Shown here: positions 1-64,000 of the stretch, piece after piece
How the letters are laid out: the number at the start of each line of letters is the position of its first letter
How positions within the stretch are numbered: position 1 is the stretch's first letter
Assembly: GCF_000215935.2 (NCBI RefSeq)
Contig: NZ_AFNU02000001.1
Span: 372,001-436,000 of the forward strand
DNA from: Haloplasma contractile SSD-17B
GTDB taxonomy: Bacteria > Bacillota_I > Bacilli_A > Haloplasmatales > Haloplasmataceae
Length of the DNA: 64,000 bases
Reading direction: 5' to 3'
The notes under the pieces: model-generated
Seen by the model: the letters and a program-made list of their open reading frames with translations, nothing else
Told to the model about the DNA's origin: nothing
Database searches by the model: none
Position numbers and translations under genes: made by a program

Positions 1-276
1 TTAGAATGGTAAAGGCTTTTTAATACGAGCCTCGGCAATAAATTATTCGAGTTCACAAAAAAGCATTGATTATTTTTTTATTTGAAGGGGTATTTAGCGT
101 GCTGTTTTCGGTTTTGATTTATAATGAGATTCTTCGTATTAGGGGATAATAGGCGGTTATCTAATTTTATTGCCGTTTTAATTTCGGAAAGATCATCATA
201 CTTATCTCGACATAAAACCAGAAGATTAGAGCTAAGGGTACATAGAAAAAAAGATTTTTTAAAGGTAGGGAAAGAT
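1..276. other. Left-edge region without a supported gene
   Basis: I see no convincing gene here. An in-frame ATG at 124 would lengthen the following acyltransferase by 51 residues, but it has no ribosome binding site and the added residues resemble no domain. A TATAAT at 120-125 could be a -10 element without a good -35. If it is used, that ATG would lie upstream of the transcript start and the acyltransferase would have a leader of about 145 nt. Confidence 0.4.
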
Positions 277-1461
277 ATGAAAAAAAACAAATCCTCAAAA
301 CGTAATGATTTTTTATCAAACTCTTTATTAAGGGCGATAAAGAGACCGCTTAAGTACTATATTCATCGTAAGGTAAATCTAGAGATTCTCAAAAACGATG
401 CAAAACAGGATAAAGGGCCTTTTTTGATTATTGGAAATCACGTCAATAATTACGATCCTTTAGTGGCGTTATCATTAGTGAAACCAGCCGTTAAATTTGT
501 TGCATCCGAAGTTACATTTCAATCGCGTACTGCTCGATTTTTTATGAACATCATTCATACGATCCCAATTGCAAAACGAAATAATGACATAAGAAGTGTC
601 AAACGTTTAATAAAGGAAGTAAAGATGGGGAATTCCATAGGAATCTTTCCTGAGGGAGGTCGAACTTGGGATGGTGAAACGGATGAATTAATTCATTCAA
701 CAGTTAAATTAATTAAAATGCTAAAAGTACCTGTATATGCTATGAAACTTGAGGGTGGATACTTATCACATCCTAGATGGGCAAAAAACATCAGAAAAGG
801 AACGCAGTTTGTTACAATTAATAAAATGCTTGAAAAAGAGCAAGTCACTACGATGAGTGAAGATGAGTTGTTTACTACAATGCATGATACTTTGTATTTA
901 AATGAGTATGAATGGCAAAAAGACCGAATGATTCCTTATAAGGGTGATGCTTTAGCTGAAAGTATTGAAATGCTGTTGTATTATTGTCCTAAGTGCCAAT
1001 CCATTGACACGATCAAATCAAAAGGTGATGAATTCTTTTGTACGGAGTGTCATACAAAAGGTCGTATGAATGTGTACGGTTTTATAGAAGGTGATTTTAA
1101 ATATGATAATTGTGTTGATTGGAACAAATGGCAAAAAGGTAAATTAAAGGAACAACTTGAACAAGGCTATCATGTTAATATAAAACTCAGTAATGTTGAA
1201 CTCTTATATCGAAATCGTGATGAAGTGAAGCGAAATATCACATGTGATTTACATTTTACAAATGATCACTTAAGTTTAACAATCAGTGATGAGGAACAAA
1301 TTATTGAATACAAAAACATGAATTCAGTAAGCATTACATTTCGAACTTCGTTTACGATTTATATAGGACATAAATTGTACCAATTAAAAATTGAACCTGA
1401 GAAACATAATATATCTATTGTCTATTTGTTGGACTTAGTTAACTATTTAAGGGGGCACTAA
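277..1461 (+). CDS. Lysophospholipid acyltransferase (PlsC-type) with C-terminal zinc ribbon
   Basis: Predicted 394-residue acyltransferase of the 1-acyl-glycerol-3-phosphate family, transferring an acyl chain to a lysophospholipid at the membrane. The catalytic H(x4)D motif is at residues 55-60 (GNHVNNYDP) and the acyl-acceptor motif FPEGGR at 124-129. The protein does not end after the roughly 200-residue acyltransferase domain. It continues into a four-cysteine zinc ribbon (CPKC at 237-240, CTEC at 255-258) and a beta-rich tail that looks GRAM/PH-like. The start at 277 is chosen for the purine-rich site (AGGTAGGGAAAG) just upstream. The stop almost abuts the next gene, so the two are probably co-transcribed. 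The acyltransferase call is secure; substrate and role of the tail are unknown. Confidence 0.85.
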   Translation: MKKNKSSKRNDFLSNSLLRAIKRPLKYYIHRKVNLEILKNDAKQDKGPFLIIGNHVNNYDPLVALSLVKPAVKFVASEVTFQSRTARFFMNIIHTIPIAKRNNDIRSVKRLIKEVKMGNSIGIFPEGGRTWDGETDELIHSTVKLIKMLKVPVYAMKLEGGYLSHPRWAKNIRKGTQFVTINKMLEKEQVTTMSEDELFTTMHDTLYLNEYEWQKDRMIPYKGDALAESIEMLLYYCPKCQSIDTIKSKGDEFFCTECHTKGRMNVYGFIEGDFKYDNCVDWNKWQKGKLKEQLEQGYHVNIKLSNVELLYRNRDEVKRNITCDLHFTNDHLSLTISDEEQIIEYKNMNSVSITFRTSFTIYIGHKLYQLKIEPEKHNISIVYLLDLVNYLRGH

Positions 1462-1462
1462 C

Positions 1463-2884
1463 ATGCATGGAGATTGGCAGTCAGTTCTTATGTTCTGTTA
1501 TATATTTTTCTTTATGTTCATTGCAAAGATGTGTAAAGAAAAATTAGGAATATTTAAATCTATTGTAATTCCGACAGCACTTTTTGCGGGATTTATTGGT
1601 ATGATTTTTGGACCCAACCTATTAGGTAAAGTTTCATTCGATTTATTCGGACAGTCATTTAAGTTGGGACTCAACTACGATCAAGGTTTTTATGAGAATG
1701 TCGTGATTCACACAATGGCAATTGGCTTTATTGCACTTGCATTAACCGATAAAAAGACAAATAAAAGTTCTAAATCAATAGAGAGTGGGATTTTTATTGT
1801 ACTTACTTATTTATTACAAGGTCTAGTCGGGATGTTGATGATCTTTTTAATGGTCAATACATTTTGGCCTGATTTATTCTATGGATTAGGATTAATGTTG
1901 CCATTATCATTTGGACAAGGTCCTGGTTTTTCGGCAACTATTGGTAAAGGATGGATTGAACAGACTGGAATATCATATATTATTTCATACGGATTATCAC
2001 TATCAACTATGGGATTTTTAATCGGTGGTTTAGTCGGTGTGATTTTATTGAACTACTATATTAAAAAGCATAATTTGAAACCTGTAAAATTACGCGAACT
2101 AAAGGGTGTACAGGAAAAAAATATAGAGTTTAAAACGCTTGATGAGGTCAACTTCTTTGATAATTTAACAGTCCAATTAACATGGATTGCAATGGTTTAT
2201 ATGAGTGCATTTATCGTTACTTATGTTTTAGTCAACCTAATTCATAATAATTTAGGAGATATTGGACAAACCATTGGTGGTATTGTATCGAGTCTAACTT
2301 ATCTATTTGGTGTAATTTTAGCCCTAATATTCAAACGAATATTAAAATCACTACAACATAGAGGACATCGTACAAAACCATTGTTGAGTAGTTATATGAT
2401 GCAGAATATATCATCGTTTGCGTTTAATATCATGATTGCCGCTTCTGTTATGGCAATTCGTATTGATATGATCAGTGATTTCTTGCCAGCATTGTTAATT
2501 GTAGGGATAGTAGGAGCCATTGTTACAATAACATTTGTTGTATTCTTAGCTAAAAAAATATACCCTGTTAATACAATAGAATACACGTTAATTTTATTTG
2601 GGATGTTAACCGGAACAGCATCAACCGGTATGGCTTTACTACGTGGGGTAGATCCTAACCTCGAAAAAGATGTTGAAGAAGATGTTGCAGTACTAGGGAG
2701 TGCGATTGCATTACCAATTGCTCTTCCAATTATCATTGTGCTTGGCTTTCCTGTGCAGGCATTTAAAAATCCGAGTTATCACTATTATAATTTAATAGCG
2801 TTTGGTGTTCTTGCAATTTATTTCATAGTACTTATACTATTTTTACTATGGTTTTCAAAAAGAAAAAACCAAAAAGAGGTTTAA
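1463..2884 (+). CDS. Sodium/glutamate symporter family protein (GltS-like)
   Basis: A 473-residue integral membrane protein of the ESS (glutamate:Na+ symporter) type with about ten to twelve hydrophobic segments. Family-typical glycine-rich re-entrant loops are visible in both halves: FGQGPGFSATIGKGW near residues 150-165 and GMLTGTASTGMALLRGVDP near 385. The ATG lies one base after the upstream stop with the site AAGGGGG before it, indicating translational coupling to the acyltransferase gene. A terminator follows directly. Substrate is not fixed by sequence: glutamate is the family's known substrate, but this sequence is a divergent member. Confidence 0.75.
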   Translation: MHGDWQSVLMFCYIFFFMFIAKMCKEKLGIFKSIVIPTALFAGFIGMIFGPNLLGKVSFDLFGQSFKLGLNYDQGFYENVVIHTMAIGFIALALTDKKTNKSSKSIESGIFIVLTYLLQGLVGMLMIFLMVNTFWPDLFYGLGLMLPLSFGQGPGFSATIGKGWIEQTGISYIISYGLSLSTMGFLIGGLVGVILLNYYIKKHNLKPVKLRELKGVQEKNIEFKTLDEVNFFDNLTVQLTWIAMVYMSAFIVTYVLVNLIHNNLGDIGQTIGGIVSSLTYLFGVILALIFKRILKSLQHRGHRTKPLLSSYMMQNISSFAFNIMIAASVMAIRIDMISDFLPALLIVGIVGAIVTITFVVFLAKKIYPVNTIEYTLILFGMLTGTASTGMALLRGVDPNLEKDVEEDVAVLGSAIALPIALPIIIVLGFPVQAFKNPSYHYYNLIAFGVLAIYFIVLILFLLWFSKRKNQKEV

Positions 2885-2918
2885 ATTTGTCCTTGAAAAT
2901 TCAATAATTAAATAATCA

Positions 2919-2959
2919 AGTAAGCACTATGTCTTTACTTAGTGTTTACTTTTTCTTTT
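2919..2959 (+). terminator. Rho-independent terminator after the gltS-like gene
   Basis: Eleven-base arms (AGTAAGCACTA at 2919-2929 and TAGTGTTTACT at 2940-2950, one G-U pair) with a ten-base loop, followed by TTTTCTTTT. Confidence 0.85.
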
Positions 2960-2993
2960 GACGTTTTATACTATCTAATAGGAAGGTGATTAA

Positions 2994-4121
2994 ATGGCGA
3001 AGTCTGTATACATTCATATACCATTTTGTCAGCGTATCTGTAATTATTGTGACTTTGTGAAGCGTGTTAGTAAACGTGAGACAATTGATCAGTATATAGA
3101 AGCGCTAAGAACAGAAATAGAGTTATACAAGCCCTATGAGGAACTTGATACATTATATATAGGGGGAGGAACGCCCTCGATTTTAACAATTCAGCAACTT
3201 AAACAGATTGAAATGATGATTGACGACTATTTCATTTTGTCAGAAGGTTGTGAATTTACAGTGGAATGTAACCCAGAACATGTGACTGAGGAACGTGTCC
3301 TGCTTTTTAAGGAAATGGGTGTCAATCGCATCAGTTTAGGTGTTCAGACATTCAATGATCGTCATTTGAAACTTCTCAATAGAGGTCATACAAAAGAAGA
3401 TGTTATAAGAAGCGTTGCGTTATTAAGGCAACATGGATTTGATCAAATTAATATCGATTTAATCTATGCAATACCTGGCCAAACACTAACAGAGTTACAA
3501 GACGATTTGAATATGATTAAAGAACTTAACTTAGAACACGTGTCTGCATATTCTTTAATCCTAGAAGAAAAGACTGTATTTGAAAAGTGGTTAAAGGAAG
3601 GAAAAATTGATTTAGTCGATAATGAGTTAGAAGCAAAGATGTTTGATTACGTGATGGATGCTCTTAATAAAGATGGCTATCATCACTATGAAATCAGCAA
3701 CTTTTGTAAAGAGGGCTATGAATCTAAACATAATAAGGTGTATTGGTCAAACGACCGTTATTATGGGTTTGGTGTAGGGGCAAGTGGTTATCTTTCAACT
3801 AAACGCTATTATAATGTTCGTCATGTTAACCAATACTTAAGGGCCCTTAACAATAACTCTAAGCCACTTGAACAAGAAGATGAACTCTCGTTAGAGGAAC
3901 AAATATCAGAGGAGTTGATTTTAGGGTTACGTTTGATAAGGGGTGTTAATCTGAATGACTTTAAGAATAAGTATAATAAGTCTGTTTTCGATTGCTTTCC
4001 TAGTGAAATTAAATTACTCAGTGAAAAAGGGTTAATTCATATTGAATCGGATCACTTGTCTTTAACAAAAGAGGGATTATTAAAAGGAAATGATGTGTTT
4101 GTTGAATTTTTAAAATCGTAG
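2994..4121 (+). CDS. hemW: HemW-type radical SAM heme chaperone
   Basis: 375 residues, the length of HemW rather than of true oxygen-independent coproporphyrinogen oxidase (HemN, about 450). The radical-SAM cluster motif CxxxCxxC is at the N terminus (CQRICNYC), followed by the glycine-rich SAM segment YIGGGTPS. HemW proteins bind heme and deliver it to acceptor proteins, and do not show HemN activity. Placement immediately before hrcA is the conserved Bacillota arrangement. The start has a good site (AGGAAGGTGA). The lepA gene usual upstream in Bacillus is replaced here by the symporter gene. Confidence 0.92.
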   Translation: MAKSVYIHIPFCQRICNYCDFVKRVSKRETIDQYIEALRTEIELYKPYEELDTLYIGGGTPSILTIQQLKQIEMMIDDYFILSEGCEFTVECNPEHVTEERVLLFKEMGVNRISLGVQTFNDRHLKLLNRGHTKEDVIRSVALLRQHGFDQINIDLIYAIPGQTLTELQDDLNMIKELNLEHVSAYSLILEEKTVFEKWLKEGKIDLVDNELEAKMFDYVMDALNKDGYHHYEISNFCKEGYESKHNKVYWSNDRYYGFGVGASGYLSTKRYYNVRHVNQYLRALNNNSKPLEQEDELSLEEQISEELILGLRLIRGVNLNDFKNKYNKSVFDCFPSEIKLLSEKGLIHIESDHLSLTKEGLLKGNDVFVEFLKS

Positions 4122-4464
4122 TTAGAGAATACACAGTTCATTACTGTTTATAAGTTTTTTCTTATATTTTTACGATTACTAGGAGTAATAAGAAGGGTCT
4201 GTTAGTAGTGTTGTTGGATTTATAAAACAGAACGGCTATCCTATTATAATTTTATATATATAAGAAAATATAGCAGTGGTTCATTAAGTGTATAAAATAA
4301 AGTCAACCCTTTTAGTGAAGCACACATGAGATTTTTGGCTGAATGTATGTTTTGCTAATAAACTCTGTTAGTAATCGTGTTATTACTAAAAATTTATTAA
4401 CAAAGCGTCTATACCTCATAGTAAATCTTAATTAGTATTAGTTAAACATATTTGGCAATTTTTT
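4122..4464. other. Intergenic region between hemW and the hrcA control region, first part
   Basis: No open frame with a ribosome site is visible. A segment at about 4368-4455 resembles one near 57394-57480 (see findings). Nothing else is recognised. Confidence 0.5.
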
Positions 4465-4602
4465 TGTTATAATTCTATATTTATTTCGATTTCTTAAAAA
4501 ATGAGAGGATATGTGTCCTATAGGAACAGAATACACGAACAGAGCCTACAAATAAAACGGCGATAAATAATAATAACTTCTATTTATAGATGTTACTTTT
4601 TT
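4465..4602 (+). ncRNA. Candidate small RNA upstream of the heat-shock operon
   Basis: An extended -10 box (TGTTATAAT, 4465-4473) is followed about 120 bases later by a terminator-like hairpin: arms TAACTTCTA at 4574-4582 and TAGATGTTA at 4587-4595 with one mismatch, loop TTTA, then six Ts at 4597-4602. Between them are short self-complementary pieces (AGGA/TCCT and the palindrome TCCTATAGGA near 4517-4526), but no open frame with a spaced ribosome site; the only candidates are 14 and 21 codons. The -35 is poor. The element would end before the hrcA promoter. It could be a discrete RNA or an incidental combination. Confidence 0.35.
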
Positions 4603-4669
4603 GTTTATACTAGTACTGTGATGAATGGAATTCATATTTTACAAATTTAATGACAGTTTTTTCAAAAAA

Positions 4670-4696
4670 TTAGCACTCAAATGTTGACAGTGCTAT
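4670..4696 (+). promoter_or_regulatory. Imperfect CIRCE operator (upstream copy)
   Basis: TTAGCACTC, nine bases, then CAGTGCTAT. The left arm matches the CIRCE consensus exactly and the right arm 7 of 9. It overlaps the -35 box of the hrcA promoter, so HrcA bound here would block RNA polymerase. Confidence 0.75.
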
Positions 4697-4711
4697 TAAA
4701 AGTGCTATAAT
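4684..4711 (+). promoter_or_regulatory. Sigma-A promoter of the hrcA operon
   Basis: TTGACA at 4684-4689 and TATAAT at 4706-4711 with a 16-base spacer. Both hexamers match consensus perfectly, as expected for a strong promoter held down by a repressor. Confidence 0.9.
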
Positions 4712-4715
4712 ATTA

Positions 4716-4742
4716 TTAGCACTTAAAGAAAACGAGTGCTAA
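4716..4742 (+). promoter_or_regulatory. CIRCE operator (HrcA binding site)
   Basis: TTAGCACTT, nine bases, then GAGTGCTAA, matching the consensus TTAGCACTC-N9-GAGTGCTAA except for one base. It covers the expected transcription start and ends just before the hrcA ribosome site, so HrcA would repress its own operon. Confidence 0.95.
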
Positions 4743-4754
4743 TGAGGTGATTAT

Positions 4755-5768
4755 ATGCTGACAGAACGTCAAATGCGAATATTATTAACGATTGTAGAGG
4801 AATTTGTTCGAACCGCAGAACCACTTGGTTCAAGAACACTATCAAAAATGGACCATTTACCCTATTCATCTGCAACAATCCGAAATGAAATGGCTGATTT
4901 AGAAGAGTTGGGGTTTTTAGAAAAGCCACACACTTCTAGTGGTCGAGTTCCTTCAGAAGCAGGATATCGTTTTTATGTTGAGCATATACAAAGTAATGCT
5001 TCGGAAACCGATTTTGGGTACGAATTTCAACCCCTTGAACAAATCTTTACAAAGAAAGACTTAGAGCGTGAAGAAGCGATTCAAGAGGCAGTTAAGTTAC
5101 TATCAGAAATCACAAATTATACATCTATTATTTTAGGACCCAGTGCATATAAATGTCGAGTAAAGAAATTTCAATTTGTTCCCTTAGATAGCACACATGC
5201 GGTCCTGTTGTTAGTTACCGATAAAGGACATGTTGAGAGTAAAAACATTGTTCTACCTAAAGGAGTAAATATAAAAGAAGTTGAAAAAGTAGTTACTCTG
5301 ATGAATGATACGCTAGTTGACTGTTACGTTTCTGATATTCCAGAACGACTAAATTTTGAATTGAAACCATATTTTAAACAGTTCATCGATTATCAGGAAG
5401 GTTTAATAGAATCGTTCTTAAAAGCTTTTAGTACTGTTCAAGAACACTTTTACTTAAGTGGTCAATCGAACATCTTTAGGCAACCAGAATTTCATGATAT
5501 TGAAAAGGTTAAGAAATTGTTGACTGCATTTGAGGACAAACAGATTCTTAAGGTGCTGCCAACAAGTACACAGGGATTAACAGTATCGATTGGTCATGAA
5601 AATCGGTTAGATGCTATGCAAAACTGTTCAATCATAACCGTTCCTTATAAGATATCTGATAATGATTACGGTCAAATAGCAATTGTAGGTCCAACCAGAA
5701 TGGAATATTCAAAGGTTATTCCATTACTAGAATACTTAGCAAAAAATATGTCTAAGTTATACAAGTAA
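4755..5768 (+). CDS. hrcA: Heat-inducible transcription repressor HrcA
   Basis: 337 residues, normal for HrcA. The N-terminal winged helix is recognisable by TVEEFVRTAEPLGSRTLS-like spacing and the segment SSATIRNEMADLEELGFL, followed by the GAF-like dimerisation region. It represses class I heat-shock genes by binding CIRCE and needs GroEL for folding, which couples it to protein stress. Here it is the first gene of its operon (hrcA-grpE-dnaK) behind two CIRCE elements. The start has the site GAGGTGA. The family and context leave no realistic alternative. Confidence 0.97.
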   Translation: MLTERQMRILLTIVEEFVRTAEPLGSRTLSKMDHLPYSSATIRNEMADLEELGFLEKPHTSSGRVPSEAGYRFYVEHIQSNASETDFGYEFQPLEQIFTKKDLEREEAIQEAVKLLSEITNYTSIILGPSAYKCRVKKFQFVPLDSTHAVLLLVTDKGHVESKNIVLPKGVNIKEVEKVVTLMNDTLVDCYVSDIPERLNFELKPYFKQFIDYQEGLIESFLKAFSTVQEHFYLSGQSNIFRQPEFHDIEKVKKLLTAFEDKQILKVLPTSTQGLTVSIGHENRLDAMQNCSIITVPYKISDNDYGQIAIVGPTRMEYSKVIPLLEYLAKNMSKLYK

Positions 5769-5784
5769 GTAGGAGGTGACTTTG

Positions 5785-8231
<2,447 letters not shown>

Positions 8232-8247
8232 TTCGAATTAATTTTAA

Positions 8248-8287
8248 AAAAGTCAAAGTCTATTCTTGATGGCTTTGACTTTTTTTA
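8248..8287 (+). terminator. Terminator after dnaK
   Basis: Arms AAGTCAAAG and CTTTGACTT with an intervening loop, followed by a run of seven Ts. Its right arm doubles as the -35 box of the next promoter. Confidence 0.85.
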
Positions 8288-8303
8288 AAGATTACCTTAT
8301 AAT
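8275..8303 (+). promoter_or_regulatory. Sigma-A promoter of dnaJ, embedded in the dnaK terminator
   Basis: TTGACT at 8275-8280 and TATAAT at 8298-8303 with exactly 17 bases between them. The -35 hexamer lies in the descending arm of the dnaK terminator. No CIRCE repeat is near it, so dnaJ can be made independently of HrcA. Confidence 0.75.
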
Positions 8304-8382
8304 TTAACAAGTATGATGAATTTGTTTGTAAATAAACGCGTAGAAACATGTGAGTATAAATTGCAAGTTAGGAGATGATAAC

Positions 8383-9522
8383 GTGAGCAAACGAGATTAT
8401 TATGACGTACTGGGTGTTAGTAAAGACGCTTCAGGACAAGATATTAAAAAGGCCTATCGAAAACTTGCAAGAAAATATCATCCTGACGTAAGTCAAGAGG
8501 AAGATGCTGAGACGAAATTTAAAGAGGTACAAGAAGCTTATGATGCGCTATCAGATGAACAAAAACGTGCGGCTTATGATCGATTCGGTCATGAGGGAGC
8601 GCAAGGATTTGGTGGAGCCGGAGGCTTTGGAGGCTTCGAAGGTTTTGGTGGAGCCGGAGGCTTTGGTGATATAGGAGATATTTTTGAGCAATTCTTTGGT
8701 GGCGGAGGTGGCGGAGGCTTCTCATCAGGTGGTCGACGCGGTAATCAAGCCGCACAAGGTGAAAGCATTCGTATTCAAATGACAATTTCATTTGAAGAAG
8801 CAGCGTTCGGAGCAACTAAAGAAGTATCCATTAATCGTGATGAAGAATGTACACGTTGTGGAGGACTAGGTGCAAAATCTAAGGATGATATTTCAACGTG
8901 TAATAGATGTAACGGTAGAGGTGTAATCAACCAAGTTCAACAAACATTACTCGGAAGAATGCAAACGCAAACTGCATGTCCTGACTGTAATGGAAAAGGT
9001 AAAGTAATTAAAGACAAATGTCCTGAGTGTCGTGGAAGAGGTATTAATAGTAAAACTGCAAAAATTAAAATCAAGATACCAGCCGGAATTGATGATGGAC
9101 AACAGATTAGAATTCGTGGAAAAGGAAATGCTGGCTTAAATGGAGGCCCTAGTGGTGACTTATATGTATACTTTAATGTTAAGAAACATAAGTTCTATAC
9201 TAGAGAAGGATTTGACTTACACGGAGAAATTCCTGTAACCTTTAGTCAAGCTACACTTGGAGACGAAATTGAGATTCAAACTCTAAAAGGAAAAGTGAAA
9301 CTAAAAGTTCCTGCAGGAACACAACCGAATACTGAATTTAGAATTCCTAATAAAGGTATTAAATATGTAAATAGAGAATCATATGGTGATCTATATATTC
9401 GAGTGAAATTGATTGTTCCTAAAAAAGTAACTCAAAAACAGCAGGAATTACTGCAAGAATTCTCTGAATTAGAAGACAAATCGGATTCTATTTGGGATAA
9501 AGTTAGAGGAATTTTTAAATAA
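8383..9522 (+). CDS. dnaJ: Co-chaperone DnaJ (Hsp40)
   Basis: 379 residues. In order: J domain with HPD at residues 33-35, a Gly/Phe-rich linker, four CxxCxGxG zinc-finger repeats ([32 protein letters not shown]), and the two C-terminal substrate-binding barrels. The GTG at 8383 is preferred to the in-frame GTG at 8350 because it has a strong site (TTAGGAG) at the right distance and gives the canonical start [11 protein letters not shown]. The Gly/Phe segment contains a 23-bp perfect direct repeat (8608-8630 and 8644-8666, 36-bp period), so its length may vary between strains. Confidence 0.97.
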
Positions 9523-9535
9523 CACATATTTATTT

Positions 9536-9571
9536 AAGTGTATCTGTACTTTATACGGATACACTTTTCTT
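9536..9571 (+). terminator. Terminator after dnaJ
   Basis: Arms AAGTGTATC (9536-9544) and GATACACTT (9558-9566), then TTCTTT. Confidence 0.8.
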
Positions 9572-9663
9572 TATGCAATCGTATCAAATACCTACTTTTA
9601 ATTTTTTTTAGAAAAAGGTAACAATAAATTACAATCGTTTTAATAAACAAAATTCAAAACTTA

Positions 9664-9672
9664 TGATATAAT
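9664..9672 (+). promoter_or_regulatory. Extended -10 promoter element before rsmE
   Basis: TGATATAAT, that is TGn followed by a perfect TATAAT. The -35 is weak. If used, it gives rsmE a leader of about 265 nt. Confidence 0.45.
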
Positions 9673-9744
9673 ATTTATTTGAGTTCGTATAGTTAAAACT
9701 ATTATTTTGCAATAGAATGAAGTAAAATTACACAGGATGATTAA

Positions 9745-9816
9745 ATGTCAAAAACTATATACTTGAATAATAATTGGGTTGGAACTGAGGACATCATACT
9801 TATTATCCTTAAATAA
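9745..9816 (+). CDS. Possible 23-codon leader ORF before rsmE
   Basis: An ATG behind the site AGGATGATTA opens 23 codons ending in TAA, in the leader region between the extended -10 at 9664 and rsmE. The peptide would start MSKTIYLNNNW and end hydrophobic (IILIILK). I recognise no family. It could be chance or a leader peptide. The rest of 9572-9944 shows nothing else; prmA, usually found here in Bacillus, is absent. Confidence 0.2.
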   Translation: MSKTIYLNNNWVGTEDIILIILK

Positions 9817-9944
9817 ATTGCAAGTAAATTCGATTAAGTAATCATTAACTATTTGATGAATTCACCAAGAATTGGAATAATCGTGTAATAAACTATGAAA
9901 TACTATAACTATCAAAATTACTATAAAAGCAGGTGACTGTATCG

Positions 9945-10688
9945 ATGCAACGATATTTTACTAAATTTAATGAAGAAGATCAGATTGTTGAACTATTAGA
10001 TGAGGATGTCCATCATATAAAAAATGTTATGAGGATGCGTGAAGGTGACGAAATCATTGTTTCGAATCAAGTCTCGGCTTTCTATGCCAAGATTGTTGAG
10101 ATTAGTGAAATGCTTGTTCGATGTGAATTGTTATATAAATTAAAGAACAATAGTGAGTTGCCGATTTCAATCTCCATTGCTCAGGGCTTACCTAAAGGTG
10201 ATAAATTCGAATATGTGATACAAAAAACCACTGAACTTGGAGTAAATAAACTAATACCTGTTATAAGCGAGCGTACGATTGTTAAGTTAGATCACAAGAA
10301 AGAAAAAAAGAAATTAATGAGATGGAAGAAGATTGTGAAAGAGGCTGCTGAACAATCTCATCGTGTTTCTCTTCCTGAGATTAACAGTGTGATTTCATTA
10401 AGACAGTTAATTCGTGAGTCTTTTGAATATGATTATAAATTAGTCGCTTATGAAGCAACGAATGAAGAAGACCAGAGGAACTTTAAAAAGGTATTAAATA
10501 AAATACAACCTGGTGAACGCATCCTTATATTTATAGGACCAGAAGGGGGAATAACACCTTCTGAGATCAAACAATTAACTGATGCAGGATTTCTAGTCAC
10601 AAGTTTAGGACCAAGAATTTTAAGAACGGAAACCGCTCCACTATATGTGATGTCATGTATTTCTTATGAACTAGAATTGGAAGGATGA
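9945..10688 (+). CDS. rsmE: 16S rRNA (uracil-1498-N3)-methyltransferase RsmE
   Basis: 247 residues, normal. An N-terminal PUA-like domain is followed by a SPOUT (trefoil-knot) methyltransferase domain whose SAM-binding knot is marked by GPEGGITPSEI and LGPRILRTETAPL. It methylates N3 of U1498 of 16S rRNA in the assembled small subunit. The ATG at 9945 is chosen over the GTG at 9933 because the latter lies inside the ribosome site AGGTGA. It is followed after four bases by mtaB, the conserved neighbour. Confidence 0.95.
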   Translation: MQRYFTKFNEEDQIVELLDEDVHHIKNVMRMREGDEIIVSNQVSAFYAKIVEISEMLVRCELLYKLKNNSELPISISIAQGLPKGDKFEYVIQKTTELGVNKLIPVISERTIVKLDHKKEKKKLMRWKKIVKEAAEQSHRVSLPEINSVISLRQLIRESFEYDYKLVAYEATNEEDQRNFKKVLNKIQPGERILIFIGPEGGITPSEIKQLTDAGFLVTSLGPRILRTETAPLYVMSCISYELELEG

Positions 10689-10692
10689 TAAT

Positions 10693-11997
10693 ATGGCAAC
10701 AATTGCTTTTCATACATTAGGATGTAAGGTAAACTATTATGAAACAGAAGGAATATGGGAGTTATTTAAGAAAGAAGGTTATGAAAAGGTTGATTTCAAA
10801 GAACAAGCAGATGTCTATGTGATCAATACTTGTACTGTAACCAATACAGGAGATAGTAAGAGTAGAAAAGAAATCAGAAGAGCGATCCGTCGTAATCCTG
10901 ACGCTGTAATATGTGTAACAGGTTGCTATGCGCAAACAAAACCAAATGATATTGAGGAAATTGATGGAGTAGATCTAATCATTGGTACAAACGGTCGTGA
11001 TAAGATCATAGAATTAGTCAATCGTTTTCTAAAGGAACGTCAACCAATCACCTATATAAATGATGTGCTTCGTGATGCCGAATTTGAAGACTTAGATGTA
11101 AATTCATTTTCAGAGCGTACTCGTGCAACTTTAAAGATTCAAGAAGGGTGCAATAAGTTTTGTACGTTCTGTATTATACCTTATGCTAGGGGACGTATGC
11201 GATCTAAAAAGCCCGAACGTGTCGTAAGTCAAATTCAGCAATTAGTGGATAATGGTCATTTAGAAGTTGTATTAACTGGTATCCACACCGGTGGTTATGG
11301 AATTGACTTTGAAGATTATGACCTAGCAGATTTAATCAACGACATTGAAGAGAAGGTTGTTGGAATTAAAAAAATTAGAATTTCATCCATTGAAATCAAT
11401 CAACTAGATGATAAAATGTTAGACGTTATAAAAAACTCAAAGATATTAGCAAAACACCTACATATTCCATTGCAATCAGGTTGTGACACCGTATTAAAAC
11501 GAATGAATCGTAAATATAATACCAGTGAATATCTAGCTAAAATTAAAGAAATTCGAGATATTTTGCCAGATATCGCAATCACAACAGATGTGATTGTGGG
11601 GTTCCCAGGAGAATCGGATAAGGAATTTAAGGATACGTATGACTTTATAGAACAAATACAATTCAGTGAATTACATGTCTTTCCATATTCCATGCGTACA
11701 GGGACTAAAGCGTCTAAAATGAAGCAGCAAGTTCGTAAAATAGAAAAATCATTGCGCGTGAATGAACTAATCTCACTTTCTAATAAGTTAGCAGAAGCGT
11801 ATGTTGAGAAATTTAAAGGTGCAAGTTTGGATGTTATCTTTGAGGAAATTGATAAAGAGAATTCTGATTATGTGATCGGTCATACTACAAACTATATCAA
11901 AGTCGCTGCCAAAACAGATCAGTCTATAATCGGGCAAGTTAAAAAGGTACAACTTATTGAAACGACCTATCCGATAGCAAAAGGTATTATTAAATAA
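10693..11997 (+). CDS. mtaB: tRNA t6A methylthiotransferase MtaB
   Basis: 434 residues. Radical-SAM methylthiotransferase converting t6A37 to ms2t6A37 in ANN-decoding tRNAs. The N-terminal MTTase domain supplies three cysteines for one [4Fe-4S] cluster (Cys11 in TLGCKVN, Cys47 in INTCTVTN, and VTGCYAQ). The radical-SAM motif is EGCNKFCTFC, and a C-terminal TRAM-like segment follows. It sits directly after rsmE as in Bacillus (yqeU-yqeV). Confidence 0.95.
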   Translation: MATIAFHTLGCKVNYYETEGIWELFKKEGYEKVDFKEQADVYVINTCTVTNTGDSKSRKEIRRAIRRNPDAVICVTGCYAQTKPNDIEEIDGVDLIIGTNGRDKIIELVNRFLKERQPITYINDVLRDAEFEDLDVNSFSERTRATLKIQEGCNKFCTFCIIPYARGRMRSKKPERVVSQIQQLVDNGHLEVVLTGIHTGGYGIDFEDYDLADLINDIEEKVVGIKKIRISSIEINQLDDKMLDVIKNSKILAKHLHIPLQSGCDTVLKRMNRKYNTSEYLAKIKEIRDILPDIAITTDVIVGFPGESDKEFKDTYDFIEQIQFSELHVFPYSMRTGTKASKMKQQVRKIEKSLRVNELISLSNKLAEAYVEKFKGASLDVIFEEIDKENSDYVIGHTTNYIKVAAKTDQSIIGQVKKVQLIETTYPIAKGIIK

Positions 11998-12016
11998 ATT
12001 ATTTATAAAAAAAATA

Positions 12017-12045
12017 TTTACTATTTCTTTATTATAGTGTATAAT
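12017..12045 (+). promoter_or_regulatory. Probable rpsU promoter
   Basis: TTTACT at 12017-12022 and TATAAT at 12040-12045, 17-base spacer, about 45 bases before the rpsU start. Confidence 0.6.
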
Positions 12046-12090
12046 TTATTTTGTATTTTGTTTGTAGTGCGGAAGGAGGGATTTTTTATT

Positions 12091-12264
12091 ATGGCAAAGA
12101 CAATCGTTAGAAGCAATGAGTCACTTGAAGATGCATTACGTCGTTTTAAAACAGATGTTAACCGTGCTGGTACCCTATCTGAAGCGCGCAAGCGTCAATA
12201 CTATGTGAAACCAAGTACGAACCGTAAGCTAAAAGCAGCAGCTAAAGGTAACAAAAAATTCTAA
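12091..12264 (+). CDS. rpsU: 30S ribosomal protein S21
   Basis: 57 residues, the usual length, with the family signature [12 protein letters not shown] near the N terminus and a lysine-rich C-terminal tail. The ATG at 12091 follows a very strong site (GGAAGGAGGG). A longer in-frame reading from 12037 is ignored since it begins in the promoter. A terminator follows, so rpsU appears to be its own transcription unit. Confidence 0.97.
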
Positions 12265-12284
12265 TTAAAAATGACTTTAATGGT

Positions 12285-12314
12285 AAGACTGTTGATTAAT
12301 CAACAGTCTTTTTT
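12285..12314 (+). terminator. Terminator after rpsU
   Basis: Perfect inverted repeat: AAGACTGTTGA, TTAA loop, TCAACAGTCTT, followed by TTTT. Confidence 0.92.
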
Positions 12315-12518
12315 GTGCTTATTAATATGAGGAGATGAAAAATAATTAGTGAAGGAATGAAATGAAATTAATAAGTCTAATATTGAAACTAAATTTCACT
12401 ATGAGCGTAATCATAAAGTAATTAATGAATTCTAAAACTTTTTAAAACACAATCCACTACAAATGCAATCTTTTTTCAGAAAAAAAATCATATAATGAAA
12501 TTTAATTTCAAAAAAACA

Positions 12519-12547
12519 TTGATTTTTATACTGAAAGGATTTACAAT
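12519..12547 (+). promoter_or_regulatory. Probable nagAB promoter
   Basis: TTGATT at 12519-12524 and TACAAT at 12542-12547 with a 17-base spacer, about 65 bases before nagA. Confidence 0.55.
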
Positions 12548-12555
12548 AGATGTGT

Positions 12556-12569
12556 AGAAAGCGATTTTA
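12556..12569 (+). promoter_or_regulatory. cre-like site (possible CcpA operator) before nagA
   Basis: AGAAAGCGATTTTA fits the degenerate cre consensus TGWAANCGNTNWCA at all but two constrained positions. It starts right at the predicted transcription start, where CcpA binding would repress. One imperfect match in an AT-rich region is weak evidence. Confidence 0.3.
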
Positions 12570-12612
12570 AAATGACTGTATTTATTAAGTCATACATGAA
12601 GGAGGTTAACCT

Positions 12613-13761
12613 ATGCAATGTATTGGAATTAAGAATGCATCCATTTTAACTCCTGATGGATTCAAAGAAGGAAATTTACGGATAAACGAAGGAAAAATCG
12701 ATGAACTTTTTTGTCATGATACGAGCGACTTTATAACGTTTAATGGGCCTGTTATGGTCATTCCAGGCTTTATCGATCAACATATCCACGGAGCAGGAAA
12801 TAAAGATACAATGGATGGTACGAATGAAGCTATTCGGATAATTGCAAAAACGATTGCTAAGGAAGGAACTACAAGCTTCTTGGCAACAACAATGACGCAA
12901 TCGAAGGAAGCTATTAACCAGGCCTTGAAAACTGTTTCGAACTATATGGACCAGGCATCTATAGATGGGGCAGAAGTTCTAGGGGTTCACTTAGAGGGGC
13001 CGTTTATTAATAAGGAAGCATGTGGTGCACAACCAGTTGAACATATCATAACACCCACAGTTGAGCAATTTAAAAGATTTCAGGACATAGCCAAAGGATC
13101 AATTAAGATGGTAACAATCGCTCCTGAGGTAGATGGTGCTCATGAGTTAATCAAGCATTTACACGAGAACCAAGTAGTTGCATCGATTGGCCATACAGTA
13201 GCGACGTATAATGATGTAGTAAAGGCCATACGAAGTGGAGCTAGAAATGTTACACATTGTTACAATGCGATGACTCCACTACATCACCGTGAACCAGGCG
13301 TAGTAGGCGCAACATTTCTTCACGATGAACTAAAAGCTGAATTGATCGCTGATGGAATACATGTATGTAAAGAGTCAGTGAACATACTTTATAAGAATAA
13401 AATGAAAGACGGCATTATATTAATAACTGATGCCATGCGTGCTAAAGGTTTAGGTGATGGTACATATGACTTAGGAGGTCAAAAGGTAGAGGTTAATGGC
13501 CACGAAGCGCGATTAGGCAATGGTACATTAGCGGGGAGTGTTCTAGAGTATGCTACAGGTGTAAAAAACATGATGCATTTTACGGATACTACAATCGAAG
13601 ACGTATCGATTATGGCAAGTCAGAATCCCGCTAAACAAATTGGAGTTTTCGATCGAAAAGGGAGTATAGAAGAAGGAAAAGACGCTGATTTGGTTATACT
13701 CGATCAGGATTATAATGTTTTAATGACGATTTGTAGAGGACATATTGTATACAGTAAATAG
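12613..13761 (+). CDS. nagA: N-acetylglucosamine-6-phosphate deacetylase
   Basis: 382 residues, an amidohydrolase-fold enzyme removing acetate from GlcNAc-6-P. Metal and substrate residues are visible: HIHG in PGFIDQHIHGAG, the glutamate in HLEGPFIN, the histidine in SIGHT, THCYNAM, and the catalytic aspartate in ITDAM. The ribosome site AAGGAGG is strong. nagB follows after 12 bases, so together they turn GlcNAc-6-P into fructose-6-P plus ammonia and acetate, for use of recycled or imported amino sugar. Confidence 0.96.
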   Translation: MQCIGIKNASILTPDGFKEGNLRINEGKIDELFCHDTSDFITFNGPVMVIPGFIDQHIHGAGNKDTMDGTNEAIRIIAKTIAKEGTTSFLATTMTQSKEAINQALKTVSNYMDQASIDGAEVLGVHLEGPFINKEACGAQPVEHIITPTVEQFKRFQDIAKGSIKMVTIAPEVDGAHELIKHLHENQVVASIGHTVATYNDVVKAIRSGARNVTHCYNAMTPLHHREPGVVGATFLHDELKAELIADGIHVCKESVNILYKNKMKDGIILITDAMRAKGLGDGTYDLGGQKVEVNGHEARLGNGTLAGSVLEYATGVKNMMHFTDTTIEDVSIMASQNPAKQIGVFDRKGSIEEGKDADLVILDQDYNVLMTICRGHIVYSK

Positions 13762-13773
13762 GGAGGCATTGAC

Positions 13774-14520
13774 ATGAAAGTAGAAATATGCAATACATAT
13801 GAAGAAATAAGTAAAAAGGCAGCAGCGTTCATAATTGAGCAAGTGAACCAAGTGCCGAACTCGGTAATTGGATTTGCAACAGGAAGTTCTCCTATCGGAC
13901 TATACAAAGAATTAGTTCGAGATTATAGAGAGAATGCGACAAGCTATAAAGATGTCATTTCATTTAATTTGGATGAGTATTTTGGAATTAATAAAGACAA
14001 TGACCAAAGTTATTATTACTTCATGAAAACTCATTTATTCAAACATATTGACATTAAAAAAGAACACATTCATATACCTAGTGGAGACTCAGAGGATGTG
14101 TTAGAAGAGTGTGAATTCTATAATAAAAAATTAGCAGAACATATTGTCGATATTCAAATTCTTGGGATTGGTAGCAATGGACATATTGGTTTTAATGAAC
14201 CTGGAACACCATTCGACCAAAAGACCCATGTTATTGAATTAGATGAAAAAACAAGGCAGGATAATGCTAGATTTTTCAATTCATATGATGAGGTTCCTCA
14301 ATATGCTGTAACAATGGGAATAAAAAACATATTACAAGCAAGGAAGATTTTATTGATTGCGACCGGCGAAAAAAAGGCAGATGCAGTGAAACGTATGATT
14401 GAGGGACCAGAAACAATTGACTTACCAGCGTCAGCGTTACAATCACATCCTGATGTAACGGTATTAGTCGATTATGAAGCCGCATCAATGCTCTCACAGA
14501 ATTTTAAAAAGTCATCATAA
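13774..14520 (+). CDS. nagB: Glucosamine-6-phosphate deaminase
   Basis: 248 residues. Isomerase/deaminase making fructose-6-P from glucosamine-6-P. Motifs include FATGSSPIGLYKELV, the catalytic stretch SFNLDEYFGI, and LGIGSNGHIGFNEPG containing the conserved glycine-rich loop and catalytic region. The protein lacks the longer C-terminal allosteric segment of the 266-residue E. coli enzyme, as typical for Bacillota. It is co-transcribed with nagA and ends at a shared convergent terminator with the ferritin gene. Confidence 0.96.
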   Translation: MKVEICNTYEEISKKAAAFIIEQVNQVPNSVIGFATGSSPIGLYKELVRDYRENATSYKDVISFNLDEYFGINKDNDQSYYYFMKTHLFKHIDIKKEHIHIPSGDSEDVLEECEFYNKKLAEHIVDIQILGIGSNGHIGFNEPGTPFDQKTHVIELDEKTRQDNARFFNSYDEVPQYAVTMGIKNILQARKILLIATGEKKADAVKRMIEGPETIDLPASALQSHPDVTVLVDYEAASMLSQNFKKSS

Positions 14521-14538
14521 TTATGACAAAAACATACG

Positions 14539-14572
14539 AAAAAGGGACAGCTCATTAATGAGTGTCCCTTTT
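14539..14572. terminator. Bidirectional terminator between nagB and ferritin gene
   Basis: A near-perfect inverted repeat: AAAAGGGACA and TGTCCCTTTT arms around the palindrome CTCATTAATGAG, with A-tract and T-tract on opposite sides so that it can end both converging transcripts. Confidence 0.8.
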
Positions 14573-14583
14573 GTTTTGAATGA

Positions 14584-15084
14584 TTATTCAGCTATTTCTT
14601 CTAATGTACGTTCTGCTAACTCTCGATCTAGTAGATATGTTCCTACACCATCTAATAATTTTAATTTATTAATTATGTCTTCGAATGTTGCCTCTTCTTC
14701 TACTTGTTCATCTACAAACCATTGTAGAAATGATTCTGTTGAATGTTCACGTTCTTCTTTCGTTAAGTCTACTAAATCATAAATGCGAGCAGTAACTTCA
14801 CGCTCGTGTTCAAGTGAAATCTTGAATACTTCCATAATTGATTCGTAATCATTCTTTGGTGATTCGAATCCTGTAATATTCACGCGTCCACCTTTTTCAA
14901 TAATAAAGTTCATGAATTTTTTTGCATGTGCTAATTCTTCTTCATATTGTACATCAAAGAAGTTCTTGAAACCATCTAATCCAAGATCTCCAAAGTAACC
15001 TGACATAGCAAGATAAATATGTGCAGATTCAATTTCAAAGTTTAATTGTTTATTTAATGCTTCTTCAATTTTTTTGCTTAACAT
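14584..15084 (-). CDS. ftnA: Non-heme ferritin
   Basis: 166 residues, a four-helix-bundle iron storage protein forming 24-mer cages. The ferroxidase ligands line up with the bacterial FtnA numbering: Glu17, Glu50, His53, Glu94, Gln127, with Glu130 for the third iron site. Its site AAGGAGG is strong and it has its own promoter downstream of rnhC on the minus strand. No convincing Fur box was seen near the promoter. Confidence 0.94.
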   Translation of the reverse strand: MLSKKIEEALNKQLNFEIESAHIYLAMSGYFGDLGLDGFKNFFDVQYEEELAHAKKFMNFIIEKGGRVNITGFESPKNDYESIMEVFKISLEHEREVTARIYDLVDLTKEEREHSTESFLQWFVDEQVEEEATFEDIINKLKLLDGVGTYLLDRELAERTLEEIAE

Positions 15085-15119
15085 AGGTTGATAGTCCTCC
15101 TTAATAGTTTTACTAATTA

Positions 15120-15148
15120 ATTATAACATATTTTTCCTTAACTGTTAA
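15120..15148 (-). promoter_or_regulatory. Ferritin gene promoter
   Basis: Read on the minus strand: TTAACA, 17 bases, TATAAT, with an extended -10 TGT directly before it. It lies just past the rnhC stop codon. Confidence 0.75.
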
Positions 15149-15160
15149 TGTTTTTGCATT

Positions 15161-16102
15161 TTAGTGATGTTCATTAATTGTATTTAATATTCGATCTGTG
15201 TTTTTAAAATGATACTTTGCAATCTTGTTTAAAACCTGCTTACCGTGCTTTTTAACTAGTTCAATTCCTTGAGAATCAACTAATTTAGATGCACCTTTTT
15301 GGACCGTTACTTTATATTCCTTTGATAGTTTTTCCATCTCTTCTAGAAATATGTACCTAGCCATAATTGAAGCACACGCAACTGATGCAAACTTGTCTTC
15401 AGCCTTTGTTTCAAAAGTTGCATAATTTACAAAGTCATGGTCTCCTGTATAATCAATGAATTTCTTCTTAGAACAAAATTGATCAATTATAATATTGCTT
15501 GGCTTAACTGGTAATTTTTTAATCAAATTCTTAATCGCATGTTGATGAACCATTGCTTTTAACTTATTTAAATTCATTGTGCGTTTACTCATTTCTCGAT
15601 TATAAATTTCATTGTTTACAACCGATAGTGAATAAGGAATTGCGTTAAAGAGTGAAGGGGCAATTTTCTTAATCAATGTATCATCTAACTTTTTAGAATC
15701 ACCTACTTGGTGCTTCTTTAAAAGTGGCTGCACTGATTCATCGATATAAGCAGCAACAACTACTACAGGACCAAAATAGTCACCTGTACCTACTTCATCA
15801 GAACCGATTGACGGTAAATAAAACTCATATTGCTTAGTTTGTGTTTGTGTAGCGTTAATTTTTTTATTGTTTGTTTTAGGAGTAGATTCTTGCTCAAGGA
15901 AAGCTTCCCATATTGTCGATTCGTATTTTGCATTCTTTCCTTGAAAAAGGACCTTATTCGATGTGTATGCAGTAACGGTACAATTGTCAACCTTTGCTAT
16001 AAACTGAGCATATTGATTTTTATTTTCTACATAATAATCTTTATAGAAGTCTTTCATTTTATCTAGTACTTGTTTCGTTACGATTATTGTAACACTCGCC
16101 AT
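15161..16102 (-). CDS. rnhC: Ribonuclease HIII
   Basis: 313 residues. An N-terminal TBP-like substrate-binding domain of about 90 residues is followed by the RNase H fold with GSDEVGTGDYFGPVVV (the DEVGTGD catalytic motif of HIII) and the downstream acidic residues around IIIDQF and ASIMARY. It cuts RNA in RNA-DNA hybrids. The gene diverges from mutS2, a neighbour it has in many Bacillota, and its start has the site GAGGTGA. Confidence 0.95.
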   Translation of the reverse strand: MASVTIIVTKQVLDKMKDFYKDYYVENKNQYAQFIAKVDNCTVTAYTSNKVLFQGKNAKYESTIWEAFLEQESTPKTNNKKINATQTQTKQYEFYLPSIGSDEVGTGDYFGPVVVVAAYIDESVQPLLKKHQVGDSKKLDDTLIKKIAPSLFNAIPYSLSVVNNEIYNREMSKRTMNLNKLKAMVHQHAIKNLIKKLPVKPSNIIIDQFCSKKKFIDYTGDHDFVNYATFETKAEDKFASVACASIMARYIFLEEMEKLSKEYKVTVQKGASKLVDSQGIELVKKHGKQVLNKIAKYHFKNTDRILNTINEHH

Positions 16103-16127
16103 TTTATCACCTCATAAATTAATACTA

Positions 16128-16156
16128 TTATTTTACCAAATTATTTGGTAAAATAA
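16128..16156. promoter_or_regulatory. 29-bp interrupted palindrome between rnhC and mutS2
   Basis: Two perfectly complementary 14-base arms (TTATTTTACCAAAT and ATTTGGTAAAATAA) separated by one T, in the 76-bp gap between divergent genes. Each arm also contains a -10-like TAAAAT reading outward. It may be a dimeric regulator's operator or a symmetric divergent promoter. Confidence 0.55.
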
Positions 16157-16178
16157 AACAGTAAGGATGTGATCATTT

Positions 16179-18521
16179 ATGTTTACTAGTAGCAAAACAC
16201 TAGAATTCGAAAAAATATTAGAACAATTAAAAAAATATACCTACTGTAGTTTAGGTATAGATGCTATAGATGAAATTGAAATTTTAAATGACCGGGATAC
16301 ACTTGATGATCTTCTAACAGAAACTGATGAAGCATTACGGTTATTATATCGTTTAGGTGATCTTCCTTTTGGTGGTATAACAGATATAAGACCACATATC
16401 AAAAGGGCAACGATTGGTGGGATTTTAAATCCTAATGAATTACTTAAAATAAGTACCTTTATATATGGTTCTAATCAAATCAGAAAATATGCAGCAAAAA
16501 TGGAACAGGAACAAATTGAAAGTGATAAAATTGTATTTTATATTGAGAATTTATTTAATTTAAGTGATCTAAGTAGAGAAATCAATCGCTGTATCGATGA
16601 TTTTTCAAACGTCGTAGACGATGCATCGCCAAAACTAAAGGATATTCGCAACCAAATTAAAACAAACGAGGCACGAATTAAAGACCGTTTAAATAGTATT
16701 TTACAATCACAAAAAGATTTATTAACCGAACAATTGATTACAATACGTAATGATCGGTTTGTTGTACCTGTAAAAGTAGAAAATAAAAATACATTCGGTG
16801 GAATCATTCATGATCAATCACAAAGTGGAAACACATTTTATATAGAACCTAAAATGGTAGTTGAAGTCAATAACCGTATTCAAAATTTAAAAAATGAAGA
16901 AAAACGTGAAATTGAAAAGATATTAAGAGAACTTACATTGAGTGTTTCAGAATATGTAGGCGAGCTACAAGAGAACGTCTATAATATTAAACTACTTGAC
17001 TTTATTTATACTAAGGCTAAATACGCTAAGGCGACTAATGCCACTAAACCAACCATTAATGATGAAGGATTTGTTCATTTAATTAAAGCTAGGCATCCGT
17101 TAATTCCAGAGGATGAAATCGTTCCAAATGATATTATGTTGGGGCAAGAGTTCACCAGTATTATCATTACAGGGCCAAATACCGGTGGAAAGACGGTTAC
17201 CCTAAAAACATTGGGTCTTCTTACGTTAATGATGCAGGCTGGATTATTAGTACCCGCTAATGAACATTCCAAGTTAGCTGTATTCGATAACGTGTTTGCT
17301 GATATTGGCGATGAACAGAGCATCGAGCAAAGTTTATCAACTTTCTCTTCGCATATGAAGACCATTATTAATATTGTCGACAATATTACGATTAACAGTT
17401 TAGTATTGCTTGATGAATTAGGCGCAGGAACAGATCCAAAAGAGGGTGCTGCACTTGCGATGTCTTTACTTGACTACTTTAGAAAACGTGGGTCACGTAT
17501 AATTGCTACGACACATTACCCTGAACTTAAAACCTATGCTTACAATACTGAAAAAGTGATTAATGCCAGTGTTGAATTCAATGTAGAGACGTTAAAACCA
17601 ACCTACAAGCTATTAATTGGTATTCCAGGACGTAGTAATGCATTTGAAATTTCAAAGCGATTAGGACTCAATGAATTGGTTATAGAAGACGCACGTGAAA
17701 AAGTTGATTTTGAACAAACGGATGTAGCCAATCTAATATCACAACTTGAGACAAAGGGACTACAACTTGAAAAACTAATTGATGAAAATGAACAATTTAA
17801 TCAAAAACTAAAACAAGAGAAGAATACCTATCAATCAAAGTCTTTAGATATTGATCGCCAGAAAGAAAAGATGATTGAGAAGGCTAAACAAGAAGCCGCA
17901 TCAATTATTAAAAGTGCAAATCAAGAGGCAAAAGAAGTCATCAATGAACTAAAAGAATTAAAAAAAGGTGCAAAAACAAATTACAAAGAACATGAAGTCA
18001 TCAATATTAAATCGAAACTTGACTCGTCTAAATATTATAAGCAAAAAGAAAAAGTGTCAAAGACTTCACATCAGCTAAAAGAAGGCGACCAAGTAATGGT
18101 CCTAACATTTAATCGTAGTGGTATATTAATTGAACAAGTTAATAAGAAAGAATGGCTCGTACAAATAGGCGCTCTTAAATCTCGCGTTAATAATAAACAT
18201 CTTGAGTACATAGGAAAAGACGATTCAAATAAGATCGAGAAAGAACGAACGGTAACTGTGAAACGAGCAAAGAAAAAAGTAACAATGGAACTAGATTTAC
18301 GTGGAAACCGGTTCGATGAAGCGATTTCACGTCTTGATAAATTTATTGATGACTCAATTCTTAACAATTTCGAAAAAATTTACATAATTCACGGACATGG
18401 TACGGGAGCTTTACGAAACGGTGTCAGAAATTATTTGAAAAAATCAAAGTATGTTAAGTCATTTGAATACGGAAGAGAAGGCGAAGGTGGAACTGGGGTC
18501 ACTGTCGCAAACTTTAAATAG
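16179..18521 (+). CDS. mutS2: Endonuclease MutS2 (MutS-like ATPase with Smr domain)
   Basis: 780 residues. No mismatch-recognition domain; a clamp/lever region leads to the MutS ATPase with Walker A GPNTGGKT and Walker B LVLLDELGAGTDP, then a long coiled coil (about 520-620), a KOW-like segment, and a C-terminal Smr nuclease domain (LDLRG and IHGHGTGALR). The family suppresses recombination and, in Bacillus, acts on collided ribosomes. It diverges from rnhC around a palindrome. A weak hairpin (18538-18558) follows without a good T-tract. Confidence 0.95.
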   Translation: MFTSSKTLEFEKILEQLKKYTYCSLGIDAIDEIEILNDRDTLDDLLTETDEALRLLYRLGDLPFGGITDIRPHIKRATIGGILNPNELLKISTFIYGSNQIRKYAAKMEQEQIESDKIVFYIENLFNLSDLSREINRCIDDFSNVVDDASPKLKDIRNQIKTNEARIKDRLNSILQSQKDLLTEQLITIRNDRFVVPVKVENKNTFGGIIHDQSQSGNTFYIEPKMVVEVNNRIQNLKNEEKREIEKILRELTLSVSEYVGELQENVYNIKLLDFIYTKAKYAKATNATKPTINDEGFVHLIKARHPLIPEDEIVPNDIMLGQEFTSIIITGPNTGGKTVTLKTLGLLTLMMQAGLLVPANEHSKLAVFDNVFADIGDEQSIEQSLSTFSSHMKTIINIVDNITINSLVLLDELGAGTDPKEGAALAMSLLDYFRKRGSRIIATTHYPELKTYAYNTEKVINASVEFNVETLKPTYKLLIGIPGRSNAFEISKRLGLNELVIEDAREKVDFEQTDVANLISQLETKGLQLEKLIDENEQFNQKLKQEKNTYQSKSLDIDRQKEKMIEKAKQEAASIIKSANQEAKEVINELKELKKGAKTNYKEHEVINIKSKLDSSKYYKQKEKVSKTSHQLKEGDQVMVLTFNRSGILIEQVNKKEWLVQIGALKSRVNNKHLEYIGKDDSNKIEKERTVTVKRAKKKVTMELDLRGNRFDEAISRLDKFIDDSILNNFEKIYIIHGHGTGALRNGVRNYLKKSKYVKSFEYGREGEGGTGVTVANFK

Positions 18522-18649
18522 ACGCACCTAAAAGGTTAAACTTTAAAGTAAAAAGTTTTATTAAAATTCATTTTTCGCAAATAATAAAAAAGACTTTTGA
18601 CTATTTATTGTGATAAAGTACACTTAACATGTAAATTTAAGCAAACTCA

Positions 18650-18677
18650 TTGTAATCTACAAGAAAACTAGTATAAT
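18650..18677 (+). promoter_or_regulatory. Probable trxA promoter
   Basis: TTGTAA at 18650-18655 and TATAAT at 18672-18677, 16-base spacer, about 40 bases before trxA. Confidence 0.55.
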
Positions 18678-18715
18678 AAGTAAATGAAAATAAAATTATT
18701 TAGGAGGAATAAAGT

Positions 18716-19027
18716 ATGGCATTAATCAAAGCAAATGCAGATAACTTTAAGAATGAAATTGAAAATGGTGTTGTTTTAGTGGACTTTTTCGCTGACTGGT
18801 GTGGACCTTGTAAGATGATTGCACCTGTATTAGATGAAGTTGCACAGGAAGTAGAAGATGTAAACATTATTAAATTAAATGTTGATGAAGCTCCTGCTAT
18901 TGCACAAGAATACGGTGTAATGAGTATCCCAACATTAATGATTATGAAAGATGGAAATAAAGTGGCTCAAACAATGGGATTCCAACCAAAAGAAATGCTA
19001 ATTAATTGGATTAATGAAAACAGATAA
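18716..19027 (+). CDS. trxA: Thioredoxin
   Basis: 103 residues with the thioredoxin active site WCGPC in FFADWCGPCKM and the cis-proline motif MSIPTLMI. It reduces protein disulfides in the cytoplasm. The site TTAGGAGGAAT is strong. It follows mutS2 as in Bacillus and has its own promoter and terminator. Confidence 0.97.
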   Translation: MALIKANADNFKNEIENGVVLVDFFADWCGPCKMIAPVLDEVAQEVEDVNIIKLNVDEAPAIAQEYGVMSIPTLMIMKDGNKVAQTMGFQPKEMLINWINENR

Positions 19028-19038
19028 TTTATGAAATC

Positions 19039-19074
19039 AAAAAGCTTAGAAGAAATAACTTCTAAGCTTTTTTT
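19039..19074 (+). terminator. Terminator after trxA
   Basis: Arms AAAGCTTAGAAG and CTTCTAAGCTTT with loop AAATAA, followed by a T run. Confidence 0.93.
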
Positions 19075-19171
19075 ATATGCTATTGACTAGAAAACGCGTT
19101 ATGGTGACCAGAATATTACTAAGAAATTTTTAATAAAGGTCAGATAATGACTGAAATAAACGAAAATCTTT

Positions 19172-19199
19172 TTGCAATTTAAGGTTTAATTGATATAAT
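19172..19199 (+). promoter_or_regulatory. Promoter of the 189-residue unknown gene
   Basis: TTGCAA, 16 bases, TATAAT (19194-19199), with an extended -10 TGA. Confidence 0.7.
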
Positions 19200-19252
19200 A
19201 ATAGACGATGAAAAAAATCACATGGTTAAATCAACTTATGGAGGTCTGATCA

Positions 19253-19822
19253 ATGAATGACTTGGAACAAAAATTTAGTGTATATAATGACTATAAACAA
19301 TACATTGAAGAAAATGAGAAGATTATTCATTTTCTCAGGGATAATGATTCGATGTTAAATACGTATGTTTCGCCTATAATAAAGAGTATAGGTGCATTAA
19401 AAGCATATGTTGACGGTGAAGACAGAGAATTAAATCAAGAAGAAATTAATATTGTAGAATTTGGGTTCAACTATTTATTTGAAAACTTAGAACAAATTAA
19501 ACTCTACTTAAAACAGTTTAATGGTGATCTTCTTGCACTTGAATCAAAATCATATTTAATAAATATAATATTTGAACTCGAAGAATATAAAGAAGAAATT
19601 GAAAAAGATCATGAACTTGATCAGTCAGAAAAAGAGCAAGATTTAAAACAAATAAATGCTATTCTAACCTATTTAGAAAGCATATTGACGGTAGAGAATC
19701 ATAAGGAATCAGAATTATTAAATGCGTATATTCAAAAATTCTATGATCTTAAATCTAAATATAAAGATGTAGTTGTAGCTGCGCATGCATTTGAAGAGTA
19801 TTGTGCAGAATTTGGAATCTAA
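19253..19822 (+). CDS. Uncharacterised acidic helical protein
   Basis: 189 residues that I do not recognise. The sequence is acidic, rich in Glu, Leu, Lys and Asn, with one cysteine near the C terminus, no signal peptide and no membrane segment. Heptad-like leucine spacing at about 95-150 suggests an all-helical, perhaps coiled-coil protein of the cytoplasm. It has a good promoter and the site GGAGGTC, so it is likely expressed. It stands between trxA and truB, where rbfA/infB might be expected in other Bacillota, but shows no resemblance to either. Confidence 0.75.
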   Translation: MNDLEQKFSVYNDYKQYIEENEKIIHFLRDNDSMLNTYVSPIIKSIGALKAYVDGEDRELNQEEINIVEFGFNYLFENLEQIKLYLKQFNGDLLALESKSYLINIIFELEEYKEEIEKDHELDQSEKEQDLKQINAILTYLESILTVENHKESELLNAYIQKFYDLKSKYKDVVVAAHAFEEYCAEFGI

Positions 19823-19903
19823 AAAGAAGCATGCTACTTCATATCCAATAAATTGTATAAAGACTTATTTTAGAGTTTAATGATAAAACAGTAGGTGAAT
19901 GCT

Positions 19904-20809
19904 ATGGATCGCAATGGAATTTTACTATTAAATAAACCGAAAAAGATGACAAGTCACGACTGTGTGAGCAAGATGCGCCGTATATTAGGTATAAAAAAAA
20001 TCGGTCATACAGGAACGCTTGACCCTAACGTAACGGGTGTTTTACCTTTATGTATAGGCGAAGCCACGAAAATTTTACAATTCTTACAGGCTGACAGGAA
20101 AGAATATATTGCAGAAATTTATCTAGGGAAAAAAACGACAACAGAAGATTTAGATGGTGATACTATTGAAGAGGATCATTCAGACAAATCATTTACACGC
20201 ACAGAAATATTAGACGTACTCAGTCAGTTTTCTGGAGAAATTAAACAAGTTCCGCCAATGTATTCGGCTGTAAAAGTAAATGGCAAAAAGCTATACGAAT
20301 ATGCCAGAAAAGGAATAGAAGTAGAGCGTCCGATGCGTAAAGTAACGATTCATGAAATCGAATTACTTTCGACAGAGGAGGAGTTCAGTGGAACTCAAAT
20401 CAAGTTTAAGATTCGTGCCTTGTGTAGTAAAGGGACCTATATTCGAACATTAGCCGTAGATATAGGAAAGGCACTTTCTGTCCCCGCATGTATGAGTGAG
20501 TTAACACGAACAAGGTCAGGAAATTTTACCATTGATCAGTGTCAATCATTTGAAGAAATAGAAACGAATCTAGCCAATTTAGAATTAATTTCAATAACGA
20601 ATGCTCTTGATTCTTTTAAGAAAATCGAAGCAGATACTATACTCGAGAAGCGCATAAAAAATGGTGGGCTACTGTCTAAAGCAGATTTTAACTATGATCG
20701 AATCTTATTCGTAAATAAAGAACAAGTGAGTTTAGCAATCTATGAACCACATCCTAGAAAGGAACACTATATAAAACCAATACGTGTGTTTAATATAAGT
20801 AAAAGGTAG
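19904..20809 (+). CDS. truB: tRNA pseudouridine-55 synthase TruB
   Basis: 301 residues. Makes pseudouridine 55 in the T-loop of tRNAs. The catalytic aspartate is in GHTGTLDPNVTG, and the GTYIRTLA motif is present. The C-terminal part is a divergent PUA-like region. The ATG at 19904 follows AGGTGA at a good distance; the in-frame GTG at 19895 lies within that site. It starts the conserved truB-ribF-rpsO-pnp run. Confidence 0.95.
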   Translation: MDRNGILLLNKPKKMTSHDCVSKMRRILGIKKIGHTGTLDPNVTGVLPLCIGEATKILQFLQADRKEYIAEIYLGKKTTTEDLDGDTIEEDHSDKSFTRTEILDVLSQFSGEIKQVPPMYSAVKVNGKKLYEYARKGIEVERPMRKVTIHEIELLSTEEEFSGTQIKFKIRALCSKGTYIRTLAVDIGKALSVPACMSELTRTRSGNFTIDQCQSFEEIETNLANLELISITNALDSFKKIEADTILEKRIKNGGLLSKADFNYDRILFVNKEQVSLAIYEPHPRKEHYIKPIRVFNISKR

Positions 20810-20818
20810 TGAGATAGT

Positions 20819-21775
20819 ATGAAGGTAGTATACATTAAAGAGGATACGGTCCTAAAACCAATAGAAGAAGGTATTTCATTAGCTGTGGGATTTTTTGATG
20901 GATTGCACTTAGCCCATCAAGAATTAATAAAGAAAAATTTAGATATAGCGAAAGAAAAAGGGATTAAAAGTGGTGTATTAACGTTTCATCCAAATCCTAA
21001 GTATGTTTTAGGTAAACATGAAGAAGAATCATTGATTACACCACATAATTTAAAGATTAATTTACTAGACCTTATGGGAGTTGACTTTTTATTTGTTATT
21101 CATTTTGATGAGCGCATCATTCGAATTCCCCATCAGTCATTTGTGGAGTCTTTTATTTTACCACTTAATGTAAAACATGTTGTTTCAGGATTTGATTTTC
21201 ATTATGGAGAAAAAGGAAAAGGAACGATCGATACCCTTGTAAAAGATGGGAATCATAGTTTTGATTTAACGGTTATAAACGAACTGAAAGTAAACGACAC
21301 CAAAATTAGTAGTTCAAAAATTCGAGAATATATTCAAGAAGGAAATGTTCACAAAATAATTGAACAACTTGGCCGTCATTATAAGACAGAAGGCATTGTT
21401 ATTCATGGCTTTAAGCGGGGTAGAGAGCTTGGTTTTCCTACAGCAAATATTGATATGTTTTATCAATATGTCATTCCAAAGACAGGTGTTTACATTGTAA
21501 AAGTACATGTCTTAGGAGAGGATTATATGGGAATGTGTAATGTTGGCTTAAATCCGACGTTTAACTATAAAGGAAATAAAAGTATCGAAGTTAACATCTT
21601 AAACTTCGAAAAGGACATTTATAATGAAAAGCTTGAAATTACTTGGCTTAAGAAAATACGAGATGAGAAAAAATTTAAAAACATTGAAGAGCTCGTTAAA
21701 CAATTGAAGCAAGATCGAAAAAAAGTTCGAGAATTTTTTAAAGAAGAAAATAAAGTCTTGAAATTTTCTTCATAA
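20819..21775 (+). CDS. ribF: Bifunctional riboflavin kinase/FAD synthetase RibF
   Basis: 318 residues. The N-terminal FMN adenylyltransferase domain (nucleotidyltransferase fold) shows FFDGLHLAHQEL, a variant of the usual FDGxHxGH, and the ISSSKIREY motif. The C-terminal riboflavin kinase domain has GFKRGRELGFPTANI. Together they turn riboflavin into FMN and FAD. The rpsO promoter begins inside the last codons. Confidence 0.95.
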   Translation: MKVVYIKEDTVLKPIEEGISLAVGFFDGLHLAHQELIKKNLDIAKEKGIKSGVLTFHPNPKYVLGKHEEESLITPHNLKINLLDLMGVDFLFVIHFDERIIRIPHQSFVESFILPLNVKHVVSGFDFHYGEKGKGTIDTLVKDGNHSFDLTVINELKVNDTKISSSKIREYIQEGNVHKIIEQLGRHYKTEGIVIHGFKRGRELGFPTANIDMFYQYVIPKTGVYIVKVHVLGEDYMGMCNVGLNPTFNYKGNKSIEVNILNFEKDIYNEKLEITWLKKIRDEKKFKNIEELVKQLKQDRKKVREFFKEENKVLKFSS

Positions 21776-21786
21776 TAATATACAAT
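21758..21786 (+). promoter_or_regulatory. rpsO promoter
   Basis: TTGAAA at 21758-21763, 17 bases, TACAAT at 21781-21786. The -35 overlaps the end of ribF. The predicted start is about 21793, right where the structured leader begins. Confidence 0.75.
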
Positions 21787-21794
21787 AGACAATG

Positions 21795-21843
21795 ACTTAC
21801 TTCTAGGCCTATCGACTCTCCGCCGATCTGCTTGGATCTAAGT
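21795..21843 (+). ncRNA. Structured leader RNA of rpsO (possible S15 autoregulatory element)
   Basis: This stretch is clearly richer in G+C than its surroundings and can fold: TTCTAGG pairs with CTTGGA (with G-U pairs), ATCG pairs with CGAT inside, and ACTT pairs with AAGT at the base. S15 represses its own mRNA through leader structures in several bacteria, including Bacillota. Position and structure fit such an element; match to a known class was not tested. Confidence 0.45.
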
Positions 21844-21870
21844 GACAACTTAAAAAAGGAGGAAACAAAG

Positions 21871-22140
21871 ATGGCATTATTAAAATCAGAAAAGCAAGCA
21901 TTAATTACTGAATTTGCTGTAAAAGAAGGAGATACTGGTTCTCCTGAGGTGCAAATCGCCGTATTAACAGCAGAAATCAACCGTATTAATGACCACTTAA
22001 AAAAACACAAGCATGATTTCCACACACGTCGTGGACTTTTAAAGAAAGTTGGACATCGTCGTAATTTATTAAATTACTTAAAGAACAAAGATATCCAACG
22101 TTACCGTGTTTTAATTGATCGTTTAGGACTTCGTCATTAA
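21871..22140 (+). CDS. rpsO: 30S ribosomal protein S15
   Basis: 89 residues, the standard length, with the S15 signature around [18 protein letters not shown] and [18 protein letters not shown]. The ATG at 21871 follows AAGGAGG. An in-frame upstream start at 21832 lies inside the leader structure and is rejected. It is followed by a terminator before pnp, the conserved neighbour. Confidence 0.98.
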
Positions 22141-22150
22141 TTAGAGATTC

Positions 22151-22185
22151 AAAAGACTGTATACTTGTGTATGCAGTCTTTTTTA
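22151..22185 (+). terminator. Terminator after rpsO
   Basis: AAAAGACTG..ATAC and GTAT..CAGTCTTTT arms with loop TTGT, then a T run. Confidence 0.88.
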
Positions 22186-22459
22186 ATAGGGAACTTATTC
22201 TTAGATAATTCTTTTTAGAATGCTCCATAATAACAATAGTTTTTACTAACAGAACGTCTCATATATCCCTAAAGCTTTGGATTATAATATTAAAAAGAAT
22301 AAATGTTTTATAAATAATGACATAGAATAAACATATGAATAAAATTAGTCAAAAATACAAATATTTTTCAAAAATAAGACTCAAAATATGAAAAAACCCT
22401 CAAAATATGTTATTATAGTATAGATGTAAAAAAATGTAAGATGAAGGAGCATAGAAAAT

Positions 22460-24550
22460 ATGAGTAATATAAAAAAATATGAATTAGAATTTGCAGGAAA
22501 ACAACTTATAGTTGAATATGGAGAATTAGCAAAACAGGCAAATGCAGCCGTTTTAATTCGATATGGAGATACTGTTGTTTTGTCGACGGTAACAGCATCA
22601 AAAGAACCAAAAAATATAGATTTCTTCCCTTTACAAGTTATTTATGAAGAACGTTTATATGCGATGGGGAAAGTACCAGGTGGATTTATCAAACGTGAAG
22701 GTAGACCTTCTGAGCATGCTGTGTTATCAGGTCGCTTAATTGACAGACCAATAAGACCACTTTTCCCAGATGGATTCAGAAATGAAGTTCAAGTGATTAA
22801 CTACATTATGAGTGTTGACCATGATTACTCACCTGAAATGGCAGCTATGTTTGGATCATCACTAGCGTTATCAATCTCCGATATTCCTTTTAATGGACCA
22901 ATCGCAGGTGTTAATGTAGGGCGTGTTGATGGTGAGTTTGTTATAAATCCGAGTACAAGTCTAAAAGAGAAGTCAGATCTTGATTTAACTGTATCAGGTA
23001 CACTAGATGCGGTTAACATGGTTGAAGCAGGTGCGAAGGAAGTTGCAGAAGAAGATATTTTAGATGCAATTCTTCATGGACATGATGAGATTAAAAAGTT
23101 AGTTGAGTTTCAAAATCAGATTGTGTCTGAAGTTGGGCAAGAAAAAATGGAAGTTAGTCTTTATAAAGCAGATGCTGAATTAGAAAATCGTGTGCGAAAT
23201 GAGGCTGAGGCGGACCTCAAAGAAGCAATTAAAACATTCGAAAAACATGAACGAGCTGAAAATATAGACGCTATAAAAGAACGTGTCATTACTATGTTTA
23301 AGGAAGAAGAAGCGGATGAAGACACAATTAAACACGTAAGAAATGTCTTAAGTCAAATTGTTAAAGAAGAAGTACGTCGACTAATAACAGAAGAAAAAAT
23401 TAGACCTGATGGTCGTGGTGTAGATGAAATAAGACCACTATCAAGTAAAATTGATCTCTTACCAAGAACACATGGTTCAGGGTTATTTACACGTGGGCAA
23501 ACACAAGTTATGTCGATTTGTACGCTAGGTTCAATTAATGAAAATCAAATCCTTGATGGGTTAGAAGAAGAACAGACTAAAACATTCATGCATCACTATA
23601 ACTTCCCATCGTTCAGTGTTGGGGAAACAGGTCGATATGGTGGACCAGGACGAAGAGAAATTGGTCATGGAGCACTGGGAGAAAAGGCACTTAAACAAGT
23701 CATTCCAGATGCGAATGAATTTCCTTATACAATACGATTGGTTTCTGAAGTGTTAGAATCAAATGGTTCAACATCACAGGCATCTATTTGTGCATCGACA
23801 CTCGCTATGATGGCTGCGGGAGTTCCAATTAAAAAACCTGTTGCTGGTATTGCGATGGGACTCGTTAAGAAAGGTCATCACTACTCTGTGTTAACTGATA
23901 TCCAAGGACTAGAAGACCATCTAGGCGATATGGACTTTAAAGTAGCCGGTACACCTGATGGAGTAACTGCAATTCAAATGGATATTAAAATCGAAGGATT
24001 AAACAAAGATATTTTAGAAGAAGCTCTGATTCAAGCAAGAAAAGGGCGCATAGAAATTTTAAATCATATGATGACAACAATTAGTGAACCGAGAGATGAA
24101 ATGTCACCGCATGCTCCAAAGGTTAAGATGATTCAAATTAAGCCTGAAAAAATACGTGACGTTATCGGACCAAATGGGAAACAAATTAATGCGATTATTG
24201 ATGAAACAGAAGTTAAGATTGACATCGAACAAGATGGGCGTGTATTTATCATGCATACCGATATGACTCGTATCAAACGTACGATTGAAATTATTGAAGC
24301 TATTACTCGAGAAGCTGAAGTAGGCGCAATTTATACAGGAAAAGTTAAACGAATAGAGAAATTTGGTTGCTTCGTTGAAATTTTCCCTGGAGCAGAAGGT
24401 CTAGTTCATATATCACAACTCGATGAGAAACGTGTTGGAAAAGTAGAAGATGTTGTATCAATTGGTGATGAAATTATGGTAAAAGTTACAGAAATTGACA
24501 GTAAAAACCGTATTAATTTATCACGAAAAGCAGCATTAAAAAGCGAATAA
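22460..24550 (+). CDS. pnp: Polyribonucleotide nucleotidyltransferase (PNPase)
   Basis: 696 residues, normal. Two RNase PH-like domains flank a helical domain, followed by KH ([15 protein letters not shown]) and S1 ([15 protein letters not shown]) RNA-binding domains. It degrades RNA 3' to 5' phosphorolytically and works with RNase J/Y in mRNA turnover. The 275 bases upstream (after the rpsO terminator) hold only AT-rich sequence, with TATAGT at 22414 as a possible -10. Confidence 0.98.
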
Positions 24551-24572
24551 ATTTTATTTCATTAAGCTAAAC

Positions 24573-24624
24573 GCTCTGTTAATAAACATGTTGTTAATAT
24601 AACGCATGTTAACAGAGCTTTTTT
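24573..24624 (+). terminator. Terminator after pnp
   Basis: GCTCTGTTAA and ACATG pair with CATGTTAACAGAGC on the other side of an AT-rich loop, then TTTTTT. Confidence 0.8.
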
Positions 24625-24751
24625 ATGTGATTTAAAAGTATATAGTAGTTTTTGTTGGATAAAATTTGTAGTTTTTGTTTCATCACTTATCTCGAGTGTT
24701 TAAGATGTTATAAGAAAATTATATTGGTTACTAACAAACAGATTATTAAAT

Positions 24752-24780
24752 GGGTGGCAGTTTTTGCTACCTGTTTTTTT
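24752..24780 (+). terminator. Orphan terminator-like hairpin before ylxY
   Basis: GGTGGCA and TGCTACC arms (one G-U) followed by TGTTTTTTTG. It belongs to no gene on the plus strand. An extended -10-like TGTTATAAG at 24706-24714 lies about 45 bases before it, so a very short transcript or leader attenuator is possible. Confidence 0.5.
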
Positions 24781-24830
24781 GTTACATAACTTTTTATCTT
24801 TTGAATAAACATATTAATAGGGTGAATGAT

Positions 24831-25778
24831 ATGAAAAAAATTAAATTTATAATCTTTTTATTTTTGGTAACATTTGCAACAACTTTTTTAACGACCTCTG
24901 ATTTAGACCATAAGGCTCAAGAAATGGTAATGATGGTCGAGGAAGACAGCTTAAGGCGAGAAATAATGAAGTTTGCAGAAAAGAATCGTAAGGAGCCAAT
25001 TAACGCTAGATATGATAAAGTTTGGCGCAATGTGCCTGGCTATGATGGCTATGCAGTTGATATCGAAAAAAGTTACGAGCTTATGAGTGACTATGGTGAA
25101 TTTGATGAGAATAAGATTATTTATAAACCTTTAAAACCAAATGTTTCATTAGCTGATTTAGACTATGCTCCAATTTATAGGGGAAATGAGCATAAAGACA
25201 TGGTTACGATCATTGTAAATGTAGCTTGGGGTGAAGAATACCTAGAGGACATGCTAACTATATTCGATCAGAACAATGTAAAAGTTAACTTCTTTTTAGA
25301 AGGAAGATGGGCTAGGAAAAATGTAGATTACTTATTTAAGATTCACAAGGAAGGGCACTTAATAGGCAATCATTCGTATTCACATCCTGACTTTAGACAT
25401 TTATCAAAAAATCAGTTAGATCAGGAAATTAATAAGACAAATGATTTTATTGAGCGAATAACTTATGAAACACCGAAGTATTTAGGACCACCGAGTGGTG
25501 CCTATAATAATGTTACCGTTCAAGCAGCAGGTGAGCACAATATGTATACCGTACTATGGACGGTTGATACAGTTGACTGGAAAAAACCCATGCCTGAAGT
25601 GATTAAAAGTCGAGTGCTGAACAAGGTTCATCCAGGTGCAATTATCTTAATGCACCCAACTAAAAATACGGTTTTAGCACTAGATGAAATCATAAAAGGA
25701 ATAAAGGAGAAAGGATTAGAAATTTCAACGTTAGAGGATCTCCTCAGTAGTGAACGAGTAGGAGCAATACATGAGTAG
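24831..25778 (+). CDS. ylxY: YlxY-type polysaccharide deacetylase-like exported protein
   Basis: 315 residues. An N-terminal hydrophobic signal/anchor (about residues 5-22) is followed by a linker and a NodB-fold domain. The metal-binding histidines HSYSHPD are present. The position of the catalytic Asp-Asp motif reads NVAWGEE, lacking the aspartate base, as is characteristic of the YlxY group rather than active PdaA/PgdA enzymes. Position after pnp is the conserved site of ylxY in spore formers, so it is probably a non-classical or inactive deacetylase acting outside the membrane. The ATG at 24831 has the site AGGGTGA. Confidence 0.85.
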   Translation: MKKIKFIIFLFLVTFATTFLTTSDLDHKAQEMVMMVEEDSLRREIMKFAEKNRKEPINARYDKVWRNVPGYDGYAVDIEKSYELMSDYGEFDENKIIYKPLKPNVSLADLDYAPIYRGNEHKDMVTIIVNVAWGEEYLEDMLTIFDQNNVKVNFFLEGRWARKNVDYLFKIHKEGHLIGNHSYSHPDFRHLSKNQLDQEINKTNDFIERITYETPKYLGPPSGAYNNVTVQAAGEHNMYTVLWTVDTVDWKKPMPEVIKSRVLNKVHPGAIILMHPTKNTVLALDEIIKGIKEKGLEISTLEDLLSSERVGAIHE

Positions 25779-25870
25779 GCTTTTGTCTCAATTTTGATGT
25801 AAAAATATGTCACCTATCCATTTTCAGTTTCATAAACTACTTATATGAAACCAATGGGTAGGTGATTTTT

Positions 25871-26713
25871 ATGTGTAAAATTTTAATTGTAAAGAATCAA
25901 GATGAACGATTAGTATATGTATTCGATTACCTTAAAAAACAGAACGTTCAGGTAATCATGATAACAAATGAAGATGATTTTAAGTCTGAACTTATCAAGC
26001 GAGATGTTGATGCAGTGATTTTACCCGTAAGAGGAGTGAGTGACCAAGGGGAAATTGATGGTACTGATATAATGCTATCAAAAGAGAACTTATTATTACT
26101 ACAAGGCAAAACACTATTTTCAGGTCTTTTAAATAGTCAATTTAATCAAATGTGCAAACAAGTTGGTGTTAAATTTATAACTTATTTGGATGATGATGTT
26201 GCCATTAAAAATAACTATATTACAGTTGAGGGTGTTATTTCACATATTACAAATTCAAGTAGACGCGCAATTCTAAATTCGAATACACTTGTTATAGGAT
26301 ATGGAAAACTCGGACAGATTACAGCTTCAGTTTTTAAGGAATTACAATCACATGTTACAGTCGTTGCTAGAAGTCAAAAAGATCGAATACATGCTAAGAT
26401 TTCAGGATTTGGCGCAATGAGTTATAATGACTTAATTTATAAAATAGACAGATACGACTTTATTATCAATACAGTACCTGCTCACGTAATAGATGAAATT
26501 CTTTTAGATAAATTATCAAAAACAAATGTAGAAATAATTGATCTTGCGAGTAAGCCATATGGCTTAAACCATGAACTAGCTAAAATTAAAAAAGTTGAAA
26601 CGACAATTCTTAAAGGGGTACCTGGTAAAATCGCTCCTAAAACATCTGGAGAATTAATCGCTATAAATGTAGTCAAATTTATATGCGGGGGGGATGATGA
26701 TGATAGCAGGTAA
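25871..26713 (+). CDS. dpaA: Dipicolinate synthase subunit A
   Basis: 280 residues. A Rossmann domain with VIGYGKLGQITASVF is followed by the DpaA signature LASKPYGLN and GVPGKIAPKTSGELIA. With DpaB it oxidises (hydroxy)tetrahydrodipicolinate to dipicolinic acid, the spore-core calcium chelator, normally in the mother cell. The ATG at 25871 follows TAGGTGA; the GTG at 25862 lies inside that site. It overlaps dpaB. Presence of the pair is a strong sign of spore-former ancestry. Confidence 0.93.
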   Translation: MCKILIVKNQDERLVYVFDYLKKQNVQVIMITNEDDFKSELIKRDVDAVILPVRGVSDQGEIDGTDIMLSKENLLLLQGKTLFSGLLNSQFNQMCKQVGVKFITYLDDDVAIKNNYITVEGVISHITNSSRRAILNSNTLVIGYGKLGQITASVFKELQSHVTVVARSQKDRIHAKISGFGAMSYNDLIYKIDRYDFIINTVPAHVIDEILLDKLSKTNVEIIDLASKPYGLNHELAKIKKVETTILKGVPGKIAPKTSGELIAINVVKFICGGDDDDSR

Positions 26714-27281
26714 AGAAAAATTGAGGATAGCGTTTGGAATTACTGCCTCTTACCATAAAATTAATGAAATTGTTCCCATAATTAAACGTTTAAAAGAATT
26801 TGGTCATATGGTAAGGTTATTTGTTACACCTAGTGTACTAAATTATAAAGAAATCAAGACATTAATAGAAGAGCAATTAGACGATGATTTAATTAGTGAT
26901 ATTGCTGACGCTGAACCCTTTGGTCCAAATAGTTCATTTGATTTAATGATTGTCGCTCCTCTTACTGGTAATTCAATGAGCAAGTTAGCAAATGGTATAA
27001 CCGATAATGCAGTACTAATGACAGCTAAAGGTGTACTAAGAAATGATAAACCCGTTATTTTAGCTATATCTACCAATGATGCATTGGGGTTAAACGGTGC
27101 TAACTTGATGAAACTAATGGTTAGCAAAAACATTTTCTTTGTTCCTTTTGGTCAGGATGACCCTGACAACAAACCCTATAGCCTTGTAGCGGAATTCAGC
27201 AAAATACAGGATACCATTCATCATTCAATTAACGGAAAACAGATACAACCCATAATTATTGGGAACGGTAAGAGTAACTAA
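26694..27281 (+). CDS. dpaB: Dipicolinate synthase subunit B (flavoprotein)
   Basis: About 193-195 residues; three ATGs in a row (26694, 26697, 26700) make the exact start uncertain, with the G-run just before serving as ribosome site. Flavoprotein fold with MIVAPLTGNSMSKLANGITDN and a C-terminal FVPFGQDDP segment. It overlaps dpaA by about 20 bases, indicating translational coupling. No asd gene follows, unlike Bacillus. Confidence 0.93.
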   Translation: MMMIAGKEKLRIAFGITASYHKINEIVPIIKRLKEFGHMVRLFVTPSVLNYKEIKTLIEEQLDDDLISDIADAEPFGPNSSFDLMIVAPLTGNSMSKLANGITDNAVLMTAKGVLRNDKPVILAISTNDALGLNGANLMKLMVSKNIFFVPFGQDDPDNKPYSLVAEFSKIQDTIHHSINGKQIQPIIIGNGKSN

Positions 27282-27505
27282 ATCAAATAAAAAGAACATA
27301 TGAAATAAAATATGATTTATAAATGTATTGTCTTTAAGATGTTGTTAGATGAGCCCCTATTCATAATGCATATAAATATCCTGAACCGGTTTTAATAAAT
27401 TTATTGTTCTTATATGGATAGACGCTTATAACATAATGAACAGAATTGCATATAATGCATTATGGATACTAGAAAAAATACACAAACAATTTGGTTGGTG
27501 ATGTT

Positions 27506-28552
27506 ATGAAATTAGTAGTTTTGAAATTTGGGGGCACATCTATAAGGAACAAAAATTATTTTCTAAAAGCAATGAACCATATAAAAAATGAATTAACAAA
27601 AGGCCATAAAATCATATGTGTGGTTTCTGCGATGGGAAGAATGGGAGAACCTTATTCAACTGACACGCTAAAAAGTTTAGTGTCATACCAAATCTCAAAG
27701 AAAGAGCAAGATCGTTTATTATCATGTGGTGAAATCATTTCTAGTGTTGTCTTCTCAGACTTTTTATTAGTGAACGGCATTAAGTCGATATCGTTATCGA
27801 CTAAAGATACAGGAATAAAGACAGATGGTCAATTTACAAATGCGAATATTACGGCTATTGATGATTCAACCATTAAGAAAACACTTGAATCCCATGATGT
27901 TGTCGTCATCCCAGGATTTCAAGGATTAACAAAAGACAGAGAAATAACAACTCTTGGTCGTGGCGGTAGCGATACAACGGCGATTGCTTTAGGAATTAAG
28001 TTAAATGCATTTTATGTTGATATAGTATCTGATGTTGAAGGGATTATGACAGCTGATCCTAAGTTAGTTAAGAATGCAAAACGTATTACTAAGATCAGTT
28101 ATGATGACTTACTTACTATGACCAAGAATGGGGCTAAAGTACTACATTATAAGGCTGCAAGTTTAGCAAAACAAAGTAAAATTAAGTTGCGATTCTTATC
28201 AATTGATCATCCGGAATCGTATACTGAAATAGTCGATGAATCGATTAGCAATACGGTTAACATTACATCAAAAGCGCGTTTTGTAAGATATGATACAAAG
28301 TTTGATTTAAAGCGCAGTATATTCAGTTCATTTGTTGATGAATATGAAAATTTTTATTATGTTGACGAGGATAACGAAAGTTCAATCGATATCTTTTTAA
28401 ATAACTCAGGTGTAAATTATAAAAAGGAATATGGATATGTCAAAATTTCAGTGATTAATCATAAGAATGATCCAGTTGAAACAATTCTTTTTACAAACGA
28501 GGAAAATTTAAAAGATAAATTAAATAATATCCATCAAAACCTCGTGTCTTAA
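27506..28552 (+). CDS. dapG: Aspartokinase (DapG-like) with shortened regulatory region
   Basis: 348 residues, against about 404 for Bacillus DapG. The kinase domain looks intact: KFGGTS at 7-12, VSAMGR at 40-45, LSCGE at 72-76, LGRGGSDTTA at 150-159 and DVEGIMTADP at 176-185. After residue 255, where two ACT domains should follow, there is only about 90 residues with one ACT-like stretch (about 259-340). That stretch is similar to the tail of the next protein. It should phosphorylate aspartate on the way to lysine, diaminopimelate and dipicolinate; feedback control is probably altered. The ATG at 27506 is preferred over the in-frame TTG at 27491. Confidence 0.88.
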   Translation: MKLVVLKFGGTSIRNKNYFLKAMNHIKNELTKGHKIICVVSAMGRMGEPYSTDTLKSLVSYQISKKEQDRLLSCGEIISSVVFSDFLLVNGIKSISLSTKDTGIKTDGQFTNANITAIDDSTIKKTLESHDVVVIPGFQGLTKDREITTLGRGGSDTTAIALGIKLNAFYVDIVSDVEGIMTADPKLVKNAKRITKISYDDLLTMTKNGAKVLHYKAASLAKQSKIKLRFLSIDHPESYTEIVDESISNTVNITSKARFVRYDTKFDLKRSIFSSFVDEYENFYYVDEDNESSIDIFLNNSGVNYKKEYGYVKISVINHKNDPVETILFTNEENLKDKLNNIHQNLVS

Positions 28553-28576
28553 AAACTATATACTGGAGGGAAACAT

Positions 28577-29692
28577 ATGTATAATAAGTTAATGACAACC
28601 TTGATTACTCCATGGGTTGAAAAAGAAGAAATAAACCTCCTTATATTGAAAAGTTTGATTAATCATTTAATTAGACTAAATACATCTACGATTTTATTAA
28701 CTGCTTCAAGCTTAGATTCACGTACGTTATCAAATGACGATAAGAAATACCTATATGAAGAAACAATCAAGATCGTTAATAATCGAACAGCGATTTATGC
28801 AGGTCTAGATTGCAACTGTGAGTGTAAGTCTCTTGTTTTTATAGAAAAGGTTGACCATCTTAAAATAGATGGTTATTTCATCATCATTCCTTACCATGGC
28901 ATAAGAGATTGTAAACGAATCATTCAGTTCATCCGTGATGTGAGAAAGTGTACATCTAAGCCAATCATCATTCGATTTAAATCCAAAGCAATGAAATCCG
29001 ATGTAATAATTAATTTGCTTGAAAAATTGTTATCAATAAAGGATGTAAATATAAAAGGATTTGAAGTAAGTAAAAAGAACCATGTAGCGATTACAAAATA
29101 CAAAAATAAAATTTGCAAAAAAAAATTTAAGATGATGATTCATAATCTTGAGTTTTATACCGGTGATGAACACCTTTTATTTGATGCAAATGTAGGGAGA
29201 GATGAAATCCTTAGACGATCTTCAGAGATTTATAAGATGAGTATGAGAACGTTTTATGAAATTTTAAAAACTCGCGAAGAGAAGAAGAGTAATGAAATTC
29301 TTGAACTCTATAAACAGAAATTTAAAGAGCTAACGGATAAAAATAATGTGATTCGAGTCAAGGACCAAATAAATCGTAGTGATGAAATTCACACAATCTA
29401 TAAAGCAGGTTATATAAAATATGCAACAGAACGAAGTATAGACTCAATCTTTCATTTAGCGGGAATTATGGATGGGAAAGATAAAGAATATTATGTACCG
29501 AAAGATCAAGAAAAAACGATTAATGACTTATTAGCAAATGTTGGATGTAAGTTTGAACAAGAACCTGGATATGTGAAAATAACACAGAAAAGTTTAAATG
29601 ATGAACGATTTAATCAGGTAAAATTTATAAAAGAAACGAGTTTAAATGATACATTATTCCGTTTTCTAGGGATATTTAATAAAGAGGGGTGA
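28577..29692 (+). CDS. DapA-like pseudoenzyme fused to an ACT-like tail shared with the adjacent aspartokinase
   Basis: 371 residues. Residues 1 to about 275 align with the true DapA encoded next (287 residues), nearly without gaps through residue 150. The DapA catalytic residues are replaced: Thr44-Thr45 by Ser-Ser, Tyr107 by His, Tyr133 by Arg, Arg138 by Ala, and the Schiff-base Lys161 by Glu163. The last 90 residues are absent from DapA and instead match the aspartokinase tail: EYYVPKDQEKTINDLLANVG with EPGYVKIT, versus FYYVDEDNESSIDIFLNNSG with EYGYVKIS. The frame is fully open with a good site (GGAGGG), so it is likely translated and not a decaying pseudogene. A regulatory or scaffold role is inference. 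Confidence 0.85.
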   Translation: MYNKLMTTLITPWVEKEEINLLILKSLINHLIRLNTSTILLTASSLDSRTLSNDDKKYLYEETIKIVNNRTAIYAGLDCNCECKSLVFIEKVDHLKIDGYFIIIPYHGIRDCKRIIQFIRDVRKCTSKPIIIRFKSKAMKSDVIINLLEKLLSIKDVNIKGFEVSKKNHVAITKYKNKICKKKFKMMIHNLEFYTGDEHLLFDANVGRDEILRRSSEIYKMSMRTFYEILKTREEKKSNEILELYKQKFKELTDKNNVIRVKDQINRSDEIHTIYKAGYIKYATERSIDSIFHLAGIMDGKDKEYYVPKDQEKTINDLLANVGCKFEQEPGYVKITQKSLNDERFNQVKFIKETSLNDTLFRFLGIFNKEG

Positions 29693-29700
29693 TATAGGTT

Positions 29701-30564
29701 ATGTTTGGACCAATTATGACGGCCATGGTAACGCCATTTAATGAACAGGATCAATTAGATTTAAATGTTTTAAAGACACTCATTGATTATTTATTAAAAA
29801 ACAATACAACAAGTTTACTATTATCGGGTACGACAGGTGAGGCTCCTACACTATCAGAAGATGAAAAAATTTTACTTTTTAAAAAGTCTATTGAATATGT
29901 TGATAAAAAAGTTCCTATAATAGCAAACGTAGGAACTAATAGTACGAAAAAGACAATACACTTTATGAAAAAATTAGAAGATTTAGATTTGGATGGGTAT
30001 TTAGTAGTAGTCCCTTATTATAATAGACCTGATCAAGAAGGAATTTATGAACACTTTAAGCATATTGCAAAAGAAACTAAGAGACCAATTATAATTTATA
30101 ATATACCAAAACGTACAGGAGTTGATCTAGAACTCGATACGATTATTAAATTATCAAAAATAAAAAATATAAAAGGGATTAAAGAATCAAGCGGTGATGT
30201 TAATAAACTAAAGGATATTATAGATAAGACCCAAGACGATTTTTTAGTTTATACAGGTGATGACCATCAAATACTCGATGCCTTTAAATTAGGTGCAGAT
30301 GGTGTCGTTTCAGTAGCTTCACATATTTTTGGAAAAAGTATTCACACCATAGTTCAATTAATATATAATAAACAGTATGAGAATGCAGAGGCAATATTTA
30401 ACATCTATATTGACAAGTTTAATGCATTATTTATGAGACCAAATCCAGCGCCGACTAAGGCTGCACTGACTAAATTAGGATTATATGTCGGTGGTGTAAG
30501 GTTACCACTTGTTGATTTAAGCGAAGACGAAGAGATGAGACTATACGAGATAATAGGGATTTAA
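29701..30564 (+). CDS. dapA: 4-hydroxy-tetrahydrodipicolinate synthase
   Basis: 287 residues, normal. All catalytic residues are in place with E. coli numbering: Thr44-Thr45 in SGTTGEAPT, Tyr107 in PYYNRP, Tyr133 and Arg138 in IIYNIPKRTG, and the Schiff-base Lys161 in GIKESSGD. It condenses pyruvate with aspartate semialdehyde, supplying the substrate for DpaAB and for diaminopimelate/lysine. It follows the DapA-like pseudoenzyme by eight bases and ends at a strong terminator. Confidence 0.97.
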   Translation: MFGPIMTAMVTPFNEQDQLDLNVLKTLIDYLLKNNTTSLLLSGTTGEAPTLSEDEKILLFKKSIEYVDKKVPIIANVGTNSTKKTIHFMKKLEDLDLDGYLVVVPYYNRPDQEGIYEHFKHIAKETKRPIIIYNIPKRTGVDLELDTIIKLSKIKNIKGIKESSGDVNKLKDIIDKTQDDFLVYTGDDHQILDAFKLGADGVVSVASHIFGKSIHTIVQLIYNKQYENAEAIFNIYIDKFNALFMRPNPAPTKAALTKLGLYVGGVRLPLVDLSEDEEMRLYEIIGI

Positions 30565-30575
30565 ATCTTTTTTTT

Positions 30576-30617
30576 AAAAATCTCCATCTCACTTATACTT
30601 AGATGGAGATTTTTTTA
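30576..30617 (+). terminator. Terminator after dapA
   Basis: Perfect arms AAAAATCTCCATCT and AGATGGAGATTTTT, loop CACTTATACTT, T run. Confidence 0.95.
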
Positions 30618-30811
30618 TATCACGATTGTTATGTTTTAGTAAAAAATATGGCATAATAATTAGAACGAATTAATTTCTTAAAAAGACACAAATCATCAAA
30701 TAAGTAATAATCACTCCCTTTTTATTTATTTTTTTTGTAAAGTGATATATAATATTAAAAGTAGGTAAAAAATGGGTCGAATTAAAATAACATCTATTAG
30801 GAGGTAATACA

Positions 30812-32503
30812 GTGACAAAAATTAAACACGCTAAAATAAGAATTTTTGCATTAGGCGGACTAGGCGAAAATGGTAAGAACATGTACGTAGTAGAGGTAAA
30901 CAACAATATATTTATATTAGATGCAGGATTAAAACACCCAAACGATGATCAATTAGGTGTAGATGTAATCATCCCAGACTTTACTTATTTAATTGAAAAT
31001 AAAAACCGAATAAGAGGACTTTTCCTTTCTCACGCTCACGATGACCATATAGGAGCAGTGCCGGATTTTCTAAAGAAAGTTAATGTGCCTGTATATGGTA
31101 CTAGGCTAACAATGGCATTAGTAGAAGATGCAATAAAAGATAATGGCATGAAGTTATCGGATTATCAATTAAATAAAATCAAATCAGATAATGTGTTAGA
31201 TTTCGGTGATACTAAAATCTCATTCTTTCCTACAACACACAGTATCCCTGATTCAATTTCAATTAACATCCATACTGTTGATGGTGTTATTGTCTACACA
31301 TCTGAATTTATTTTTGACCAGAATGTGGACAGGCGTTTTCAAACAAATTATAATCAAATTGCTGACATTTCTAGAGAAGGTGTTCTTGCCCTTCTTTCAG
31401 AAAGTTTGCTTGCGCATAAGCAAGGCCATACGAATAGTGAATTTATGCTTCGTCATGAAATAAATGACGCGATTGCAAATGCAGACGGTCGAATTATCTT
31501 CTCTGTATTTTCATCTGACTTACAGCGCATTCAAAAAATTATAGATACTGCAAACAACTATAATCGTAAGATTGCAATTATAGGTAGAAAAATGCAGCGG
31601 ATCGTTGACATTGCTGTTAAACTAGGATATTTGAAGTTCCCTACAAGTGGAATGCTTGTTAACTTAAAATACATAGACGATAATAATGATAACAACTTAC
31701 CGAATTTAGTGGTATTAGCAACAGGGGAACGCCATGAACCATTTGATAGTTTAGTTCGTATGACTAAACGCTATGACCGATTGATCCATATTCAACAGAC
31801 GGATACAATTGTTTTAGCAACACCACCTGTAACAGGAACAGAAATAAAAGCAGCTAGAACGACAGATTTATTATATCGAACAGGTGCAAAGGTAATAAAA
31901 ATTAATAAGAATTTACTTCCTTCAGCGAATGCAAGTGCTGAAGATATCAAATTAATGATGAATTTATTAAAGCCAAAATACGTAATCCCTGTTATCGGTG
32001 AATACCGTCAACAATATGCACAAGCTAAGATTGCACAGGAGATGGGATACGATATCGAGAATATACTGTTACTCAACAATGGAATGGTGGCAGAATTTGA
32101 TCAAGGAGACTTAGTCAACATTGCAGATGAAATAGAGGTGAATGAAGTACTTGTCGATGGTTTAAGTGTTGGTGAAGTATCAAACAGTGTACTAAACGAC
32201 CGTAAACTATTATCTCAAGATGGTATTTTACTTGCTATTGCTTCAATCGATGTTAAGAGTAAAAAAGTTATTGCCGGTCCTGAAGTCATTACACGAGGGT
32301 TCATCTATGTAAAAGATAACGAAGAGATGATCAATAAAGTACAATCAATCTTTATGAAAGAACTAGAGAACCATATTAAACCTGGTTCTAAGCATATTGA
32401 TTGGGGTAAACTTAAAAATGGTATCCGTGATAAAATTGGAAAATATTTATATAGACAAACAAAAAGACGTCCTATTGTATTACCAGTCATTAACGAATTA
32501 TAG
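30812..32503 (+). CDS. rnjB: RNase J2-like metallo-beta-lactamase/beta-CASP protein, active site partly lost
   Basis: 563 residues with the RNase J layout. The first zinc motif is kept (SHAHDDH, residues 73-79). The metal-bridging aspartate of the usual TGDFKFD is Glu (TSEFIFD, Glu165). The SGH motif near residue 371 reads SANAS, and the later IPVHGEYR reads IPVIGEYR, so two conserved histidines are missing. Location after dapA corresponds to rnjB in Bacillus, whose product is a weakly active partner of RNase J1. It is likely a structural partner in an RNase J complex. GTG start behind TAGGAGG. Confidence 0.85.
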   Translation: MTKIKHAKIRIFALGGLGENGKNMYVVEVNNNIFILDAGLKHPNDDQLGVDVIIPDFTYLIENKNRIRGLFLSHAHDDHIGAVPDFLKKVNVPVYGTRLTMALVEDAIKDNGMKLSDYQLNKIKSDNVLDFGDTKISFFPTTHSIPDSISINIHTVDGVIVYTSEFIFDQNVDRRFQTNYNQIADISREGVLALLSESLLAHKQGHTNSEFMLRHEINDAIANADGRIIFSVFSSDLQRIQKIIDTANNYNRKIAIIGRKMQRIVDIAVKLGYLKFPTSGMLVNLKYIDDNNDNNLPNLVVLATGERHEPFDSLVRMTKRYDRLIHIQQTDTIVLATPPVTGTEIKAARTTDLLYRTGAKVIKINKNLLPSANASAEDIKLMMNLLKPKYVIPVIGEYRQQYAQAKIAQEMGYDIENILLLNNGMVAEFDQGDLVNIADEIEVNEVLVDGLSVGEVSNSVLNDRKLLSQDGILLAIASIDVKSKKVIAGPEVITRGFIYVKDNEEMINKVQSIFMKELENHIKPGSKHIDWGKLKNGIRDKIGKYLYRQTKRRPIVLPVINEL

Positions 32504-32587
32504 GACAAGCATATAAAAACGCTCTTTACTAGCTAATTAAAATACTCGTTTAATAGGGTAATTAATAACATTGTCCGCAATAGAGCG

Positions 32588-32635
32588 AAAAAAGCCTTGT
32601 TCGAAACAGTCAATCTGATTCGAACAAGGCTTTTT
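32588..32635 (+). terminator. Terminator after rnjB
   Basis: Perfect 17-base arms beginning AAAAAGCCTTGTTCGAA and ending TTCGAACAAGGCTTTTT, with a 13-base loop. Confidence 0.96.
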
Positions 32636-32807
32636 ACTATTTATTTATAAAATACACGAACAGCGATTTGACATTAAATTCTTATTATATGCAAATTAAG
32701 AATAGTTTATGATAGTTTTTGTTTTTTTTTATAGATTTCACCTAAATTCGATAATTTTTGCTCATTATTTTTTATAAAATTTATACTGTAGGAAAGTGGG
32801 TGAGAGG

Positions 32808-34697
32808 ATGTCAAAAGAAAAATCACGAAAGTTAGTAAATGATGAAACAAAAGAAGGATTAATTTATTTTGAAATTTGGGGGATTGCACTTATTTTGTTA
32901 TCAATCATTATTATTTCGGAACTGGGGACCATAGGGGCTGCACTGTATGTCTTTATCAAGTTTGCATTTGGTGATTGGTACTGGTTAATTTTAATTTATC
33001 AATTTTACTATGGAATTATGCTAATTTTATATCATGAATTTCCTACCTATAAACTAATCAAAATTAGAGGGCTATTATTTATATTATCGGGTATTTTAAT
33101 TAATAGTCACTTTGCTATTTATCATACAGTCAATAATAATGACGGATTCTTTAATATAATTGGACAAACATGGAATGTGTACATGACTTATTTAGATGAT
33201 CCTAATGCTGACTTAATAACGGGTGGTGGCATAGTAGGTGCCGTGCTATTTCAAGTTGTATATACATTACTTGGAACTATAGGGACTTATTTTATAGCCT
33301 ATGCGTTATTACTCTTTGGAGTAGCATATGTATTTGAACGGACAATTTATGATCTTATTGGTGATTTATATGATGGCATAACGGGTGCTATTAGCGCAAT
33401 AAGAAATCGATTATTAAACGAATATAAAAAAATGAAAGATGTATCGAAAAAAAATAAAGAAGTCAAAAAGACAAAATTTGATATCTTTGATCATAATAAA
33501 GAAGTAGAAGATACAGAACTGGCTAGTGATGCATTTTTCGATCAAAAACTTACGTTAGATGATGAAGATGAAATTAGAGGGAAAGATAAAAAGAATGGAT
33601 TTACGGTTTTAAATCCCAAAATACTAGATACCTATGATAATAAAAATATATTAGATGGACAAAAAGAGTTAACGATTGGTAATGCGAAAGTAATCAATTC
33701 GTTTTTATCAGAATTTAACTTACATTTAGAAGTGAATGAGATTTATATTGGTCCAACGGTCTCAACTTATATCATTTATATCGATGAATCTTATAAAACT
33801 AAAAAGTTTTTCAACTTTAAGGAAGATTTAGAGTTAAAATTAAATTCTAAATCATTAAGAGCCTATCACAGTATTGAGGAAAGGCGAACATTAGTTATTG
33901 AAGTTCCTAATAAATACCGATACAAGATTAGCCTGCGTGAAGTATTAGAGGAACGAAAACGAGGAAAAAAAACGGGTCTACCTATTGGCCGTGATTACCG
34001 TGGTAAATTAAAAACGCTTAATTTAGAACGTAATAAAAATATTTTAGTTGTTGGGAATGACTTGGATAGTAAGGTTAATTTTTTAAAATGCTTTTTATTA
34101 TCGATTTTATATACCTATACACCTGAAGAATTTGAAGTCGTTATTTTTGATTCAACGAAATATGAGTTAAATGATTTCAGTAAACTCGATCATTTATTCT
34201 ATGAATTTACTACATTATTTAAAACATGTACACCTCTATTCATAAAACTGTATACGGAGATCAGACAACGATTTAATTTATTTCAAAAATATAGTTGTAG
34301 TACTATAGATGAATATAATGAGCGAAATAAGGAAAAACAAATGAAGCCAATTGTATTAATTATTAATGACTTTTCAGATCTTTATTTAAATAGAGGAGAG
34401 TATTTAAATTATCTAAATTATATTATGAATAATGGCAATAAAGTAGGTATTTATTTATTGTTTGCTACAAGCACTATTAGTGATAACTTATTCAAAAGTC
34501 ATCTGAAGTCGAGTTTTCAAACAATCGTTTCGTTTATGTTAAATGAAAAGGAATTATCATTAAAACTAATTGAAGAAGATGCTACTAAATTATTGAAGCA
34601 TGGAGACTGTTTGATTTATGAACGTGATGGTAATACTAGTAAACGAACACAAATAGCGACAATAAGTGATGATGACATTACTAATTCTGGTTTATAA
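32808..34697 (+). CDS. SpoIIIE/FtsK-like membrane protein lacking Walker motifs and gamma domain
   Basis: 629 residues. Four to five membrane segments lie in the first 175 residues, then a charged linker (200-290), then a region that follows the SpoIIIE/FtsK motor fold: IGPTVSTYIIYID (314-326), VIEVPNKYRYKISLREVL, LPIGRDYRGK. The Walker A position, normally GATGSGKS, reads VVGNDLDSKVNF (414-425), and Walker B, normally VDELADL, reads INDFSDLY (519-526). ATQRPS has become ATSTIS. The chain ends where the DNA-reading gamma domain should begin. It occupies the spoIIIE locus. It cannot be expected to hydrolyse ATP; function unknown. GTG at 32796 is an alternative start. Confidence 0.8.
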   Translation: MSKEKSRKLVNDETKEGLIYFEIWGIALILLSIIIISELGTIGAALYVFIKFAFGDWYWLILIYQFYYGIMLILYHEFPTYKLIKIRGLLFILSGILINSHFAIYHTVNNNDGFFNIIGQTWNVYMTYLDDPNADLITGGGIVGAVLFQVVYTLLGTIGTYFIAYALLLFGVAYVFERTIYDLIGDLYDGITGAISAIRNRLLNEYKKMKDVSKKNKEVKKTKFDIFDHNKEVEDTELASDAFFDQKLTLDDEDEIRGKDKKNGFTVLNPKILDTYDNKNILDGQKELTIGNAKVINSFLSEFNLHLEVNEIYIGPTVSTYIIYIDESYKTKKFFNFKEDLELKLNSKSLRAYHSIEERRTLVIEVPNKYRYKISLREVLEERKRGKKTGLPIGRDYRGKLKTLNLERNKNILVVGNDLDSKVNFLKCFLLSILYTYTPEEFEVVIFDSTKYELNDFSKLDHLFYEFTTLFKTCTPLFIKLYTEIRQRFNLFQKYSCSTIDEYNERNKEKQMKPIVLIINDFSDLYLNRGEYLNYLNYIMNNGNKVGIYLLFATSTISDNLFKSHLKSSFQTIVSFMLNEKELSLKLIEEDATKLLKHGDCLIYERDGNTSKRTQIATISDDDITNSGL

Positions 34698-34976
34698 AAT
34701 TTTTGGTTTACCAATGAATTTTATTAAAATAGTGAAACAACCTCATAAAACTATATTTACTCGTATTTTACGAACGATTTAAAATGACTGATTTTTACGG
34801 ATTTCATTAAACAAACGATACTCTAAATACAATTCCAATTTTTGAAAATTGCAGCAGAAGTTTATATTTAAAGGGAAAAGGTAATACTAATATATGAATA
34901 CAAATTTCGACATAATACCAGAAAATTGTTGTAAAATATTATTAAATGTAAATAATTAGAAATAAAACCGCTTTTA
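34698..34976. other. Intergenic region before the nucleoside-importer genes
   Basis: AT-rich, without a terminator I can defend for the preceding gene. A 21-codon open frame at about 34894 has only a poor ribosome site and is not annotated. No purine riboswitch fold was recognised. Confidence 0.5.
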
Positions 34977-35005
34977 TTTACATTCGTTTTGCAAAGTGGT
35001 ATAAT
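34977..35005 (+). promoter_or_regulatory. Promoter of the BMP lipoprotein gene
   Basis: TTTACA at 34977-34982, 17 bases, TATAAT at 35000-35005, with extended -10 TGG. Confidence 0.85.
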
Positions 35006-35058
35006 AGCAATGTCGTAATTTGACTATTAAAAATATAAATTCAGATGGAGGTCATGAT

Positions 35059-36180
35059 ATGAAAAAGATATTATCAATTTTCAGTGTATTAACATTAACT
35101 TTTTTAATATCAGCTTGTGGTACACAAGTAGATGATTCAAAAGTTGGTATGGTTACAGACTCAGGAACAATCTCTGATAAGTCATTTAATCAAGGTTCTT
35201 GGGAAGGTATCAAACGATACGAAGAGGAAAATGCAGGAACAGACAATGCAATAACAACAAAATATCTTCAACCTCAAGGTGAAGCGAAAACTGACTACTT
35301 AAGTTCTATTCAAAACTTAGTAGATGCAGGATACGGTGTAATTGTAACGCCAGGTTTCAAATTCGAAACTGCGATTTATGAAGCTCAAGACTTACATGAA
35401 GATGTAAAGTTTATCTTAATAGATGGAGAGCCTCATAATCAAGATTATAGTGATTTCAAAACGAATGATAATGTAATCAATATTCTTTTTGCTGAACATC
35501 AAGCTGGATTCTTAGCAGGTGTTTCTGCTGCTCTTGAGACAGAAACTGGTAAAGTTGGATTTATCGGTGGTATGGAGATTCCTCCAGTTCAAAAGTTTGG
35601 ATATGGTTATGTAGCTGGAGTAGCGTATGCTAACGATAAATATAACTTAGATGTAAAAGTTGTTGATTATATTTACCAAGGTACATTCGATGATGTAGCT
35701 GCCGGACAAAACCTTGCAAGTGGAATGTATGCTAAAGGAATTGACATTATTTTCCATGCTGCTGGTGGAGTAGGTGTTGGTGTGTTTAATGAAGCTAAAG
35801 ACCGCGCTACAAACGGTGAAAATGTATATGTAATTGGTGTTGACATCAATCAATATGATGAAGGTATGTTAGCAGATGGATCGAAATCTGTAACGTTAAC
35901 TTCAGCTTTAAAACGTATTGACGTTGCATCACATGATTATGTAGCAAAGGTTCAAGAAGGTACATTTGAAGGTGGACAGACAGTAAGAATGGACATCACA
36001 AATGACGGTGTTGGATTACCAGCTGAAAATCCTAACTTAGCAGATGACACTGAAACAAAAGTTGCAGCAGCTAAGCAAGATATGATTGACGGTGATTATA
36101 CTGTTCCTGCTACTGGCGAGGAATTAGAAACATTCTTAACAGAATATGGATATACATCACCAGATGGTGTAAGTTACTAA
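35059..36180 (+). CDS. BMP/PnrA-family substrate-binding lipoprotein
   Basis: 373 residues. A signal peptide ends in the lipobox LISAC, so Cys is lipidated and the protein is tethered outside the membrane. The mature part is of the basic-membrane-protein (PnrA/Med/BmpA) family: KVGMVTDSGTISDKSFNQG, LQPQGEAKTDY, and HAAGGVGVGVF. Family members bind purine or other nucleosides. It heads a transporter cluster with an ATPase and two permeases. Its start has the site GGAGGT. A long hairpin after the stop probably lets it be expressed above the membrane components. Confidence 0.93.
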   Translation: MKKILSIFSVLTLTFLISACGTQVDDSKVGMVTDSGTISDKSFNQGSWEGIKRYEEENAGTDNAITTKYLQPQGEAKTDYLSSIQNLVDAGYGVIVTPGFKFETAIYEAQDLHEDVKFILIDGEPHNQDYSDFKTNDNVINILFAEHQAGFLAGVSAALETETGKVGFIGGMEIPPVQKFGYGYVAGVAYANDKYNLDVKVVDYIYQGTFDDVAAGQNLASGMYAKGIDIIFHAAGGVGVGVFNEAKDRATNGENVYVIGVDINQYDEGMLADGSKSVTLTSALKRIDVASHDYVAKVQEGTFEGGQTVRMDITNDGVGLPAENPNLADDTETKVAAAKQDMIDGDYTVPATGEELETFLTEYGYTSPDGVSY

Positions 36181-36224
36181 ACTAATAGTTAAATAGTATA
36201 GTAGTACAGCACACAATATAAACG

Positions 36225-36260
36225 AATTTATGGGGCAACTTAATTGTTGTCCCATAAATT
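36225..36260 (+). terminator. Hairpin between binding-protein and ATPase genes
   Basis: Fifteen paired bases, AATTTATGGGGCAAC with GTTGTCCCATAAATT (one G-U), loop TTAATT, but no proper T-tract (GATTTTCAT). It is more likely a partial terminator or an mRNA 3'-end stabiliser. Confidence 0.65.
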
Positions 36261-36411
36261 GATTTTCATATGACTTTTGGATTTATTTGTTCTAATAAAT
36301 TTAACTTCTATAATTATATCATTTTTTGGTTTAATATATGCATTGTGATTATAATAAATAATAGAACGATTAATAATCTGATCGAAAAATATCAAGTGAG
36401 AGAGTGATTAG

Positions 36412-37932
36412 ATGGAATACGTAGTTGAACTCTTAAATATTACAAAAGAATTTCCTGGAATAAAAGCTAATGATAATGTAACCTTACAACTTAAAAAAGG
36501 TGAGATACATGCATTATTAGGAGAGAACGGTGCAGGAAAATCGACTTTAATGAGTGTTTTATTTGGCTTATACCAACCTGAAGAAGGAAAAATCAAAGTA
36601 AATGGTCAAGAAGTTGTCATTGATAATCCTAATGTAGCAAATGATTTAAAAATAGGTATGGTACATCAACATTTTAAACTAGTACATAATTTTACTGTTA
36701 CAGAAAATATTGTTCTTGGGGATGAACCGAAATTAAAGTTTGGTCGAATTAATATAGATGATGCTGCTAAACGTGTAAAAGAACTATCCGAACAATACAA
36801 CCTTAAAGTAGATCCTCACTCGAAAATAGAGGATATAACAGTAGGAATGCAACAGCGTGTGGAAATACTTAAAATGTTATATCGTGATGCCGAGGTTCTT
36901 ATTTTTGATGAGCCAACGGCAGTGTTAACTCCACAAGAAATAGATGAACTAATGAACATTATGCATGACTTTGCGAATGAAGGAAAATCTATAATTGTTA
37001 TAACACATAAATTAAAAGAAATTAAAAAGGTAGCAGACCGTTGTACCATTCTAAGAAAAGGTAAATACATTGACACTGTTGATGTTAAAACAACTTCAGA
37101 GCAAGAATTAGCTGAAAAAATGGTCGGCCGCCATGTAAGTTTCGAAGTGAATAAAAAAGAACAAGAAGTAGGACAGAGTGTCGTATCGTTAAAAGACGTT
37201 AAGGTCTATGGTGAGAATGAAAAGTTAAAACTTAATGTCGATTCTCTTGATATAAAAGAAGGAGAAATACTAGGTATTGCTGGTATTGAAGGCAATGGGC
37301 AAACTGATCTAATTAATGTAATTAGTGGATTAACATATGCTGATGAAGGTGCTATTACATTCAATGGACAGGATATCACCAAGTTACCAATTAGAAAACG
37401 TGTTGAAGCGGGGATGGGACATATTCCTGAAGACCGTCACAGACATGGGTTAGTATTAGATTTTAGTTTAGAAGACAACTATATTTTAAAAACATATTAT
37501 AAGGAACCTTTTAGTAGTAATGGTTTATTAAACCATGAGCCAATCAGGGAAAATTCAGAAAAGTTAACAGAACGATTTGATGTAAGAAGTGGACAAGGTA
37601 GCGAAACGATCACTCGTTCAATGTCGGGTGGTAATCAACAAAAAGCAATTATCGCAAGAGAAATTTCGCGTGATCCTAACTTCTTAATTGCAGCTCAACC
37701 AACTCGTGGTCTAGACGTTGGTGCAATTGAATATATTCATGATGAAATTATTAGAGTTCGTGATACAGGTGGGGCAGTGTTACTTGTTTCATTAGAACTT
37801 GATGAGGTCTTAAACGTGGCAGACCGTATCGCAGTCATTTATGAAGGTGAGATTGTTAAAGTGGTTAATGCAAAAGAAACGGATCAAAATGAAATTGGAA
37901 TATTTATGTCAGGAGGGAAAAGCAATGGTTAA
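36412..37932 (+). CDS. Nucleoside-type ABC transporter, double ATPase subunit
   Basis: 506 residues with two ABC domains. The first has Walker A GENGAGKST and Walker B LIFDEPTAVLT. The second has the degenerate Walker A GIEGNGQTDL and a signature SGGNQQKAI, the standard asymmetry of the sugar/nucleoside (RbsA/NupO-like) class. It powers the two permeases encoded next. Overlap of eight bases with the next gene indicates coupling. A possible promoter is TTGGTT-18-TATAAT at 36326-36355. Confidence 0.93.
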   Translation: MEYVVELLNITKEFPGIKANDNVTLQLKKGEIHALLGENGAGKSTLMSVLFGLYQPEEGKIKVNGQEVVIDNPNVANDLKIGMVHQHFKLVHNFTVTENIVLGDEPKLKFGRINIDDAAKRVKELSEQYNLKVDPHSKIEDITVGMQQRVEILKMLYRDAEVLIFDEPTAVLTPQEIDELMNIMHDFANEGKSIIVITHKLKEIKKVADRCTILRKGKYIDTVDVKTTSEQELAEKMVGRHVSFEVNKKEQEVGQSVVSLKDVKVYGENEKLKLNVDSLDIKEGEILGIAGIEGNGQTDLINVISGLTYADEGAITFNGQDITKLPIRKRVEAGMGHIPEDRHRHGLVLDFSLEDNYILKTYYKEPFSSNGLLNHEPIRENSEKLTERFDVRSGQGSETITRSMSGGNQQKAIIAREISRDPNFLIAAQPTRGLDVGAIEYIHDEIIRVRDTGGAVLLVSLELDEVLNVADRIAVIYEGEIVKVVNAKETDQNEIGIFMSGGKSNG

Positions 37933-39025
37933 GAAGAAAAAGAATTTATCAGAATACAGTAACATACTAGCACCACTTATTTCCATCTTCTTAGGTTTTT
38001 TAGTAGGTGGAATTATTATGCTTTTCCTAGGTGAAAATCCAATAATTGGTTTTATAAATATATTCCGTGGTGGTCTATTTAATGGTCTGTTTCAAGGTAA
38101 CTTTTTAAGATTAGGAAATACACTACTACATGCAACGACGTTAACCCTCACAGGACTTGCTGTTGCGTTTGCATTTAGAACTGGATTATTTAATATCGGT
38201 GTCTCAGGGCAAATGTTGTTTGGTGGGTTTCTAGCAGTTTATGTCGGTGTAGTTGTCGATTTACCTAAAATCATTCACTTACCACTTGCAATTATTGTAG
38301 CTATACTAGGTGGTGCATTGTGGGCATCAGTTCCTGCTATATTGAAAGCACGTTACCGAATAAATGAAGTTGTTACAACCATTATGATGAATTATACGGC
38401 TATGTGGGTCGTAACATATTTTATTAAAACACAAATTGTAGGCGAGTTTAGTACAGAATCTAAGTACGTAAGAGAGACTGCATCGTTAACTACAGCATTT
38501 ATGTCTCGTTTATTTAACAATTCCGATGTCAACATAGGTTTATTTTTAGCTATTATAACGGTTGGAATTGTTTGGTTCATATTAGAGCGAACAACTTTCG
38601 GTTATGAATTAAAAGCAACAGGTTTTAATCATGATGCAGCGAATTACGCCGGTATGAATGTAAATCGTAATATATTTCTTTCCTTTGTAGTTTCAGGTGC
38701 AATAGCAGGTCTAGCTGGTGCTACACACTACTTAGGTTATATGCAACATATAAAGGTTGCCCAACTTCCTACACAAGGGTTTGATGGGATCGCTGTTGCT
38801 TTATTAGGACTAAATAATCCTATTGGAGTATTATTGTCAGCAATTCTTTTCGGAGTACTTCGTGAAGGTGGTCAATTCTTAAGTGCTTTTCAAGATATTC
38901 CAAAAGAATTTGTTGATATTATTACTGGATTAATCATTTACTTTGCTGCAATTAGTTTATTAATTAGAAATATTATTGATAAAATATCTAAAAAGAAAGA
39001 AACAGAGGTGAAGCAAAATGATTGA
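37925..39025 (+). CDS. Nucleoside-type ABC transporter permease (NupP-like)
   Basis: 366 residues with eight to nine membrane segments and the BPD_transp_2 family motif region GLFNIGVSGQMLFGG plus GFNHDAANYAGMN. The ATG at 37925 (site GGAGGG) is chosen; an earlier in-frame start at 37841 lies inside the ATPase gene. It overlaps both neighbours by eight bases, so the four importer genes form one translationally coupled unit after the binding protein. Confidence 0.92.
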   Translation: MVKKKKNLSEYSNILAPLISIFLGFLVGGIIMLFLGENPIIGFINIFRGGLFNGLFQGNFLRLGNTLLHATTLTLTGLAVAFAFRTGLFNIGVSGQMLFGGFLAVYVGVVVDLPKIIHLPLAIIVAILGGALWASVPAILKARYRINEVVTTIMMNYTAMWVVTYFIKTQIVGEFSTESKYVRETASLTTAFMSRLFNNSDVNIGLFLAIITVGIVWFILERTTFGYELKATGFNHDAANYAGMNVNRNIFLSFVVSGAIAGLAGATHYLGYMQHIKVAQLPTQGFDGIAVALLGLNNPIGVLLSAILFGVLREGGQFLSAFQDIPKEFVDIITGLIIYFAAISLLIRNIIDKISKKKETEVKQND

Positions 39026-40022
39026 TTTAATTTGGGATCTTTTATTACTCGCAATTCCTAGTGCATTAATCTATACTTCTATTTTATTAATAACTTCGTT
39101 AGGTGGGTTATTTAGTGAAAGAAGTGGTGTTGTAAATATAGGACTTGAAGGATTAATGTTAATCGGTGCCTTTGCTTCTACTATAGTAATCTGGTTTTGG
39201 CAAGGTGGTAATGGAGACGGTCAGGGATTATTACGTACTGTAGAAAATCCTCAAGTTTTTGTTTGGATCGCTGTATTAATCGGTGGTTTAGCAGGTGGCC
39301 TTTTCGCAGTGCTTCATGCCGTTGCATCGGTTAGTTTAAAAGCAGATCAAGTTATTTCAGGTACTGCAATTAATTTATTAGCTACGGGGTTAACAATCTT
39401 TTTAGCTAAAGCGATTGCAGGAAGCCAAACTATTCCAATAGACTATAACTTAACTAAAATTAGTGCTATACCACTTTTATCTAGAATACCGATTATAGGA
39501 CCGTTACTCTTTTCTAACAATCAACTATCAACTTATATCGTGTTCTTATTCGCAATCCTAGTTTGGTATATTATCTTTAAAACATCTTTTGGTTTACGTC
39601 TGCGCTCATGTGGTGAGTTCCCGCAAGCAGCCGATTCGGTAGGGATTAGCGTAACCTTTACACGCTATCGTGCTGTTATTATATCAGGTATCTTAGCTGG
39701 TATCGGAGGTGCTCTTTACATGATGACCATTACAAGAGAATTTTCTGGTACTGTAAAAGGACTTGGATTCCTAGCACTAGCTTCTCTTATATTTGGTAAA
39801 TGGAGACCAATTAATGTCATCGGTGCTACATTCTTCTTTGGGGTGATGTACACATTGGGATCGTACGCAAGTGTATCAGAAGCATTGGGTAAAATAAATT
39901 TACCACAGGAATTCTATAATGCGTTACCATTCGTAATGACGCTAATTGCATTATTAGTTTTCTCTAAAAATGCTGCTGCACCTAAAGCTTTAGGAGAACC
40001 ATATGACCCAGGTAAACGTTAA
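39018..40022 (+). CDS. Nucleoside-type ABC transporter permease (NupQ-like)
   Basis: 334 residues, the second permease of the pair, with the family motif GVVNIGLEGLMLIGAF and CGEFPQAADSVGI. Start behind GAGGTGA, overlapping the preceding gene by eight bases. A terminator follows. Substrate inferred from the PnrA-type binding protein and from homologous Bacillus/Lactococcus guanosine or general nucleoside importers. Confidence 0.92.
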   Translation: MIDLIWDLLLLAIPSALIYTSILLITSLGGLFSERSGVVNIGLEGLMLIGAFASTIVIWFWQGGNGDGQGLLRTVENPQVFVWIAVLIGGLAGGLFAVLHAVASVSLKADQVISGTAINLLATGLTIFLAKAIAGSQTIPIDYNLTKISAIPLLSRIPIIGPLLFSNNQLSTYIVFLFAILVWYIIFKTSFGLRLRSCGEFPQAADSVGISVTFTRYRAVIISGILAGIGGALYMMTITREFSGTVKGLGFLALASLIFGKWRPINVIGATFFFGVMYTLGSYASVSEALGKINLPQEFYNALPFVMTLIALLVFSKNAAAPKALGEPYDPGKR

Positions 40023-40043
40023 AATAAAAAATACATGATTCTA

Positions 40044-40081
40044 AAAAAACTTTCTGCTTTCTAATAAGTAGAAAGTTTTTT
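40044..40081 (+). terminator. Terminator after the importer genes
   Basis: AAAAAACTTTCT..CTT and AAG..AGAAAGTTTTTT arms. Confidence 0.9.
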
Positions 40082-40146
40082 GTTTTCTATAGAAATAAAA
40101 AAGCTTTATTATCTGGTATTTATTCCTGTTTTTTACCTAATATCAT

Positions 40147-40175
40147 TTGAAACAGCATATGTATAGTGATATAAT
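40147..40175 (+). promoter_or_regulatory. Promoter of the nad operon
   Basis: TTGAAA at 40147-40152, 17 bases, TATAAT at 40170-40175, with extended -10 TGA. I see no obvious operator (for example for NiaR) beside it. Confidence 0.85.
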
Positions 40176-40238
40176 TTATAAGAATAGTCAGCAATATATA
40201 GTTGGTAAATTACATTATTATATGTGGAGGTAGGATTT

Positions 40239-41153
40239 ATGAATAAACAACAATTAGTTGATGAGATAAAACGGTTAAAAGAAGAGAAAAATGCAGTCAT
40301 TTTAGCACATTATTATCAACGTGCAGGTGTCCAAGATGTTGCAGATTATATGGGTGACTCTTTAAAGTTAAGCCGTATCGCCGCTGAAACAGATGCTGAT
40401 ATGATCGTATTCTGTGGTGTGCATTTTATGGCTGAAACGGCTAAGATTTTATCACCGGAGAAAACGGTTTTGTTACCAGTCGCAGAAGCAGGATGTCCTA
40501 TGGCCGACATGGTGACAGAACGTAAGCTTACGGCCTACAAAGAAAAGCATCCAGATACATTAGTAGTGTGTTACGTGAATACGACAGCACAGGTTAAAGC
40601 ACTTTCTGATGTGTGTGTAACATCTTCAAATGCTGAAAAAGTCATTAGACACTATGAAGGAGAAAAGTTATTATATGTTCCAGATAAAAATCTAGGAACT
40701 TATTTAAAACATAAATATGATCTTGATATGGAAGTATGGCCTGGATTTTGCTGTATACATAATGATGTTACGAAAGAGGAAGTTGAATTTGCTAAGTCAA
40801 CATATCCTAATGCAGAATTCATTGTACACCCAGAGTGCCGCATGGAAATTGTAGAAATGGCGGACTTTGTAGGAAGTACGAAAGGGCTTCTTGAATATGT
40901 ATCGAATTCTGACTGTCAGGAATTTATAATTGGAACCGAAAAGGGTATTATTCATCAGATGGAACTTGCAAATAAGGATAAAAAATTTCACTTACTTAGT
41001 GAAAATTTAGCATGCTATGATATGAAATTAACTAATCTAGAAGATGTGTATGAAGCATTAAAAAACGAGCAACATGTCATAGAGGTAGAAGAGACAATAC
41101 GTGAACAAGCTTTAAAATCTTTAAATCGAATGTTTGAATTGACAGACCAGTAA
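40239..41153 (+). CDS. nadA: Quinolinate synthase NadA
   Basis: 304 residues, of the short NadA type. Cluster cysteines are Cys86 (EAGCPMAD), Cys171 or Cys172 (WPGFCCIHND) and Cys259 (LACYDMKL), with the substrate motif AHYYQ near the start. It condenses iminoaspartate (from NadB) with dihydroxyacetone phosphate to quinolinate. ATG at 40239 after GTGGAGGTAGG. First gene of a five-gene NAD operon. Confidence 0.95.
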   Translation: MNKQQLVDEIKRLKEEKNAVILAHYYQRAGVQDVADYMGDSLKLSRIAAETDADMIVFCGVHFMAETAKILSPEKTVLLPVAEAGCPMADMVTERKLTAYKEKHPDTLVVCYVNTTAQVKALSDVCVTSSNAEKVIRHYEGEKLLYVPDKNLGTYLKHKYDLDMEVWPGFCCIHNDVTKEEVEFAKSTYPNAEFIVHPECRMEIVEMADFVGSTKGLLEYVSNSDCQEFIIGTEKGIIHQMELANKDKKFHLLSENLACYDMKLTNLEDVYEALKNEQHVIEVEETIREQALKSLNRMFELTDQ

Positions 41154-41176
41154 AAGATGAATAAGAAGGTGGAGTT

Positions 41177-42673
41177 ATGGACGTATATAACAACGATTAT
41201 GATGTCATTATAGTGGGAAGTGGGTTAGCTGGCCTATATACGGCGCTCAATATATCAAGAAACAAGAAAATTCTAGTTGTATCAAAAGATCAAATAGAGA
41301 CAAGTAACTCATCACTTGCACAAGGAGGGATCGCTGGAGAATTATCTCCATGTGATGAATCCTACCAAAAACATATAGAAGACACATTACTGGCAGGTTC
41401 TCACTTAAATGATATAGATGCCCTTAAAGTATTGGTCTATGAGTCTTCTAAAAATCTAGATAAACTAATTAAATATGGAGTCAATTTTGATAGGGATGAA
41501 CGTGGAAATATAATGCTTACAAAAGAAGGTGGGCATACCGAAAGAAGAATTCTACATGCAGGTGGGGACGCTACCGGCAAAGAACTTGTCAATTCGCTAT
41601 CAAATTTAATATTAAAAAGAGAAAATATTGATGTGATTGAAAATTCGATGGCAGTTGAACTGATTGTCGAAGACAATACATGCTTTGGAGCAGTGATACT
41701 TGATCAAGAGAACATAGTATCTGTTTATAGCGATTACACAGTTCTTGCAACAGGAGGAATCGGTGAAATTTATAAAAATACTACAAACCCTCCGATCGCT
41801 ACTGGAGATGGAATTGCTATGGCTTATGATAAAGGTGCCGACATTAATAACATGGAATTTATTCAGTTCCATCCTACGGCTTTCTTCAGTAGTGAAAAAG
41901 GGCCCAAGTTTTTAATAAGCGAAGCTGTAAGAGGTGAAGGAGCCTATCTTCTAAATGTTGAAGGCAAGCGCTTTATGCATAAATACCATCACTTAAAGGA
42001 GTTAGCTCCACGAGATATAGTATCCCAGAGTATCTATCGAGAAATGTATGATACTTGGAGTGATCATGTCTATCTAGATACTCGTCATATGGATGAAAGA
42101 TTTTTGAAAAATCGATTCCCGACGATTTATAAGAAATGTGCTAAGCATAGTGTCGATATGAAACGAGATTTAATTCCAGTTGCTCCTGTTCAACATTTTT
42201 CCATTGGTGGTATATCGGTTGATTTACATGGAAAAACCACTATTAAAAATCTTTATGCAAATGGTGAATGCTGCGATAGTGGTGTGCATGGAGCAAATCG
42301 ATTGGCGAGTAACTCTCTTCTAGAATGTGTTGTATTTGGGAGAAGAATTGCAAAAGATATAACGAACGAAACGGTTGAACACAAGAAAGGCGAACTAATA
42401 AAACAGGTTGCTGAAAAATGTCACTTTAATTATCGAAAAATTAGAGAAGAGATTAAAGATACAATGGACAGGTATGTAGGTATCGTTCGAACTGATAAAG
42501 GATTAAAATTAGCACAAGATATAGTTGATGACATTTATTATGACTTGAAAAAAGATCCACGTAAAACATCTGAATACTATGAAGTGTTTAATATGAGCAC
42601 AATTGCAAAACTAGTAATAGATAGTGCCGTTAGACGAAAAGAAAGTATTGGTTGTCACTTTCGAGTAAATTAA
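41177..42673 (+). CDS. nadB: L-aspartate oxidase NadB
   Basis: 498 residues. FAD-binding Rossmann motif VIIVGSGLAGLYTAL at the N terminus, SLAQGGIAGE, the active-site HPTAF and GEGAYL stretches, and HFSIGGISVD. It oxidises aspartate to iminoaspartate, the substrate of NadA, and being an oxidase is able to use O2 or fumarate. Start behind AGGTGGAG; order nadA-nadB-nadC is common though Bacillus has nadB divergent or first. Confidence 0.95.
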   Translation: MDVYNNDYDVIIVGSGLAGLYTALNISRNKKILVVSKDQIETSNSSLAQGGIAGELSPCDESYQKHIEDTLLAGSHLNDIDALKVLVYESSKNLDKLIKYGVNFDRDERGNIMLTKEGGHTERRILHAGGDATGKELVNSLSNLILKRENIDVIENSMAVELIVEDNTCFGAVILDQENIVSVYSDYTVLATGGIGEIYKNTTNPPIATGDGIAMAYDKGADINNMEFIQFHPTAFFSSEKGPKFLISEAVRGEGAYLLNVEGKRFMHKYHHLKELAPRDIVSQSIYREMYDTWSDHVYLDTRHMDERFLKNRFPTIYKKCAKHSVDMKRDLIPVAPVQHFSIGGISVDLHGKTTIKNLYANGECCDSGVHGANRLASNSLLECVVFGRRIAKDITNETVEHKKGELIKQVAEKCHFNYRKIREEIKDTMDRYVGIVRTDKGLKLAQDIVDDIYYDLKKDPRKTSEYYEVFNMSTIAKLVIDSAVRRKESIGCHFRVN

Positions 42674-42703
42674 TGAAATATAAATAGAATATGGGTGAAA
42701 AAG

Positions 42704-43537
42704 GTGAAAGAGTTAGTCATAAAAGAACTAATAAAGAATGCAATTTTAGAAGATATGCCATATGGTGATGTTACGACTGATCATCTACTCTCAGATGATC
42801 ACAAAAGTAAAGGTCACTTTATAGCAAAAGAAAGCGGTATTGTTGCAGGAATTCAGATAGCGAAACAAGTATTTGAATATATTGACCCATCCCTTAAGTT
42901 TGAAGTCTTTGTGAATGACGGAGAACAGGTTTTATCAAAGACAATCATAGCCGAGTTAGAAGGGCGTACCAAATCGATTTTAAAGTCGGAACGATTAGCG
43001 CTAAATATTATGCAACGTATGTCAGGTATCGCTACTCTAACACATAAGTTTGTAAGCAAAGTAGAGGGAACTGGTGTAAGAATTGTAGATACGAGAAAAA
43101 CGACTCCTAATTTTCGAATACTTGAGAAGGAAGCAGTTATATGGGGTGGTGGCTATAATCATCGTTTCAATCTTTCGGATGCTGTAATGATTAAAGATAA
43201 CCATATTGTAGCAGCAGGAGGAATTACACAAGCAATTGAGACGATTAAGTTGAGGATTCCACATACGACTAAGATTGAAATAGAAGTTGAGGACCTACTT
43301 CAATTAGAAGAGGCAATTGAGGCTGGCGCTGACATTATTATGTTAGATAATATGACGAACGAAAAAATGGCTGAAGCTGTAAAAATTAATAATAACCGTG
43401 CCATACTTGAGGCTTCTGGAAACATGAATCTTGAGCGTATAGAAAGTGTTGCTAAAACTGGTGTAGATGTAATTTCGGTAGGTGCTTTGACTCATTCTTA
43501 TCAATCGTTAGATATTAGTTTACGATTCAAAATATGA
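42704..43537 (+). CDS. nadC: Nicotinate-nucleotide pyrophosphorylase NadC
   Basis: 277 residues. Quinolinate phosphoribosyltransferase signatures DMPYGDVTTD, VDTRKTTPNFRILEK and the barrel motifs EIEVEDL, MLDNM and EASGNM. The GTG at 42704 is chosen because GGGTGA precedes it at the right distance; the GTG at 42695 would add three residues. Overlaps nadD by four bases (ATGA). Confidence 0.94.
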   Translation: MKELVIKELIKNAILEDMPYGDVTTDHLLSDDHKSKGHFIAKESGIVAGIQIAKQVFEYIDPSLKFEVFVNDGEQVLSKTIIAELEGRTKSILKSERLALNIMQRMSGIATLTHKFVSKVEGTGVRIVDTRKTTPNFRILEKEAVIWGGGYNHRFNLSDAVMIKDNHIVAAGGITQAIETIKLRIPHTTKIEIEVEDLLQLEEAIEAGADIIMLDNMTNEKMAEAVKINNNRAILEASGNMNLERIESVAKTGVDVISVGALTHSYQSLDISLRFKI

Positions 43538-44112
43538 TCATCGTATACGGTGGCTCGTTTAACCCACCTACACTAGCGCACCAGAGAATAGCAGAATTTG
43601 TTTTAGAACAAATTAAAGGGTCTAGACTTATTTTAATGCCTGTAGGTAATTACTATGATAAGCCAGAATTGATCCATTATAAATATCGGTTAGAAATGCT
43701 ACAGTTAATGTCAAGACACATAACTCATTGTGAGGTTTCTGACTTTGAAACTCGCCAAAATCAGTTTAATGGTACCTTTCATACGCTTAAACACATACAA
43801 GCGATTTATGAAAGAGAAGATATTGGTTTTCTACTTGGTGCTGATAATCTAAAATCATTGAGTAAATGGGTGAAGAGTGAACAACTTCTAAAATCATTTA
43901 AAATAATTGTGCTAGATAGAGATGATATCAATTTGAAACATGTTATTAAAAATGATCCTTTATTATATAAATATCGCGAATCCTTTATAATATTAGATAA
44001 TTTTCGAACAATAGAAATATCATCTTATGAATTTAGACATGAGCGAAAAGACCAATTTGTAACGAAAGAAATCTTAAAGTATATAAAAGAAAATAAGTTA
44101 TATAATCGTTGA
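43534..44112 (+). CDS. nadD: Nicotinate-nucleotide adenylyltransferase NadD
   Basis: 192 residues. Nucleotidyltransferase fold with YGGSFNPPTLAHQRIAEF (HxxH-type motif reads LAHQRIAE) and the C-terminal ISSYEFRHE matching the ISSTxIR motif. Converts nicotinate mononucleotide to deamido-NAD. In Bacillus nadD sits elsewhere with yqeK; here it is translationally coupled to nadC. Confidence 0.93.
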   Translation: MIIVYGGSFNPPTLAHQRIAEFVLEQIKGSRLILMPVGNYYDKPELIHYKYRLEMLQLMSRHITHCEVSDFETRQNQFNGTFHTLKHIQAIYEREDIGFLLGADNLKSLSKWVKSEQLLKSFKIIVLDRDDINLKHVIKNDPLLYKYRESFIILDNFRTIEISSYEFRHERKDQFVTKEILKYIKENKLYNR

Positions 44113-44121
44113 GGTGAAAAA

Positions 44122-46059
44122 ATGAAAAATAATGGCTTTATAAAAGTAGCAACCGTTACACCAAAACTTTCAGTGGCGGATATAAAGTATAATATTGAAG
44201 AATCAATAAGGCAAATAAACGAGGCAAAACATAAAAATCCTCACTTTATCCTTTTTCCAGAATTGTCGGTAACAGGCTATACGTGTCAAGATTTATTCTT
44301 TCAAAACTACTTAATCGAGGATACTAAAGACGCCATTCAATATTTGCTTGATGTAAATGATTATAATGGAGTTATTATAATTGGAGCACCAATTGAGGTG
44401 CGAAATAAATTATATAATTGTGCAGTCATAATTAGAGGAAAAGAAATTCTAGGTATTGTACCTAAAAAAGTACTACCGAACAGTGGTGAATTTTATGAGA
44501 AACGATGGTTTAATACAGGTGCGGATATTACTAGAGTAGTGAAAGAAATTGATTATATCTATGAGAATGTTCCATTTGGTGATATTATATTTAAGGAAGA
44601 AAGCAAGAATATTCGATTCGGTGTTGAAATATGTGAAGACATGTGGTCACCTATGTCACCTGGGAGTTTACTTGCAATAAATGGTGCCGAATTTATATTT
44701 AACTTATCATCAAGTAATGAAATACTCGATAAGGATGATGTTAGACGATTTACAGTACTAAGTCATAGTAGACGTAATAGTGGAGCTTACATTTATTGTT
44801 CATCTGGTCCTCATGAGTCAACGTCCGATACCGTATTCTCTGGTCATAATTTAGTAGCTAGTTGTGGGACTATGCTTGAAGAATCTGAATTATTCTCTAG
44901 GGAAAGTTTGATCATGTACGTGGATATTGACCTGTCTAACATTAAGACAAAAAGAAGGCAAAATAGTACGTTAAGGGATATGTATAATGATTTTGCATAC
45001 CCATTTATGGATATAAGATTTAATTGTGATTTTAACGACTATGGTTTTACATTAGAACAACCATTATCAAGAACTCCATTTGTTCCAAGCGTCAACAAGG
45101 AGCAAAGTTTTAATAAAATTTTAAATATTCAAAAGAATGCTTTATATAAACGCCTAGATCACATAAATGCAAAAACGTTAATCGTTGGAATTTCAGGTGG
45201 TTTAGATTCAACTCTTGCTCTTTTAGTTGCTTGTAAAACGTTTGACCTTTTAAATAAGGAGCGCAAAGATATTATTGCAGTTACTATGCCCGGTTTTGGA
45301 ACAAGCGATCGAACAAAAACAAATGCTAAGAGTTTAGCCGAAACATTAGGTGTAACATTAAAAGAATATGATATTACAAACAGTGTATTAGAGCATTTTA
45401 AACTCATTGAGCATGATCAAGATACGGTTGATGTTACATTTGAAAATGCTCAGGCAAGAGAGCGAACAAATATCTTAATGAATATGGCAAATAAATATAA
45501 TGGAATTAATCTAGGGACAGGTAATCTATCTGAACTTGCTTTAGGTTGGTGTACATATAATGGTGACCAAATGTCTATGTATGCAATTAATGCTGGTTTA
45601 CCTAAAACGCTCGTTAAGTTTATGGTAAAAGGGTTTGCTGATTATGTAGTTGCAAAAGAATCCTTTGCTAAAAAAGATAAGAATCGCTTAAAACAGACGT
45701 TATATGATGTCCTTGATACACCAATATCTCCTGAATTGACTGGATCTGAACAAAAGACAGAGGAAATTATCGGTAAATATGAGATCCACGACTTCATAAT
45801 ATATCGCATGCTTGTATGTGGAGATGATGAGGCACGCATAAAATACCTACTACAAGAGACGTTTGGCCATGAATTATCGGAAGAGGAAATAGATGAGTAT
45901 ATTAAAACCTTTTATAGCCGTTTCTACTCACAACAGTTCAAACGCTCTGCAATGCCTGAAGGACCTAAAGTAGTAGATATTTCACTATCACCAAGAGCAG
46001 ACTGGCGCATGCCATCTGATGCAAGCTATAATTTTAAAGATGTTAACGATTTTCGATAA
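44122..46059 (+). CDS. nadE: Glutamine-dependent NAD+ synthetase NadE
   Basis: 645 residues. N-terminal nitrilase-type glutaminase with the Glu-Lys-Cys triad in FPELSVTGYT, PKKVLPNSGEFYEKRWF and GVEICEDMW. C-terminal N-type ATP pyrophosphatase NAD synthetase with SGGLDSTLAL and LGTGNLSELALGW. Because it carries its own glutaminase domain it can use glutamine rather than free ammonia, unlike the short Bacillus enzyme. Completes the aspartate-to-NAD pathway within one operon. Confidence 0.96.
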   Translation: MKNNGFIKVATVTPKLSVADIKYNIEESIRQINEAKHKNPHFILFPELSVTGYTCQDLFFQNYLIEDTKDAIQYLLDVNDYNGVIIIGAPIEVRNKLYNCAVIIRGKEILGIVPKKVLPNSGEFYEKRWFNTGADITRVVKEIDYIYENVPFGDIIFKEESKNIRFGVEICEDMWSPMSPGSLLAINGAEFIFNLSSSNEILDKDDVRRFTVLSHSRRNSGAYIYCSSGPHESTSDTVFSGHNLVASCGTMLEESELFSRESLIMYVDIDLSNIKTKRRQNSTLRDMYNDFAYPFMDIRFNCDFNDYGFTLEQPLSRTPFVPSVNKEQSFNKILNIQKNALYKRLDHINAKTLIVGISGGLDSTLALLVACKTFDLLNKERKDIIAVTMPGFGTSDRTKTNAKSLAETLGVTLKEYDITNSVLEHFKLIEHDQDTVDVTFENAQARERTNILMNMANKYNGINLGTGNLSELALGWCTYNGDQMSMYAINAGLPKTLVKFMVKGFADYVVAKESFAKKDKNRLKQTLYDVLDTPISPELTGSEQKTEEIIGKYEIHDFIIYRMLVCGDDEARIKYLLQETFGHELSEEEIDEYIKTFYSRFYSQQFKRSAMPEGPKVVDISLSPRADWRMPSDASYNFKDVNDFR

Positions 46060-46073
46060 TAGTATATAATGTG

Positions 46074-46109
46074 AATACCTTAATAGTGATTTCATCTATT
46101 AAGGTATTT
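46074..46109 (+). terminator. Terminator after nadE
   Basis: AATACCTTAATAG and CTATTAAGGTATT perfect 13-base arms, then TC and AT-rich sequence; T-tract short. Confidence 0.8.
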
Positions 46110-46144
46110 CTAATGGAGTAATGATTAACAAGGGAGTTGATTCC

Positions 46145-46580
46145 ATGAAGCGGTTCGAATTTACGATTGGTAATTCAGATTATCAATTAATTTTGAAAGA
46201 ATTAAAGGGTTTAGACGTTTACAAAAATGATAGCCCTTTAGTTGATTCAGTTTTTAGTTTCGAGTTTTGTGGCATTAACGATCAGATTACCGTTTTTTTA
46301 CTATGAGCCCTTTGAGTGTGGACGGTATGACAGTATGACATCAGTGATTATTGAAAATCTAATAGATAATGAAGTTAGATTTAGAATCATGTATGGTAGA
46401 GTGAAGGATTATTCTTCTTTATCAATGTTAGTTACTAAACAACGGAACCTTCACTATTTTTTAGACATTATTATAAAACTTTGCAACACCTATAATTGGT
46501 CATTTAAAACAATTAATAATGACTATATTAAAAAATACATTGATAAGAAGCAAAAGAAATACAAATCTAAATCTAAATAA
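46145..46580 (+). pseudogene. Small unrecognised gene interrupted by a frameshift at a T7 run
   Basis: The ATG at 46145 (site AAGGGAG) opens a frame that stops at 46306. A second frame, offset by +1, continues to 46580. At the seven Ts at 46293-46299, removing one T joins them into one protein of about 144 residues: NDQITVF followed by YYEPFECGRYDS and a lysine-rich end. The joined protein has no signal peptide or membrane segment and I recognise no family. It could be a real mutation, a sequencing indel, or a gene read through by slippage. Confidence 0.6.
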
Positions 46581-46601
46581 TTTGAATTATTGAGAATTAT
46601 A

Positions 46602-46640
46602 AAAATACCTTAGTTGAATTTTTTCAACTAAGGTATTTTA
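46602..46640. terminator. Bidirectional terminator between the split gene and rarA
   Basis: Perfect 17-base arms AAAATACCTTAGTTGAA and TTCAACTAAGGTATTTT around TTTT; serves both converging genes. Confidence 0.93.
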
Positions 46641-46660
46641 ACTTATTATAATACTAACTA

Positions 46661-47875
46661 CTAATCACTTTTGCCTTTCGTTTTTAGAAACTTATAATAT
46701 TTAACAAAGTATTTCTCATATGTATTCACATTTTCCTGAGGTTTATAATATTCTTTATCTACCAATTCTTCAGGTAAATATGTCCATTTCCACTTGTTTG
46801 GATCAGCTGCAGAATAGTCAAACGGTGGATTGATGGGATTGTATTTTATTAACTCAGGAATGTCGCCTATTTTACCACTTTTAACATCATGTATTGCTTC
46901 ATCTACCGCAATATGTGCGGAACGTGATTTAGGTGATAATGCAAGTTCAATTACGGTATTAACAAGAATCGGACGTGCCTCTGGTAAGCCGATTTGACGA
47001 CTGGCATTTACGGCATGAACTGCTCTAGCACAGGCTTCAGGGTTCGCAAGGCTAATATCCTCATAAGCAATGACTAAAAGGCGTCTACAGATACTTTCTA
47101 AGTCATCCGCTATAATAAGTCTTGCAAAGTAGTGAAGTGAAGCATTCACATCACTACCACGGATTGACTTTTGAAAGGCACTTAACGTATCATAATGACC
47201 GTCTGAATTCTTATCAATTGTAAAAGATGAATTGGCGTATAGGTTACGAATCGTATCAGCAGTTATATTCTGTTCATCTGATATAAAAGTGAGTTCTAAT
47301 ATATTAATAGCCGACCTCAAATCGCCATTTGCAATATTAACAATAAGCTCTAAAGCCTCATCACTCACTTCATAGTCAGATGCCTCATTTACAATCTGAT
47401 TTAGTTTATTCGTAACGTCGTTTTTATTTAATGGTTTTAGTTCAATCACATGACATCTTGAACGAATAGCAGGATTAACGGAATAATAGGGGGAAACAGT
47501 CGTCATTCCGATGATATAAATCGTTCCGTCTTCTAGAACCGGAAGTAAAACATCTTGAATATTTTTTGTCAACCGGTGAATCTCATCAATAATAACGATA
47601 TAATTCTCTGACAATTTTGCTGTTTCAATAATGCTTGTCAACCGTTTTTTGTTATCAGTTGCCGCGTTAAATTTTGCAAACGGTATGTCTAACTGGTTTG
47701 CAATCACATAGGCAATTGACGTTTTCCCTACACCAGGAGGACCGAAAAAAATAAAGGAAAAGAGCTGTTTTTTGTTTATAATATTGTTAATGAGTTTATT
47801 TTGTCCAACTATGTGTTCTTGACCAACAATCTCATCTAAAGTTTTAGGACGGTTTCTATGTGCTAATGGTTTCAT
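46661..47875 (-). CDS. rarA: Replication-associated recombination protein RarA (MgsA)
   Basis: 404 residues. AAA+ clamp-loader-like ATPase with Walker A GPPGVGKTS, Walker B VIIDEIHR, and the tetramerisation C-terminal domain containing YEDISLANPEA and LPEARPILVN. Acts at stalled replication forks. Site GGAGTGAG on the minus strand. In Bacillus it is a neighbour of the mnmA-recD2 block (yrvN), but there it points the same way with cymR and iscS between; those are absent here. Confidence 0.95.
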   Translation of the reverse strand: MKPLAHRNRPKTLDEIVGQEHIVGQNKLINNIINKKQLFSFIFFGPPGVGKTSIAYVIANQLDIPFAKFNAATDNKKRLTSIIETAKLSENYIVIIDEIHRLTKNIQDVLLPVLEDGTIYIIGMTTVSPYYSVNPAIRSRCHVIELKPLNKNDVTNKLNQIVNEASDYEVSDEALELIVNIANGDLRSAINILELTFISDEQNITADTIRNLYANSSFTIDKNSDGHYDTLSAFQKSIRGSDVNASLHYFARLIIADDLESICRRLLVIAYEDISLANPEACARAVHAVNASRQIGLPEARPILVNTVIELALSPKSRSAHIAVDEAIHDVKSGKIGDIPELIKYNPINPPFDYSAADPNKWKWTYLPEELVDKEYYKPQENVNTYEKYFVKYYKFLKTKGKSD

Positions 47876-48072
47876 AACATACTCACTCCAAAAAGTTGTT
47901 TGTTTTACGATATTTTCAAGATGTTGACTGTAAAATTAAATTCACTCACATAATAAATATAAATAGTAACCATTTATAAAATTTCTTTGTACAACTGATC
48001 AATAAATAAGAAATTATAAAAATCTTTTTTCTAGTATAGGATAACAAAAAAAAGCAAAATCTTCTAGATTTA

Positions 48073-48100
48073 TTTATAAAATTTAAAATTATGATATAAT
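48073..48100 (+). promoter_or_regulatory. mnmA promoter
   Basis: Extended -10 TGATATAAT (TATAAT at 48095-48100) with a weak -35 (TTTATA, 16-base spacer). Confidence 0.6.
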
Positions 48101-48131
48101 AAGATACTAGCACGAAGTATAAAAAATATAG

Positions 48132-49277
<1,146 letters not shown>

Positions 49278-49345
49278 AACATATATATTTATATTTTGTT
49301 TTCTTAATGTTTTTACTTTAGTGTGCTTTTTGGGAGTGAACGAAA

Positions 49346-51682
49346 ATGAATGGTAGTTTAAATGGTTGGTATCGGAGCGATATCTATTATAATGACGAGA
49401 ACGGTTATCTAATAGGTCGTTTACAGGTACTAGATAGCGAGGATTTTAGCAAAGAAGAGATTCGAAACGCAACAAATAATGGTCATATTACAATGGTTGG
49501 GTATATGCCCAAACTTCTTAAAAATGAAAAGTATAAGATTACTGGTCAGTTCGTGAAAAATGATCGTTACGGTCCTCAATTTAAAGTTATGCATTTTGAG
49601 CGTGAAGAACCCGATGATCAGGAAGGAATTATTGATTTTTTATCAAGTGATTTATTTAAGGGGATTGGAAAGTCAATAGCGAAACGGATATACACTACGT
49701 TAGGAAAGAATTATGCAAGTAAAGTTCTTGAAAATCCCGAAGTATTAGATGATATACCGGGCCTTACAAAAAACAAAGCAACAGGTCTTCACAAAACGTT
49801 AGTAGAGAATGCAGGAACTGAGAAGATATTACCGTTTTTGCAAAAACATGGCTTTGGAAATAAACTTGCAATGAGAATTTACAAAACGTTTAAGATGAGT
49901 ACACTAGAGGTACTAAAGGAAAATCCATATAAACTTATGGATGAAGTTGATGGAATTGCATTTAAAAGGACAGACCAGTTTGCCCTTTCAATGGGATTTG
50001 ATGTCCTCCATCCATATCGAATTAAAGCTGCAATCAGGTATGTCATCGAGGAATTGTGTTTTAGTGAAGGACATACCTATATATCAAAGCAGCAAATGAT
50101 GCAAAAGTCGCTACAATTTTTAGAGAATGGTCAATTACGCATTGAGACAGATGTCATAGAAAAAAATATAACCGAACTAATCGAACATAAGAAGCTTCTT
50201 ATCGATCAAGATCGTTACTATTTACCGCTATTTTACAAGAGTGAAGAGAAAATTGCTAAAAAAATAGCGAAATTATTACATGATTGTGAAGATGAAGAGA
50301 TTGATCGCGAAAAATTAGACCAAATCATACAAGATATACAAGAAGACGAAGCCATCAATTATAGTAAAAAGCAAAAAGAAGCCATTGTAGAGGCTTTAAC
50401 GTCTAAAGTAATGATCTTAACAGGTGGTCCTGGTACAGGTAAAACAACGGTTGTCAATGGGATGATTAAAGCATTCTGTCGTTATTATGAAATTACTGAA
50501 GCGGACAGGTCTGAGAACATTGGATTAGTAGCTCCTACAGGACGAGCGGCTAAGCGATTAGAGGAATCAACTAAATGTGAGGCAAGCACAATCCACCGAT
50601 TTTTAGGTTATAATTTGAGTGGTTCTTTTCAGTTCGATGAAGAAAATAAATATTCACGTAAACTCATGATTATTGATGAGAGTTCAATGATTGATACGCT
50701 ACTTGCGAATAATCTTTTAAGGGCAGCTAATGACGATGTCAAGTTTATCTTTGTTGGGGATGAAAATCAGCTTCCATCTGTTGGGCCTGGTCAATTTTTA
50801 AAAGATTTAATTGACTCAAGTGTTATAACCACAATTAAACTTGATCGAATACACAGACAAAGTAAAGACTCATCAATCATTCAACTGGCTCATGATATTA
50901 ATGAATCGGTTGTATCGCGCGATTTGTTAGAAAAAAAATCTGATCGCTCGTTTGTTAGGTGTCATAATGATCAACTAATCAACCGTTTAGAATTTATTTT
51001 TGAAAACGCACTTAAAAAACAATTTACAAATGATGATATACAAATATTAGCTCCCATGTATAAAGGGATTGTAGGAATAGATCAAATTAACCAGAATATG
51101 CAGCGAATGATTAATCCACCTGAAGAAGGAAGAAATGAAGTTAGTTCGCGCGGCACGATTTTCCGAGTAGGAGATAAGGTTTTACAATTAAATAACAAAC
51201 CGGAATTAAATGTCATGAATGGTGATATTGGATACATTGCTGCAATTCTTGAAAAAGGAGAAGATGACGAGGATGAAAAAACAATCGTTATAGACTTCGA
51301 CGGAACTGAAGTTAGGTATGGAATTGGCGACTTAGATAATATAACACTTGCTTATTGTATATCCATTCATAAATCACAGGGGAGTGAATTTAATGTAGTT
51401 ATTTTAACTTTGTCTAAAAGTTATAGTATTATGTTAAGAAAAAAACTCATTTATACGGCTGTAACAAGAGCTAAAAAATATTTAATTCTAGTAGGAGATG
51501 AACGAGCATATCATATGTCAATTCAAAATGATCATGAAATGTTAAGACAAACGACATTAAAAGAAAAATTAATCGCACATCTCCCAAATAGTAATTCTTT
51601 TTCACAGGTCGTAATTGATGGTTATACGTTTAAAATAAATTCTTCATTGGAAAATATTTCGCCTTATGATTTTATGGATTAG
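49346..51682 (+). CDS. recD2: RecD-like DNA helicase RecD2 (YrrC)
   Basis: 778 residues. OB-fold N-terminal segment, helix-hairpin-helix region around FKGIGKSIAKRIY and IPGLTKNKA, then the SF1 helicase with Walker A LTGGPGTGKTT, VAPTGRAAKR, IIDESSMIDT, GDENQLPSVGPG and the final CISIHKSQGSEF and YTAVTRAK. It is the RecBC-independent RecD2 type typical of Bacillota. It follows mnmA in the conserved order. Confidence 0.96.
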   Translation: MNGSLNGWYRSDIYYNDENGYLIGRLQVLDSEDFSKEEIRNATNNGHITMVGYMPKLLKNEKYKITGQFVKNDRYGPQFKVMHFEREEPDDQEGIIDFLSSDLFKGIGKSIAKRIYTTLGKNYASKVLENPEVLDDIPGLTKNKATGLHKTLVENAGTEKILPFLQKHGFGNKLAMRIYKTFKMSTLEVLKENPYKLMDEVDGIAFKRTDQFALSMGFDVLHPYRIKAAIRYVIEELCFSEGHTYISKQQMMQKSLQFLENGQLRIETDVIEKNITELIEHKKLLIDQDRYYLPLFYKSEEKIAKKIAKLLHDCEDEEIDREKLDQIIQDIQEDEAINYSKKQKEAIVEALTSKVMILTGGPGTGKTTVVNGMIKAFCRYYEITEADRSENIGLVAPTGRAAKRLEESTKCEASTIHRFLGYNLSGSFQFDEENKYSRKLMIIDESSMIDTLLANNLLRAANDDVKFIFVGDENQLPSVGPGQFLKDLIDSSVITTIKLDRIHRQSKDSSIIQLAHDINESVVSRDLLEKKSDRSFVRCHNDQLINRLEFIFENALKKQFTNDDIQILAPMYKGIVGIDQINQNMQRMINPPEEGRNEVSSRGTIFRVGDKVLQLNNKPELNVMNGDIGYIAAILEKGEDDEDEKTIVIDFDGTEVRYGIGDLDNITLAYCISIHKSQGSEFNVVILTLSKSYSIMLRKKLIYTAVTRAKKYLILVGDERAYHMSIQNDHEMLRQTTLKEKLIAHLPNSNSFSQVVIDGYTFKINSSLENISPYDFMD

Positions 51683-51746
51683 GGAGAATACTAGAAATGT
51701 GCAAGTTTTGCACCTACAAACTCTCTCTAATAGAAGGTGATACTAT

Positions 51747-51893
51747 ATGAGATCTTTATCTTACTTAGCTTTAGGTGTAGTGGGTACATTAGCATACTTA
51801 AGAATGCAAGATGATCCTCAAATCGGAAGACAAATGCGTAAAATGATGAAAAACAATCAGAAATCATTACGAAAAATAAGAGAGATTATGTAG
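51747..51893 (+). CDS. Small DUF3918/YrzQ-like protein
   Basis: 48 residues starting at an ATG behind GAAGGTGAT. A short hydrophobic N-terminal segment (LSYLALGVVGTLAYL) is followed by a basic, methionine-rich tail with RQMRKMMKNN. Size, layout and position between recD2 and alaS resemble Bacillus yrzQ. Function unknown. A strong terminator follows. Confidence 0.65.
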   Translation: MRSLSYLALGVVGTLAYLRMQDDPQIGRQMRKMMKNNQKSLRKIREIM

Positions 51894-51904
51894 CCACTTT
51901 TTTC

Positions 51905-51945
51905 TAGAGGATTTAACCCTTCGGTTAAATCCTCTATCCTTTTTT
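51905..51945 (+). terminator. Terminator after the YrzQ-like gene
   Basis: TAGAGGATTTAACC and GGTTAAATCCTCTA around CTTC, then a run of Ts. Confidence 0.95.
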
Positions 51946-52120
51946 AAACGTTAGTAATGATAATATTAATTAAATACACGTAAAAACTTACAATTGTTTC
52001 GATAAGATATAATTACAGAAAAACATGAATATACTAATTACATATAAGTAAATAAATCGAACAGTTTTTACATATACTATTAGTTAGCAAATACGTTACT
52101 GTATGTAAGTGGTGATCATT

Positions 52121-53239
52121 ATGAAGGTAGACAATCGATATATAAAGCTGATTGTAAGTTTAGTAATCATAAGTTTATTTTTCATTATAATAATATTAGG
52201 ACATATTGCACTGCCAATCATCTATAAGATTATGGTAGGTTTTTTCCATGTGCTATTACCCTTTATTATAAGTTTTTTTATTGCGTTTTTACTTCATACA
52301 ATTGTAGACCGTCTTGAGATGCAAGGACTTAATCGTGCCATTTCTGTTCTCTTTGTTTACCTTGCATTTACTTTACTATTAACATACGGTATTTCAAACT
52401 TAATTCCTATAATTATTAATCAAGTTATTGATTTAACCCAGCAACTACCAACGATCTATGATAACCTAAAAGTCACTCTCGATGATTTTTGGTTGAGAAA
52501 TGATTTTATACCTGAGAAGTACCAGTTTAATATTAAGGATTTAGAAAGTTGGACGATGGGTGCACTTGAAAAAATTAGATTGAATTCAACTGGAGTGAAT
52601 GGAATTCTAGATTCATTTAACATAATCATTTTAACTCCAATTATCACGTTTTACTTCTTATATGATTATAATCGCATAAAAAGTGGTCTAGGCAAATTTC
52701 TATTGAAACATAAATATAATATCATCTATAAGTTTCTTAAAGATGTTGATGTTGATTTAGGTTCTTATTTTAGAGGACTCATTCTTGTAATGAATCTATT
52801 AGCTATAGCCGCTACCATTGGATTCAGTATAATTGGTCTTGATTATCCCTTCTTATTTGGTTTTATCGTCGGTTATACGAATGTAATTCCTATTATAGGC
52901 CTTTATATAGGAGGGATACCGGCTGTTTTATACGCCTTTACTTCATCATATAAACTTGCAATATTAGCAACAATTGTAATTGTTGTGAGTCAAGCTCTTG
53001 AATCAAATATTGTAACACCTTATGTGCAAAGTAAATCGATCAACGCCCATCCATTACTTATTTTATTAGCTTTCGTCGTGTTTAGTAGATACTTCGGTAT
53101 TATGGGAATGATTTTTGCAATTCCGATTCTAGCGATAATATTACTGGTATTTAGATATATAAAATCGTGGAGACGACTACAAAGAGTAAGAAAATGTAAT
53201 TGTAATGTTGAAAAAAGTAAAACGATATATTATAATTAA
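52121..53239 (+). CDS. AI-2E family transporter (YrrI-like permease)
   Basis: 372 residues with about eight membrane segments, the family's ILTPIITFYFLYDYN motif, GFIVGYTNVIPIIG, and SKSINAHPLLILLAFV near the end. Family members export autoinducer-2 or act as Na+/H+ antiporters; the family alone does not say which. The Bacillus homologue yrrI sits at this same place before alaS. The ATG at 52121 is chosen. The alaS promoter lies in its last codons. Confidence 0.88.
   Translation: MKVDNRYIKLIVSLVIISLFFIIIILGHIALPIIYKIMVGFFHVLLPFIISFFIAFLLHTIVDRLEMQGLNRAISVLFVYLAFTLLLTYGISNLIPIIINQVIDLTQQLPTIYDNLKVTLDDFWLRNDFIPEKYQFNIKDLESWTMGALEKIRLNSTGVNGILDSFNIIILTPIITFYFLYDYNRIKSGLGKFLLKHKYNIIYKFLKDVDVDLGSYFRGLILVMNLLAIAATIGFSIIGLDYPFLFGFIVGYTNVIPIIGLYIGGIPAVLYAFTSSYKLAILATIVIVVSQALESNIVTPYVQSKSINAHPLLILLAFVVFSRYFGIMGMIFAIPILAIILLVFRYIKSWRRLQRVRKCNCNVEKSKTIYYN
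53208..53236 (+). promoter_or_regulatory. alaS promoter
   Basis: TTGAAA at 53208-53213, 17 bases, TATAAT at 53231-53236, ahead of the T-box. Confidence 0.85.
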
Positions 53240-53288
53240 TTGTAACTATATACTATATACAGATAAAAAAATCCATATCATATGAAAA

Positions 53289-53506
53289 ATGTCGACGGAG
53301 AAGAGTAAATTATCTCAAACTTCTAGAGAGGAATTTTCTTGGCTGAAAAAAATTCTAAGTCTATGAGTAATTGAAGCTACTCCCGAGTGTAGTTAATACC
53401 TACCGGTTCATACCGTTATCTTTTTGAGTTGCTGATTGTTATAATCAGAATTAGGGTGGTACCGCGATGAATGATTCGTCCCTTACATTGTTAAGGGACT
53501 TTTTTA
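53289..53506 (+). promoter_or_regulatory. T-box riboswitch (alanine tRNA)
   Basis: The conserved T-box sequence AGGGTGGTACCGCG is at 53453-53466; its UGGU would pair with the tRNA ACCA end. Upstream is the stem I region with a GAGAGGAA motif, and a GCT (Ala) triplet at 53376-53378 in GAGTAATTGAAGCTACTC is the likely specifier. The transcription terminator (GTCCCTTA and TAAGGGAC arms, 53478-53498, T run to 53505) follows. Uncharged tRNA-Ala would stop termination and induce alaS. Confidence 0.95.
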
Positions 53507-53608
53507 ATACCTAATTTTTAGATTGGATTTTTCAACACTTGTATTAGTATTATTAGAAAATGACCACTTTGCAAGATGAATAGATGCAGAATTAAGGAGG
53601 TACATAAC

Positions 53609-56245
53609 ATGAAACACCTAAAAAGCGCTGAAGTAAGACGATTATTTCTTGAATTCTTTAAAGAAAAGGAACATATGATTTACCCTAGTCAATCATTAGT
53701 TCCTGTTAACGACCCAACATTACTTTGGGTTAATAGTGGAATCGCTACTCTTAAAAAATATTTTGATGGTACAGAGGTACCTGAGAATAGTAGAATTGTA
53801 AACTCACAAAAATCACTTAGAACAAATGATATTGAAAATGTAGGAAAAACAGCTCGTCATCATACATTTTTTGAAATGTTAGGTAATTTCTCAATTGGTG
53901 ATTATTTTAAAGAAGAAGCCATCAAATGGGCATGGGAATTTCTAACGGATAAAAAATGGATTGGATTTGATGCAGAAAGTCTATATGTCACAATATATCC
54001 TAATGATGATGAGGCATATGACATTTGGAAGTCAATTGGTCTTAATGATGAACAAATCGTGAGATTAGAAGGAAACTTCTGGGAGATTGGTGAAGGACCA
54101 TCAGGTCCAAATACTGAAATTTTTTATGACCGTGGTAAAGAATATGATTTCGATACACCGGAGGAAGAAATGTATGTAGGCGGGGAAAACGAACGATACT
54201 TAGAAATTTGGAATCTCGTTTTTTCTCAATATAATGCAAAACATGGTTTAAAACGCGAAGAGTACCCTGAACTACCTAATAAAAATATTGATACAGGGAT
54301 GGGACTAGAACGTCTAGTATCGGTTATTCAAGAAGTACCAACTAACTACGATACTGATTTATTTATTCCGATCATTAAAGAAGTTGAAAATCTATCAGGT
54401 AAGAAATACCTAGAAGATAAGGAACTGGATGTTTCGTTCAAAGTTATTGCTGACCACGTAAGAACCGTCTCATTTGCGATCTCAGATGGGGCACTTCCAT
54501 CAAACGAAGGACGCGGTTACATTATTAGACGTCTAATTCGTAGAAGTGTAAAGTTCGCTAGAAAATTAGGGCTTATGAAACCATTCCTAAAGGATCTAGT
54601 ACAAATTGTTGCAACGATTATGCACGATTACTATCCTGAACTGCAAGATAAAATTGAATTTATTGGGACTATAATTGAGAATGAGGAAATAAGATTCCAT
54701 GAAACATTACAAGGTGGACTAGCCATATTAAATGATGTCATTGAAAATCAAGATATTAAGGTAATTGATGGTAAGACTGCATTTAAACTGTATGATACAT
54801 TTGGTTTCCCAATAGAATTAACAATCGAGTATGCAGAAGAGTCTGGTCTTACAGTTGATGAAGCAGGATTTAAGAAAGAACTTGAGAAACAACGTGAGCG
54901 CGCTAGAAATGCCCGTGAAGATGTTGGATCAATGAAATCTCAAAATGATACATTAATGAAGTTTAAGGATGATAGCACGTTCTGTGGATATGATTCGTTA
55001 ACAATGAAGGGGACTATAATTGGACTGTTTAATGGTGAAGAAACCCTAGAGTCAGCTAAAGAAGGAGACAAAATACAAATTGTTCTAAATCAGACTCCAT
55101 TCTATGCTGAAAGTGGTGGACAAGTGGCTGATACAGGGATGATGTATCATGATCATACTACGGTTCAGGTTAAGGATGTACAAAAGGCTCCTAACGGACA
55201 GCATTTACATACATGCGTTGTTAAGAAGGGGCAAATCAAGTTAAACGAAATGGTTACATTAGAGGTAGACGATGAGTCACGTAAGTTTATTACAAGAAAC
55301 CATACCGCAACTCATCTTTTACATAAAGCTTTAAAAGACGTCATTGGTGAACATGTGAATCAAGCAGGATCTTATGTTTCTAACGACCGATTACGTTTTG
55401 ACTTTACACATTTTTCTGAACTAACAACAAGTGAATTAAAAAGAGTAGAACGCATTGTAAATGAACAGATTTTTCATAGTTTAAATGTAAAAGCAATAGA
55501 AATGTCAATTGATGATGCGAAGAAACTAGGTGCAATGGCATTATTTGGTGAAAAATATGGAGAGTATGTTCGCGTGGTAAGCGCTGGTGAGTTTAGCATT
55601 GAATTATGTGGTGGTTGTCATGTTATGAATACTGCTGAAATTGGAATGTTTAAAATCATATCCGAAAGTGGAATTGGTGCAGGTACAAGACGAATTGAGG
55701 CAGTAACTTCTAAACAAGCATATGAATACCTTGAAACGTTTGTAGAGAAAACAGAAGAAATTGCAGAACTCATTAAGTCAAACACGATGGAAGTTGTAAA
55801 CAAGACATCGACCCTTGTTAAGGCAAATAAAGAACTAAACAAGGAAATTGAAGCACTACAATCTAAAATGTCATCACTTAAGACTAGTGAGTTAGTTAAT
55901 CAAGTTGAAGACATTAGTGGATACAACGTCTTAAGAGCAAAATTAAAAAATGTTGACATGAATAATCTTCGCGATATGGTCGATCAATTTAAACAAAAGT
56001 TGGGTTCAGCAATTATTGTGTTAGCAAATATTAATGATTCAAAAGTTAATTTTATTGTTGGCGTAACAGATGACTATATAGAAAAAGGGATTGCAGCAGG
56101 TTCACTAATTAAGGAAGTTGCTAAAATCTGTGGCGGTGGTGGTGGAGGTCGTAAAGATCTTGCTCAAGCCGGAGGTAAAAACCCTGGGAATGTCGATAAA
56201 GCTTTAAAATATGTTGAAACCTATCTAAGTACGATCAAAGCATAA
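53609..56245 (+). CDS. alaS: Alanine-tRNA ligase
   Basis: 878 residues, normal. Class II catalytic core with WVNSGIATLKKYFDG and the RTNDIENVGKTARHHTFFEMLG stretch, editing domain with HTATHLLHKAL and CGGCHV zinc ligands, and the C-Ala domain with a glycine-rich GGGGGGR segment. The ATG at 53609 follows AAGGAGG. Controlled by the T-box upstream. A short hairpin (56244-56272) without T-tract lies between it and ireB. Confidence 0.98.
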   Translation: MKHLKSAEVRRLFLEFFKEKEHMIYPSQSLVPVNDPTLLWVNSGIATLKKYFDGTEVPENSRIVNSQKSLRTNDIENVGKTARHHTFFEMLGNFSIGDYFKEEAIKWAWEFLTDKKWIGFDAESLYVTIYPNDDEAYDIWKSIGLNDEQIVRLEGNFWEIGEGPSGPNTEIFYDRGKEYDFDTPEEEMYVGGENERYLEIWNLVFSQYNAKHGLKREEYPELPNKNIDTGMGLERLVSVIQEVPTNYDTDLFIPIIKEVENLSGKKYLEDKELDVSFKVIADHVRTVSFAISDGALPSNEGRGYIIRRLIRRSVKFARKLGLMKPFLKDLVQIVATIMHDYYPELQDKIEFIGTIIENEEIRFHETLQGGLAILNDVIENQDIKVIDGKTAFKLYDTFGFPIELTIEYAEESGLTVDEAGFKKELEKQRERARNAREDVGSMKSQNDTLMKFKDDSTFCGYDSLTMKGTIIGLFNGEETLESAKEGDKIQIVLNQTPFYAESGGQVADTGMMYHDHTTVQVKDVQKAPNGQHLHTCVVKKGQIKLNEMVTLEVDDESRKFITRNHTATHLLHKALKDVIGEHVNQAGSYVSNDRLRFDFTHFSELTTSELKRVERIVNEQIFHSLNVKAIEMSIDDAKKLGAMALFGEKYGEYVRVVSAGEFSIELCGGCHVMNTAEIGMFKIISESGIGAGTRRIEAVTSKQAYEYLETFVEKTEEIAELIKSNTMEVVNKTSTLVKANKELNKEIEALQSKMSSLKTSELVNQVEDISGYNVLRAKLKNVDMNNLRDMVDQFKQKLGSAIIVLANINDSKVNFIVGVTDDYIEKGIAAGSLIKEVAKICGGGGGGRKDLAQAGGKNPGNVDKALKYVETYLSTIKA

Positions 56246-56290
56246 ACTGTAAAATCAATATGAATACAGTTTAAAAGAGAGTTGATTAAT

Positions 56291-56518
56291 TTGGAAGAAA
56301 AAGAACAAATCATAATAAATCATTTAAACATGTTATATAATACAATTAAGGAAAGTGGATATGATCCAAAGTCACAAATTATTGGATTTTTAACAACAGG
56401 TGATCTAGGATATATCTCTAACGCTGAAAATTGTCGTAATTTGATACAAGACTATGAACGCGAAGACTATCTAGAAGCCTTACTACATTTAACTAAAGGT
56501 GTTGATTTTAATAAATGA
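56291..56518 (+). CDS. ireB: IreB-family regulatory protein (YrzL), short N terminus
   Basis: 75 residues; the family is usually 84-90. The core GYDPKSQIIGFLTTGDLGYI and NCRNLIQDYERED is clear. IreB is a phosphorylation target of the IreK/PrkC kinase that tunes envelope stress responses. The N-terminal segment with the phosphorylated threonines (TMKFNF-like) is absent: an in-frame stop lies 30 bases upstream. The start is TTG at 56291 or TTG at 56282. Overlaps ruvX by four bases. Confidence 0.88.
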   Translation: MEEKEQIIINHLNMLYNTIKESGYDPKSQIIGFLTTGDLGYISNAENCRNLIQDYEREDYLEALLHLTKGVDFNK

Positions 56519-56931
56519 GAGCTTTAGGTTTAGATTTAGGATCTAAAACATTAGGTATTGCAATGAGTGATGCACTCGGTTATACTGCTCAAGGACTCGA
56601 GACGTTCCGATTCAATGAAAACCACTACGTCCACGCGATCGATCGGGTAATTGAACTAATCGATGAACACAATGTCTCTAAAATAGTAATTGGCTATCCC
56701 AAAAATATGGATGGCTCGATTGGTGAACGAGCAAAGATAGTAGAAAGATTCGTGAATAAATTAAAGGGTAAAAAACCTATTGATGTTGTCTTATGGGATG
56801 AACGTATGACGACAATGGAAGCTGAAAAGATTCTAATTGATGCTGATTTATCAAGAAAAAAACGTAAAAAAGTGATTGATAAAATGGCAGCAATTGTTAT
56901 ATTGCAGAGCTATTTAAGAAGCACTTATTAA
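56515..56931 (+). CDS. ruvX: Holliday junction resolvase-like RuvX (YqgF)
   Basis: 138 residues, RNase H-fold. Motifs GLDLGSKTLGIAMSD, IVIGYPKNMDGS, and LWDERMTTMEA are present with all acidic residues. The family processes the 5' end of pre-16S rRNA and possibly DNA junctions. Start overlaps the ireB stop, the conserved ireB-ruvX-yrzB order. Confidence 0.95.
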   Translation: MRALGLDLGSKTLGIAMSDALGYTAQGLETFRFNENHYVHAIDRVIELIDEHNVSKIVIGYPKNMDGSIGERAKIVERFVNKLKGKKPIDVVLWDERMTTMEAEKILIDADLSRKKRKKVIDKMAAIVILQSYLRSTY

Positions 56932-57030
56932 ATCTTTAATAATCATAATCTTAAATAGAGTTGGAAATACTAAAAAATAAGTAACACATCTTATTAAGAT
57001 GATCAAAAATAAATAGAGAGAGGTTTTAAA

Positions 57031-57324
57031 ATGGATGAAAATTTTATAACTATAATAGATGAAAATGGTGACGAAATACTATGTGAAATTATTTTCACAT
57101 TTGATTCAGATGAGCACAAAAAATCATATGTTTTATATTCTCCGGTAGAAAATAACGACGAAGATGACTCTGATGATGAACAAGTAGAAGTGCTTTGCTC
57201 TGCCTATGAACAAAGCCCAGAGGGTAACGTAGGAAAATTAATCCCAATCGAATCAGATGAAGAGTGGGACATGATTGAGGAAGTATTCAATACATTCCTA
57301 GCCGAAAAAGATAATTTAGAATAG
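57031..57324 (+). CDS. yrzB: DUF1292 protein (YrzB)
   Basis: 97 residues, very acidic. Starts with ITIIDENGDEILCEIIFTFDS and contains YVLYSPVENND and VGKLIPIESDEEWDMIEEVF, typical of the DUF1292 family. Function not established. Own site (AGAGAGG); 100 bases after ruvX. Confidence 0.93.
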   Translation: MDENFITIIDENGDEILCEIIFTFDSDEHKKSYVLYSPVENNDEDDSDDEQVEVLCSAYEQSPEGNVGKLIPIESDEEWDMIEEVFNTFLAEKDNLE

Positions 57325-57347
57325 TAAATAGTAAGTCAGTAATACTT

Positions 57348-57383
57348 AAAAGCGTATCATTAACGATTAATGATACGCTTTTT
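57348..57383 (+). terminator. Terminator after yrzB
   Basis: AAAAGCGTATCATTAA and TTAATGATACGCTTTT around CGA, then T. Confidence 0.96.
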
Positions 57384-57686
57384 AATATACGCTCTATTAG
57401 TGAGACGTTAACAAACATCTTATAAATACAACGTCTATACGTAATAGTAAGGGCATTAATAATTAGTTAAGCATTACTTTAGATTTAATCTAGGTTAACC
57501 TTCTATATGAAAAATTGAGAATAAATGCGTTTTATAGCAATAATGACCGCTAACAGAACCTTAATATATTATTTTCAAACTATGGTAACCAATGATAAAA
57601 GACTAAAAAAATTGTAGAAATAAATCACATAATGTCTGCCAATAATTAGCATATATTTTCCATTTTTTCACAACATATAAGAAAGA
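57384..57686. other. Intergenic region after yrzB
   Basis: No gene. It holds a segment similar to 4368-4455 (about 57394-57480) and a ten-base palindrome AGGTTAACCT at 57492-57501. Otherwise nothing recognisable. Confidence 0.5.
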
Positions 57687-58166
57687 ATGGAGGCGGTTAT
57701 CATTTGTAGAATTCGGAAAGTATCTTTTTTGACATTAACATTGTTTGCGATCATTGTTTTGTATCATACATATTTAGACGTTACAGGAATAATTAATGTT
57801 CCTACAGGGATTAGTGTATATATGTTTTCAGAATCCCAAGATACACTTGTTAATCAGAAGAATATATTAATACATGCATTTGAAATCTATATCTTTATTA
57901 CGTTTAGTAAATTCATTATAATGGGTGCTTTAACGTTTTTATGTTATTACAATAGAGAATTCATTAATTCAATCATTATGTGGTTGGTCGGGTCTTTTAT
58001 CGTAATCATTGAATCGTGTATCCGTATATTGTCAGACAGAACTGAGCATGTTAGTTTGATATTTACCCTAAACTTCATCGGATTAATGGTCGGTTATCTA
58101 ATGATGTATCTGCTTATAAAAATAGTGTATAACTTAGTTACCGATGTGTCATTAAGTAAAGGCTAA
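57687..58166 (+). CDS. Unrecognised small integral membrane protein
   Basis: 159 residues with four hydrophobic segments (about 10-30, 60-87, 93-115, 122-150), no recognised family. It stands where mltG (yrrL) lies in Bacillus but shares nothing visible with it. The start is unclear: the ATG at 57687 contains the best ribosome site itself (ATGGAGGCGG, 57687-57696), which would instead suit initiation at ATC 57699 or ATT 57702. The real protein may thus be four to five residues shorter with a rare start codon. Confidence 0.75.
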   Translation: MEAVIICRIRKVSFLTLTLFAIIVLYHTYLDVTGIINVPTGISVYMFSESQDTLVNQKNILIHAFEIYIFITFSKFIIMGALTFLCYYNREFINSIIMWLVGSFIVIIESCIRILSDRTEHVSLIFTLNFIGLMVGYLMMYLLIKIVYNLVTDVSLSKG

Positions 58167-58216
58167 ACTTAAACTTATTATAGAAAAAACTAAATAGAAT
58201 CTGATTTTAATAAACA

Positions 58217-58244
58217 GAAGCTTAAAATAAGCTTCATTTTTTTT
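58217..58244 (+). terminator. Terminator before trmR
   Basis: GAAGCTTA and TAAGCTTC around AAA, then A and eight Ts; its T-tract runs into the next -35 box. Confidence 0.88.
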
Positions 58245-58271
58245 GAAAAAATTACTAAAATGAGATATAAT
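58243..58271 (+). promoter_or_regulatory. trmR operon promoter
   Basis: TTGAAA at 58243-58248, 17 bases, TATAAT at 58266-58271. Confidence 0.88.
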
Positions 58272-58309
58272 AATAAAGTTAGAAATAAAAGTTATAAAAA
58301 GGTGATTTT

Positions 58310-58939
58310 ATGAATGAAAGTACGGCCTATTTTAACTCGTTAAATAAATTGAATTTATGTGAGTATATAAAGTTCATGGAACAGTATGCAAAAGAGAACG
58401 ACGTTCCGATTATAGAACGAGAAGGATTATCGTATATTTTGCACCTATTAAAATTATACAAGCCTAGGCATATATTAGAGATTGGTACTGCTATTGGATA
58501 CTCCTCGATTAATTTTGCACTATTAGATTCAGGTATTCACATTACGACAATCGAGCGTGATGCTAAGATGTATGAGGAAGCATCCAAAAATGTGGAAAAT
58601 ATGAATTTGCATAATCAAATTGATATTTTATATGAAGATGCGCTAAACATTAATTTAGAGCGGTTCAATGATTTATATGATGTAATCTTTATTGACGCAG
58701 CAAAAGCTCAATATCAAAAGTTTTTTGAGAAATATACTCCGTTACTTAAAAAGGGTGGAATAGTCATATCAGATAATTTATTATTTCATGGTCTTATTTT
58801 TGAGGATATAGAAGGTAGAAACTTAAAAGGATTAACGAAAAAAATAAGGCGTTACAATGAATGGTTACAATTGAATAATGATTACGATACGCACTTCACA
58901 CCTATTGGCGATGGGATTGCAATTAGCATTAAGAAATAA
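58310..58939 (+). CDS. trmR: tRNA 5-hydroxyuridine methyltransferase TrmR (YrrM)
   Basis: 209 residues, COMT-like O-methyltransferase. SAM motif ILEIGTAIGYSSINF, metal-binding VIFIDAAKAQYQKFF and VISDNLLFHG. In Bacillus TrmR converts ho5U34 of tRNA to mo5U34. It is directly followed by the two U32-family genes that supply the hydroxylation, giving a complete three-gene set. Confidence 0.93.
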   Translation: MNESTAYFNSLNKLNLCEYIKFMEQYAKENDVPIIEREGLSYILHLLKLYKPRHILEIGTAIGYSSINFALLDSGIHITTIERDAKMYEEASKNVENMNLHNQIDILYEDALNINLERFNDLYDVIFIDAAKAQYQKFFEKYTPLLKKGGIVISDNLLFHGLIFEDIEGRNLKGLTKKIRRYNEWLQLNNDYDTHFTPIGDGIAISIKK

Positions 58940-58960
58940 CAATAGAAAGAGATGATGTTT

Positions 58961-59899
58961 ATGAATACACCAGAACTATTAGTTTCTCCTACAAGTATCG
59001 AACTAATAAAAAGTCTAAAAGCTGCGGATGCATTTTTAGTTGGTGAGAAAGGGTTCTCGCTAAGAATGCCTTTTTATGTATCCCGTGATGAAATAAAAGA
59101 GATCATCACTCATTGTAATCAGTCGAACCAAAAGATTTACATAGCACTTAATGCAATATTTCATGAGCCAGATTTAGACCCTGTTCGTGATTATTTGTTA
59201 TTTCTAAAAGACCATCACATTGATGGCATCGTATTTGGTGATTTAGCTGTTTATTCTTTAGCTAAAGAGATAGGTATAACGAATAAACTGATTTACGATC
59301 CTGAAAAATACATAACCAACTATAAAACGGCACAATTTTTTAAAGACCAAGGGATTAAACGCGTATTTATATCAAAAGAAATTACGTTAGAAAACATTAA
59401 TTTAATAGCTAAAGAAACTGACATTGAAACTGAAATCTTAGTTCATGGAAGCTATAACATGTTCCATTCTAAGCGTAAACTAGTAGAAACCTACTTTAAG
59501 TATATTGAAAACGAAGCACTCTATGAAGCCCATAAAGATTCTCCGATGTATTTAATTGAAGAGATTCGTGATGAATTGTATCCAATTGTTCAAGATGATC
59601 AAGGAACGCACGTCTATACAGCAAAAGATATGTGTGGAATCGAACATCTGGATACGCTAACGCAAAATGGGATTCGTTCCTTAAAAATAGATGGTATTTT
59701 TAAAACAGATGAACAACTAGCTACAATTACGGCTATTTATCGCAAAGCGTTAGATGATCTTGTTGCCGATAAAAAGCAATACGAGGATCATAAGTCTTGG
59801 TATTTAAAGCAGTTAAACCAAATCGAAGGTATACGTAATTTTGATAGTGGATTCTTCTTTAAAAAAACAATCTATAAAAATAAAGGTGAGCGTTCATGA
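58961..59899 (+). CDS. trhP1: U32-family tRNA hydroxylation protein TrhP1 (YrrN)
   Basis: 312 residues, peptidase U32-like fold with ELLVSPTS, LVHGSYNMFHSKRKLV and the DMCGIEHLDTL segment. It lacks the four-cysteine cluster typical of the second subunit. With TrhP2 it makes 5-hydroxyuridine at tRNA position 34 in a prephenate-dependent manner. ATG at 58961 is chosen; ATGs at 58952 and 58955 are alternatives. Overlaps trhP2 by four bases. Confidence 0.88.
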   Translation: MNTPELLVSPTSIELIKSLKAADAFLVGEKGFSLRMPFYVSRDEIKEIITHCNQSNQKIYIALNAIFHEPDLDPVRDYLLFLKDHHIDGIVFGDLAVYSLAKEIGITNKLIYDPEKYITNYKTAQFFKDQGIKRVFISKEITLENINLIAKETDIETEILVHGSYNMFHSKRKLVETYFKYIENEALYEAHKDSPMYLIEEIRDELYPIVQDDQGTHVYTAKDMCGIEHLDTLTQNGIRSLKIDGIFKTDEQLATITAIYRKALDDLVADKKQYEDHKSWYLKQLNQIEGIRNFDSGFFFKKTIYKNKGERS

Positions 59900-61149
59900 G
59901 AGAAATAAGCATAATAGAGAATAACAAACGTAAAATAATTAAAAAACCGGAATTATTAGCACCAGCAGGTAGTCTTGAAAAATTAAAATTTGCTGTGTTA
60001 TATGGTGCCGATGCTGTATTTATTGGTGGAAAAGAATTTTCTCTTAGAGCAAGAGCAAGTAATTTTTCCCTTGATGATATTAAAGAGGCAGTAGACTTTG
60101 CCAAAGATCATGGTTCAAAAGTCTATGTGACAACGAATATTATTCCGCATAATGAAAACCTTGAAAACTTGGAAACGTACTTAAAGGGACTTTATGAAGC
60201 TGGTGTTGCAGCTATTATTTGTGCGGATCCTTATATTGTTAGTACAGCACGCCGCGTTGTCCCTAATTTAGAACTTCATTTAAGCACTCAACAATCAATT
60301 ACCAATTCTAAAGGAATTGAATTTTGGTTAAACAATGGGGTAAGTCGTGTTGTTTTAGCTAGAGAATTAACAATGGATGAAATTAAGGATGTTAGCGACA
60401 ACACAGAGGGTGACCTAGAAGTATTTATTCACGGTGGAATGTGTGTATCCTATTCTGGTCGTTGTACGCTTAGTAACAATATGACAGATCGAGATGCCAA
60501 CAGAGGCGGTTGCGCTCATTCCTGTAGATGGAACTACAGTCTTTATTCAAAATCAGGCGGTAACGACCACCTGTTATCAGATGAAACTATTCCATTCTCA
60601 ATGAGTTCAAAAGATTTAATGGCAGTGAATCATATTCCTGGTTTAATTGAGTGCGGAGTGGATAGCCTTAAAATTGAAGGACGCATGAAATCAATTCACT
60701 ATATTGCAACGGTTGTAGGAACCTATCGTAAATTAATCGATGACTATTGTGAAAATCCAGATGATTTTGAATTAACGGATTACTATCTACAAGAAATTGC
60801 AAAAGCTGAGAATCGTTTAACAGCAGAAGGATTCTTAAGTGGAGAGCCAAGTGTTAACGAACAACTTTATAATATGCGTAGTGAACAACCAACTCAAGAA
60901 TTCATTGGAATTGTTAGAGATTACGATGAAGAAACAGGGTACGTAACAGTAGAACAACGAAATAAGTTTATTCCTGGAGAAGAGATTGAGTTTAATGCGC
61001 CTGGCATGGTAAAATATAACTTGATTGTTGACAAGATTTTTGATGAAGAGTTTAATGAGTTAGATGCAGCGAGACATCCAAGACAAATACTCAAACTTAA
61101 AGTCCCATTTAAATTACGTCCCTATACAATTGTAAGAAGAAAAAGATAA
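59896..61149 (+). CDS. trhP2: U32-family tRNA hydroxylation protein TrhP2 (YrrO)
   Basis: 417 residues. Begins the conserved domain with ELLAPAGSLEKLKFA, and carries the U32 signature EVFIHGGMCVSYSGRC and GGCAHSCRW, whose cysteines bind an iron-sulfur cluster. Ends with a C-terminal beta domain. Works with TrhP1 on wobble uridine. Coupled to trhP1 and followed by udk, as in Bacillus. Confidence 0.94.
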   Translation: MREISIIENNKRKIIKKPELLAPAGSLEKLKFAVLYGADAVFIGGKEFSLRARASNFSLDDIKEAVDFAKDHGSKVYVTTNIIPHNENLENLETYLKGLYEAGVAAIICADPYIVSTARRVVPNLELHLSTQQSITNSKGIEFWLNNGVSRVVLARELTMDEIKDVSDNTEGDLEVFIHGGMCVSYSGRCTLSNNMTDRDANRGGCAHSCRWNYSLYSKSGGNDHLLSDETIPFSMSSKDLMAVNHIPGLIECGVDSLKIEGRMKSIHYIATVVGTYRKLIDDYCENPDDFELTDYYLQEIAKAENRLTAEGFLSGEPSVNEQLYNMRSEQPTQEFIGIVRDYDEETGYVTVEQRNKFIPGEEIEFNAPGMVKYNLIVDKIFDEEFNELDAARHPRQILKLKVPFKLRPYTIVRRKR

Positions 61150-61177
61150 TTCATTTACAGAATAAGGAGCAATATAC

Positions 61178-61795
61178 ATGAGTAAATCAGTTGTAATTGG
61201 TATAGCAGGAGGAACCGCATCTGGAAAAACAACGGTTACAAAGAAAGTAGCAAGTTTTTTTGATGGATTACAGGTCACCATTTTAAGACATGATGATTAT
61301 TATAAAGACCAGAGTCATTTAACAATTGAGGAACGGTTATTAACAAATTATGATCATCCACACGCACTTGATAATGAATTGATGTCAAATCACATTAGTA
61401 AACTTATTAATGGGAACTCAATCGATAAGCCAACATATGACTTTAGCAAACACACGAGAAGCCACATTACGGAACGAATTAATCCTACAAAAATCATAAT
61501 TGTTGAAGGGATTCTCGTTTTAGAAGAGGAAATGCTACGAGATTTAATGGATATCAAGATTTATGTAGACACAGATGATGATATAAGGTTTATTCGACGT
61601 CTCATGCGCGATTTAAAAGAGCGAGGTCGTGATATAGATTCAGTCGTGAAACAGTATATCAATACCGTAAAACCAATGCATAATCAATTTGTTATGCCAT
61701 CTAAACGGTATGCAGACTTGATTATTCCTGAAGGTGGTCAAAACCAAGTGGCTATTGATGTAATCGTCACAAAAATTAAGCATATTCTTTCATAA
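61178..61795 (+). CDS. udk: Uridine kinase
   Basis: 205 residues. Walker [13 protein letters not shown], base-binding [16 protein letters not shown] and the lid [13 protein letters not shown]. Salvages uridine and cytidine to UMP and CMP. Start behind AAGGAGC. A hairpin (AAAATGGT/ACCATTTT, 61794-61819) lies after the stop without a T-tract. Confidence 0.96.
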
Positions 61796-61859
61796 AATGG
61801 TGTTATTTTTTACCATTTTAGTGTATAATACAGAAGGACATTAAATTGGAGGTAAAAAT

Positions 61860-62336
61860 ATGAAAAACAAGAAATTTGAATTAACTAGAGAAGGTCATGA
61901 TCAGTTCGTAGAAGAACTAGACTATCTAAAAACGGTAAAACGTAAAGAAAATATTGCTGCTCTTCAAGAAGCGCGCGCCCAGGGTGACTTATCGGAAAAT
62001 GCTGAGTATGACGCTGCACGTGAAGAACAAGCTCAAATAGAAGCACGCGTTCAAGAGTTAGAATATATTTTAAAAAATGCTCACATAATTGAAGACGATG
62101 ACTCGACGACTGGTGTGTCAATAGGTAAAGTTGTTGTTTTTCAAGAATTACCAGACGGAGAAGAGCAGACATTTAAAATAGTAGGAAGTGAAGAAGCAGA
62201 TCCTTTGAATGAAAAAATCTCAATGAATTCACCAATCGCTCAGTCATTATATGGTCGTGAGGCAGGAGATGTCGTTAAAGTTAAGATACCTGCTGGTGAA
62301 ATCAATGTTAAAATAGTAGATGTTCGTAACAAGTAA
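61860..62336 (+). CDS. greA: Transcription elongation factor GreA
   Basis: 158 residues. N-terminal coiled coil with EELDYLKTVKRKENIAAL and the acidic tip motif ARAQGDLSENAEYDAARE that enters the RNA polymerase channel, then the FKBP-like C-terminal domain ending in SPIAQSLYGREAGDVV. Rescues backtracked polymerase. A TATAAT at 61824-61829 shortly before it is a likely -10. Site TTGGAGGTA. Confidence 0.97.
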   Translation: MKNKKFELTREGHDQFVEELDYLKTVKRKENIAALQEARAQGDLSENAEYDAAREEQAQIEARVQELEYILKNAHIIEDDDSTTGVSIGKVVVFQELPDGEEQTFKIVGSEEADPLNEKISMNSPIAQSLYGREAGDVVKVKIPAGEINVKIVDVRNK

Positions 62337-62341
62337 GTCAT

Positions 62342-62366
62342 ACTGTCACTTAAAAGTGACAGTTTT
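62342..62366 (+). terminator. Hairpin terminator after greA
   Basis: ACTGTCACTT and AAGTGACAGT around AA, with a short T-tract (TTTT). Confidence 0.75.
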
Positions 62367-62466
62367 CCATTTATACCTACAAATGATTGGCTATTTTTAT
62401 AGTTAACGTTTTGTAAAGCTATGAGGAGTAGTCAAATAATAATTGAAATAATCAGAGGTGTTTTAC

Positions 62467-63153
62467 ATGATTGGAATAATTGGAGCTATGGACCAAGAGG
62501 TCAGTGTTTTACGTGATAAGATGGAAAACATGACTAAAAAAGTTATTAAAGCTATTGAATTTTATTCGGGTGCGATTAATGGTAAATCTGTTGTGTTGTT
62601 AAAATCAGGGATTGGTAAGGTCAATGCATCTGTTGCGACCACCATTTTATTTGAGCACTACGATATTGATTTGGTAATTAATATCGGATCTGCTGGTGGT
62701 TTAAAATCTGAAGCCATGATCGGTGATATCGTTATCTCAACAGAAGTAGCACATCATGATGTTGATGTAACAGTGTTTAATTATGAGTATGGACAAGTTC
62801 CACATATGCCACTGTTTTATAAATCAGAAGAACGATTAGTCGAGTTAATGGAAGATATATTAGACGGTGAAGGATTTAATTATCATAAAGGATTAATCGT
62901 GTCAGGCGATTCGTTTATGAATACTGAACGTCAGCTAGTAAATATAAGGACACATTTTAGAAACGTAGTAGCAGTTGAAATGGAAGCAAGTGCTATAGCA
63001 CAAGTATGTCATATATATGATCAACCATTTATCATATTACGTTCGTTATCAGATATTGCTGGTCAAGAATCAAATATTTCGTTTGAAAAATATATTATGA
63101 AGGCTGCAGAGAATTCTTCTATTTATTTAGAAAAATTATTAGACCGATTATAA
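62467..63153 (+). CDS. mtnN: 5'-methylthioadenosine/S-adenosylhomocysteine nucleosidase
   Basis: 228 residues. Begins IGIIGAMDQEVSVLRDKM, with the catalytic glutamate near the N terminus, the VSGDSFM loop, VAVEMEASAIAQV and SLSDIAG. Splits MTA and SAH to adenine plus the thioribose product. The ATG at 62467 follows AGAGGTG; a GTG at 62458 lies within that site. Confidence 0.96.
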   Translation: MIGIIGAMDQEVSVLRDKMENMTKKVIKAIEFYSGAINGKSVVLLKSGIGKVNASVATTILFEHYDIDLVINIGSAGGLKSEAMIGDIVISTEVAHHDVDVTVFNYEYGQVPHMPLFYKSEERLVELMEDILDGEGFNYHKGLIVSGDSFMNTERQLVNIRTHFRNVVAVEMEASAIAQVCHIYDQPFIILRSLSDIAGQESNISFEKYIMKAAENSSIYLEKLLDRL

Positions 63154-63171
63154 GTCATTTGGGTGGATTAT

Positions 63172-64000
63172 ATGAATAAAACAGCACTAAGTATCATGAT
63201 GGTAGTTTACTTATACAATCGAGATTTAGTAAAAAAAAGTGAATTAGCAGAATATCTAGAAGTTAGTGAACGTAAAATTATTGACCTTAGAACTGAACTT
63301 GAGGTAGCAGGTATTGACATTGAAACGATCCCCGGAAAAAACGGCGGTTATAGACTGAATAGCAAGAGTACTGTTTTATCTGCACTAAGTTTAAGTGATG
63401 AGGAATTTAATGCATTATTTATGGCTAGAGAACAATTGAAGAGTGATAATTTCATCTATCAAAAAACATTAAATCAACTTATAGAAAAAGTGGAAGCCAC
63501 GCATCACGCAAAAGACTCCCACACGAATTATCAATTTATTAAATCACTAAAGCGAAATCGGATGATTACAAAGGAAAAAGAATGGTTTAAACGGATTAAA
63601 AAGGCAATCGATGAGCAAAATAAAGTTATCATCTATTATAAAAATAGTAAGGCAGAAATTAAGAAGTATTATGCAAATCCCTATGATTTATTTTACTACA
63701 AGGGATTTTGGTATATGATTTCTTACAACGCAAAATATAATAAAGGTTACAACTATAAATTAGTAAGAATACAAGATATAGAGATTTTAAGTCAACAATT
63801 TGAACGACATGCCAACTTTAAACTGCAAAATTTCGTTGGTGAGACTTCTATATTTAGTGATGAAGAATACCAGATTAAACTTCATATAGAACCTCCACTG
63901 TCAGTTATTGTATCTGAGATGGTAATTGCAAAGAATCAAGAAATCTTAGAACTAGAAGATGGTTCAATTATATTTGATGGTAAAATGGAAGGTAAACTTG
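63172..64000 (+). CDS. WYL-domain transcriptional regulator (3' end beyond the window)
   Basis: The frame is open from the ATG at 63172 (site GGGTGG) to the window edge, giving 276 residues of an incomplete protein. N-terminal winged helix of the DeoR/YafY type (KKSELAEYLEVSERKIIDLRTEL and NGGYRLN). From about residue 150 a WYL domain follows (VIIYYKNSKAEIKKYYANPYDL), where the name-giving triplet reads WYM. WYL proteins sense a ligand, often single-stranded nucleic acid or a nucleotide. Target genes unknown. Confidence 0.85.
   Translation, partial: MNKTALSIMMVVYLYNRDLVKKSELAEYLEVSERKIIDLRTELEVAGIDIETIPGKNGGYRLNSKSTVLSALSLSDEEFNALFMAREQLKSDNFIYQKTLNQLIEKVEATHHAKDSHTNYQFIKSLKRNRMITKEKEWFKRIKKAIDEQNKVIIYYKNSKAEIKKYYANPYDLFYYKGFWYMISYNAKYNKGYNYKLVRIQDIEILSQQFERHANFKLQNFVGETSIFSDEEYQIKLHIEPPLSVIVSEMVIAKNQEILELEDGSIIFDGKMEGKL

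Follow-up and report, generated by a model that had tools for sequence, protein, structure and literature searches.

The gene order dpaA-dpaB-asd-dapG-dapA is that of a spore-former operon, the spoVF region of Bacillus subtilis. In its last product, 4-hydroxy-tetrahydrodipicolinate synthase (DapA), the catalytic triad T44, Y107 and Y133 sits at the tight-dimer interface, Y107 reaches across into the active site of the neighbouring subunit, and R138 and K161 are also active-site residues (PMC3369909). Catalytically dead paralogs that assemble with active partners have been described in other systems, such as the trypanosome AdoMetDC prozyme (PMC5201418) and a deoxyhypusine synthase paralog (PMC3663545). 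Aspartokinase regulatory domains are also known apart from their kinase, as the free beta subunits of the alpha2beta2 enzymes of Corynebacterium, Thermus and Mycobacterium (PMC8690038; PDB 2zho, 3ab4, 4go5), where the beta subunit carries two ACT domains and is the product of a gene that lies inside the kinase gene, overlapping it in the same reading frame.

The window, the whole 64,000-nucleotide stretch of the Haloplasma contractile SSD-17B genome that was analysed, holds a spore dipicolinate (DPA) operon with the order dpaA-dpaB-dapG-[fusion]-dapA, as assigned using Pfam and NCBIfam; the operon genes and their features described below lie on the + strand. The first operon gene, dpaA (dipicolinate synthase subunit A, 25862..26713), matched Pfam DpaA_N above the cut-off and the NCBIfam models DpsA and spore_dpaA with E-values of 5e-55 and 7e-50, both under the curated cut-offs. 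It is followed by dpaB (dipicolinate synthase subunit B, 26694..27281; NCBIfam PRK08305, 225.7 bits, above cut-off) and by dapG (27506..28552, with the start best placed at 27506), which encodes a shortened aspartokinase of 348 aa (AA_kinase, E 7e-47) and has orthologues in 8/8 genomes of the order. The intact dapA (29701..30564; TIGR00674, 314.8 bits, above cut-off) retains all catalytic residues, starts 8 bases 3' of the fusion gene and has its Shine-Dalgarno sequence within the last codons of that gene.

Genes, order and spore-dipicolinate purpose are those of the spoVF-type operon, which was also seen in relatives (L005-L009, L022-L027), whereas the Haloplasma contractile copy lacks asd and carries the fusion gene between dapG and dapA. 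In several relatives asd lies between dpaB and dapG; the corresponding stretch here (27282-27505, about 225 bases) is without it, and asd is also gone from the same place in G002, G003 and G004. A separate asd-dapA-dapB cluster, with another aspartokinase nearby, is present elsewhere in the genome, so the operon copy of the pathway is most likely dedicated to dipicolinate. The original proposal had set the locus in the diaminopimelate/dipicolinate branch; the operon is the copy of that pathway for spore dipicolinate. A sigma-K gene, above its NCBIfam cut-off, lies just outside the window. SigK-like matches were located just upstream of dpaA (25812) and, in looser form, upstream of dapG (27431); such matches are no commoner in the window than chance and were set aside as promoter evidence, serving as a lead only. 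Rfam reported no RNA element near the operon. Downstream, at 32796-34697, a 633-aa FtsK/SpoIIIE-like protein has a degraded Walker A motif (GNDLDSKVNF vs G....GK[ST]), and an intact homologue with GSTGSGKS is encoded elsewhere in the genome; judged by this motif, the downstream protein is apparently another inactive paralog in the same neighbourhood.

The fusion gene (28577..29692) runs from ATG to TGA over 371 aa behind a strong, intact Shine-Dalgarno sequence (ggaggg, about 28565-28570), and it was identified as a dead DapA joined to a DapG tail using BLASTP, active-site alignment and a tail profile. Its residues 1-267 (28577..29377) aligned with the adjacent DapA at 29% identity and 59% positives (BLASTP, E 2e-41). 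This part was recognised as a DHDPS-family (beta/alpha)8 barrel (Pfam DHDPS, E 4e-19), and by structure comparison its model matches DHDPS crystal structures (E 1e-11). The fusion falls below the TIGR00674 equivalog cut-off (70.2 bits vs 206 required and 314.8 for the neighbouring DapA). In alignments with 11 to 19 DapA relatives, Thr44-Thr45 is replaced by Ser-Ser, Tyr107 by His, Tyr133 by Arg and Arg138 by Ala, Glu163 (codon 29063..29065) takes the position of the Schiff-base Lys161, and Gly46 has become Leu. None of the catalytic residues T44, Y107, Y133, R138 and K161 is kept, and every active-site replacement listed in the original prediction proved correct. Since the lysine is absent, the Schiff base cannot form. 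It is very improbable that the DapA scaffold has here become a new enzyme or a ligand binder with no part in the control of DapG or DapA. TIM barrels are readily re-used, which counts in favour of such a reading, and fast divergence would suit it, but with Glu in place of the catalytic Lys the Schiff-base chemistry of the superfamily is impossible, DapA is the best-fitting family in Pfam and NCBIfam with none better on offer, and the gene remains between dapG and dapA.

The remainder of the fusion, about residues 271-371 (29387..29689), derives from DapG. Residues 268-360 aligned with the tail of the upstream DapG (28256..28549) at 32% identity (BLASTP, E 7e-9). As a guard against circular comparison, a DapG-tail profile was built from 12 other genomes with the Haloplasma contractile sequences left out; the fusion scored 40.1 bits with it, whereas 2000 shuffled versions of the tail residues reached 17.3 bits at most, which establishes common descent with the aspartokinase C-terminal domain. 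The claim that the fusion bears its kinase neighbour's tail is borne out by both comparisons, with the length of the tail revised from 90 to about 100 residues. The tail is conserved along its length in the alignment. It shares a longer loop ending in SIF with the DapG of its own genome, other DapGs being without this loop, and it shares the motif YK.GY.(K/R)Y with the DapGs of other genomes, part of which the own-genome DapG has lost. The similarity appears to continue to the end of the protein, and the stop codon of the fusion is therefore probably of the DapG type. Some MAFFT alignments placed the end of the tail, LFRFLGI, on the DapA C-terminus (LYEIIGI); this placement was rejected, as YK.GY, GYVKI and DTL..L fit DapG tails. 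Taken alone, the last ten residues are ambiguous between DapA and DapG C-termini.

The tail profile matched 15 copies, spread over 14 genomes from two families, and all the loci read behind them were aspartokinase ends except the second copy in Haloplasma contractile, the fusion. Some matches extend one codon beyond the DapG stop (TAA) in L023, L024, L026 and L027, which looks like an alignment effect and not readthrough. When the tail was compared with full-length aspartokinases, profile against profile, no match was significant, so the point that it is a regulatory domain is carried by the structural match described below, and comparison of the profile with PDB sequences gave chance-level matches only.

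The anatomy of the locus supports well a tandem duplication of ~1.1 kb, which began inside dapG, where the tail starts, and stopped close to the 3' end of dapA. The two copies lie at about 28256-29377 and 29387-30474: the first consists of the DapG tail and the fusion's barrel, and the second of the fusion's tail completed by the 5' part of dapA (29701-30474). The event can be written as Gkin-Gtail-A(N)-A(C) -> Gkin-Gtail-A(N)::Gtail-A(N)-A(C) and would yield an intact dapG, a dapA'::tail gene ending on the dapG stop and an intact dapA, the order observed. That the fusion is a catalytically dead DapA born in this way is very probable, on both its origin and its loss of activity. Matching tails are what a single tandem duplication gives, so no selection for pairing is needed to account for them and the match reflects common descent in the first place; the earlier step from matching tails to pairing with the kinase is not supported in that form.

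In trees, the fusion barrel grouped with the operon DapAs of the order (support 100/99) and not with the biosynthetic DapA or those of the other family, which places the duplication after the split from the neighbouring family. The tail grouped with the DapG of its own genome, weakly (61/45). A tree constrained to descent of the fusion from its own dapA was slightly worse and was not rejected (p-AU 0.23), with a long branch; the barrel branch amounts to 2-3 changes per site. The SIF-ended loop common to the fusion tail and its own DapG suggests a late date for the duplication. In five relatives of the order dapG directly precedes dapA and the fusion is absent; it was found in 0/7 other genomes of the order and nowhere else among 395 genomes of the class, and scans of a named genome collection with the fusion and DapG gave no close relatives. 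The duplication would thus have occurred in an ancestor of Haloplasma contractile, later than the order's split from the neighbouring family, after which the fusion would have lost every DapA catalytic residue yet remained an open gene. Absence from every other genome of the order, an outcome named in advance as counting against the original prediction, removes the idea of a general control device and makes the gene lineage-specific.

A gene of one species that has lost its catalysis could be a pseudogene in decay, left over from the duplication and open by chance, and the weak codon-usage signal of the barrel (0.0 vs 0.07 bits per codon in dapA), a sign against retention, would agree with decay. 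In a neutral simulation that counted substitutions only, insertions and deletions being left out, letting the parental sequence drift as far as the fusion has diverged produced about 17 stop codons where the fusion has 0, and 0/300 simulated frames were still open, both at the observed divergence and at less than half its substitutions. With no stops where ~17 are expected, neutral decay can be rejected: over most of its history the frame has been kept open by selection acting on the protein. The ribosome-binding site is also intact, and conservative substitutions are common (59% positives vs 29% identical). The Shine-Dalgarno sequence of dapA within the end of the fusion would explain retention of that end, but not of 371 open codons. 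Decay is accordingly the least credible of the readings weighed here, and frame retention points to a fusion kept intact by selection.

Structure prediction bears on what the tail can do. Tails were modelled using AlphaFold2 with an alignment of 15 tails, and the confident model of the DapG tail (pLDDT 89, pTM 0.79) runs beta, beta, beta, alpha, beta, beta, alpha. Nearly all of its top Foldseek matches were aspartokinase regulatory domains (3mah, 2zho, 4go5, 3s1t, 3ab4), with prob 0.9-0.99 and TM up to 0.62 but E > 0.1, in gapped alignments that span most of the double-ACT targets. It is on these grounds that the tail is described as a probable shortened aspartokinase regulatory (double-ACT) domain. 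The Pfam ACT domain matched none of the 15 tails, and sequence profiles likewise gave no match. Complete ACT units (beta-alpha-beta-beta-alpha-beta) were not seen, the first helix being absent from both halves of the model; judged partly by eye, each unit seems to have lost its first helix and the following strand, on the effector side. The proposed ACT-like character of the tail is supported by the likeness of the DapG tail model to the regulatory fold, and not by a Pfam ACT domain or the first helices. With the effector-side helices missing in the model, it is doubtful that the tail senses an end product, and the model is more in keeping with an assembly module than with a sensor. Feedback by a bound end product, as first proposed, is weakened by the same features and is the least supported part of the earlier idea. 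The full-length model of the fusion, made from the DapA alignment only since MAFFT misplaced the tails in a combined alignment of DapA and DapG tails, is mediocre (mean pLDDT 57.8): the barrel strands are kept, and the tail is unreliable because the alignment held no tail relatives. Among DapG-related aspartokinases, loss of the regulatory domain is graded (L028, L038, L040, L042, L043, L022-L027), taking the form of a shortened tail in two families or of the kinase domain alone, of about 240-260 aa; kinase-only proteins are those of the related genomes at L028, L038 and L040.

A second dead DapA occupies the same operon slot, right after dapG, in two species of a sister genus (L020:747-1490, - strand; L021:2561-3295, + strand). 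These proteins of 245-248 aa have no DapG tail, segments of the barrel are deleted, and the residues around Thr44, Tyr107, Arg138 and Lys161 are replaced or deleted, with Pfam DHDPS still recognising the family. The two are 56% identical, and dN of 0.36 and dS of 1.39, the latter close to saturation, give a ratio of ~0.26, which indicates purifying selection; the ratios for dapG and dpaB are 0.06 and 0.04. Like the fusion, they are derived from DapA, have lost the active site, follow dapG and are kept by selection. Unlike the fusion, which accompanies an intact DapA and carries a tail, they replace the operon DapA, no active DapA being found beside the dead one. In the tree the fusion and the sister-genus proteins join at 71/75, on long branches that were both flagged for possible attraction; common ancestry was not accepted, and the sister-genus proteins are treated as an independent case.

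With regard to role, the chances are about even that the fusion serves the dipicolinate pathway as a non-catalytic subunit, paired with DapG and/or DapA. DapG as its main partner is a tentative proposal, somewhat short of even: the tail, apparently of the fold by which aspartokinase chains associate, would most likely pair with the tail of DapG, and the expected effect on the kinase would be a change in assembly or stability. The barrel may also pack against DapA. Within the tight dimer of DapA, the fusion would present His where the neighbour's site needs Tyr107, and as this tyrosine is supplied across the dimer, a mixed dimer is expected to damp DapA. The sister-genus case favours a function in the barrel, and the intactness of the tail favours one in the tail. 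A putative physical bridge, in which the tail binds the aspartokinase and the barrel binds DapA so that their ratio is set during sporulation, combines the two and is less likely than either a DapG partnership or the rival considered next.

That rival, to be taken seriously although unlikely, is that the fusion co-assembles by default with DapG and/or DapA, that its partners have adapted to it, and that the complex now depends on it to fold or stay stable although it conveys no regulatory information, a course of constructive neutral evolution. At birth the shared tail and barrel were identical to those of the neighbours, so co-assembly was the default, and in a simulation study of duplicated homomers, heteromers replace homomers (PMC11066126). 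Confinement to one species and a tail model without effector-side elements also fit an information-free subunit; the divergence of the barrel, at 2-3 changes per site, exceeds what co-folding alone seems to need, and the parallel case in the sister genus is tail-less. A narrower reading, that the barrel mixes into the DapA oligomer as a prozyme-like or dominant-negative modulator of DapA alone, the tail being an unimportant leftover that replaces the lost C-terminal part of DapA, is improbable. The sister genus, in keeping a tail-less dead DapA in this slot, does show that a barrel by itself can be what is kept, and the strands of the fusion barrel are preserved in the model. The sister-genus operon, however, has no active DapA, which leaves its dead one without an operon partner, and the fusion tail is conserved over its full length, with YK.GY.(K/R)Y kept in the fusion and partly lost in its own DapG. 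The reading as a non-catalytic subunit of the pathway, in which both parts may act, is preferred.

Such a subunit would resemble the AdoMetDC prozyme and the deoxyhypusine synthase paralog in being a dead paralog kept beside an intact, active relative, with selection deduced here from frame retention only; it differs in joining DapA to a domain of another pathway enzyme. With the aspartokinase beta subunits it shares a regulatory domain that lacks its kinase and could in principle pair with the domain of the kinase, but its domain sits on a dead DapA, arose by duplication and, as modelled, lacks the first helix in both of its ACT halves. Internal-start translation from the kinase gene, moreover, does not apply, as the fusion is a separate gene with its own Shine-Dalgarno sequence and a DapA barrel attached. 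No DapA pseudoenzyme or aspartokinase-DapA fusion was found in the open-access literature, most subscription journals lying outside this search, in line with the expectation of no described case. To our knowledge there is no earlier dead DapA, and the fusion would be the first. It is best placed with the known dead-paralog subunits, as a variant and not as an established regulator.

The locus would offer a clean natural example of a short tandem duplication over a gene border giving rise to a chimeric subunit, the halves of which match two neighbouring enzymes, and it shows aspartokinase feedback domains being lost step by step in a copy of the pathway that serves spores only. As the sister genus has arrived at a dead DapA in the same slot by another route, one can test, as a pattern, whether spore-dipicolinate operons retain an inactive DapA. 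If the bridge were true, the dipicolinate branch would have its first and third activities tied into one complex, by an assembly factor that tandem duplication had made in one step.

Follow-up and report, generated by a model that had tools for sequence, protein, structure and literature searches.

We examined a window of 64,000 nucleotides from Haloplasma contractile SSD-17B, by which we mean the whole stretch of DNA analysed, numbered from its first letter. At its spoIIIE locus lies a gene of the FtsK/SpoIIIE family (32808 to 34697, forward strand) that starts with ATG and runs for 629 codons (629 amino acids) without an internal stop. The gene order is spoVFA-spoVFB-dapG-dapA-rnj-[window gene]-nup genes-nadA-nadB, which, the nad genes excepted, we take to be the order of the B. 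subtilis spoIIIE region. The names spoVFA/spoVFB, RNase J, and nupN/nupO-like follow that same region. The order was kept in the Haloplasmataceae genomes whose contigs reach far enough, and its core was kept in a second family (f11), where an intact FtsK with four transmembrane segments (4TM) occupies the spoIIIE place, between RNase J and the nup genes. Because the locus order is kept and the intact 4TM FtsK of f11 sits in the same place, the window gene is the positional orthologue of spoIIIE. A promoter scan returned no more than expected by chance. The features were as follows.

25862 to 27281 (+), spoVFA and spoVFB, encoding subunits of dipicolinate synthase, forming the upstream end of the locus (conserved order)
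30812 to 32503 (+), RNase J gene, directly upstream of the window gene (conserved order)
32808 to 34697 (+), pseudo-SpoIIIE, a 4TM FtsK/SpoIIIE-family protein of 629 aa that lacks Walker A, Walker B, and the gamma domain (ORF, Pfam, alignment, model)
32808 to 33377 (+), four-TM membrane domain, residues 1 to 190 (hydropathy, alignment)
33378 to 33617 (+), variable linker, residues 191 to 270 (alignment; model pLDDT <50 at 221 to 263)
33618 to 33962 (+), FtsK alpha domain, residues 271 to 385 (Pfam PF17854, structure match)
33963 to 34694 (+), beta (RecA-like) domain, residues 386 to 629, fold retained and catalytic motifs gone (Pfam, alignment, model)
34053 to 34076 (+), Walker A position, GNDLDSKV in place of GATGSGKS (alignment with 24 intact FtsKs, DNA)
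34365 to 34382 (+), Walker B position, NDFSDL in place of DELADL, so that IIDELADL reads IINDFSDL (alignment with 24 intact FtsKs, DNA)
35020 to 40022 (+), genes for a nupN-like lipoprotein, a nupO-like ABC ATPase, and two permeases, immediately downstream of the window gene (order conserved in Haloplasmataceae and f11)

Two further features of the window were recorded. A T-box leader was found at 53283 to 53486 (+; 110 bits). The ORF at 28577 to 29692 (+) encodes another DapA, in degenerate form, with 29% identity to the product of the intact dapA downstream; its catalytic-lysine segment reads GFEVSKK where GIKESSG is expected, and its last ~95 residues are similar to the C-terminal domain of the aspartokinase encoded by dapG next to it (31%, E 8e-12). 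Judged by its sequence, this ORF is a pseudo-DapA with an aspartokinase-type regulatory domain.

Retained domains and missing motor motifs

The N-terminal domain of the window protein has four hydrophobic segments by hydropathy, with helices also in the structural model. The Pfam family FtsK_4TM matched the window copy with an E value of only 0.38, the best value among 12 relatives being 2.3e-05, and the matches above cut-offs were FtsK_SpoIIIE (4.5e-14) and FtsK_alpha (3e-13). Among the motor-dead copies described below, the membrane domain was the best-conserved part, with FGDWYW, GGG, and the invariant residues E22, D56, H76, and H101 in 12 aligned copies. The structure predicted from a 34-sequence alignment had a mean pLDDT of 86 and superseded an earlier model from seven sequences (pLDDT 55). 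Residues 267 to 629 superposed on the FtsK motor with a Z score of 40 and an rmsd of 2.6 Å over 362 residues. Since the 34-sequence alignment includes intact FtsKs, the model may lean toward the active fold; read with this bias, it predicts that the alpha-beta motor fold is kept and its chemistry lost.

The alignment that placed the two Walker positions also showed ATSTIS at the position of the ATQRPS motif. No intact P-loop was found elsewhere in the window protein by sequence or alignment, and in the model the strand at 411 to 415 is closely followed by the helix at 419 to 436. Downstream of the ORF there was no gamma domain in any frame; when a genuine gamma domain was compared with the entire window by tblastn, the best match had an E value of 0.47 and lay elsewhere. 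We therefore rejected a displaced P-loop, or a shifted frame bearing the motor or gamma domain, as none was found by sequence, model, or tblastn. The initial annotation had described a SpoIIIE/FtsK homologue at the spoIIIE locus that lacks Walker A, Walker B, and gamma and stops before the DNA-orienting domain; motif alignment, synteny, and tblastn bear out this description, as does an ORF that ends before gamma with no gamma match downstream. The superposition on the FtsK motor that it had proposed as a check gave the fold match above, with no P-loop displaced within the chain. From its sequence, the window protein is predicted to be unable to hydrolyse ATP or to act as an ATP-driven pump.

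An intact soluble FtsK elsewhere in the genome

A search of the same genome (G000) returned two FtsK_SpoIIIE matches, the window gene and an intact protein of 926 aa at 304.3 kb of C1 (C1:304 kb). A true FtsK elsewhere in the genome had been suggested in the initial annotation, and this is where it was found; loss of FtsK function from the genome was thus rejected. The C1:304 kb protein has GSTGSGKS and DELADL as well as a gamma domain, lacks TM segments, and so has the characters of SftA (soluble, with Walker motifs and gamma), whereas the window protein, with its TM segments and without the motifs, does not. The gene for the C1:304 kb protein is preceded by pepV, trmB, and a gene for glutamyl aminopeptidase, and the gene for the soluble FtsK of another genome (G039) has trmB upstream and murC downstream; pepV, trmB, the aminopeptidase gene, and murC correspond to the sftA neighbourhood of B. 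subtilis.

The intact FtsK copies checked in genomes of Haloplasmataceae, f3, and f5 had no TM segment. Those of f3 had EE at Walker B instead of DE (L057 and L052; G009 and G021). Across 296 genomes searched with a membrane-domain profile, motor-dead and intact 4TM genes were never found together, and there was one profile match per genome except for one genome with two dead copies. In G263, two nearly identical motor-dead SpoIIIE contigs (L087 / L075, L077) reflect either a strain mixture or a duplication. None of the dead-copy genomes had an intact membrane SpoIIIE, and in most of them one intact full-length FtsK, soluble, was found. A complete soluble FtsK was not recovered in three fragmentary carriers (G007, G201, and G215).

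Distribution, constraint, and co-inheritance with sporulation genes

Relatives of the window gene were found by an alignment-based scan of genome contigs, mostly drafts and many of them MAGs; a single-protein scan gave no match. In total, short copies were identified in 38 genomes of five families, namely, all eight sampled Haloplasmataceae (f1) and 30 genomes of four other families. They were 516 to 640 aa long, that of G007 being divided by contig ends, and GK[ST] and DE were absent from all 38. In f3, f5, f16, and f21, a convergent ORF of ~407 to 416 aa often adjoins the motor-dead gene (e.g., L182, 6873 to 8120); the one tested, that of L182, resembles RarA-type AAA ATPases.

In all Haloplasmataceae copies, the position of the P-loop lysine (K422) is retained, mostly as GNDxxSK[I/V], with the flanking glycines and S/T lost, and the DE of Walker B is ND. 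The lysine and the NDF motif, invariant in the aligned copies of this family, might bind nucleotide without hydrolysis and act as a switch. We consider this quite unlikely, given that the lysine is missing from 30/30 motor-dead copies outside the family and that, within the protein itself, the magnesium-binding S/T and the P-loop glycines are gone and the loop is shortened in the model.

The dN/dS ratios of the dead copies ranged from 0.03 to 0.31 in comparable close pairs (0.084 and 0.105 for Haloplasmataceae pairs), with many dS values near saturation. Intact copies gave 0.06 to 0.11, so the dead copies were similar or somewhat higher. Mean pairwise identity of the membrane domain versus the beta domain was 0.36 versus 0.24 in dead copies and 0.25 versus 0.63 in intact 4TM copies, and this reversal indicates that constraint has shifted from the motor to the membrane domain. 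Positions invariant in active motors were retained in 37% of cells in Haloplasmataceae and 25% elsewhere. A tree of the membrane domain grouped all dead copies, although weakly (75/26); a grouping of Haloplasmataceae with f11 was not rejected (p 0.13), and one loss of the motor and two losses are both compatible with these data.

That the gene is degenerating without function might be argued from the loss of the motor motifs and the fast divergence of the motor outside Haloplasmataceae. With 38 open frames in five families, no frameshifts or stops seen in close relatives, dN/dS well below 1, and a conserved membrane domain, we regard this as very improbable and rejected a decaying pseudogene. 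The initial annotation had read the long open frame as a sign of selection, and by its low dN/dS the gene is indeed under purifying selection; it had also named decay in relatives as evidence against its reading, and the survey of conservation and dN/dS saw none.

The same data bear on a second alternative, in which the dead protein would be a subunit of mixed hexamers, assembling in one ring with the soluble SftA-type motor as a membrane anchor or regulator. Rings of SpoIIIE/FtsK work with non-consecutive inactive subunits (PMC4728128), and since inactive subunits are tolerated, mixed rings are possible in principle. The alpha and beta fold kept in the model of the window protein would suit such a ring, and in Haloplasmataceae the dead motor is under as much constraint as the membrane domain, with K422, N520, and D521 kept. 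Outside this family, however, the beta domain has a mean identity of 24% and keeps 25% of the active-invariant positions, and because of this divergence a ring interface shared with SftA is doubtful there. Overall, we judge mixed hexamers to be unlikely, if worth keeping in mind.

We then compared the presence of the gene with that of sporulation markers, from which sporulation capacity was read in these draft genomes. SpoIVA was found in 36/38 carriers and 1/21 non-carriers in the five families (contaminated genome G283 excluded), and SpoIVA or SpoIIE in 38/38 versus 1/21; since SpoIIE is present in both carriers that lack SpoIVA, every carrier has at least one sporulation marker. On the rpoB tree, the sporulation marker changed 10 times and the motor-dead gene eight times. 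Seven independent contrasts on well supported rpoB branches went in the same direction four to seven times, depending on pairing, and never in the opposite one; with only ~7 contrasts available, the sign test is borderline (median p 0.06). Genera g43 and g64 each include one member without the gene and without both sporulation markers. The motor-dead SpoIIIE disappears together with sporulation genes, in repeated joint losses. One genome, G098, is an exception with SpoIVA and SpoIIE present and no pseudo-SpoIIIE detected, so the gene may be dispensable or may have been missed in this 180-contig assembly. Independent losses of sporulation have been described in related orders of Bacilli (PMC10868615). 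SpoIIIAA (TIGR02858) was unusable as a marker, falling below the cut-off in 62/62 genomes, including those with SpoIVA and SpoIIE; its absence suggests that the SpoIIIA channel is modified or missing.

Membrane domains of SpoIIIE and FtsK localise to septa. This, and the conservation of the gene throughout Haloplasmataceae, would suit a scaffold in the membrane that serves normal cell division and has no particular tie to sporulation, as the initial annotation had imagined for division sites generally. Gene presence instead tracks the sporulation genes, and the gene is lost with them though cell division goes on, which makes such a scaffold an improbable account. A role at the sporulation septum fits better than a vegetative one, because the gene follows the sporulation genes and has been lost from non-sporulating relatives in which the soluble FtsK is kept.

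Proposed role and comparison with known systems

In textbooks, SpoIIIE is the pump of sporulation, which in Bacillus moves the chromosome into the forming spore. A channel or fission role of its membrane domain, independent of the motor, has long been debated from mutants. A gene that has lost its motor, kept its membrane domain, and been lost along with sporulation genes is a natural evolutionary experiment in separation of function, and it raises the question of how the forespore chromosome is moved when a soluble FtsK is the sole intact FtsK. A search of the open-licence literature returned no description of a SpoIIIE family that is motor-dead in nature.

The explanation we favour, and hold to be slightly better than an even bet, is that a natural ATP-dead SpoIIIE has been retained for sporulation, to form a septal channel or take part in membrane fission, while SftA does the pumping; the septal location, the fission or channel role, and the cooperation with SftA are parts that we infer. 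On this view, the membrane domain would assemble, in the polar septum of sporulation, a channel or ring that parts the two membranes enclosing the trapped chromosome. The alpha-beta domain, without catalysis, would act as a docking ring or anchor, and the soluble SftA-type motor would move the DNA into the forespore, so that the pump is divided into a membrane part and a motor part. In B. subtilis, SpoIIIE-ATP(-) still allows fission of the septal membrane, which depends on the transmembrane domain, but does not support translocation (PMC4423119). SftA has no transmembrane domain and is unable to rescue septum-trapped DNA (PMC4744071), and for both reasons it would need a membrane partner. The occurrence of a natural ATP-dead SpoIIIE beside an active SftA suggests a division of labour, with the membrane task in one protein and pumping in the other. 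Against cooperation, B. subtilis suppressors of SpoIIIE-delta-gamma did not need SftA (PMC4744071), so that cooperation between SpoIIIE and SftA is hypothetical.

A more specific version, a forespore pump split in two across five families of Bacilli, we put forward tentatively, as conceivable rather than probable. In all five, the motor-dead SpoIIIE would supply the septal channel and membrane fission, and a separate soluble SftA motor would thread the chromosome through or past it. If so, channel and motor, which are fused in B. subtilis SpoIIIE, would act as two proteins.

Compared with known systems, the window protein shares with B. subtilis SpoIIIE the locus order, the 4TM domain, the linker, the alpha and beta fold, and an occurrence in genomes with sporulation genes, but unlike it lacks Walker A, Walker B, ATQRPS, and gamma, the C-terminal domain that reads SRS/KOPS. 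Laboratory ATP-dead SpoIIIE (SpoIIIE-ATP-, SpoIIIE36 type) likewise has an intact membrane part and an inactive motor; the window protein differs in being natural and long conserved and in also lacking gamma and most catalytic residues. SftA, the soluble FtsK paralogue of Bacilli, has a homologous alpha-beta core yet is the opposite of the window protein, as it keeps the Walker motifs and gamma and has no TM segments. The FtsK motors of P. aeruginosa and E. coli (2iuu, 6t8b, 2ius) have the fold predicted for residues 267 to 629 of the window protein at an identity of only 22 to 24%, but are active ATPases with gamma. The T7SS proteins EssC/EccC and the TcpA coupling proteins have a related RecA-like fold that matches more weakly (Z 26 to 28 versus 40 for FtsK); they differ in domain layout and locus, and the spoIIIE synteny argues against placing the window protein among them.
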